Below are positions 1-35,413 of a stretch of 35,413 nt of DNA, piece after piece (position 1 is the stretch's first letter; the number at the start of each line of letters is the position of its first letter). Under the pieces are notes generated by a model. The model searched no databases, had not been told where the DNA came from, and was given only the letters and a program-made list of their open reading frames with translations. The DNA comes from an uncultured Bacteroidales bacterium (GTDB lineage: Bacteria > Bacteroidota > Bacteroidia > Bacteroidales > UBA4417): positions 1-35,413 of the forward strand of contig CAIPFN010000239.1 of the NCBI GenBank assembly GCA_903864265.1. The letters run 5' to 3'. Made by a program: the position numbers and the translations under genes.

Positions 1-4
1 ACAT

Positions 5-18
5 GGAACCCGGAACCC
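5..18. repeat. Two GGAACCC heptamers at window edge
   Basis: Two tandem copies of GGAACCC sit at the left edge of the window. They match the unit of the longer heptamer array at 15687-15749, so the window probably starts at the end of a second array of the same family. The full size cannot be seen from here. Confidence 0.6.
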
Positions 19-60
19 CCCGTTGGCGCGCGTCTCACTTTTCAAAAATATTCTCCCCGC

Positions 61-231
61 TCTTGTTTTCTGACGCGTGCCGGCACCAACCTGATCAAAA
101 CCTTGTGAATGGCCTTTAAAACACAGGACTTTGAAGATATATCATTTTTATTGGAGATATCAGCCTGTTTGTGTCGTGTGCCGGTAATTTAATATTTATG
201 GAGTTTTGAGTGCACGCGTCAGAAAATAAGA
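61..231. repeat. 171-bp segment bounded by 20-bp inverted repeats
   Basis: Bases 61-80 (TCTTGTTTTCTGACGCGTGC) and the reverse complement of 212-231 agree at 19 of 20 positions, enclosing about 131 bp with no ORF. It could be a very small non-autonomous mobile element, or a long hairpin beyond the 3' end of the minus-strand CotH gene. No target-site duplication is obvious. The function is unknown. Confidence 0.5.
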
Positions 232-256
232 CGCGCGCAAACAGAGCCAATTTATC

Positions 257-3256
257 TTATTCCACCACCATCTTTCCCAAGCCTGTCAGCTTACCGCCTT
301 TTGTGGTAAACCATAGCAGGTAAAAGCCCGGCTGAAGGTCCCCGCAGTTCAGCTCAGTTTGGCAGGAGTTAATATGTTCTATTTGCCGTACTTTCGTGCC
401 GGCCGTGTTATAGATTATAAGCGTTCCGTTTTCCATAGCCGATGAAGTACGTATAGTGAGCGTAGCCGTATTCCGGAAAGGGTTGGGCGAAACGCTCAGG
501 CTAAGCATTTCGGCGGCCAAAGGGGTTGCGGTATTTACATTCAGTCCGTTTCCTTCGCCGGGAGTGCCGTGGGGCGGCATGATGCTGGCCTTCCAGCTCT
601 GTGCCAGGGCATTGTCGAGGGCAGGCGATATCAGTTCGAGGCTGGCCCCGTGCCCATCGGCTTCAGTGGGCCAGGGAGCCGCATCATCGTAATGAACGGT
701 GTCAACCAGGGTGCCGGTATTATTATATAATCGTATCAGCTCGCCGCTGCCCGAAAGCCCGAAACCCATGGGCCCCACATAGTTGGTCACTGCCGGGAAT
801 AAGCTGTGAAACTTGCTCATATCATTGGCAATCACCAGGTAGCCCTGCGAAGGAATAAGCGTTCCCTGAGCGAAAACAAAGGCATGCAGATCGTCTTCAT
901 CCTTGAAAACCCAGTTGCTGATATCCAGAGCATAGTCCTGTGGATTATACAACTCCACCCAGTCGCCGGCATCGAAGGCGGCATCCGAATTATAGTTGAT
1001 CTCGTTAATCACCAGCGAATCGGCAAAAACCCTGGGGACAAATACCGCCAGCACGCTATCGCCGGCATTCAGCTGTAACTGTATATTCAGCGCGCTGTCC
1101 GAAGGATGTACCGGGCTGTTCTTCACTTCCCAGTGATCGAAACGGAACTGCTGGTTGGTTTCCACGGCCGTAAGCCGGGTATCCATGCCGCCATAGTAGT
1201 TGCCTGCAAAGGGAAATTCCTTCAGCCTGAGGGAGTTCAGCTGTACCTGTCCCGCGGCAGGAGGGTCAATGTTTACCACCAGCGGATAAGGGCCGGTGAG
1301 CGAGTAGCATTCGTTAAGACCGGCGGTTACCACATTATAGCGGGTATTAATGAAATCACGTATCTTCTGCACGTTTCCGTTCCATTCGGGTACGCTGCCT
1401 CCCCAGCGGGCGCAGTGTTTCTGCATCTCGGGAGCGATCAGGCCCACCATGCTGTCGTACAGGGTAATCATATTCGAAGGCTTGAAAGCCGTATTCAGCA
1501 GGTCGGCGTAGCGCGACACATAATACTGCTCGAAATCAGGGTTCTGCCTTAGCTTATTGAGTATGATCACATGCCCGTCGGGGTCGGATGCGCCCGAAAT
1601 GCTTTCCTGGAAACAGGGCGGAACATAAGGCGTTTGAGCCGGTATACCGGTATAATTGATATAATGCCCGAAGGTGGCATCCTCGTCCCACAGCATATAT
1701 CCCCAGCGCTGATGACTGCCGTTGGGATTGGTGCCCTTCCACCAGCCAACGTTCCAGTTGAGCCAGTCGGAACATACCACATAGGAATTCAGCAGCATAT
1801 AATCCACCAGGCTGGCACCATCGAAGCGGGATTCCACATAGGCATAATCGGCCGGATTGGCCATATTATGGGTCATAATATAATTGTACAGGGCATCCCA
1901 GTCGTCGAAGGCAGCCTGTCCGCCATATTCGGCCCAGGTATTTCCCCACAGCATCAGGTAATACAGGTTGTACTTATCCTGGTCGTAATAATATTTGGTA
2001 TAATCATGATCATTGGGCTTTTCGCGAATGGAGTAAACACCCCAGTACTGACCGTTGGCAAAGACGATACAGCGGGCCGATTTACGCTCGTCGAGGCTCA
2101 TGCCTGCCTTCACCGACACGGTTTGAACAAAGTCGTCGCGCATCAGGGCACTCGAGTCGATGCCGGGATAATTATCATCGCCACAGGCACGCAGTATGAC
2201 TTTCTGGTATTCATCCCTGTCAGTATCCGAGAACAGGTGTTCGAGCAGGGCGTAGTTATAGCCGCATTCATCACGCATCTTGTAATCGACGCTGCGCTGT
2301 GGATGTATCCACGAATCCTGACCGTGCTTGCCGAATTCGCCATAGCCGGCCGTAGTGCGTACTTTGGCGGTATTGTAATATTCGATGGAACCCCAGGGAA
2401 CCAGATAGCCATCGCCGTTAAGCAGGTTCAGCAGATCGGTGCCGGCAACCGAGACGACAGGCAGGCTGAAGTTTTCGTTGATAAAGTAGGTGTTAAACTC
2501 AATGAATCCCGGCAGTATATCCGCATTATTGCTGAATACCCTTGCTTTTACCACCCTGGTTGTACTTACGGGTATGGGTGAAGTATATACAGGCGAGAAG
2601 GCCGTTGGCTCATTACCATCGAGGGTATACCTGATTTTAGAATCCGGCTCGGTAGTGCTGATGCTCACCGAAAATCCCGAACTGTAAAAACCTCCGACCT
2701 TACTAATAAGCGGCTTATCAGCATAGCGTGAATAGACAGTGATGTTATTCGACATTCCCGGTGTGGGTGCGGTAAACACGCCCCAGACGGCACCGCCATC
2801 TGTTTTCCGGCCATTTGAATGCTCTTTTTGAGTCAGGGAAAGTTGTTGCTGGTCGATAATAAATCCCGATGGGTCGGCAAAAACGATGGATTCGGGCGTA
2901 GCCCTGGTTTGTGTAAGTTTAAAGCTGGTATGCAGATCTTCGGAAGTGCCGAGGTCGCGGCCCGAAGCCCAGACGCGCTTAAAGCCATGGGCAGGGATAA
3001 GTGTTCCGGCCGGGAAGGCCCATTTGGCGGAGGCCGCGGGATTATCGCTCAGGAAGTATCCGCCTATATTTACTACCGAGCCGGAAGTGTTATAGAGTTC
3101 AATCCAGTCTTCGTATTGCTGAAAATCATCCTGAAAGCTTTCGAAATTCGAGCAGGAATATTCATTGATAACTACCTGCGAGCAGACTTTGCCGGGCAGG
3201 ATGCACAGCAGCAACAGCGAAAGAGAAGCGGCTAAAAATAGAAGGAATCGGTTCAT
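257..3256 (-). CDS. CotH-family exoprotein with lamin-tail domains and T9SS sorting domain
   Basis: A 999-residue secreted protein. The start is placed at the ATG whose product begins MNRFLLFLAASLSLLLL, a clear signal peptide ending near CSQ; a 67-residue in-frame extension upstream has no support. Domains in order: lamin-tail domain (about 28-140, starting VVINEYSC), chitobiase/hexosaminidase C-terminal-like segment (about 195-250, IRYTLDGNEPT), CotH kinase-like core (about 270-640, with ARCIVFANGQYWGVYSIREK and LWDEDATFGH), second lamin-tail domain (about 745-850), and a type IX secretion type A sorting domain from about 923 (SPNPFRNTATL to the terminal GKMVVE). Spore-coat CotH proteins are atypical kinases that phosphorylate proteins; whether this one is active is not known. 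It is probably a cell-surface or released protein acting on extracellular polymers or protein partners. It appears monocistronic. Confidence 0.88.
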   Translation of the reverse strand: MNRFLLFLAASLSLLLLCILPGKVCSQVVINEYSCSNFESFQDDFQQYEDWIELYNTSGSVVNIGGYFLSDNPAASAKWAFPAGTLIPAHGFKRVWASGRDLGTSEDLHTSFKLTQTRATPESIVFADPSGFIIDQQQLSLTQKEHSNGRKTDGGAVWGVFTAPTPGMSNNITVYSRYADKPLISKVGGFYSSGFSVSISTTEPDSKIRYTLDGNEPTAFSPVYTSPIPVSTTRVVKARVFSNNADILPGFIEFNTYFINENFSLPVVSVAGTDLLNLLNGDGYLVPWGSIEYYNTAKVRTTAGYGEFGKHGQDSWIHPQRSVDYKMRDECGYNYALLEHLFSDTDRDEYQKVILRACGDDNYPGIDSSALMRDDFVQTVSVKAGMSLDERKSARCIVFANGQYWGVYSIREKPNDHDYTKYYYDQDKYNLYYLMLWGNTWAEYGGQAAFDDWDALYNYIMTHNMANPADYAYVESRFDGASLVDYMLLNSYVVCSDWLNWNVGWWKGTNPNGSHQRWGYMLWDEDATFGHYINYTGIPAQTPYVPPCFQESISGASDPDGHVIILNKLRQNPDFEQYYVSRYADLLNTAFKPSNMITLYDSMVGLIAPEMQKHCARWGGSVPEWNGNVQKIRDFINTRYNVVTAGLNECYSLTGPYPLVVNIDPPAAGQVQLNSLRLKEFPFAGNYYGGMDTRLTAVETNQQFRFDHWEVKNSPVHPSDSALNIQLQLNAGDSVLAVFVPRVFADSLVINEINYNSDAAFDAGDWVELYNPQDYALDISNWVFKDEDDLHAFVFAQGTLIPSQGYLVIANDMSKFHSLFPAVTNYVGPMGFGLSGSGELIRLYNNTGTLVDTVHYDDAAPWPTEADGHGASLELISPALDNALAQSWKASIMPPHGTPGEGNGLNVNTATPLAAEMLSLSVSPNPFRNTATLTIRTSSAMENGTLIIYNTAGTKVRQIEHINSCQTELNCGDLQPGFYLLWFTTKGGKLTGLGKMVVE

Positions 3257-3411
3257 ATGGATATGGGATTTGCAGGAGCATGGTGGTACTAACAAAAATA
3301 AAGATAATACATATAGGCTGGTATAATACAACAAGCTTAAAGCAGAAAAATAGCACAAAATAGCAAAATGTGTTTTTATAGAGCCGTCAGGAACTAAGCA
3401 AAATAAAATCC

Positions 3412-3424
3412 GTTTGCGCGTCTT
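3412..3424. repeat. GTTTGCGCGTCTT, imperfect inverse of 228-242
   Basis: This motif lies just upstream of the CotH gene. Its reverse complement, AAGACGCGCAAAC, matches AAGACGCGCGCAAAC at 228-242 except for one extra GC, so the CotH gene is bracketed by short inverted copies. It may be chance or the remnant of a mobile boundary. Confidence 0.3.
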
Positions 3425-3446
3425 CCCTATAATTTCCTCAATACGT

Positions 3447-4556
3447 TTACTTCTCAAAAATTCTGATCAATTCGTTTTGTAAATCATCAGCATTAATATT
3501 GCTTCTAATGACTTTTCCGTTAGGATCTATCAGGATCGTGAAAGGAATACTATGAACATTGTAAATAGCAGCTATTTCACTGACTTTCCCTTTCAGATCT
3601 GATATTTGAGGCCAGGGAATTTTATCCTCATTTATAGCCCTGGTCCACTCTTTTTCCTCATTATCTAATGAGAAACCAAGAATATCGAAACCCATGCTTT
3701 TGTACTTCAAATATATTAGTAACATCTTCTGAGCCTGCAACCGGCAAGGGCCACACCAACTCGCCCAATAATCGATAAGCAGATACTTCCCTTTAAAGTC
3801 TGAAACTGAGATTATTTTTCCATCGGGTGTTTTAGCACTAAAATCAATGATTTTTGTGCCAACCCTAAGTAGTGAATCGACTTTGAAAAACTGAAGGACA
3901 ATTCTACCTTCTTTACAATTTAACACGCTCTCGGGAAATTTCTGATAAAGCAGAAACATGCTATCTTTAGAAAAGGGTCTTGGGTAGTACGCATTAAACC
4001 AAGTATAAAAACAATGTATTGCTGCATAGGTATTAATATTCTCCGAAACGGCTTTATACCAGGCATAAGCAATGTTTGTCCAAGCTTGTTGATTTATTAC
4101 ACCCAGGCGATTTATTGCGGATGTATCTCTTAGTTCCCTGTAAATGTTCATAGAATCGCCGGATTGGTTTAATTCAGCGACGAATTCGTTACCTGCTGAC
4201 CGAATCCTTCTGTATATATCGTTTTCTTTTAAGTCTTTGACGATTGATTTCCATATAAAACTTGTGTTCAATTGAATATGTACAGTAGGTTCAACATACA
4301 GAAATTCAAAGCGGCCTTTACTACCGGGTTTGGTAAGTGTTATTTTGGTTGGCTTTGGATATTGTTTATAAAAATCAAATACTCCATTAATGATATTTGC
4401 CGAATCATTCAGAACATCATTTTCGTATAAAAATAATAAGCCGTTGTCTTCAGGTTTAGAGGTAACAGTAATGGTTTGACCATGAATAGTAACATTGTGT
4501 AATATCAAACAACCTATTACTGAGAGAAAAAGTCTAAATAGTTTTTTCAGTTTCAT
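3447..4556 (-). CDS. TlpA/ResA-like thiol-disulfide oxidoreductase
   Basis: A 369-residue periplasmic or lipid-tethered thioredoxin-fold protein typical of Bacteroidota. Residues 1-26 form a signal peptide (MKLKKLFRLFLSVIGCLILH). The N-terminal half (about 28-230) resembles the DUF4369-type region common in these proteins. The C-terminal half is a TlpA/AhpC-TSA thioredoxin domain with the redox motif WCGPC (C268, C271) after YLLIDYWAS, and the cis-Pro loop near SIPFTILIDPNGKV. The likely role is reduction of disulfides in envelope proteins; the partner is unknown. The coding sequence is visibly more AT-rich than its neighbours, which may mean recent acquisition. It lies upstream of the CotH gene on the same strand with about 190 bp between, so co-transcription is not certain. 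Confidence 0.88.
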   Translation of the reverse strand: MKLKKLFRLFLSVIGCLILHNVTIHGQTITVTSKPEDNGLLFLYENDVLNDSANIINGVFDFYKQYPKPTKITLTKPGSKGRFEFLYVEPTVHIQLNTSFIWKSIVKDLKENDIYRRIRSAGNEFVAELNQSGDSMNIYRELRDTSAINRLGVINQQAWTNIAYAWYKAVSENINTYAAIHCFYTWFNAYYPRPFSKDSMFLLYQKFPESVLNCKEGRIVLQFFKVDSLLRVGTKIIDFSAKTPDGKIISVSDFKGKYLLIDYWASWCGPCRLQAQKMLLIYLKYKSMGFDILGFSLDNEEKEWTRAINEDKIPWPQISDLKGKVSEIAAIYNVHSIPFTILIDPNGKVIRSNINADDLQNELIRIFEK

Positions 4557-4640
4557 TTTCAGATAAAATATTTATCTCTTCTTTAGTCCCTGTTGTCCCG
4601 GATCTGTGCCCTCTGCCACCTGTCATATTAAAGTCAGGGG

Positions 4641-5747
4641 TTATTCTAATTTAAAGTCTGCTAATTCGTAGTTTGCGTTTCGTCCTGCTTGGTCAGTCTG
4701 TTTCAGTATGCCTTTTTCTACCAGGTCTTTTATGTCGCGTAAAGCTGTATCGGTAGAGGTTTTGACAATTTTAGCCCATTTTGAGGTTTGTAGTTTTCCT
4801 TCAAAATCATCAAAGAGTTTGTTCAGTATGATGCGTTGGCGTTCGTTGATGGGTGTGTGTTGGTGCAATTTCCAAAACTCAGCTTTACGCAATATCTTCT
4901 GTGTGATGTTTTCGGTTGAGAGCATGGCATTTTTGAGGCAATGCAAATACCAGTCGATCCATTCGGTAATGTCGCCCGAACTATGTTGAACTTTTTGCAG
5001 TACTTCGTAATAGAGTTTGCGCTCGGCTAATATCTGGCGCGACATACTGTAAAAACGTTCACCACTGCCTTCGGCACAGGCAAGCAACATATCGGATAGG
5101 GCTCTTGCAATTCTGCCATTTCCGTCATCAAAAGGGTGAATGATGATAAACCAAAAGTGCGCTATGGCGGCTTTCAAAACAGGATCAATGGAGTTTTCGT
5201 TGTTGAACCAATTTAAAAACTTGTCCATTTCCATTTTTACCAATTCGGGCTTTACGGCTTCGTAATGCAATTTTTCTTTACCCATAGCGCCCGAAACCAC
5301 CTGCATTTCACCGGTTCGGTATCGTCCCACTTCTATTAAATATGGTCCGCTGTACCCAGTGGGGAAGAGTGCAGCATGCCAGCCAAACAAACGTTTTTCG
5401 GTTAAGGGTAAAGTGTATCGTTGGGTGGCATCCAGCATCATTTCTACAACGCCTTCAATGTGGCGGTTGCCCGGTACAAGTCCTGCGGTGTTTATGCCCA
5501 AACGTCTTGCTATGGACGAACGTACCTGCTCATAATCGAGTACTTCGCCTTCTATTTCTGAGGATTTTACTACGTCAAAGGTTAAGGCGGTTAGCGTGGC
5601 TTCTTCCTTGGCCGAAATGCCCAAAGTGTTCATTTGCCCTATTATTTTACCTTGCATAAGCCTCACTTCGCCAAATATAGCATTTATGGCTTTGTCCTGC
5701 CACGAAAAATCTGTCCAGTTTGGGTACTCGTAAATGTATTTAGCCAT
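4641..5747 (-). CDS. Fic family protein (class II, DUF4172-type N-terminus, C-terminal winged helix)
   Basis: A 368-residue Fic protein. The catalytic loop HPFDDGNGRIAR starts at H204 and matches the family motif HxFx(D/E)GNGRxxR, so AMP transfer (or related NMP transfer) to protein hydroxyls is expected. An N-terminal inhibitory helix with the (S/T)xxxE(G/N) motif is present (S62, E66, G67 in SSEIEGE), so this is an auto-inhibited class II Fic. The first 60 residues (YIYEYPNWTDFSW) resemble DUF4172. The last 80 residues look like a winged-helix domain (LNKLFDDFEGKLQTSKWAKI, then DIKDLVEKGILKQ), which could bind DNA. No antitoxin gene is adjacent, as expected for a self-inhibited Fic. The target protein is unknown. 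The upstream region holds repeated TTGCGGT boxes. Confidence 0.93.
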   Translation of the reverse strand: MAKYIYEYPNWTDFSWQDKAINAIFGEVRLMQGKIIGQMNTLGISAKEEATLTALTFDVVKSSEIEGEVLDYEQVRSSIARRLGINTAGLVPGNRHIEGVVEMMLDATQRYTLPLTEKRLFGWHAALFPTGYSGPYLIEVGRYRTGEMQVVSGAMGKEKLHYEAVKPELVKMEMDKFLNWFNNENSIDPVLKAAIAHFWFIIIHPFDDGNGRIARALSDMLLACAEGSGERFYSMSRQILAERKLYYEVLQKVQHSSGDITEWIDWYLHCLKNAMLSTENITQKILRKAEFWKLHQHTPINERQRIILNKLFDDFEGKLQTSKWAKIVKTSTDTALRDIKDLVEKGILKQTDQAGRNANYELADFKLE

Positions 5748-5763
5748 TACCTGAGAGTATTGT

Positions 5764-5826
5764 GCGGTAAATATACATATTAATTACCGCAAATATGCGG
5801 CGTTAATTTTATTTTTTCACCGCAAA
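5764..5826 (-). promoter_or_regulatory. TTGCGGT boxes upstream of the Fic gene
   Basis: GCGGTAA (5764-5770) and TTACCGC (5784-5790) form an inverted repeat 17 bp upstream of the Fic start. A further ACCGCAAA (5819-5826) repeats the ACCGCAAA at 5786-5793 with a 33-bp offset, about three helical turns. The surroundings are very AT-rich. An operator, possibly autoregulatory through the Fic winged helix, is an inference. Confidence 0.4.
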
Positions 5827-5849
5827 GGGAATAGACTTCCCAGCCGCAC

Positions 5850-7061
5850 TTATTTCTGCAGCCTGAAATAGACCGGCATATTAAACAAAACCCTGACGCG
5901 TTTCCCGTTCTGCTTGCCCGACACCCATTTAGGCATCATTTTCACCACCCTGAGGGCTTCCTCATCACAGCCTCCGCCAATACCGCGCAGGATTTTCGCA
6001 TCCGTTACATTTCCTTTGGTATCAACCACAAAGGATACATAAACTGTTCCCTGTATGCCGTTTTCGGCAGCCTGCTGAGGGTACACTATATTTTCGGAAA
6101 GGAATTTATTCCTTTCGGTTTCGCCTCCGGGAAAGGAAGGCATTTCCTCTACAACAGTAAAAACAGCATCTGATTCCTTTGCCATCTCCGTTTTATATGC
6201 CACTATGCCGGCTACTTTACTTTTAACTGCCTCAGCCGCTTTGCCGGCCACCACGGGTTTAACTTCTTCATTAACCGCCACGGCTGCCGGTGCCGGCTGA
6301 TCCCCGGTAACTGCCAATGCTGCCTGTGCCTGCTGATCTCTGGCAATAGCCACGGCTTCGGAAGTGGCCTTCAGTTCGTCCTGGTTCTGGCTCGTTTCCT
6401 CGTCAACAAAGGCCTCGGCCACGGGTGCCCGGAACGGTCTGCTAACGGCATGACGGCTTTTCCTGTTCATGGCCATCACCGGTTTGTACACCGTAGTGCT
6501 ATCGCCGGTATGACTTGCCGCCAATTCCGCTTCCTGAGCTGCCTGCTCGGCGAGTTTCCGCTTATCCGAAAGATTTTGTACCCAGAAAATATAAAACACT
6601 CCGACGAAAAGCGCTATTGTGGCGGCGGTGGCCATCCACACGAAGGGCTTATATGAGATGCGCTTTATTCCGGGGTTTGAGACGCGCACACGGGAACGAA
6701 CCTTATGCCTGATCCGCTCATTGATGGTTTCGGTGCGGGCCTGGAATTCACGATGGGACCAGCCTGCTGCGGTTCGGGCACGCTCAGCGGCCAACTGATC
6801 CCCATTGCCGGGTTTTAGGGTTTCAGCATCCGGCTTTGCATGCTTAGCCTGGCCCGGCGAAGCATCCGCATGATTCTTTTTTAGCCACATCCTCAGGCCA
6901 TCCACCGAGTCGGAACAGAGCGGGCAACCTTCCACATGCCGCTGAGCCATAATGAGTTCTTCGCCCAACAGCGCATCGGACACCAAATTCATCAGCGCAT
7001 CGCCCGTCAGGCAACCGGAGGGCATAAACAAGGCCGATGACTTTTTCTTCCTGTCATTCAT
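5850..7061 (-). CDS. Anti-sigma zinc-finger protein fused to TonB C-terminal domain
   Basis: A 403-residue single-pass membrane protein. The cytoplasmic N-terminus carries an anti-sigma zinc-finger motif HxxxCxxC (H42, C46, C49 in RHVEGCPLC). A transmembrane helix spans about 140-161 (FVWMATAATIALFVGVFY). A low-complexity Ala/Val/Glu-rich periplasmic linker follows, then a TonB C-terminal domain from about 305 (FTVVEEMPSFPGGE ... GTVYVSFVVDTKGNV ... VRVLFNMPVYFRLQ). Its start overlaps the upstream sigma-factor stop by 8 bp, so the two are translationally coupled. Inference: it holds the sigma factor and could sense the periplasm or an outer-membrane TonB-dependent receptor through its own TonB domain. 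The domain closely resembles those of the proteins at 31319 and 32195. Confidence 0.85.
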   Translation of the reverse strand: MNDRKKKSSALFMPSGCLTGDALMNLVSDALLGEELIMAQRHVEGCPLCSDSVDGLRMWLKKNHADASPGQAKHAKPDAETLKPGNGDQLAAERARTAAGWSHREFQARTETINERIRHKVRSRVRVSNPGIKRISYKPFVWMATAATIALFVGVFYIFWVQNLSDKRKLAEQAAQEAELAASHTGDSTTVYKPVMAMNRKSRHAVSRPFRAPVAEAFVDEETSQNQDELKATSEAVAIARDQQAQAALAVTGDQPAPAAVAVNEEVKPVVAGKAAEAVKSKVAGIVAYKTEMAKESDAVFTVVEEMPSFPGGETERNKFLSENIVYPQQAAENGIQGTVYVSFVVDTKGNVTDAKILRGIGGGCDEEALRVVKMMPKWVSGKQNGKRVRVLFNMPVYFRLQK

Positions 7062-7665
7062 AGCGTTCCATCCTTTCCATCAATAGCTTCAGATTGCGTT
7101 TGCCGTTTTGTATATGGCTTTTTACTTCGTTGTAGGAATACCCCGTAATTTGCTCCACTTCCCGGTACGACTTTTCGTCGAGGTAAAACAGCTCAACGCA
7201 TTGCTTTTGCTCGGGACTGAGCACGTTTATAGCTGTTTCGAGGTAGCGGATCCGGTGCTCCCCGTCGGGCCCTCCCAGCAGATGATTGCTATGGACGGAT
7301 TCCATAAGTTCTGCTTCCAGTTTCTTTAGCTTGTCCTCCATCATGCGCACACCCGACTTTTTCCGCCTGAGGTGCATCAGGGATTCGTTTTTGGTAAGGG
7401 TATAAATCCAGCTCTTGAAATTATGGATCTCCGATTTCTTTAACTGTTCGAACAGTTTCTCAAAAACCAGCATCACCGTGTCTTCGGCATCGGCATCGTT
7501 GCCCAGGTATTTATAACTGACGGTAAAAAGCAAATGGGTATAGCGTTCGTATAGCACCCCTATAATCTCCCGGTTGTGCGTAAGCATATACTGCGACACG
7601 AGTTGCTCATCGGTTAATGAAAGCAAATCCTTTTTATCGTCTTTTCTGAAAAAACGCAGTGCCAA
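7054..7665 (-). CDS. ECF-type RNA polymerase sigma factor
   Basis: A 203-residue sigma-70 family protein with region 2 (about 43-100: YTHLLFTVSYKYLGNDADAED, then FKSWIYTLTKNESLMHLRRK) and region 4 (about 145-195: LSPEQKQCVELFYLDEKSY followed by a helix-turn-helix). No ATG exists near the N-terminus; the only plausible start is TTG at 7665 (product read as MALRFFRKDDKK), about 17 nt after a TATCTTTG -7 element. It overlaps the downstream anti-sigma/TonB gene by 8 bp, so the pair is one operon. It probably directs a small envelope or nutrient-uptake regulon. The regulon is unknown. Confidence 0.9.
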   Translation of the reverse strand: MALRFFRKDDKKDLLSLTDEQLVSQYMLTHNREIIGVLYERYTHLLFTVSYKYLGNDADAEDTVMLVFEKLFEQLKKSEIHNFKSWIYTLTKNESLMHLRRKKSGVRMMEDKLKKLEAELMESVHSNHLLGGPDGEHRIRYLETAINVLSPEQKQCVELFYLDEKSYREVEQITGYSYNEVKSHIQNGKRNLKLLMERMERYE

Positions 7666-7682
7666 GCGGGGGAGATTTTGTA

Positions 7683-7690
7683 CAAAGATA
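7683..7690 (-). promoter_or_regulatory. Putative -7 element TATCTTTG for the sigma operon
   Basis: On the minus strand TATCTTTG matches the Bacteroidota primary-sigma -7 consensus TAnnTTTG and ends about 17 nt before the TTG start. No good -33 TTTG/TTG was found at 19-20 nt spacing. Confidence 0.45.
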
Positions 7691-7863
7691 CGGATTTGCC
7701 GGGTAGGTACCGGGAGACTGGGGAAGCGGCTTAGGACTAAAAGTTAAAAACCGGAGCTGCTTTACAGCCAGCCCCCCTTTTACTGAGGGCAAACACTTTA
7801 TCAGAACCGAAAACACAGTCTGCCTAAAGAAACTGCAGTTGGTATTTCCCACTGTATGCAAGC

Positions 7864-7898
7864 AAAAAAATCCCCGCCTCATCACTGAAACGGGGATT
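7864..7898 (-). terminator. Rho-independent terminator after aspS
   Basis: On the minus strand, ATCCCCG (7891-7897 read in reverse) pairs with CGGGGAT (7870-7876) around a 14-nt loop and is followed by a T-tract (A-tract at 7864-7870 on the plus strand). It lies 20 bp after the aspS stop. Confidence 0.75.
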
Positions 7899-7917
7899 TC
7901 ACAAAGGCTATTGCGGC

Positions 7918-9663
7918 TTAAATGGATACTTTCAAACTCAGTTCTTTCAACTGTTCTTCCGAAATGCGTGAAGGCGAATCTATCATCACATCGCGGGCGG
8001 CATTGTTTTTAGGGAAGGCGATATAGTCGCGTATGGATTCGCTTCCGCCAAACAGCGAACATAAGCGGTCGAAGCCAAAGGCTATGCCGCCGTGGGGAGG
8101 AGCGCCGAATTCGAAGGCGTTCATCAGGAAACCAAACTGGGCTTGTGCATCTTCCTCGCTGAATCCCAGCAGTTTCAGCATTTTGTGCTGCAGGGGTTTG
8201 TTGTGGATACGTATGGATCCGCCACCCACTTCCACTCCGTTGATCACCATATCGTAGGCATTGGCCCGAACGGCTCCCGGATCGGTTTCGAGCAGGGCGA
8301 TATCTTCGGGTTTAGGAGAGGTAAACGGGTGATGCATGGCGTAAAACCGCTTGGAGTCCTCGTCCCATTCCAGCAGCGGGAAATCGTACACCCAAAGCGG
8401 GGCAAAGGTTTCGGGGTTGCGCAATCCCAGGCGGCTGCCCATCTCGAGGCGCAGATCATTTAAGGCTTTGCGCGTTTTATTGGCCTTGCCTGCCAGTATA
8501 AGCATCAGGTCGCCGGGTTTGGCATCCAGAGCCTCGGCCCATTTTTTAAGGTCTTCGGGGGTATAAAATTTGTCGACCGACGATTTCAGGGTGCCGTCGG
8601 CGGCATAGCGCACATAAATCAACCCGCCGGCCCCAACCTGAGGTTTCTTCACAAAGTCGGTAAGTTCGTCCAGCTGCTTGCGGGTGTATTCGGCACAACC
8701 CGTGGCATTGATACCCACCACCAGTTCGGCTTCGTCGAAAACCTTGAAATCCCTGCCTTTCGCAAGCTCATCCAGCTCAACGAAAGCCATTCCAAAGCGC
8801 AGATCCGGCTTGTCGCTTCCGTAATATTTCATGGCATCGGCCCAGGTCATACGCGGCAGTTTCACTATGTCGACGCCTTTAACCGTTTTAAACAAATGCT
8901 TGGTCAGGCCTTCGAAAGTGTCAAAGATATCTTCCTGGGTAACGAACGACATTTCGCAGTCGATCTGTGTAAACTCAGGCTGACGGTCGGAGCGCAGATC
9001 CTCGTCGCGGAAACATTTAACGATCTGGAAATAGCGGTCGAAACCGGCAACCATCAGCAATTGTTTAAAGGTTTGGGGCGATTGCGGAAGGGCATAAAAT
9101 TCACCCGGATTTACACGTGAAGGCACCACGTAGTCGCGTGCCCCTTCGGGCGTACTCTTGATCAGGACAGGGGTTTCCACTTCAATAAAGTTGAGGCTGT
9201 CCATATAGTTGCGGGTCTGGAAAGCCATGCGGTGGCGCAGTTCCATATTGCGCTTCACCGTGTTGCGGCGCAGGTCCAGGTATCGGTATTTCATGCGGAG
9301 CTCATCGCCCCCGTCGGTATTATCCTCTATGGTAAAGGGCGGCGTTTTCGACTCGTTGAGTACATCGAGTTTTTCAACCGCAATCTCAATATCGCCGGTA
9401 GCCATTTTGGCATTCTTGTTACTGCGTTCGGCAACGGTACCTTCCACCAGTATCACATATTCGCGGCCCAGCTTGCGGGCTTGTTCCCACAGGCTTGCAT
9501 GGGTTTCGGTATTGAAAACCAACTGTGTAATCCCATACCGGTCGCGAAGATCGATGAAAGTCATTCCTCCCAGGTCGCGCGAGCGCTGAACCCAGCCGGT
9601 TAATACAACATTGTGGCCCACCTGGGCCATATTCAGTTCTCCACAAGTATGTGTACGAAGCAT
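7918..9663 (-). CDS. aspS: Aspartyl-tRNA synthetase
   Basis: A 581-residue bacterial-type class II aminoacyl-tRNA synthetase that charges tRNA-Asp in the cytoplasm. The chosen ATG gives [10 protein letters not shown], the standard N-terminus; a 9-residue in-frame extension upstream is rejected. Domains: OB-fold anticodon-binding domain (about 1-105, [20 protein letters not shown]), catalytic core with motif 2 ([20 protein letters not shown]), an inserted GAD domain typical of bacterial AspRS (about 280-410), and motif 3 ([16 protein letters not shown]) near the C-terminus. Length fits the family. A TACTTTTG -7 element precedes it and a hairpin terminator follows. It is monocistronic. Confidence 0.98.
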
Positions 9664-9687
9664 ATTTCTTTGATTTATGAAAGCCTG

Positions 9688-9695
9688 CAAAAGTA
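9688..9695 (-). promoter_or_regulatory. Putative -7 element TACTTTTG for aspS
   Basis: The minus-strand octamer TACTTTTG fits TAnnTTTG and lies 24 nt before the aspS ATG. The -33 box is weak. Confidence 0.5.
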
Positions 9696-10030
9696 AGAAT
9701 TTTTTAGACGGTAACGTTGCCGATGGAATATTGACTGACGGTGGATTTGAAATTCCGCCTGTCGTAGGACGGAAAACCTCCCGATCAGCAGGCTTTGTTT
9801 AAACCTGATCAGTTAACCGACAAGGCCGTAATCGGGCATATCCTTTGTCCGGTTATGGAAGTAAAAGCTGTATTCACACACCCTAAATCCGAAAGTGCCG
9901 GTTTCTTATGCTGTTTTTATTTCCCGTGACCGGGTCAGCGAAAGCGGTCTCCTTTGCAACAATTTTACAGAAAAAGTAAAATTATTTTCACAAAAAGTCT
10001 TAAAACCAGGCTTTGTAAGCTCCAAAACAC
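9696..10030. other. Divergent intergenic region aspS/queA
   Basis: There is no credible gene in this stretch. It contains an 8-bp inverted repeat AATTTTAC / GTAAAATT (9961-9968 and 9976-9983, 7-nt loop) about 50 bp before the queA promoter. The stem is AT-only at its base and its role is unclear. The rest has no recognisable feature. Confidence 0.5.
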
Positions 10031-10061
10031 TTGATTTCACCCCTCAAATTCATTACCTTTG
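10031..10061 (+). promoter_or_regulatory. Bacteroidota promoter for queA
   Basis: TTG at 10031-10033 and TACCTTTG at 10054-10061 are separated by 20 bp, which matches the Bacteroidota primary-sigma layout (-33 TTTG/TTG, -7 TAnnTTTG). Transcription would start near 10067-10069, leaving a leader of about 30 nt before the queA ATG. Confidence 0.75.
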
Positions 10062-10097
10062 CACACTTTTCCTGAAACAAACACAAACCCTAAATAT

Positions 10098-11153
10098 ATG
10101 AAACTCTCGCAATTCAGGTATCATCTGCCAAACGAACTGATTGCTCTTCATCCGGTCGAAAACCGTGATGAATCGCGATTGATGGTACTCGACCGGAAAA
10201 CACAAACCATTGAACACAAAACATTCAAGGATGTACTGAATTATTTTGGAGACGGGGATGTTTTCATTCTGAATAACACAAAGGTTTTTCCTGCACTTTT
10301 ATTGGGCGAAAAAGAGAAAACAGGTGCTAAAATCACTGTTTTTCTTTTACGCGAACTCAACAGTGAAGCTCGTTTGTGGGATGTTCTGGTGGATCCGGCA
10401 CGTAAAATCCGCATCGGCAATAAATTGTATTTTGGTGATGATGATTCATTGGTTGCTGAAGTCATTGACAATACCACCTCCCGCGGACGCACCCTGCGTT
10501 TCCTTTTCGACGGTCCTTACAGCGAATTTAAACGTACCATAGAATCGCTGGGGCGCACCCCTCTTCCCGAAGAACTGCAGCGTCTACGTGATATTGAGCC
10601 TGACGACAAAGAGCGCTACCAGACCATTTACGCGAAAAATGAAGGTGCCGTGGCCGTTCCTTCCGCCGGACTGCATTTCAGCCGCGAACTCATGAAACGT
10701 CTTGAGCTTTCGGGGGTGAATTTTGCTGAGGTCACACTGCATGCCGGTCTTGGAAATTTCCGCGCCATCGACGTGGAAGACCTCACCAAGTACAAAATGG
10801 ACTCGGAAGAACTGCTTATTGAAGAAGATCAGGCCCTGATCGTAAACAGGTCGATAGAAGCACGCAAAAAAGTATGTGTTGTGGGCACCACCACCATGAA
10901 GGCGGTTGAATCGTCGGTTACCATCTCAGGCCAGTTGAAGCCTTACAGCGGGTGGAGCAACAAATTCATCTTCCCTCCTTACGATTTCAGCATAGCTTCC
11001 AGTATGATCACCAATTTCCACCTGCCACAGTCACCTATGATGATGATGGTAGCCGCCTATGCAGGATATGATTTGCTGATGAAGGCCTATAAGGAAGCCG
11101 TAGCACAGAAATACCGCTTCTTTACCTATGGCGATGCGATGCTGATACTGTAA
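10098..11153 (+). CDS. queA: tRNA preQ1(34) S-adenosylmethionine ribosyltransferase-isomerase
   Basis: A 351-residue QueA, which transfers and isomerises the ribosyl part of AdoMet onto preQ1 at wobble position 34, giving epoxyqueuosine in tRNA. Characteristic segments are [19 protein letters not shown] at the N-terminus, [42 protein letters not shown], and [19 protein letters not shown] near the C-terminus. The ATG at 10098 gives the family N-terminus; a longer in-frame reading from 10059 would begin before the predicted transcription start. A strong promoter precedes it and a hairpin terminator follows. Confidence 0.97.
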
Positions 11154-11183
11154 TTGCAAAAAAAGACTATCTGAATTAAAAAG

Positions 11184-11212
11184 AATCCCTTCGGAAGAGG
11201 GGATTTTTTTTT
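11184..11212 (+). terminator. Rho-independent terminator after queA
   Basis: A 9-bp stem AATCCCTTC / GAGGGGATT (one G-T pair) with a GGAA tetraloop is followed by a run of T to 11212. It lies 31 bp after the queA stop. Confidence 0.88.
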
Positions 11213-11372
11213 GACCTTTGCAGTTCCCCGAATCTAAATACGGGAATAAAACGCTAAGCCTATGGTTGGATTTTTCCGGAACCTTGCGGGAGAAATCCAA
11301 TCTGGGAGTTTCCACACCCCGTAAAACAACGCTTTTTTTATTACTTGTCCATACCAAAACCCTATCAGTGCC

Positions 11373-12566
11373 ATGGAATCCATCCGCAAAATATATAAAA
11401 CCGGCCTCGGTCCTTCGAGCAGTCATACCATGGGGCCGCGTTTTGCCGCCGATAAATTCAGGTCAAAAAACGAGCAGGCCACCCAGATCCGTATCACGCT
11501 TTACGGCAGCCTGGCCGCTACAGGCAAAGGGCATCTGACTGATAAAGTGCTGAGGGAGTCCTTTCCCGCTGATACGGTGAAAATAATCTGGGAAAAAGAT
11601 ACCGTGCTTCCCCAGCATCCGAACGGGATGAAATTCGAAGCCCTTAATGAAGAAGGGGCCTTGCTAGATGAATGGACGGTTTTCAGCGTGGGAGGCGGCG
11701 ATATAGAAGACGACGAACTGAAATCGCAGAAAGTGCATGTTTATCCCCACACCAAAATGAACGATATCCTGAAATGGTGCCAGCAGAATGGGCGCACCCT
11801 GTGGGAATACGTCGAAATTCATGAAGGCCCGGGGATATGGGATTTCCTGGCCGAAGTATGGCAAGCCATGAAGGAATCCATTACCCGGGGCCTGGAGCAC
11901 GAAGGTGTGCTGCCAGGCATTTTGCATTTGCCGCGCAAAGCCTCTTCCTATTATATCAAAGCTAAAAGTTCAGCCGGGAGCCTGCAGAAAAGGGCCCTGG
12001 TATTTGCCTATGCCCTGGCTGTTTCCGAAGAAAATGCCGGCGGAGGAACCATTGTTACCGCGCCTACCTGTGGTTCGTGCGGGGTAGTGCCGGCGGTGTT
12101 ATACCATGTTCAGAACACCTATGATTTTTCGGATACAAAAATACTTCGTGCTCTGGCTACCGCAGCCCTGATTGGAAACCTGGTAAAAGAAAATGCATCC
12201 ATTTCGGGCGCACAGGTCGGATGCCAGGGCGAAGTGGGAACAGCCTGTTCGATGGCGGCAGGAGGCGCGGCTCAGCTTTTCGGTGCAACCCCTACCCAGG
12301 TGGAATATGCCGCCGAAATGGGCCTGGAGCATCATCTTGGCCTCACCTGTGATCCCGTTGCCGGACTGGTACAGATTCCCTGCATCGAGCGCAATGCTAT
12401 AGGCGCAGGGCGTGCCATGGATGCCAGCGCATATGCCTTGCTGTCCGACGGCCATCATCGCGTAAGCTTCGATAAAATATGCCTGGCCCTGAACCAAACC
12501 GGCCACGACCTGCCCGATATCTATAAGGAAACATCCGAAGGAGGACTGGCTTTGCTGATTAAATAG
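11373..12566 (+). CDS. sdaA: L-serine ammonia-lyase (iron-sulfur dependent, single chain)
   Basis: A 397-residue L-serine dehydratase that deaminates L-serine to pyruvate and ammonia using an oxygen-labile [4Fe-4S] cluster. The N-terminal beta domain begins MESIRKIYKTGLGPSSSHTMGP (about 1-150) and the alpha domain follows (about 170-397) with TIVTAPTCGSCGVVPAVLYH. Likely cluster ligands are C284 (QVGCQGEVG), C326 (LTCDPVAG) and C337 (IPCIERNA), matching the three conserved cysteines of the family. Alpha and beta parts are fused, as in the E. coli enzymes. The gene follows the queA terminator with a 160-bp leader; GACCTTTGCA at about 11213 resembles a -7 element but is off consensus. Confidence 0.96.
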   Translation: MESIRKIYKTGLGPSSSHTMGPRFAADKFRSKNEQATQIRITLYGSLAATGKGHLTDKVLRESFPADTVKIIWEKDTVLPQHPNGMKFEALNEEGALLDEWTVFSVGGGDIEDDELKSQKVHVYPHTKMNDILKWCQQNGRTLWEYVEIHEGPGIWDFLAEVWQAMKESITRGLEHEGVLPGILHLPRKASSYYIKAKSSAGSLQKRALVFAYALAVSEENAGGGTIVTAPTCGSCGVVPAVLYHVQNTYDFSDTKILRALATAALIGNLVKENASISGAQVGCQGEVGTACSMAAGGAAQLFGATPTQVEYAAEMGLEHHLGLTCDPVAGLVQIPCIERNAIGAGRAMDASAYALLSDGHHRVSFDKICLALNQTGHDLPDIYKETSEGGLALLIK

Positions 12567-12599
12567 TGTATGTGCAAAAAAAATTTCTGAAAAGATAAA

Positions 12600-12735
12600 T
12601 CCTCCCCCCCCTCCCCTTGTCGCCCCTCGCCTTGTCCCCCCTTCCCCTTGTCTCCCCATCCCCTTGTCTCCCCATCAATCTCATCAATCCCATCAATCCC
12701 ATCAATCTCCTCAATCCCCTCAATCCCCTCAATCC
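12600..12735 (+). repeat. Pyrimidine tract with seven 9-nt repeats ahead of ispD
   Basis: An extremely C/T-biased tract separates sdaA from ispD. The first part has repeats of the type CCCCTTGTCTCCCCAT. From 12673 to 12735 there are exactly seven 9-nt units, CATCAATCY changing to CCTCAATCC, ending 1 nt before the ispD ATG. Because the unit is 9 nt, copy number changes keep the upstream reading frame in phase with ispD. The complementary strand is G-rich and may form unusual structures. Confidence 0.85.
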
Positions 12736-12736
12736 C

Positions 12737-13402
12737 ATGAACAAATTCGCCATCATAGTCGCCGGTGGAACCGGAACCCGCATGCAGGGCGATGTGCCTA
12801 AACAGTTTATGTTGTTGAAAGGCAAGCCCGTCATTTTACATTCGGCTGAAGCTTTTCATGCCTTTGATGCGGCCCTCAGCATCATACTCGTGGTTCATTC
12901 CGCATATGTTGCCTATTGCCGGGAAATGCTGAGGCATTTAAATATCGCCATACCGCTTCGTATCGTGGCGGGAGGCGAAACCCGTTTCGAGTCGGTGCGG
13001 AACGGGCTGGATGGTATTGGCAGTGACGGACTGGTGGCCGTTCATGATGCCGCCCGCCCGGTCATCCACACGGACTTTATAGCTCATTTGTTTGCGGAAG
13101 CCGAAAAGTACGGGTCGGCTGTGCCGGGAATCGCTTTAAACGATACCATCCGCATGCTTGAAGGGGAAGAGTCGAAACAGCTGGATCGCACCTTGCTGCG
13201 TGCCATGCAGACGCCACAGGTTTACAGGGTTTCGGAGTTAAAGGATGCCTATACCCAGGCCTTTCAGCCCCAGTTTACCGACGATGCCTCGGTGATGCAA
13301 TCGGCAGGATTCCCGCTGCATTTAACCGAAGGCCGTTCAGGGAATATCAAGATTACCCATCCCCAGGATATTGCGCTGGCTGAAGTGCTCTTAGGGATTT
13401 AG
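12737..13402 (+). CDS. ispD: 2-C-methyl-D-erythritol 4-phosphate cytidylyltransferase
   Basis: A 221-residue IspD, the CTP-dependent third step of the MEP isoprenoid pathway. The nucleotide-binding N-terminus is MNKFAIIVAGGTGTRMQGDV with PKQF after it (R15 and K22 are the expected catalytic residues). Other family segments are GGETRFESVRNGL, AVHDAARPVI, RAMQTPQVYRV and FTDDASVMQSAG. The ATG at 12737 is chosen because it gives the family start; an in-frame extension to 12617 only translates the 9-nt repeat tract into INP/LNP repeats. The ribosome-binding region is therefore made entirely of the pyrimidine repeat, which is unusual. Confidence 0.96.
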   Translation: MNKFAIIVAGGTGTRMQGDVPKQFMLLKGKPVILHSAEAFHAFDAALSIILVVHSAYVAYCREMLRHLNIAIPLRIVAGGETRFESVRNGLDGIGSDGLVAVHDAARPVIHTDFIAHLFAEAEKYGSAVPGIALNDTIRMLEGEESKQLDRTLLRAMQTPQVYRVSELKDAYTQAFQPQFTDDASVMQSAGFPLHLTEGRSGNIKITHPQDIALAEVLLGI

Positions 13403-13453
13403 GTCAGGTTTGAGAAGATAAAGGCTGAAATGGCCGGTAAAATAAATCCTGTA

Positions 13454-14605
13454 TTACTTTGCCGGATTCGCCGATGATGTCCTTCCTTTCCATTCATATT
13501 TCCATATATTCCCGGCTATTCCTACCACAACAGTATAAACTGCATTTATCAATTCCATTACGGGAAACAACCACAACAGGGAACTGCTTTTCTGAACCCG
13601 GCTATAGCTAAGCAATAAAGGTATATCTACAAGTAGTTTTACCAGGTACAAACCCATAAACAATGCAGGAAATCCAGGGATAAACAAGGCCGCGAAAGCA
13701 GCTGTCAGCAGGCAGGTGTTAGTCAGAAAAACCAGTATGGACGTAGCAATCAGCAGGGGATCGGTATACCCCCGGCTTTTGGAAACCCAACGTAAGCGCT
13801 GCTGAATAAACGGCTTGAAGCCCTGCACAGCCGGGGTGTTTACAATGGCCGCTTCCGAACGCAAAAACCGTATGGCTTTTGACCCGAAGCTATTTTTGAT
13901 GCTCATCAGCAGGAACATATCGTCGCCCGAAGGGAATTGCAGGTTGGAGGTAAAGCCGCCGCAGCTTTCGTATGCCTGTCGCGTGAAAGCCATATTTGCC
14001 CCGTTGGCCAGCAGCGGAAATCCGGCCTGGCACGAGCCGGCTGCCGACGAAATCAGGCTGGTAAATTCCAGCGACTGCAGTTTACCAAATAAACTTCCGC
14101 CATCCGTCATACGCACCGGGCCAAGTATCATATGCGGCTTATGCACTGCATAAAAGGCTGCCATTTCCGAAATCCATCTACAGCCGGCAGTACAATCGGC
14201 ATCGGTAATCACAATCAGTTCGCCGCCTGATATCCCTATTCCCCGGTTCAAAGCTGCTTTTTTCCCGCTCCCGTTTTCCTGCTTAAGCAAAACCAGATTC
14301 ATCCTTTTCGCATTGCCCTGTCGGGTGAGGAAATCTTCGATTAACAAAGCGGTATTATCCGAAGAATGATCGTCAACAATAATGATTTCAAGCCACTTGG
14401 AAGGATAATCCTGGCACGAAAGGCTCTGGAGCAGAGCGTTTATATGCAGCGCTTCATCACGTACCGCAACTATTAAACTGATTTTAATCCGGGGATGAAG
14501 TTCCTGATTCGTAAAGACAGGCAGCTTCAGCCATCCTGAAGTTATAGCCGTAATCAGCACCATATACCCCAGGAAAACAACAAATGAAGCTGACAGGAAG
14601 ATCAT
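13454..14605 (-). CDS. Membrane glycosyltransferase family 2
   Basis: A 383-residue GT2 enzyme. One N-terminal membrane helix (about 1-24) precedes a GT-A domain with SLIVAVRDEALHI (start of the fold), IIIVDDHSSDNT, and the metal-binding TDADC (D135, D137). A QQRLRW motif near 268-273 is typical of processive, chain-extending GT2 enzymes. Three C-terminal helices follow (about 285-370). It probably adds sugars to a lipid-linked or envelope glycan at the inner membrane; donor and acceptor are unknown. It overlaps the upstream flippase-like gene by ATGA (4 bp), so the two are translationally coupled and probably act together. Confidence 0.9.
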   Translation of the reverse strand: MIFLSASFVVFLGYMVLITAITSGWLKLPVFTNQELHPRIKISLIVAVRDEALHINALLQSLSCQDYPSKWLEIIIVDDHSSDNTALLIEDFLTRQGNAKRMNLVLLKQENGSGKKAALNRGIGISGGELIVITDADCTAGCRWISEMAAFYAVHKPHMILGPVRMTDGGSLFGKLQSLEFTSLISSAAGSCQAGFPLLANGANMAFTRQAYESCGGFTSNLQFPSGDDMFLLMSIKNSFGSKAIRFLRSEAAIVNTPAVQGFKPFIQQRLRWVSKSRGYTDPLLIATSILVFLTNTCLLTAAFAALFIPGFPALFMGLYLVKLLVDIPLLLSYSRVQKSSSLLWLFPVMELINAVYTVVVGIAGNIWKYEWKGRTSSANPAK

Positions 14606-15612
14606 CGCCTGAAAAATTTAAGCCTGAATACAACTGCAACCCCGGCCAGCGAGGGCACGGCTATGTTTATCAGCCAGATGAGCGTGGACGCCGAAACTAC
14701 CGCCAGGGTTGCAGCTGAATCCAGTCCGTTGTTTCCTGCAATTAAGCCGAAAAGAAATACGGATACGGAACCCCTTACCCCGAGTTCAGTAAGGGCCACG
14801 GTTGGTATTGCCGCCAGGGCCAGGTATATAACCGGGATCACCATCATGCATTGAAACAAAGTGAAATTTACTTCCATCAGGCGGAGGGCCAGGTAAAACT
14901 GGAAGGAGAAAACCAGGTAACGCAGGGTGCTGAGCAAAACCGTTTTTGCAAGCAAAGGCTTCGGGCAATCGGCGATGGCATCGATGCTGTCCCTGATCCG
15001 CAGCGAATATTTTGAGGGTATCAGTATGGAAATCCGGTGCAATACCGAAATATTAAAAAAGACAAAAATCAGGGCTGCCGAAGCGGTGAGCAGGGTGAGC
15101 GAGAACCCCCTAACCAGCCAGGTACTGTCGGACATCAGCAGGGGCAGGTAGCGGGGGGCATAAAACACATAGGCAAGGGTTCCCAGTACGATGGTAACCA
15201 GCAACTGGCTGAAACTTCCCACGATGGTGAGCAGTATGGCTTTCAGCGGATCCGTTTTGCGAAGTATAAAAACCCGTCCCAGAAACTCCCCCACCCGGTT
15301 CGGGGTGAAGATACTCACGGCCAGTCCGCCCAGTACCGCCTGGTATGCCTTTCCGAAACGTATACTCTCGGCCCTGGCGATGAGCCACTTCCATTTCAGG
15401 GATTCAATTCCCCAGTTTAACACCATGAGCAGGAACAAGGCTGAAAATATATAAATTACATCCGTATTCCCCAGTACCGATTGGATAAACGTACCAACCT
15501 GCCCGGCAGGAAGGGCGAAAATACGGTACAAAATATACGAAAGCGCCAGCGTGGCAATGAGAAGCCGGGTGGCAATATCCAGTGTTTTTTGTACTTTTGG
15601 CGTGAAGGTCAC
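14602..15612 (-). CDS. LPG synthase transmembrane-domain family protein (UPF0104/flippase-like)
   Basis: A 336-residue polytopic membrane protein with about eight hydrophobic helices and no soluble domain. It matches the transmembrane part of lysylphosphatidylglycerol synthase (YbhN/UPF0104 family), with the family-typical NRVGEFLGRVFIL segment (about 105-117) and LTELGVRGSVSVFLFG near the C-terminus. Family members are proposed lipid flippases. The start is GTG at 15612; no in-frame ATG exists nearby. It is the first gene of a two-gene unit with the GT2 enzyme, which suggests that a glycolipid is made and moved across the inner membrane. The substrate is not known. Confidence 0.85.
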   Translation of the reverse strand: MTFTPKVQKTLDIATRLLIATLALSYILYRIFALPAGQVGTFIQSVLGNTDVIYIFSALFLLMVLNWGIESLKWKWLIARAESIRFGKAYQAVLGGLAVSIFTPNRVGEFLGRVFILRKTDPLKAILLTIVGSFSQLLVTIVLGTLAYVFYAPRYLPLLMSDSTWLVRGFSLTLLTASAALIFVFFNISVLHRISILIPSKYSLRIRDSIDAIADCPKPLLAKTVLLSTLRYLVFSFQFYLALRLMEVNFTLFQCMMVIPVIYLALAAIPTVALTELGVRGSVSVFLFGLIAGNNGLDSAATLAVVSASTLIWLINIAVPSLAGVAVVFRLKFFRR

Positions 15613-15686
15613 AATCAGGGTTTTGGTTTCGGTGATCAGGGTTTTAGTATCTGCATTCAGAAGTTATGGAACCCCGGCATTTCCCC

Positions 15687-15749
15687 GGAACCTGGAACCT
15701 GGAACCCGGAACCCGGAACCCGGAACCTGGAACCCGGAACCCGGAACTT
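15687..15749. repeat. GGAACCY heptamer array, nine units
   Basis: Nine contiguous 7-bp units (GGAACCT, GGAACCT, GGAACCC x3, GGAACCT, GGAACCC x2, GGAACTT) occupy the divergent promoter region between the flippase gene and ruvC. Copies vary only at the seventh base except for the last unit. Two copies of the same unit occur at 5-18. Confidence 0.95.
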
Positions 15750-15794
15750 CATCCATTTGGCAGACCGTTTCTAACAACATAATTTATCAAAACT

Positions 15795-16346
15795 TTGGCA
15801 AGCGAACGCATTATTTTAGGCATAGACCCCGGAACCAACATCATGGGCTTCGGATTAATTGTGGATAAAGGTAAGAAAATTGAATTGATTGCACTGGATG
15901 TGATAAAACTTGACCACCTGGATACACATCCGCTCAAGCTGAAAATGATTTTCGAAAAGGTGCTGGGCCTGATCGATCATTTCCATCCCGACGAGGTAGC
16001 CCTGGAAGCGCCGTTTTTCGGCAAGAATGTTCAAAGTATGCTTAAACTGGGGCGTGCCCAGGGCGTGGCCATGGCTGCCGCCCTGTACCGCGATATTCCT
16101 ATTTTTGAGTATTCCCCGCGTAAGGTTAAGCAATCCATCACCGGGCACGGAAACGCCTCCAAGGAACAGGTTTCGGCCATGATAAACCGGCTGGTGGTGA
16201 TTGCCGAACAGCCTAAATATTTTGATGCCACCGACGCCGTGGCCGTAGCCTGCTGTCATTATTTCCAGCGCACGGCCGAAGGACCGGCTACCAGCTATAC
16301 CGGATGGGGTGCATTTGTGAATAATAACCCGGATAGGGTGAAGTGA
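15795..16346 (+). CDS. ruvC: Holliday junction endonuclease RuvC
   Basis: A 183-residue RuvC, the endonuclease that cuts Holliday junctions with RuvAB at the end of homologous recombination. The catalytic acidic residues fit E. coli D7/E66/D138/D141: D11 in GIDPG, E71 in VALEAPFFG, D144 and D147 in YFDATDAVA. The start must be TTG at 15795 (ASERIILGIDPG follows): an in-frame stop lies 15 bp upstream and the next ATG is inside the active-site region. It begins 46 bp after the heptamer array, so array length could affect its expression. Confidence 0.96.
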   Translation: MASERIILGIDPGTNIMGFGLIVDKGKKIELIALDVIKLDHLDTHPLKLKMIFEKVLGLIDHFHPDEVALEAPFFGKNVQSMLKLGRAQGVAMAAALYRDIPIFEYSPRKVKQSITGHGNASKEQVSAMINRLVVIAEQPKYFDATDAVAVACCHYFQRTAEGPATSYTGWGAFVNNNPDRVK

Positions 16347-16719
16347 AGAATGTGGGATGTCGGATTTCGGATGTGTGATTTCGGATGTTGGGGACGAGAA
16401 GTTTGAGGACGAGAGGTTTGAGAAATGTAGCTGTTGTAGGTTATTCTGGTTTGTTATTCATCAATCCATTCATCGCTCACGCCATGTGCTGATCATGATA
16501 AATAGCTTTATAACAAACACTTAATATTTAGGTAAAATAACCATATATCATCTTCCGGCAGGCCCGCCAGGAGATAGTTTGGCATTATAGATTCCGATAA
16601 GAACTATCGCGTTTTTCGGGTCAGGGTTTCACCACAGTGCGAATAACTCCTGTGGTTTTGGCCGAACGTCCTGACTCATCGGAAATCCAGGTCGGAACAG
16701 AACTGAACTAAAATAGCCC
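16347..16719. other. Convergent intergenic region ruvC/ureohydrolase
   Basis: No gene is seen. Just after ruvC there is imperfect short repetition: a GGATGT/GGATTTC-type series at about 16356-16388, and a 15-bp pair GGGACGAGAAGTTTGA / GGACGAGAGGTTTGA at about 16391-16421. The rest shows nothing recognisable. Confidence 0.55.
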
Positions 16720-17895
16720 TTACATCAGTTTCTGGTACGCCTGCCACCAGCGGTCGGGAATCTCGTCTTCGAGGGCGGTTTGGTAGTCGGCGGCGGAACA
16801 GGGGACTATATAATGGCGGCGGTATTTTTCGCGTATATTGTCCGAGCACTTAATTTCCATCCACCAGCGCTCGGTGGGTTTGCTTTTATAAAACACAATG
16901 CCGTCGTCGAAATCGGATACCTGCACATTGTAACGTATATAATTATCGGCACCGGCCGAAGGATGATCATCCTGACGGTGATAAAACCCATCCAGGAAAT
17001 ACCATATCATCTGTGCCAGCAAATGTGCCGTTTGCCCGTTCCGGTCCATTGCCGGGTTCATCTCGAAAAAACCGGCCGACGTAATTTTATCGCTCATGCC
17101 GGCATAGCGGGCCATCTGGCAGGCTTCCTCACCATAAAACCCATTGGGGGTGGCATTGGCATTGCCGGGTGCATCACTTTGCCTGACGGCCGACATATCG
17201 AACGAAAACAAATCGGCATTCCGCACCAGCGGCTCCACCTGCGAAATATCGCTGTGCAGCACACCCAGCCTGTAGATGTCGAAAAACAGGTTTTTCATCA
17301 GATCGATGGCCCCTTGTTCAACAAAGTAGGTTTGGTACCCTATATTGGTGAAATTAAACAGGTAATTGGGTTTGTGAAGGATAATATGACTCAGGTACGA
17401 ACGGGAATTCAGCCTGGCTTCGCTTTCGCCCAGGTCGAACATATTATCGACAGCAGCTATATTGATAATATTCTTCCGGTTCTTGTAAGCGCGATACATG
17501 GCATAGGTGAGATCCTGTCCCCCTCCGATTATTAGGGGAACAATATTCATCTCGAGCAGGGTCTCAACCACAGCTGTGACTGCGAAATACGTATCATCGG
17601 ATGTGTCGCCCCGCATAATGTCGCCCAGGTCGGCTACCCTTGTAGTGTAGTTCCCCGGTAAAAGCCGGTACAGGTACTCGCGTACGCTTCCCGATGCCGT
17701 GGCACAACCCTGGTTGTCGACCGCATTGCGGTCATCGTCCACACCCAGCACTGCAATTTCAACATCAGCAAGGTCAGGAAAACCCTTTTCGGCGGTATAG
17801 GTTTCGAATACCTCACCTAATCGTTTGCCTGTATGCGCTGCAACCTGCGGCAGTATAATATCCTGAACCGGTTTAAAATAGCTTGAGATATGCAT
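16720..17895 (-). CDS. Ureohydrolase (arginase/formimidoylglutamase)-fold protein lacking metal ligands
   Basis: A 391-residue protein with the arginase/agmatinase fold, which such genomes often label formimidoylglutamase. The three metal motifs are altered: GGGQD (Q127 where the family has the metal-binding His), DNMFD at 150-154 (M152 in place of the second His; both Asp kept), and SFDMS at 231-235 (S235 in place of the second Asp). The glutamate in FFEMNP (E278) is conserved. By comparison with human arginase (H101, D124, H126, D128, D232, D234), three of six ligands are lost, so normal two-manganese hydrolysis is unlikely. It may use one metal, bind a guanidino or formimino compound without cleaving it, or do other chemistry. 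It is monocistronic, after topA on the same strand, and separated from it by repeats. Confidence 0.8.
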   Translation of the reverse strand: MHISSYFKPVQDIILPQVAAHTGKRLGEVFETYTAEKGFPDLADVEIAVLGVDDDRNAVDNQGCATASGSVREYLYRLLPGNYTTRVADLGDIMRGDTSDDTYFAVTAVVETLLEMNIVPLIIGGGQDLTYAMYRAYKNRKNIINIAAVDNMFDLGESEARLNSRSYLSHIILHKPNYLFNFTNIGYQTYFVEQGAIDLMKNLFFDIYRLGVLHSDISQVEPLVRNADLFSFDMSAVRQSDAPGNANATPNGFYGEEACQMARYAGMSDKITSAGFFEMNPAMDRNGQTAHLLAQMIWYFLDGFYHRQDDHPSAGADNYIRYNVQVSDFDDGIVFYKSKPTERWWMEIKCSDNIREKYRRHYIVPCSAADYQTALEDEIPDRWWQAYQKLM

Positions 17896-18154
17896 GTTTT
17901 TGAGGGGTTAGAGTTAGGACAGGGGGCGGGGGGGACAAGGAGATGGGCGAAGGGGCGGGTTATGAGGTATGAGTTGAGATTTATGAGTTGGGATAAGCGG
18001 AAAGGAGCGAAGGGCAGAATAGAGAAGAGACTTATTCGAATATAAGCGTGCTGACAGGAATTAAACGATGGAAGAAACTCTAACGGGAATCAGTGATTTG
18101 GGCAGTGATGTGTCAAAGACATTTGTTTGTTGTTAAAATCTCCGTCGCATAGTC
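17896..18154. other. G-rich intergenic stretch
   Basis: No gene is seen. Directly upstream of the ureohydrolase ATG the plus strand is strongly G-rich with runs of five to seven G (about 17921-17935), followed by short TATGAGTTGAG-type near-repeats to about 17995. The promoter was not identified. Confidence 0.5.
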
Positions 18155-18259
18155 ACCCCTCTCCTTTTCAGGAGAGGGGCCGGGGGTGAGGTCTGTTTTT
18201 CGGGAGAAGCGCCATGGCTGAGGTCTGTTTTTCAGCAGAGGAGCCGGCGCTGAAGTCCA
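18155..18259. repeat. Palindrome plus three degenerate 32-bp tandem copies
   Basis: CCCCTCTCCT (18156-18165) and AGGAGAGGGG (18170-18179) form a perfect 10-bp stem with a TTTC loop. Its right arm begins the first of three head-to-tail copies: 18165-18195, 18196-18227 and 18228-18259. Each starts with TTTTC, has a G-rich middle and ends in TGAGGTCTG or TGAAGTCCA. Only the first copy keeps the palindrome. The palindrome resembles a REP-like sequence known to be common in Bacteroidota intergenic DNA (recalled, not checked). It lies just beyond the topA stop and could also act in transcript ending. Confidence 0.75.
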
Positions 18260-18271
18260 CTCCTCCCTCCG

Positions 18272-20599
18272 TTACGCCTTCTTGCCGCGTGCCACAAACT
18301 TTTTCTTGGCAGGTGCAGGTGCCGCATCAGCCAGTTTCAGGCATTCTTCCAGGGTTAGCTGGGCAGGTTCGGAACCTTTGGGTATCTTGATGTTATTTTT
18401 GCCTACAGCGATATAAGGCCCGTACCGCCCGTTGAGTACCAGCACGTCGGGCCTTTCGGCAAAGGATTTAATGGTACGGTTGGCGTTTTCGGTACGTTTC
18501 TCTTCTATCAGTTCAATAGCCCTTTCAATCGTAATAGTGGCAGGATCATCCGTTTTTTTGAGCGAACAAAATTTGGACTGGTGCAATACATATGGTCCGA
18601 AACGGCCTATAGCCACGGTGATGTCAGCATCTTCGAACTGCCCGAGAAGGCGCGGAAAATCGAATAATTTAATGGCTTCATCCAGTGTGATGCTTTCCAG
18701 GGTCTGGCCCTTGCGAAGCCCTGCAAACTTAGGTTTATCGGGCGAATCGGTTTCGCCTATCTGCGCGATAGCGCCGTACCTGCCCAGCTTAACGTAAATA
18801 TTCATCCCCGATCCGGGGTCAATGCCAAGCAGTTTTTCGCCCTTGGCCCTTTCACCGCTTTCGAGGGTTTCGAGCACTTTCTTATGGAAAGGGTCGTAAA
18901 ACTCACCTATCATCAGGTTCCAGGCTTTCAGCCCGTCGGCGATTTCATCAAATTCCTTTTCGACACTGGCGGTGAAATTATAATCCATAATGTCGTCGAA
19001 ATACTGCTGCAGGAATCGGGTCACCAGCTCACCGGTATCGGTGGGGAAGAGTTTGGATTTTTCGTAACCGAACTTTTCGTGCTTCACGGTTTCTTTGATC
19101 TTACCGTCTTTCAACAAGAGCTGTTTAATATCGCGGGTGCTGCCGTCGCGGTCCTCTTTAACCACGTATTCGCGTTTAATAATGGTCGAGATGGTAGGTG
19201 CATAGGTGGATGGACGGCCTATGCCCAGTTCTTCCATTTTTTTAACCAGGCTGGCTTCGGTATACCGGGGCTGGCTGCTGGTAAACTTCTGCACGGCTTC
19301 TATCTGCTGCATTCCAAGTTTTTCTCCCTTTTTAACTGGAGGCAACAAGCCTTCGGTTTGTTCGGTATCGTCGTCGGACGATTCCATGTATACTTTCAGG
19401 AAGCCGTCGAACTTAATTACCTCGCCCAGGGCTACAAATTGTTCCCTGCTGTTGGAGAGATCGATAGTGATATTCGTCTTTTCGAGAATGGCATCTGCCA
19501 TCTGCGAGGCGATGGTGCGTTTCCAGATCAGTTCGTAGAGGCGTTTTTGAGCCGCATCGCCTTCGATGGTGCTGCTGTTCATGTACGAAGGACGAATGGC
19601 TTCGTGGGCTTCCTGCGCACCTTTGCTCTTGGTGGCAAACTGACGCGATTTATGATATTCGGGTCCGAACTGCTTTATGATTTCATCTTTTGCCATTCCC
19701 AATGCCGTTTGCGACAGGTTGACCGAGTCGGTACGCATATAGGTTATTTTTCCGCTTTCGTACAGCTGCTGGGCTACGGTCATGGTGCGGCTTACCGAGA
19801 AACCCATCTTGCGGCTGGCTTCCTGTTGCAGGGTCGAAGTGGTAAATGGCGGTGCCGGTGATCGTTTGCCGGGTTTTTTTTCAACATCGGCAACCGAAAA
19901 GGCCGCTGCGCTGCATATGGTAAGAAAGGTATGGGCCTCGTCGAGGCTTGGAAAGCGTTTGGGGAGATCGGCTTTAAAGACAGCATTTCCCTTTTCGTTA
20001 TTTACTTCGAAAATCCCGCTCACCTTATAGGCAAAGGTGGAGTCGAACTTGCGGATATCTTCCTCCCGCTCCACTATAAGCCTGACGGCCACGCTTTGAA
20101 CGCGCCCCGCCGACAGGGAAGGTTTAACTTTTTTCCAGAGAATAGGGGATAATTCAAAACCTACTAGCCTGTCGAGAACCCGCCGCGCCTGTTGGGCATT
20201 TACCAGGTTCTGATCAATTCGCCTGGGAGTTTTTATAGCTTCGGTAATCGCCGATTTGGTGATTTCGTGAAAAACGATACGGTTTGTTTTTTCGGGATCC
20301 AGGTTCAGCACTTCGGCCAGGTGCCACGAAATGGCTTCTCCTTCGCGGTCCTCGTCAGTAGCCAGCCAAACCGTTTCGCAGCTGTCGGCCAGCTTTTTCA
20401 GCTCGGTGATCACTTTCTTCTTATCGGGCATTACTTCATAAACGGGCCTGAAGTGGTTATTCACCTCAATACCAAGCTCTTTGGTCGACAAATCGCGGAC
20501 ATGGCCGAAACTGGATTTTACAATAAAATCCTTGCCCAGGTATCCTTCTATGGTTTTGGCCTTGGCCGGTGATTCAACAATTACTAGATTTTTACTCAT
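18272..20599 (-). CDS. topA: DNA topoisomerase I (type IA)
   Basis: A 775-residue type IA topoisomerase that relaxes negative supercoils. A TOPRIM domain begins MSKNLVIVESPAKAKTIEGY, with the acidic DEDREG motif at 83-88. The catalytic tyrosine is Y287 in ITYMRTDSVNLS. The core runs to about 590. The C-terminus has no Cys4 zinc fingers; instead it carries three zinc-less repeats with a GRYG/GRFG core (GRYGAIAQIG, GRFGPYVLHQ, GRYGPYIAVG) and ends in a lysine/alanine-rich tail, as in other Bacteroidota. A TTACTTTGCA -7-like element lies at 20629-20638 on the minus strand. Confidence 0.98.
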   Translation of the reverse strand: MSKNLVIVESPAKAKTIEGYLGKDFIVKSSFGHVRDLSTKELGIEVNNHFRPVYEVMPDKKKVITELKKLADSCETVWLATDEDREGEAISWHLAEVLNLDPEKTNRIVFHEITKSAITEAIKTPRRIDQNLVNAQQARRVLDRLVGFELSPILWKKVKPSLSAGRVQSVAVRLIVEREEDIRKFDSTFAYKVSGIFEVNNEKGNAVFKADLPKRFPSLDEAHTFLTICSAAAFSVADVEKKPGKRSPAPPFTTSTLQQEASRKMGFSVSRTMTVAQQLYESGKITYMRTDSVNLSQTALGMAKDEIIKQFGPEYHKSRQFATKSKGAQEAHEAIRPSYMNSSTIEGDAAQKRLYELIWKRTIASQMADAILEKTNITIDLSNSREQFVALGEVIKFDGFLKVYMESSDDDTEQTEGLLPPVKKGEKLGMQQIEAVQKFTSSQPRYTEASLVKKMEELGIGRPSTYAPTISTIIKREYVVKEDRDGSTRDIKQLLLKDGKIKETVKHEKFGYEKSKLFPTDTGELVTRFLQQYFDDIMDYNFTASVEKEFDEIADGLKAWNLMIGEFYDPFHKKVLETLESGERAKGEKLLGIDPGSGMNIYVKLGRYGAIAQIGETDSPDKPKFAGLRKGQTLESITLDEAIKLFDFPRLLGQFEDADITVAIGRFGPYVLHQSKFCSLKKTDDPATITIERAIELIEEKRTENANRTIKSFAERPDVLVLNGRYGPYIAVGKNNIKIPKGSEPAQLTLEECLKLADAAPAPAKKKFVARGKKA

Positions 20600-20783
20600 A
20601 TTCTTTGGAATTTAACCCGAAAATCAGCTGCAAAGTAACGCAATAAAATTAAACCGGAGTTTATATACCTTAATAATGTCGGAATGGCGTAACCGGGGCA
20701 CGAACGCCACCATGCATCGATTTTTTTACTATATGTCTGATTAACTGATTCTTATTGGCAACAATCCGTGCCCAAATTTGTTG

Positions 20784-20791
20784 TATTTTTG
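20784..20791 (+). promoter_or_regulatory. -7 element TATTTTTG for miaB
   Basis: TATTTTTG fits TAnnTTTG exactly and would start transcription near 20798. This decides the miaB start: the TTG at 20778 would lie upstream of the transcript, so the GTG at 20838 is preferred. Confidence 0.55.
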
Positions 20792-20837
20792 CAAACCCAA
20801 AAAATTCTGTATTTACCCTTATTTTCGGATTGAAAAC

Positions 20838-22172
20838 GTGGAACTTAAAAAGAAAGCCTATATTGAGACATACGGATGCCAGATGAATTTTTCGGACAGT
20901 GAGATTGTAGCCTCCATACTTACTACCCAGAATTACGAACCTACCACCGATATAAAAGCCGCTGACCTGATACTGTTGAATACCTGTTCGATACGCGACA
21001 ACGCCGAGCAAAGAGTGCGTAACCGCCTCAACGAACTGCATGCCCTCAAACGAAAGCACCCCGGCCTGGTCATCGGGCTCCTGGGATGTATGGCCGAACG
21101 ACTGAAAGATAAACTGCTGGAAGAAGAGCGCCATATCGACCTGATCGTAGGTCCCGACGGCTACCGTCAGTTACCGCAGTTGCTGCAGCAGGTGGAAAGC
21201 GGGCAAAAAGCGATCAATGTGCTGCTGTCGGCTGATGAAACCTATGCCGATATCAACCCGGTGCGTACCGGAGGCAGCGGAGTCACCGCCTTTATCAGCA
21301 TCATGAGGGGCTGCGAGAACTTCTGTTCGTATTGCGTGGTGCCCTATACCCGTGGCAAGGAGCGCAGCCGTAACCCTCAAACCATAGTGAAGGAAGCCCG
21401 GGAGCTTTTCGAACAGGGCTTTCGCGAAGTAACCCTGCTGGGGCAAAATGTAAATTCCTTCCACTGGGACGAAAACGGCACACCCAAAAGCTTCCCCGCA
21501 TTGCTCCGGGAGGTGGCTTCGGTCGACCCGCGCTTGCGGGTGCGATTTGCAACTTCCCACCCTAAGGACATCTCGGATGAACTGCTCGAGGTGATAGCTT
21601 CGCACGAAAATATCTGCAAATCCATTCATCTCCCTATTCAATCGGGAAGTACCCGCATGCTGGGCATGATGAAACGCAGCTATACCCGCGAATGGTATAT
21701 GGATCGCATAGCAGCCATCAGACGTATAGTTCCGGGCTGTGCCATCACAACCGATATCATTGCCGGTTTCTGTTCCGAAACCGAAGAAGACCACCAGCAA
21801 ACCCTGTCGGCCATGCGTGAAGTCGGGTACGACTATGCCTATATGTTCAAATATTCCGAACGGCCGAATACCATTGCCGCCAAAAAATATCCCGATGATG
21901 TAGCCGAGGAAGTGAAAAGCCGCCGCCTGGATGAGATAATTTCTTTACAACAGGAACTCTCGCTAAAGAGTAATAAACAGGATATTGCAAAAGAATTTGA
22001 GGTGCTGGCCGAGGGCGTTTCCAAGCGTTCCGACCAACAGCTTTTTGGCCGCACCAGCCAGAATAAAGTGGTTGTTTTCCCCCGCGATTCCTACAATTCA
22101 GGCGACTACGTCAGTGTTAAAATTCTTTCCTGCACGGCCGCCACTTTGAAAGGCGAACTGCTCATGGATTAG
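20838..22172 (+). CDS. miaB: tRNA-2-methylthio-N6-isopentenyladenosine(37) synthase MiaB
   Basis: A 444-residue radical-SAM methylthiotransferase that converts i6A37 to ms2i6A37 in tRNAs. The N-terminal UPF0004 domain supplies three auxiliary-cluster cysteines: C14 (TYGCQMN), C50 (LNTCSIRDN) and C84 (LGCMAERL). The radical-SAM motif CxxxCxxC is C159, C163, C166 in MRGCENFCSYCVVPYTRGKE. A C-terminal TRAM domain follows (about 380-444, LFGRTSQNKVVVF). The start is GTG (VELKKKAYIETYG), because an in-frame TTG further upstream precedes the predicted transcription start. The downstream export genes have their own promoter-like element. Confidence 0.96.
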   Translation: MELKKKAYIETYGCQMNFSDSEIVASILTTQNYEPTTDIKAADLILLNTCSIRDNAEQRVRNRLNELHALKRKHPGLVIGLLGCMAERLKDKLLEEERHIDLIVGPDGYRQLPQLLQQVESGQKAINVLLSADETYADINPVRTGGSGVTAFISIMRGCENFCSYCVVPYTRGKERSRNPQTIVKEARELFEQGFREVTLLGQNVNSFHWDENGTPKSFPALLREVASVDPRLRVRFATSHPKDISDELLEVIASHENICKSIHLPIQSGSTRMLGMMKRSYTREWYMDRIAAIRRIVPGCAITTDIIAGFCSETEEDHQQTLSAMREVGYDYAYMFKYSERPNTIAAKKYPDDVAEEVKSRRLDEIISLQQELSLKSNKQDIAKEFEVLAEGVSKRSDQQLFGRTSQNKVVVFPRDSYNSGDYVSVKILSCTAATLKGELLMD

Positions 22173-22226
22173 CTGCCGATGAAAAATATTGCGGTTTTTA
22201 AATCTAAATATCCGTACTATTTATTA

Positions 22227-22234
22227 TATCTTTG
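22227..22234 (+). promoter_or_regulatory. -7 element TATCTTTG for wza-wzc
   Basis: TATCTTTG fits TAnnTTTG, followed by GCA as at other promoters in this window, and lies 43 bp before the wza-like ATG. The -33 region is AT-rich without a clear TTG. Confidence 0.55.
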
Positions 22235-22276
22235 CAGCTTTATGTTATATTATCTTACTATGCTAACCTTGCTCTT

Positions 22277-23068
22277 ATGAAGAATAAACTACTTACAATG
22301 AGGCTGATTTGCTTGTCAATCATCAGCCTGGCTGTGATCTCATGCGTGCCTCTGTCAAAAGTTAAATACCTTCAGGATAAAGAAGGCGTAGCTCCTGTTC
22401 ATGAATTTCAGACCATAAAAACCGAGTATAAGGTGAAACCCGGCGACTACCTGTACATCCGTATACTCACACTCGACCCTAAGAGCAACGAAATATTTTC
22501 CAATATCACAGGAGGCGGGGGAACAAACGGCTATGTGAGCCAAACGGATCAGAATCTTTACATATCGAGCTATATGGTCAACGATTCAGGGTTTATCTCC
22601 TTTCCGCTTTTAGGAAAAATTAACGCCAACGGGCAAACCGTGACCCAGCTGGAGCTAAGCCTCAATAAAGCAGCCTCCGAAATTATCAAGGAATCGAGCG
22701 TAGTGGTAAAACTGGTGCTCTTTAATATTTCCATTCTTGGGGAAGTGAAAAACCCCGGGAAATACCCGATTTATAACAACCGGGTCAATATTTTCGAAGC
22801 CCTGGCCATGGCCAACGACCTCACTTCTTTTGCCAACCGCAGTAAAATCCAGATCATCCGGACCGAAGGCAGTAAAAACAGTATCGTGACCCTTGATCTG
22901 CTGAGTAAGGATATTTTATCCTCGCCCTATTATTACCTTCAGCCCAACGATATCATCTATATCGAGCCTCTCAAGAATAAAACCTTCGCTTTCGAAGCCT
23001 TCCCCTATGCCCTTATTTTTTCGACTATAACAACAGCGCTTCTTATCGCGCAATTTTTGAAATTGTAA
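22277..23068 (+). CDS. Polysaccharide export lipoprotein (Wza/BexD family)
   Basis: A 263-residue outer-membrane exporter subunit. The ATG at 22277 gives a lipoprotein signal peptide with lipobox VISC (lipidated C23); an ATG at 22298 is an alternative. The polysaccharide export domain starts around 50 (YKVKPGDYLYIRI), with an SLBB-type domain from about 150 (ISILGEVKNPGKYPIYNN). The C-terminus is one hydrophobic helix (YALIFSTITTALLIAQFLKL), consistent with the Wza-type helical barrel through the outer membrane. It is shorter than E. coli Wza (about 380), as is usual in Bacteroidota. It is 49 bp upstream of the Wzc-like kinase and works with it. Confidence 0.93.
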   Translation: MKNKLLTMRLICLSIISLAVISCVPLSKVKYLQDKEGVAPVHEFQTIKTEYKVKPGDYLYIRILTLDPKSNEIFSNITGGGGTNGYVSQTDQNLYISSYMVNDSGFISFPLLGKINANGQTVTQLELSLNKAASEIIKESSVVVKLVLFNISILGEVKNPGKYPIYNNRVNIFEALAMANDLTSFANRSKIQIIRTEGSKNSIVTLDLLSKDILSSPYYYLQPNDIIYIEPLKNKTFAFEAFPYALIFSTITTALLIAQFLKL

Positions 23069-23117
23069 TATTTTTCATACCACTAAAAGCATTTCTTATC
23101 CCGACAAACAACACATA

Positions 23118-25589
23118 ATGGACAATAACTTTCCAAATTATAACGAAACCCAGCAGGAGCAGTCAGTCGACATCATTGCCCTGTTTTATAAATTTCTGAG
23201 CTACTGGTACCTGTTCTTCATAACGATAGTGCTGGTCATGCTGATCGCCTTCCTGTTCAACAAGTACACCAAGCCGGTATATAAAGTTAAATCCACTGTT
23301 CTGATCACCGAAGATAAAGGCGGGCTGAATGACGCACAGTCGTTGCTGGGCTTTGGAAATATTACCAACACCCAGAAACTCCAGAACCAGATCGGCATCC
23401 TGAAGTCGCGTTCGCTGGTGTCGCGTACGCTGAAATCCCTGAACTTTAATGTTTCCTGTTTTAAGGAGGATAATTTTATTACCACCGAAGTGTACGATAA
23501 ATCACCGTTTAATGTGATCATCGACACCACCCACCTGCAACCTGCCGGAAGTTTGAAGTTTTATGTAACCATTCTGTCGGATAACGAATACCAGCTTGTT
23601 GCCGACGGGCAGGATGTTACCCTGTATAACTATAACACGTATAAAGATAGTGAAAAGAAAACAGGGCTGGTGAAATATGACCAAAAACACCGTTTCGGCG
23701 AACAGATTACGAGTGCCAATTTTAGCTTCCGTTTGGATAAAAACCTGAAATTCGATCCTAAAACATCCCTGAACCTGCACTATTTCTTTTCGTTTAACTC
23801 ATTGAATTCCATGATCTCGGAATTTTCGGGTTACGAAATCGAACCAATCAATAAAGAATCTTCCATTGTTGAAATCTCCCTAAAAGGCAACAACCCGCAA
23901 AAAGCCGTCGATTTTTTAAACCAGCTCACCCATGAGTATATTCGGCAGGGTCTCGAAAAGAAAAACCAGATCGCCATCAATACCATTATTTTTATCGATG
24001 ATCAGTTGCTGGAAATCAGGGATTCGCTCAATACCAATGAAAATGTGCTGCAGAATTTCCGCACCAGCAACCAGATCATGAACCTGGATGCCCAGTCGCA
24101 GCAGGTTTATACCAATATCACCGAACTCGAAAAAGAAAAAGCGGTACTGCTGGTGAAAGGGAAATATTATAACAATCTGAAGGATTATATCCTTAAAAGC
24201 AAGGATGACCTGAATGGTGTGGTGGTTCCCTCCGCCATGGGAATTGATGATCCAATTATGACCCAGATCCTCACCCAGCTGACCCTGCTGTATGCCGAAC
24301 GCTCCGAAAGGCTGATCACTTCGCAGATCAATAACCCCATAGTGCTGCAGATCGATCAGAAAATTGCCAATACCAAACGCTCTCTGGCCGAAAGTATTAC
24401 CAATATCGTAAAGACTTCGGATATCAGTATCAAGGATATCGAAACACGCATCGAAACCCTCTCCGGGTTTTTCCGCAACCTGCCTGCCACCCAACGGCAG
24501 CTGCTGGGAATCGAACGTAAGTATAAACTGAACGACGCCATTTACACCTACCTGCTTCAGAAACGTTCGGAAGCGGCCATTACCAAAGCCAGCAATACCC
24601 CCGACAACGAGATTCTGGATGTTGCCGACCCCGTGGTGCAGGAACAGGTTTTCCCTAAAACCAGCCTGAATTATACCATTGCCTTTATCCTTGGTCTGAT
24701 CATCCCCCTGCTGTATATCTTTGGAAAAGACTATATGACCGACAAAATGGTAAGTAAAGGTGACATCGAAAAACATACAAACCTGCCGATAATAGGACAT
24801 GTGCTGCACAACAAACACGACAGCCCTATAGTTACCTTTACTTCTCCTAAATCATCCATTGCCGAATCGTTCAGGGCCCTGCGTACCAACCTGCAATACA
24901 TGTTACAGGGAAAAGAAAAATTCACCATCCTCATTACCAGTACCAGTGTGAGCGAGGGTAAATCGTTCTGCTCGGTGAACCTGGCCTGTATTTACGCCCA
25001 GTTCGAACGCAAAACACTACTGATCGGGTATGACTTACGTAAACCTAAACTTTACCAGGATTTCGGACTTAAAAATACCGAGGGGATTACTTCATATCTT
25101 ATCGGTAAAAGTTCACTGGAAGACATCATCCAAAAATCGCATATCCCTAACCTGGATGTTATCACTGCCGGGCCCGTGCCTCCCAATCCGGCTGAACTTA
25201 TCGCCTCGCCTCGTAATATCCAGCTGCTCAACCTGCTGAAAGAAAAATACGATTACATCATCATTGACACCCCTCCGGTTGGTATTGTAACAGATGCATT
25301 CCTGCTTATTCCCCATACTGATGTAAACATACTGCTTGTTCGTCAGCACCTTACGTTGAAGAAAGCATTTGAAATGATCTCAGGCGATTTCGAAAAGCGG
25401 AAAATCCCTAACACTACCGTGCTGGTAAACGATGTGAAACCCGACAAGAGCGGCTACGGATATGGTTACGGATATGGTTATGGATACGGCTATGGATATG
25501 GCCACAAAAGCGGCTACGGCTATTATTCTGACGATGTTAACAAAGAAAAGGAAAAATCCACCTTTAAGAAAATGTTCAGCCGCTCATAA
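23118..25589 (+). CDS. Polysaccharide co-polymerase/BY-tyrosine kinase (Wzc family)
   Basis: An 823-residue inner-membrane protein that controls chain length and export of a capsule or exopolysaccharide. A Wzz domain starts after the first membrane helix (about 30-50), a long coiled-coil periplasmic region with a GNVR-like segment runs to about 510, and a second helix sits at about 515-535. The cytoplasmic BY-kinase (about 590-765) has Walker A SEGKS (G614, K615, S616) and Walker B YIIIDTPPVG. Walker A' reads IGYDLRKP, lacking the usual first Asp of DxD. The tail is a (GY)8 run at 779-794 plus YGYY at 800-803, giving 11 tyrosines for autophosphorylation. Varied Gly and Tyr codons in the run argue for selection at protein level. 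Confidence 0.95.
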   Translation: MDNNFPNYNETQQEQSVDIIALFYKFLSYWYLFFITIVLVMLIAFLFNKYTKPVYKVKSTVLITEDKGGLNDAQSLLGFGNITNTQKLQNQIGILKSRSLVSRTLKSLNFNVSCFKEDNFITTEVYDKSPFNVIIDTTHLQPAGSLKFYVTILSDNEYQLVADGQDVTLYNYNTYKDSEKKTGLVKYDQKHRFGEQITSANFSFRLDKNLKFDPKTSLNLHYFFSFNSLNSMISEFSGYEIEPINKESSIVEISLKGNNPQKAVDFLNQLTHEYIRQGLEKKNQIAINTIIFIDDQLLEIRDSLNTNENVLQNFRTSNQIMNLDAQSQQVYTNITELEKEKAVLLVKGKYYNNLKDYILKSKDDLNGVVVPSAMGIDDPIMTQILTQLTLLYAERSERLITSQINNPIVLQIDQKIANTKRSLAESITNIVKTSDISIKDIETRIETLSGFFRNLPATQRQLLGIERKYKLNDAIYTYLLQKRSEAAITKASNTPDNEILDVADPVVQEQVFPKTSLNYTIAFILGLIIPLLYIFGKDYMTDKMVSKGDIEKHTNLPIIGHVLHNKHDSPIVTFTSPKSSIAESFRALRTNLQYMLQGKEKFTILITSTSVSEGKSFCSVNLACIYAQFERKTLLIGYDLRKPKLYQDFGLKNTEGITSYLIGKSSLEDIIQKSHIPNLDVITAGPVPPNPAELIASPRNIQLLNLLKEKYDYIIIDTPPVGIVTDAFLLIPHTDVNILLVRQHLTLKKAFEMISGDFEKRKIPNTTVLVNDVKPDKSGYGYGYGYGYGYGYGYGHKSGYGYYSDDVNKEKEKSTFKKMFSRS

Positions 25590-25644
25590 ATCCCTGTTGC
25601 AGGGTTCCGCAAGGGCCGGACTAATCCCTTTCAGGGTTTGGATA

Positions 25645-25685
25645 AAACGTAAAAAGGGCGGCCATGGGCCGCCCTTTTTACGTTT
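25645..25685. terminator. Bidirectional terminator, perfect 19-bp stem
   Basis: Bases 25645-25663 and 25667-25685 are perfect reverse complements (AAACGTAAAAAGGGCGGCC and its complement) with a 3-nt ATG loop. The A5/T5 tracts flank the GC core on both strands, so it can end both the wza-wzc transcript and the convergent oxidoreductase transcript. Confidence 0.93.
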
Positions 25686-25699
25686 CAAGCAGTTGTTTC

Positions 25700-28600
25700 C
25701 TATTTGAATGCTTTTTCCAGCAGCCCGTCGCCACTGAGTTTTAGCCTGTCGAAATAGGTTGGAACTTCCCTGCCCATAAGTTTGTCGACATAAATTTTAG
25801 CCAGGTACTGCCCTAGCATAAATCCCTGTCCGCGGAACCCGACAAAGAGCCCCAGGTCAGGATCAAGTATCATACGCGGTTCCACATAATAACCGGCCCA
25901 TACAGCCTGGAAACCTACCGATGAAAGCTGAGGCAGCCAATCGACAAATACCTCGGAGACAATCTCCAGGAATTCCTTCGAATTGACCTTCAGATTTTTG
26001 TCCGTTTCCATGGGTTCCACCTGTGGCGAAGCACAGCCGATAATCTGCCCGGTTTCGCCTAACTGCTGACCGTAAACCGCTGTAAAGCCTTTGTATTTAC
26101 GCCTGTCGATAAGCATATCGAGCGGTTGCCCGTTGATGCCCATATTGGGTAAACGCCGGGTAATGAAAGCCTGGTGTTTCACCGGGTAAAGACCTGTTTC
26201 AATGCCCAGCTGTTTCGAAAACTTCTCTGCTTCCGGCCCCAGCGAGTTTACAAAATGCGGGGTATGAAATTCCACATACTGCTTTTCATGATCCCGGGTC
26301 AATACAATATATTTCCCGTTCTCTTTCCGCACATCCAGCAACTGGCAGTCTTCATAGATCTTGCCCCCTTTTTCTACCCCAATGCGTCGGATCAGGTCGA
26401 TAACCCTGCCGGGAGTCGCCTGCCAGCAGTCGCGCGTGATGAGTGCGGCCTGGTAATGCCGGCCAAGGTTCGGATTGATGTTGGGCGATATTTCGCTCAG
26501 GTAATCCCTGGGATCGACCATATAGGCGTCCGACCACGAGCGCGAATCTTCCAGGGCCTGGTAGGTTGCATCGTCATGAGCAAAGTTCACATAGCGGGTC
26601 GAAAGGAAATTGATATCCCTGATCTTCTGAAGTTCCTTAAAAATTTCGCGGTTATGCGTGGCTATATCGGCTATTTCAGGCAAACTGAAAGCTGGCCGCC
26701 CTCCGGCAATATTGCGCCACGAAGCACCGCGCCCGTAGTTGATGAGCGCCGGCTTCAAACCGGCTTCAGCCATATACCGGAACAAAGCACTTCCGCCTAT
26801 CCCGCCACCGGCTATCAGGGCCTGAACCTCCACCTTGCGGACGGCTGTTTTGCTGTTGTTGATAATGATATTTTCACGCACATTCTTAGGGAATAATTCT
26901 CCCATGGCCAGTTGGTTGCTGAGAGGTCCGCGGGGCGTGGCGTCGCCAACAACACTGATGCCTTTGTTCCGCAATACCTGCTTGAGCCTGCGGATGCAAC
27001 GCTTTCCGCGGCAGGCTCCCATTCCTAAGCGGGTGGTATGTTTTATCTCGTCGACCGAAATAAATTTTCGTTCGCCTATGGTATTCACAATTTCGCCCAG
27101 GGTAACATCATCGCAATGACAAACGTACATTTCGTGCTCACGCTCATATACCGTGTTTTTCATCACCACGGGCGCCGGATAATTCTCCTTCACAATAAAC
27201 CCACGTACATCAAGCAAAGCCTCCCCATGAATGTCGAGCGATTTCACGCGGGCTATATTGGTTTTATTCGGTTTCTTCAGGATTTTTTCGATGACCCCGT
27301 TTCCCAGGATTTTTCCCTGGTTATCAACAAGGTATACTTCACTCTTTTCGTCGGCAAAATACTCTATAGGCAGAAAAAGCCAGTCTTTCTTTGGTGCATA
27401 CCCAAAAATGGCGAGTCCCGGACATTGATACACGCAATCCATGCATCCTATGCATTTGTCGAAATCGAGCTGTGGTACCGTGCTGGTCGAGGTTTTGGTT
27501 ATGGCTCCGTGAGGACAGGCAAACTCGCAGGGATTACAGGCAAAACCATAGAGACAGTCGATCTGCACAAAGGGCTTTTCGTTGAAGCGCGCTGCTGTGG
27601 GCCGGTAGGGCTCCTGAATGACACGATGCGGATGCTGTTGCGAATCTATATACTCTTTCGAAACATTCAGGTACTGATCGTAGTCGACATTCTCACCCAT
27701 ATCCTGCAAAATCTCAAAGGCTACCTGGTTGCCCCGCAACACGGCGCTGGTTCCCTCGCCTATACGTATGGCATCGCCGGCACCGTAGCAGTTGCGGCCA
27801 AAAATCTCGTTGCCCTTGATGATCAGCTGATCGTCGGCAACCAAACCGGTACAGATGTTAATGACATCTATCCCTTCAAATATTTTTTCCGTCCCCGGAA
27901 CAGCCTCAAAGTTTTTACATTCGGCTACCACGGCTCCTATAATCCCCGTATTATCTTCATTGGGCAAGGCTTTCAGCAGTATATGCGAGGTCATCACGGG
28001 TATTCCCAGGCGGCGAACCCGGTTTGCCTGCACAGGAAAACCGCCTTCCTCAGCCTGGGCTTCGATAATGGCTTTCACTTCCGCTCCCGCCTGCATCAGC
28101 TGGTAGGAAGTAAGGTATCCTATGTTTCCGGCACCTACCGTGAGAACCTTTTTCCCGAGAAGGGTCAGCTCGTTATTCATCATTTTCTGAACAACGGCGG
28201 CAGTATATACCCCGGGTAAATCATCATTTTCGAAGGTGGGCATAAAAGGCACGGCACCCGTGGCCACAACCAGGTATTCGGCATCCACATAATAGATTTC
28301 GTCGGTCAGCACATTTTTCACCGCTATCCTCCTGCCTTCGAGCAAATCCCAAACTGTGCTGTTGAGAAAAATTCCATCGTGGCTGTCGCCGGCCAGGGTC
28401 TTGGCAATATCGAATCCACGCATGCCTCCGAATTTCTTTTCTTTCTCGAAGAAGAAAAACTGGTGCGTCTGCATCAGGAACTGACCGCCTATTTTATCGT
28501 TGTTATCAATGACAATATTCTCAACCCCCTGCTTCAGCAATTCCTCGCGGCAGGCCAGCCCGGCCGGACCGGCTCCTATAATAGCCACCGTGGTCTTGTA

Positions 28601-28936
28601 AACATCAATGGGCTTCTCGGTGTCGACCCTGCGCGCTTCGGGGCTGTAATCGTGAGGAATCTCGCTCACCTCTTTTACATTGTCGACCTTGGTGATGCAG
28701 ATGCGGCGGATCTGGCCGTCGACCAGCATTTCACAGGCACCACATTTGCCTATGCCGCACTCCAGACTGCGTTCGCGGTTCGACAAACTATGACTGTGTA
28801 CCGGAAATCCCGCCTGGTGCAAGGCTGCAGCAATGGTGAAACCTTTTTCCCCGCATACACTTGTTCCTTCATATCGAAAGCTAATCTTTTCGCATACAGG
28901 TACTTCCAGAATAGGATGCTCAATAATTTTATTCAT
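25700..28936 (-). CDS. Single-chain HcnABC/SoxAB-like iron-sulfur flavoprotein amino-acid dehydrogenase
   Basis: A 1078-residue multi-cofactor protein. Order: plant-type [2Fe-2S] domain (C60, C65, C68, C80; HcnA-like); FAD/NAD pyridine nucleotide-disulfide oxidoreductase domain (from 117, VAIIGAGPAGLACRE; HcnB/SoxA-like); ferredoxin insert with C461/467/470/474 and CIGCMDCVYQCP (C495/498/501/505); BFD-like [2Fe-2S] domain (C606, C608, C642, C647); then a DAO domain from about 703 (ALIAGGGIGGSALFRYMAEAG; HcnC/SoxB-like). Known relatives are separate subunits: hydrogen cyanide synthase, opine oxidases, dye-linked proline dehydrogenases, sarcosine oxidase. An amino or imino acid is probably oxidised at the DAO FAD and electrons leave through the clusters; the substrate is unknown. 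No metabolic neighbour helps. A TAATTTTG -7 element precedes it. Confidence 0.9.
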   Translation of the reverse strand: MNKIIEHPILEVPVCEKISFRYEGTSVCGEKGFTIAAALHQAGFPVHSHSLSNRERSLECGIGKCGACEMLVDGQIRRICITKVDNVKEVSEIPHDYSPEARRVDTEKPIDVYKTTVAIIGAGPAGLACREELLKQGVENIVIDNNDKIGGQFLMQTHQFFFFEKEKKFGGMRGFDIAKTLAGDSHDGIFLNSTVWDLLEGRRIAVKNVLTDEIYYVDAEYLVVATGAVPFMPTFENDDLPGVYTAAVVQKMMNNELTLLGKKVLTVGAGNIGYLTSYQLMQAGAEVKAIIEAQAEEGGFPVQANRVRRLGIPVMTSHILLKALPNEDNTGIIGAVVAECKNFEAVPGTEKIFEGIDVINICTGLVADDQLIIKGNEIFGRNCYGAGDAIRIGEGTSAVLRGNQVAFEILQDMGENVDYDQYLNVSKEYIDSQQHPHRVIQEPYRPTAARFNEKPFVQIDCLYGFACNPCEFACPHGAITKTSTSTVPQLDFDKCIGCMDCVYQCPGLAIFGYAPKKDWLFLPIEYFADEKSEVYLVDNQGKILGNGVIEKILKKPNKTNIARVKSLDIHGEALLDVRGFIVKENYPAPVVMKNTVYEREHEMYVCHCDDVTLGEIVNTIGERKFISVDEIKHTTRLGMGACRGKRCIRRLKQVLRNKGISVVGDATPRGPLSNQLAMGELFPKNVRENIIINNSKTAVRKVEVQALIAGGGIGGSALFRYMAEAGLKPALINYGRGASWRNIAGGRPAFSLPEIADIATHNREIFKELQKIRDINFLSTRYVNFAHDDATYQALEDSRSWSDAYMVDPRDYLSEISPNINPNLGRHYQAALITRDCWQATPGRVIDLIRRIGVEKGGKIYEDCQLLDVRKENGKYIVLTRDHEKQYVEFHTPHFVNSLGPEAEKFSKQLGIETGLYPVKHQAFITRRLPNMGINGQPLDMLIDRRKYKGFTAVYGQQLGETGQIIGCASPQVEPMETDKNLKVNSKEFLEIVSEVFVDWLPQLSSVGFQAVWAGYYVEPRMILDPDLGLFVGFRGQGFMLGQYLAKIYVDKLMGREVPTYFDRLKLSGDGLLEKAFK

Positions 28937-28990
28937 GTCCGTATTGAATAGTTATGGTTGGTGGTATTCCCTTTTCAGAGAATCACGGAG

Positions 28991-28998
28991 CAAAATTA
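28991..28998 (-). promoter_or_regulatory. -7 element TAATTTTG for the iron-sulfur flavoprotein
   Basis: Minus-strand TAATTTTG fits TAnnTTTG, followed by GC, 54 nt before the ATG. The -33 element is not clear. Confidence 0.45.
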
Positions 28999-29124
28999 TA
29001 TTTTTTTATCCATCTGTTAGCCGATGAACAGGTAATTTAGAAAGAGTATTCATTGCAAGGGGACTGAATATTAAAAAGCCATTGAAACCAGATTCGCCCT
29101 GCTCAAAGTTTCATACTTTTGTGT

Positions 29125-29280
29125 AATGAACACAGGGGACAATAGCATAAAAGGCATCCGCAATTATTTCAAAACAAGGTCGGTTTTTGAAAGCATATCT
29201 GCTTGGTTTATATAAGGAGCCAGGATGACAAACCAGGAGCTAAGGAACTTTTAGCAAAGCAGGACGAGATTGAACCATGA
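29125..29280 (+). pseudogene. Possible small frameshifted gene remnant
   Basis: An ATG at 29125, 4 nt after a TACTTTTG -7-like octamer (29113-29120), opens 29 codons (MNTGDNSIKGIRNYFKTRS onward) before TAA. The next frame from about 29205 continues with YIRSQDDKPGAKELLAKQ and ends in DEIEP then TGA at 29278. The second piece reads like a genuine protein C-terminus, loosely recalling the end of flavodoxin-type reductases. A frameshift near 29205-29214 would join them to about 50 residues. Both parts are too short to identify. It lies in the 414-bp gap before the EFR1 gene, which otherwise shows nothing. Confidence 0.25.
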
Positions 29281-29350
29281 AAACAAACTATAAACCCTTT
29301 AAAACTGAAAATTGTAAGCAATCCCTTTTAGCCTGTTCCGGCCTCTCTTC

Positions 29351-30454
29351 ATGCTTAGCGACAAATCAGATCAGTTTCCTATGGAAAGTATCTATGAAAA
29401 CCTCCTGTTGATCTATTATTCAGGAACGGGCAACTCCAAAAGAGTGTCGGAATGGATACTACAGGAAGCCGGAAAACGGGGTATGAAGACGCATATAGCT
29501 TCCTTTCACCAGTTCCGACCCGACGACATTGCTGATTTCAAAGGAAAAACACTGATAGGGTTTTTCTCGGCCACGCATGGCTTCAATATGCCTCATTCCA
29601 TGCTTAAGTTTCTGTTCCGATTTAAGCTTCTAAAAGGATCGGATGTATTTATCGGGAATACAAGGGCCGGGATGAAACTCAGCAAACTGTTTCTGCCCGG
29701 GCTAAGCGGCATAGCCATGTATTTCCCGGCTTTAATCATGCTTTTCAAAGGCTACCGCATCAAAGCCATGTACCCGGTTGACCTGCCATCGAACTGGATC
29801 TCCCTGCATCCGGGAATACGCAGCAAAGTGATTGATTCCATGGTTGAGCATTATGAAACCCTTACCCGGAGATATGCTTCCAGGGTGCTCAGCGGCAAAA
29901 GTGTCTTTGCAAAATCTTTCGTGCTGCTGCCTCTCGACCTGCTGGTAGCTCCTATAGCCGTAGGGTATTATCTGGTCGGCCGCTTTATACTGGCCAAAAC
30001 CTTTATCGCCGGCAGCAGCTGTAACAACTGCGGCTTATGCATGGAACAATGTCCTACACAATCCATCATCCTCCTCCGAAACCGTCCGTACTGGAAATTT
30101 ACCTGCGAGAGCTGCATGAAATGCATGAACTATTGCCCGAAACGTGCCATTGAAACGGCACACTCCATGGTATTCCTGCTGCTGTTGGTGCTGATTGCTT
30201 TTGTTAATCCTTACCTTTCGGCCAGGGTAACGGACTGGGTGGCCAGGTGTTTAAATCATTCGGCAGTGGCTTTTGAGACAATCTGCTTTGCCTTCCAATG
30301 GTCGGTAGCCTTAATTATGTTTTATTTGGGTTACAGAGTGCTTCACTACCTGATGCGCTTCCCGAAGATGAATAAAATCATCACCTATACCACGCTTACA
30401 ACATGGAAGTTCTGGAGGAGATACCGGATTCCGGATATGTCGGCACACCCGTAG
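29351..30454 (+). CDS. EFR1-type flavodoxin/ferredoxin membrane protein
   Basis: A 367-residue redox protein. An N-terminal flavodoxin-like domain has the FMN phosphate loop YYSGTGNSKRVSEW (from 22) and FSATHGFNMP. Two [4Fe-4S] motifs follow: C224/227/230/234 (CNNCGLCMEQCP) and C252/255/258/262 (CESCMKCMNYCP). Hydrophobic segments at about 193-212, 273-288 and 312-333 suggest membrane anchoring, unlike the soluble EFR1 proteins of Firmicutes. ATG at 29381 (MESIYENLLLIYYSG) is an equally good start and places the flavodoxin motif nearer the N-terminus. It probably moves electrons between a soluble donor and a membrane acceptor. The stop TAG lies inside the first hairpin of the adjoining repeat array, so the natural C-terminus may have been altered. 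Confidence 0.85.
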   Translation: MLSDKSDQFPMESIYENLLLIYYSGTGNSKRVSEWILQEAGKRGMKTHIASFHQFRPDDIADFKGKTLIGFFSATHGFNMPHSMLKFLFRFKLLKGSDVFIGNTRAGMKLSKLFLPGLSGIAMYFPALIMLFKGYRIKAMYPVDLPSNWISLHPGIRSKVIDSMVEHYETLTRRYASRVLSGKSVFAKSFVLLPLDLLVAPIAVGYYLVGRFILAKTFIAGSSCNNCGLCMEQCPTQSIILLRNRPYWKFTCESCMKCMNYCPKRAIETAHSMVFLLLLVLIAFVNPYLSARVTDWVARCLNHSAVAFETICFAFQWSVALIMFYLGYRVLHYLMRFPKMNKIITYTTLTTWKFWRRYRIPDMSAHP

Positions 30455-31100
30455 GGGTGTCTGCACACCCGGAGGGTGCAAGGCTTTAATGCCCGAAGGG
30501 CGCAGGGTCTTACAATACCCGGAGGGGTGTCTGACACCCGGAGCGTGTCTGCACACCCGCAGGGTGTAAGGCTTTAATGCCCGAAGGGCGCAAGGTCTTG
30601 CAATACCCGGAGGGGTGTCTGACACCCGGAGGGCTAAGGGGTGTCTGCACACCCGCAGGGTGTAAGGCTTTAATGCCCGAAGGGCGCAGGGTCCTGCAAT
30701 ACCCGGAGGGGTGTCTGACACCCGGAGGGCTAAGGGGTGTCTGCACACCCGCAGGGTGTAAAGCTTTAATGCCCGAAGGGCGCAAGGTCCTGCAATACCC
30801 GGAGGGGTGTCTGACACCCGGAGGGCTAAGGGGTGTCTGCACACCCGCAGGGTGTAAGGCTTTAATGCCCAAAGGGCGCAAGGTCTTGCAATACCCGAAG
30901 GGGTGTCTGACACCTGGAGCGTGTCTGCACACCCGTAGGGTGTAAGGCTTTAATGCCCAAAGGGCGCAAGGTCTTGCAATACCCGAAGGGGTGTCTGACA
31001 CATTCGGAGGGGGTGTCTGCACACCTGGAGGGTGTAAGGCTTAAATACACTAAGTGTGCTTCATCTTGCAATACACTAAGGGGTGTCTGACACATTCGAA
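30444..31100. repeat. Array of 88/96-bp palindrome-rich tandem repeats
   Basis: Seven units, anchored on AAGGCTTTAATGCCC-like blocks at 30480, 30568, 30664, 30760, 30856, 30944 and 31036, give periods of 88, 96, 96, 96, 88 and 92 bp. The 8-bp difference is an indel in the GGAGGGCTAAGGGGTG part. Each unit is a chain of palindromes: GCCC-GAA-GGGC; GCAAG-GT-CTTGC; GGGTGTC-T-GACACCC; ACACCC-GCA-GGGTGT. Loop and stem changes preserve pairing (see findings). Long open frames on both strands (up to 200 codons) come from the repeat period and low stop density and are not taken as genes. Function unknown; candidates are a REP-like expansion, a structured RNA, or a protein-binding array. Confidence 0.93.
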
Positions 31101-31198
31101 AGGTGCAACAAAGTAAACCCGCCAGGTCGACTGCCACACATCTTTATCACATCAGGGCTTGACTGCAAACTTAAATATTCGTTTGATCAGCTGTTGTG

Positions 31199-31234
31199 CA
31201 GATTGTATGTACGTTATGTGGTTTTCGTCAGACC
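31199..31234 (+). repeat. Dispersed repeat, copy 1
   Basis: This 36-bp segment, CAGATTGTATGTACGTTATG onward to CAGACC, aligns without gaps to 35195-35230 with 29 of 36 identical bases, and similarity continues weakly upstream of both. It may be an end or insertion scar of a mobile element. Confidence 0.5.
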
Positions 31235-31241
31235 ACAAATA

Positions 31242-31278
31242 AAACCTGGCAGGTCATGCGAATGAACCTGCCAGGTTT
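31242..31278 (-). terminator. 13-bp hairpin after the tonB gene
   Basis: AAACCTGGCAGGT (31242-31254) and ACCTGCCAGGTTT (31266-31278) form a perfect 13-bp stem around an 11-nt loop, 40 bp past the tonB stop, with TTTTATTTG after it on the minus strand. It probably ends the VIT-VWA/tonB transcript. A decayed arm (AAACCCGCCAGGTCGACTGCC) occurs at about 31115-31135. Confidence 0.6.
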
Positions 31279-31318
31279 ATGGTTTATGGCCAGGAGTGAA
31301 GGGCCCGGAACAAAGCAG

Positions 31319-32116
31319 CTAGCTTTGAAGTTTAAACACAACAGGCATTATAAAAAGTACGCGTACGGCTTTCCCGTTCTGCTTTCCGGGATGCCACTGA
31401 GGCATCATTTTCACGACCCTCGATGCTTCTGCATCGCATGTACCTCCTATGCCTCTCAGAATTTTTACATCCGTTATATTCCCTTTGGAGTCGACCACAA
31501 ACTGAACATAAACGGTTCCCTGTATGCCTGTTTCCGCATCCTGCTGCGGATATACCATGTTTTCGGCCAGGAATTTCTGCCTCAACGCATCTCCCCCCGG
31601 ATAGGATGGCATTTCTTCAACTATGGTAAAAATCTCCTTTTGTGCTTCAGGTATATCCATTACCTCGCCTTTTTTTTCAATAACGGCTTCCACAGGCACA
31701 TCCACCGGAACATTTGCCGTCAACTGGTTCAGATCGTCCTGGCTTGGAAGACCATCTTCCTCGCTTACGGCATCCACAGTTACTTCGGGGGCAACAAATC
31801 TGATTCGGTTATCGATATCGCTTATGGGCGGAAGAGCCGGCGGTGTCACAACGTCATCGCGTGAGTCAGGTTCAGGCATGATAACCGTAGTGCCATCACC
31901 CTCAAAGTGCCTGACAATGGTTCGTAAGTAATATCCTGATACCAGGGGGTATGCCAGCCCGGCCATCAGAATTGCGATAGAAATCAGCAAAGCCCGGGTA
32001 AGATGCTTATTATACATCTTGCGTAATAGGTATGCTCCATATGCTTTATTCCTGTGCTCAAAGATAATTTCATCCATCTGAGCGATGACATCTTCCTGCT
32101 TTTTCATGGTTTTCAT
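31319..32116 (-). CDS. TonB family energy transducer
   Basis: A 265-residue inner-membrane TonB protein that passes proton-motive-force energy from ExbBD to outer-membrane transporters. The start at 32116 gives MKTMKKQEDVIAQMD and then the Bacteroidota TonB N-terminal signature FEHRNKAYGAYLLRK; a 24-residue extension upstream is not supported. A transmembrane helix spans about 42-62, a Pro/Glu/Asp-rich periplasmic linker follows, and the TonB C-terminal domain runs from about 165 (FTIVEEMPSYPGGD to VVFKLQS). That domain is about three-quarters identical by eye to the one in the anti-sigma fusion at 5850. No exbB/exbD is in the window. It follows the VIT-VWA-TonB gene by 78 bp and is probably in its operon. 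Confidence 0.93.
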   Translation of the reverse strand: MKTMKKQEDVIAQMDEIIFEHRNKAYGAYLLRKMYNKHLTRALLISIAILMAGLAYPLVSGYYLRTIVRHFEGDGTTVIMPEPDSRDDVVTPPALPPISDIDNRIRFVAPEVTVDAVSEEDGLPSQDDLNQLTANVPVDVPVEAVIEKKGEVMDIPEAQKEIFTIVEEMPSYPGGDALRQKFLAENMVYPQQDAETGIQGTVYVQFVVDSKGNITDVKILRGIGGTCDAEASRVVKMMPQWHPGKQNGKAVRVLFIMPVVFKLQS

Positions 32117-32194
32117 TTTTAAGTGGTGGATAATTATATGGATTGAATTGTTAAGGCAAGTTTCAGTATACTTCGGATGCCCTGGCACTTGCGT

Positions 32195-34585
32195 CTATTT
32201 CAATGTGAAATACACGGGAATATTCATCAGCATCCTGACTCTTTTATTATTCTGTTTTCCAGCTGTCCATTTCCCGTTCGTTAGCTTTATCACCCTGACG
32301 GCTTCCTCGTCGCAACCTCCGCCAATGCCGCGTAAAACCTTTACGTCCGACACATTTCCTTTTTCATCCACTGTGAAGCTGACGTAAACCACGCCGCAGA
32401 TCCGGCTTTCCCTGGCAGCCTGTGGATAGACGATATTGGCACGTATAAACCGGTTCATCGCCTCTTCTCCTCCTGCAAAGCCAGGCATACTTTCCACCAT
32501 GGTGAAAACAGGCCTTTCTTCTTTGCTTGTTCCTTCCTGCATATCTACCTTGATCTCCTGTGATCCAACGGCACTTCCTTTTGTCTTTACACCCATAACC
32601 GGGGCGCAATACTTCAATGCTGCAGCATTCCCTATAGCCCTGTCGCTTACTCCTTCGGGCAGGGGCAAAGGCTGATCAACTACGGTTGAATTGCCGCCCT
32701 TATTCCTGGCGTCGTGATCGATGGCGATAAAAGAGGTATAAGCTGTTAAAAGATTGTATTTCAGGCCTAACTCAACAATAGCCGGTTTGCACTCCTCGCT
32801 GCCTCCATACGCGGCTGAAGCATAATCGCTTAACGTGCGTATGCGTTCGCGTGCCCACAGGTAACGCAGGGCCACATTCGATTCTGCTGTTTTCGTCAGG
32901 GTCACCGGCACAATCCCGGTATATTCTCCTTCACCGTTCATGCCCTGAATCGTAATGCTGCCGGAGGCCGGACCCCTGTATTTCCCGAAAATAATTACCG
33001 GCCTTTCGGAAAACACATCCGGTATGCTGAGCGGTTCTACATCATAGGCTTCAAACCTGTCATACCTCACTTTTATATGCGTTAACACAGGGTTGAGAAT
33101 ATACTGCCTGAATTTCCCTGCTGTCGCTTCTGCTTCTTCGGGCCTGCTGACTATAAACGGCATTCCCATGCCCAGATGGGCTATGCCTTCGATTAAAAAC
33201 CGGTTCACCGAGGTGCCTATCCCGAAAGCAAAGAAATTGGCCTTGTCCATATTTGTCCGTATCAGGTCGAAGGCCTCTTTCTCAACATCAACATACCCGT
33301 CGGTTGCGATCACAAAACTCCTGGCGAATCCTTCGGTGCCTTTGAGGCTAAGTGCCCTTTTGAGAGCCGGGAGCAGTTCGGTGCCACCTCCCCCCTGTTC
33401 GCGATCGATAAACTGTATAGCCTTTTCAATATTTGAGCTGTTAGCGCTTACTGCCGTTTCGTTCATCAGGTTCGAAGCACCTGCAAAGAGCAATACATTA
33501 AACCTGTCGGCGGGCCGGAGGTTACCTATCATATCCCTCAGCAGTTTTTTGGAGATGTCGAGAGGATAACCATGCATGGATCCGGATACATCAACAATAA
33601 ACACATATTCCCGCGGCGGGATCACTGCCTGTTTCAGCTGTTTGGGCGGCTGTATCATGGCCAGGAAGAAATTCTCCTCTTTCCCCGGATACAACAGTAT
33701 TCCGGATTGAACCTTGTCCCCGGCCAGCCTGTATTTTAATATGAAATCGCGGTTTCCGCCCTGCTTTTCTTCCGGCAAAAGGCTGATTACCGCATCCGAG
33801 GGGCTATCGAATTGTATATCCGTTTTGTGCGAACTGCATCTTACTTCGCTCACCGGCATGCCTGCCGAGAGTCTGCATTTGATATTGAAATCGTAGAGGG
33901 GCTTTTCACCTTCGTGAGTATATGGATTGCTCACCCATTGCTCCCGGGGCGGGGCTGTAACGGCTGCCTGCCTGCTGTATCGTGGCCCTACCACCGCAGG
34001 ATATACAAATTCATACACTCCGTCTTCAGGAATCAGCAACTCGGTATACCTGAGTTCGACACGTATATGGTCGCCGGGCATGATGTTGGCCACGTTCATA
34101 CGGAATACGTTAGGGCGTTCCTGCTCCAGCAGCGAGGCGCTCTTTCCCTCTCTTTTAGCATCTTCGTACTCTTTACGAGCCTGTTCGCGTTCCGAAATTT
34201 TTGCCACAATGCTGCGTTCGCCTATGGTCATTTTCATGCTGTACACGGCAGCCCGGGTGGATGCCGGAAAAACATACACCGCCTCCAGGGTATTTTTTCC
34301 TTCGTTGGCATATTCCTGTACCACGCTTACATCGGCAATTACACCCGCAATATTCACATCGGCGGAAGTAGCCTTGAGCGGGAGCTGGTCGAGGTCAGGC
34401 TTATCCGATTTCACGAAGAAATAGGGTGAAAGTGTTTTGTCGGAATCCCCTTCCTGCGCGGAAGGGAATGAATTCCCCGGCTTAAGTACCTGGGAAAGCT
34501 GTGGAGAAGCGATCATGCCGGATGCCGAAATCAGGAGAATAGGCAGTGTTCCGGCCAAAATGTGGAATAACAGTCTGGGTTTCAT
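32195..34585 (-). CDS. VIT-VWA protein with C-terminal TonB domain
   Basis: A 796-residue envelope protein. An N-terminal hydrophobic segment (about 4-24) acts as signal peptide or anchor. A VIT domain covers about 70-200 (ADVSVVQEYANEG, VYVFPASTRAAVYSMKM, MPGDHIRVELRYTE). A von Willebrand A domain covers about 327-500 with an intact MIDAS motif DVSGS (D332, S334, S336). From about 695 it carries a TonB C-terminal domain (FTMVESMPGFAGGE, VVYVSFTVDEKGNV, RVRMLMNIPVYFTLK). VIT-VWA proteins, as in inter-alpha-trypsin inhibitor heavy chains, bind proteins or matrix. The TonB tail is unusual and could dock to outer-membrane receptors or to the tonB product of the next gene. Upstream is a long intergenic region; no promoter was identified. 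Confidence 0.9.
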   Translation of the reverse strand: MKPRLLFHILAGTLPILLISASGMIASPQLSQVLKPGNSFPSAQEGDSDKTLSPYFFVKSDKPDLDQLPLKATSADVNIAGVIADVSVVQEYANEGKNTLEAVYVFPASTRAAVYSMKMTIGERSIVAKISEREQARKEYEDAKREGKSASLLEQERPNVFRMNVANIMPGDHIRVELRYTELLIPEDGVYEFVYPAVVGPRYSRQAAVTAPPREQWVSNPYTHEGEKPLYDFNIKCRLSAGMPVSEVRCSSHKTDIQFDSPSDAVISLLPEEKQGGNRDFILKYRLAGDKVQSGILLYPGKEENFFLAMIQPPKQLKQAVIPPREYVFIVDVSGSMHGYPLDISKKLLRDMIGNLRPADRFNVLLFAGASNLMNETAVSANSSNIEKAIQFIDREQGGGGTELLPALKRALSLKGTEGFARSFVIATDGYVDVEKEAFDLIRTNMDKANFFAFGIGTSVNRFLIEGIAHLGMGMPFIVSRPEEAEATAGKFRQYILNPVLTHIKVRYDRFEAYDVEPLSIPDVFSERPVIIFGKYRGPASGSITIQGMNGEGEYTGIVPVTLTKTAESNVALRYLWARERIRTLSDYASAAYGGSEECKPAIVELGLKYNLLTAYTSFIAIDHDARNKGGNSTVVDQPLPLPEGVSDRAIGNAAALKYCAPVMGVKTKGSAVGSQEIKVDMQEGTSKEERPVFTMVESMPGFAGGEEAMNRFIRANIVYPQAARESRICGVVYVSFTVDEKGNVSDVKVLRGIGGGCDEEAVRVIKLTNGKWTAGKQNNKRVRMLMNIPVYFTLK

Positions 34586-35054
34586 GGCTTATAGGTTTGA
34601 TGGTCCGAATGCGACCGTTTCAACAATAGATGTCGCAAAAACCAGTATTCCATAAAGCACCCTGAAATAAAAGGCTACGCGTTTTAATTTCTCTTACCAT
34701 TCACGTTTATTACCGGTAAGGGTTCAGTTATATTAACCCTGAAGTACCCCTAACTATCTGCTGTTAAAGCTTGGGTGAGTTCCGCCCGGAGCAGATGTAG
34801 TTCTTGCGGATATCATCCCCGCTTTAAAATTCTGAATGACTGTAATACCGGTATTATAGAATAAACCTGAAAATAGAATGACCCTGAAAAATATATAAAT
34901 GAAATAAGCAGGGCCTGCTGAAAAACTCATCCATAAAATTGATCGGTTTTATATTCCGGTGCTCTGCAGCTTAAACAAATACTCCAATCTCTTTGGCTGC
35001 AGATGTTGCGCCACTCTGTTGCTTCATTTGAGCACCTTTTATGAAACAGATCGA

Positions 35055-35116
35055 GGTGCAGCGCACCGCGATAATTCTAGAAAAACAGACAGATAAGATA
35101 AAAGGTGCAGCGCACC
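35055..35116. repeat. Two GGTGCAGCGCACC palindromes 49 bp apart
   Basis: GGTGC-AGC-GCACC occurs at 35055-35067 and 35104-35116, each followed by an A/T-rich stretch (CGATAATTCTAGAAAAA, CGAAATAAA). It resembles a small palindromic repeat that I recall as frequent between genes of environmental Bacteroidota; this was not checked. Confidence 0.7.
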
Positions 35117-35194
35117 GAAATAAACCTTGTACGGATTATGAATAGTATTGCGTGCTTTCCTTGCACTTGATTGATATAGGATTAGCCTGTTTAG

Positions 35195-35230
35195 TAGATT
35201 GTAGGTAAGTTATTTGTTTTTCAACAGACC
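35195..35230 (+). repeat. Dispersed repeat, copy 2
   Basis: This is the second copy of the 36-bp segment at 31199-31234 (29 of 36 identical, no gaps), ending in CAACAGACC. It lies 70-100 bp before the partial ORF at the right edge. Confidence 0.5.
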
Positions 35231-35300
35231 CTTAGTAAGCCTGCCCTCTTTTTCACACACTAAACCAAGAAACGGATCACATCAATAAGTTGGGGAGTAG

Positions 35301-35413
35301 CGACAAAATCTATTACTTTGCATAAAAGGAAAAGCCATCGAAGCGATAAATAAACACTTACTACAGCAATTGTTTCCGGAAGAGTTGTCCGTGCACTTTT
35401 CGCTAGCTAATTA
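35301..35413 (+). CDS. Partial ORF at window edge, possibly transposase N-terminus
   Basis: The frame is open from a stop at 35298 to the window end and encodes KAIEAINKHLLQQLFPEELS then VHFSLAN. The LLQQLFPEELSVHFSL stretch resembles the beginnings of ISAon1-type transposases in Bacteroidota. No ATG is present; TTG at 35370 is a possible start. A promoter-like TTG (35290) and TTACTTTG (35313-35320) precede it. Only the first residues are visible, so the identity is tentative. Confidence 0.3.

Follow-up and report, generated by a model that had tools for sequence, protein, structure and literature searches.

The palindromic array in the 35,413-nt window probably arose by local amplification from a member of a REP-like, genus-specific family that would have been disseminated by a REP-associated tyrosine transposase (RAYT) and reshaped by template switching at each of its sites, a reading to which we assign a probability of roughly 0.78. 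The window is the whole of contig C239 from a draft genome of an uncultured Bacteroidales bacterium (G000; 3.6 Mb, 392 contigs, 64% complete). In the mechanism that we propose, the RAYT encoded on another contig (C90) would recognise the folded single strand of the hairpin and would have spread the element in the past. Established element sites are retained from species to species, most of them near gene 3′ ends; a comparison of two same-genus genomes (G003 and G013) found most of them common to both, with no transposition event seen. Replication over the hairpin would then switch template at each site, copying one arm onto the other, sometimes inverting the core and adding or removing units, and the window site would thus have expanded in G000 to seven long units.

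The array and its dispersed family

The array (30437–31093) consists of seven 81-nt units built of short palindromes, with a near-minimal element ahead of them at the 3′ end of the upstream gene (Table 1). The units are near-identical, their starts lie 88, 96, 96, 96, 88 and 92 nt apart, and the spacers between them measure 7–15 nt, so that the tandem organisation, 88/96-bp periods and palindromic make-up given in the original prediction hold.

Table 1. Features at and around the array (window coordinates)
Feature	Position	Strand	Remark
Flavodoxin/4Fe-4S ferredoxin-like gene, 367 aa	29351..30454	+	Upstream of array; last codons and TAG stop inside first element
Near-minimal element	~30437..30468	+	At gene 3′ end; overlaps unit 1; counterpart of relatives' element copies at same site
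Unit 1, 81 nt	30457..30537	+	
Unit 2, 81 nt	30545..30625	+	
Unit 3, 81 nt	30641..30721	+	
Unit 4, 81 nt	30737..30817	+	
Unit 5, 81 nt	30833..30913	+	
Unit 6, 81 nt	30921..31001	+	
Unit 7, 81 nt, diverged	31013..31093	+	
13-nt inverted repeat, terminator-like	31242..31278	.	Between convergent genes; separate, outside repeat family
Gene with TonB C-terminal domain	31319..32188	-	Downstream, convergent

Orthologs of the upstream gene in G003, G013, G007 and G008 likewise have their last codons and stop supplied by the element: the tails read, for example, VSAHPKGV or NVSAHSKGV, and the TGA after them lies within it. A decayed element lies at this site in G009, and the gene ends without one in G002, G004, G006, G010 and G011. 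Where relatives carry the element at this gene end they have one or a few copies, as against the seven long units of G000, and the window array was most likely built up by local amplification where related species already have the element.

The array represents a single locus in a dispersed family of the form GTGTCTG-N-ACACCC-loop-GGGTGTCTGACAC. The window unit was matched at 19 places on 7 contigs of G000, and the right end of the element, GTGTCAGACACCYC, occurs 34 times in that genome (reversed control, 0). Reading the copies one by one gave a minimal element of 30–32 nt, [arm]GTGTC-TGN-ACACCC-loop-GGGTGT-CT-GACAC[arm′], and longer versions, 58–87 nt in length, in which additional small hairpins are inserted in the loop; the ends GTGTCTG and CTGACAC are conserved and the bases outside them are site-specific. 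Most copies are intergenic and near gene 3′ ends, at a median of 38 nt by a crude ORF call. A second array, on contig C80 of G000 (L263, 1015–1908), has a 101-bp period, 8.8 copies and the same ends around a different middle, and half-unit duplications distinguish G003 from G013 at other element sites. Of 16 same-genus genomes, 11 have matches to the family model (R1); in a sample of 395 genomes from the phylum, the window's own genome is alone in having matches, and the other 394 have none. The full element pattern had no match in viral contigs; a scan of the same contigs with a short pattern returned 77 single matches, which we attribute to chance.

The family thus belongs to a known class of mobile palindromes as an undescribed, genus-specific and REP-like member whose stems retain their pairing in an unusual manner. 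It is a short extragenic palindrome present in many copies, as canonical REPs are, but it lacks their GT[AG]G tetranucleotide at the 5′ foot of the hairpin and so falls outside the canonical class. In the unit and most long copies, two inverted REP-like ends fold as one hairpin closed by GTGTC/GACAC and ACACCC/GGGTGT, as in REPINs, and in its workings the element resembles a REPIN that has a RAYT of its own.

Within the array, evidence for selection on the fold did not materialise. The stem GCAAG-GT-CTTGC had been predicted to covary; across the seven units its critical pair is A-T three times, G-C and G-T once each and mismatched twice, so that all four combinations (A-T, G-C, G-T, A-C) occur, indicating no linkage, and three of the other four pairs deviate only by breaking. 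The covariation term of RNAalifold was close to zero (0.13 kcal/mol, in the unfavourable direction), and with no Rfam family matching the window at its gathering score the suggested structured transcript also lacks support. In the last unit, the predicted replacement of GCCCGAAGGGC by ACACTAAGTGT is real and changes two pairs on both sides; but the same ACACTAAG recurs in the right-hand hairpin of that unit opposite a partner that does not match it, a pattern suggestive of local copying. The preferred fold of the 81-nt unit on the + strand is a single long hairpin (−17.5 kcal/mol, z −2.84), with CAAGGTCTTGC paired to sequence upstream of it, and the alternative folds that had been anticipated do exist. 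GNA triloops, also part of the original prediction, occur in about 60 of the 102 copies by our own count; common as they are, they are not required, as AAC, AAA and T-rich loops are found too.

The window holds further repeats. The 7-mer CCCGGAA occurs nine times in tandem at 15684–15747, with no relation to the hairpin family seen; adjoining low-complexity arrays of CCCCATCCCCTTGTCT and CCCATCAAT (12605–12738) lie near the start of an IspD-like ORF; a 6-bp repeat (25455–25501) encodes a glycine-tyrosine run near the C-terminus of ORF 23118–25589, which is Wzc-like by eye; and 2.9 copies of a 32-bp repeat (18165–18257) sit just beyond the 3′ end of a topoisomerase-like ORF.

A transposase gene flanked by the element

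Contig C90 carries a gene for a 193-aa protein, P0001, with element copies on both sides. By sequence profile and predicted fold, P0001 appears to be a RAYT-type (TnpA-REP-type HUH/Y1) transposase. Its own match to the REP-associated tyrosine transposase model NF047646 (E 1.4e-13, 50.9 bits) lies under the 80-bit cut-off, and its match to the Pfam model is likewise under threshold (16 against 23); all 36 of its aligned relatives match NF047646. The closest solved structure to the family profile is E. coli TnpA-REP (PDB 4ER8; E 1.6e-11), and a structure predicted from 36 sequences (pLDDT 92) superposes on 4ER8 with Z 16.5 and rmsd 2.3 over 151 residues; an earlier prediction built on 5 sequences was of low confidence (pLDDT 39) and did not enter the structure search. 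Residues H54, H56 and Y126 are invariant across five orthologs, leaving the HUH and Tyr motifs intact, and alignment, profile and predicted structure together place these motifs on a Y1 fold, as in RAYT/TnpA-REP proteins.

Four same-genus orthologs of P0001 (54–58% identity) are all flanked by the same hairpin, and element copies thus border the RAYT gene in five species; close orthologs on named contigs come from uncultured Bacteroidales. Matches to model R1 number 24, 32, 21, 34 and, in G011, 2 in the same-genus genomes with a RAYT ortholog, and 0–11 in the 11 genomes without one, the 11 matches being those of G008, which is 72% complete. Copies are therefore most abundant in RAYT-holding genomes (Fisher p ~0.003, calculated by hand with species treated as independent). 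Dispersed copies, the flanked RAYT in five species and this parallel in abundance support one of the options originally put forward, a REP-type element tied to a transposase, and, as judged from sequence, the RAYT would be what mobilised it.

The nearest described group to the C90 protein appears, from its motifs, to be RAYT subclass 2.6 (Bertels group 5), although two motifs differ. The subclass description (PMC6006769) gives flanking structures that are atypical and without GT[AG]G, and the motifs NH[LIV]H, WQ and YIH[QN]NP, an SS extension and a 21-aa insert between alphaC and beta4. Shared with it are a Bacteroidota host, hairpins lacking GT[AG]G that flank the gene and have copies elsewhere in the genome, the tyrosine motif YIHQNP and the SS motif after the core. 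In contrast to it, the HuH motif of the C90 family is DHFH or NHFH, the W motif is LFQ, and the HuH–Tyr spacing is 70 rather than a median of ~82; the 21-aa insert is not evident in a comparison made at the level of motifs. The paper calls the flanking structures only atypical, and in the text read we found no arms, arrays or sequence family resembling those described here. RAYTs at a greater distance, from other phyla or families (Flavobacterium, Polaribacter, Pedobacter and others; L330, L322, L317, L319, L324), have their own unrelated repeats on both sides, an example being CCTACAAGGTTTGAAAAAACCTTGTAGG around the RAYT of Flavobacterium restrictum.

Paired arms and their possible origins

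Outside the conserved ends, the two arms of a copy pair with each other. Among 19 minimal copies, 92.8% of cells in 5-nt arms pair, compared with 82.3% after shuffling (covariation score 0.292 versus 0.098). Over 102 copies, the mean perfect arm-pairing run is 3.37, against 0.72 for shuffled arms and 1.01 for the highest of 2000 shuffles; arm positions 1–5 are paired in 94, 73, 67, 66 and 55% (shuffled 47, 29, 33, 41 and 34), with background reached by position 8. At six orthologous sites, 42 pairwise comparisons had both arms changed and still paired, versus 9.1 after shuffling (0 of 5000 shuffles), bearing in mind that these shuffle controls do not remove relatedness between species. One orthologous site carries, across seven species, arms such as GTTAA/TTAAC, GTAAA/TTTAC, GAAGA/TCTTC, TAAA/TTTA and ACA/TGT, which means that the pairs changed after insertion or that the element re-inserted repeatedly. 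The core itself may also turn: at L238 it is opposite in G007 and G000 within the same GTAAA/TTTAC arms, the clean case among 16 inverted pairs, several of which lie at multi-element sites and were left out; a separate insertion event with the element reversed could give the same appearance.

The arm pairing and core inversion would be best explained by template switching at the hairpin, which we favour because arm homogenisation and spacer inversion are its two signatures (PMC8604942, PMC8794818). Template switching can by itself generate covariation between species, and no selection on a folded product need be invoked. We tentatively suggest, at somewhat less than even odds, that the RAYT-linked hairpin rewrites its own surroundings, with arm-onto-arm copying that lengthens the stem, flips the core and seeds tandem arrays, giving covariation without selection on the fold.

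Paired arms could also reflect target preference, if its insertion points are the centres of palindromes that were already there, such as terminators. The arms are indeed locus-specific, some copies lie at a terminator T-run, for example after a tRNA gene, and some REP dimers are found within palindromes (PMC3733652); yet the arms change at a fixed orthologous site across seven species, and element-free homologues at two sites have, by eye, no obvious matching palindrome, so that we consider this origin rather unlikely. Much the same holds for selection on an RNA hairpin, in which protection of transcript ends or termination would keep the stems paired. The position of copies near gene 3′ ends and the covariation of arms and core would suit such a role, but the absence of an Rfam match in the window does not, and among the copies listed, arms that are T-rich on the left and A-rich on the right turn up repeatedly on either strand, the reverse of what an intrinsic terminator has. 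Moreover, arms vary by site and species, core orientation varies and arrays expand freely, and we regard RNA-level selection, too, as improbable.

Ordinary slippage of a tandem repeat with no link to a transposase could produce the spacing and near-identity of the window units, and the half-unit duplications at other sites. It covers local copy number, but leaves unexplained both the scattered single copies, with their conserved ends, and the copies around RAYT genes in five species, which makes it very improbable as the whole account. Least probable of all is a structural protein repeat or CRISPR-like array: long open frames do cross the array on both strands, but most copies are intergenic and unique spacers of constant length are absent.

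Relation to known mobile palindromes

The proposed amplification of a RAYT-linked hairpin with template switching has partial parallels in described systems. Like Pseudomonas REPINs (PMC3116915), the element folds into one hairpin from conserved, mutually inverted ends and a variable middle between them, shows compensatory changes and occurs in tandem arrays; unlike them, it has no GTAG-type REP core, its minimal unit is only 30–32 nt, and locus-specific paired arms extend beyond its conserved ends. With GTAG and CGTC REPs, including dimers (PMC3733652), it shares an intergenic location near gene 3′ ends, and some of those families also lie within palindromes, whereas here there is no GTAG/CGTC foot tag and the arms differ site by site with no common consensus. 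The evolution of inverted repeats by template switching (PMC8794818, PMC8604942), reported for a different setting, RNA genes and yeast coding DNA, likewise features homogenised arms, compensatory changes of several bases and inverted spacers. Our literature search, which covered a minority of subscription journals, found no paper linking REPs with template switching.

The family provides a sequence, an anatomy and a matched transposase for a Bacteroidota REP family of a type hitherto known chiefly from descriptions of atypical secondary structures. Its dozens of orthologous sites within a single genus also make it a natural system in which compensatory changes due to template switching can be separated from those due to selection, and that separation bears on the interpretation of covariation in general.
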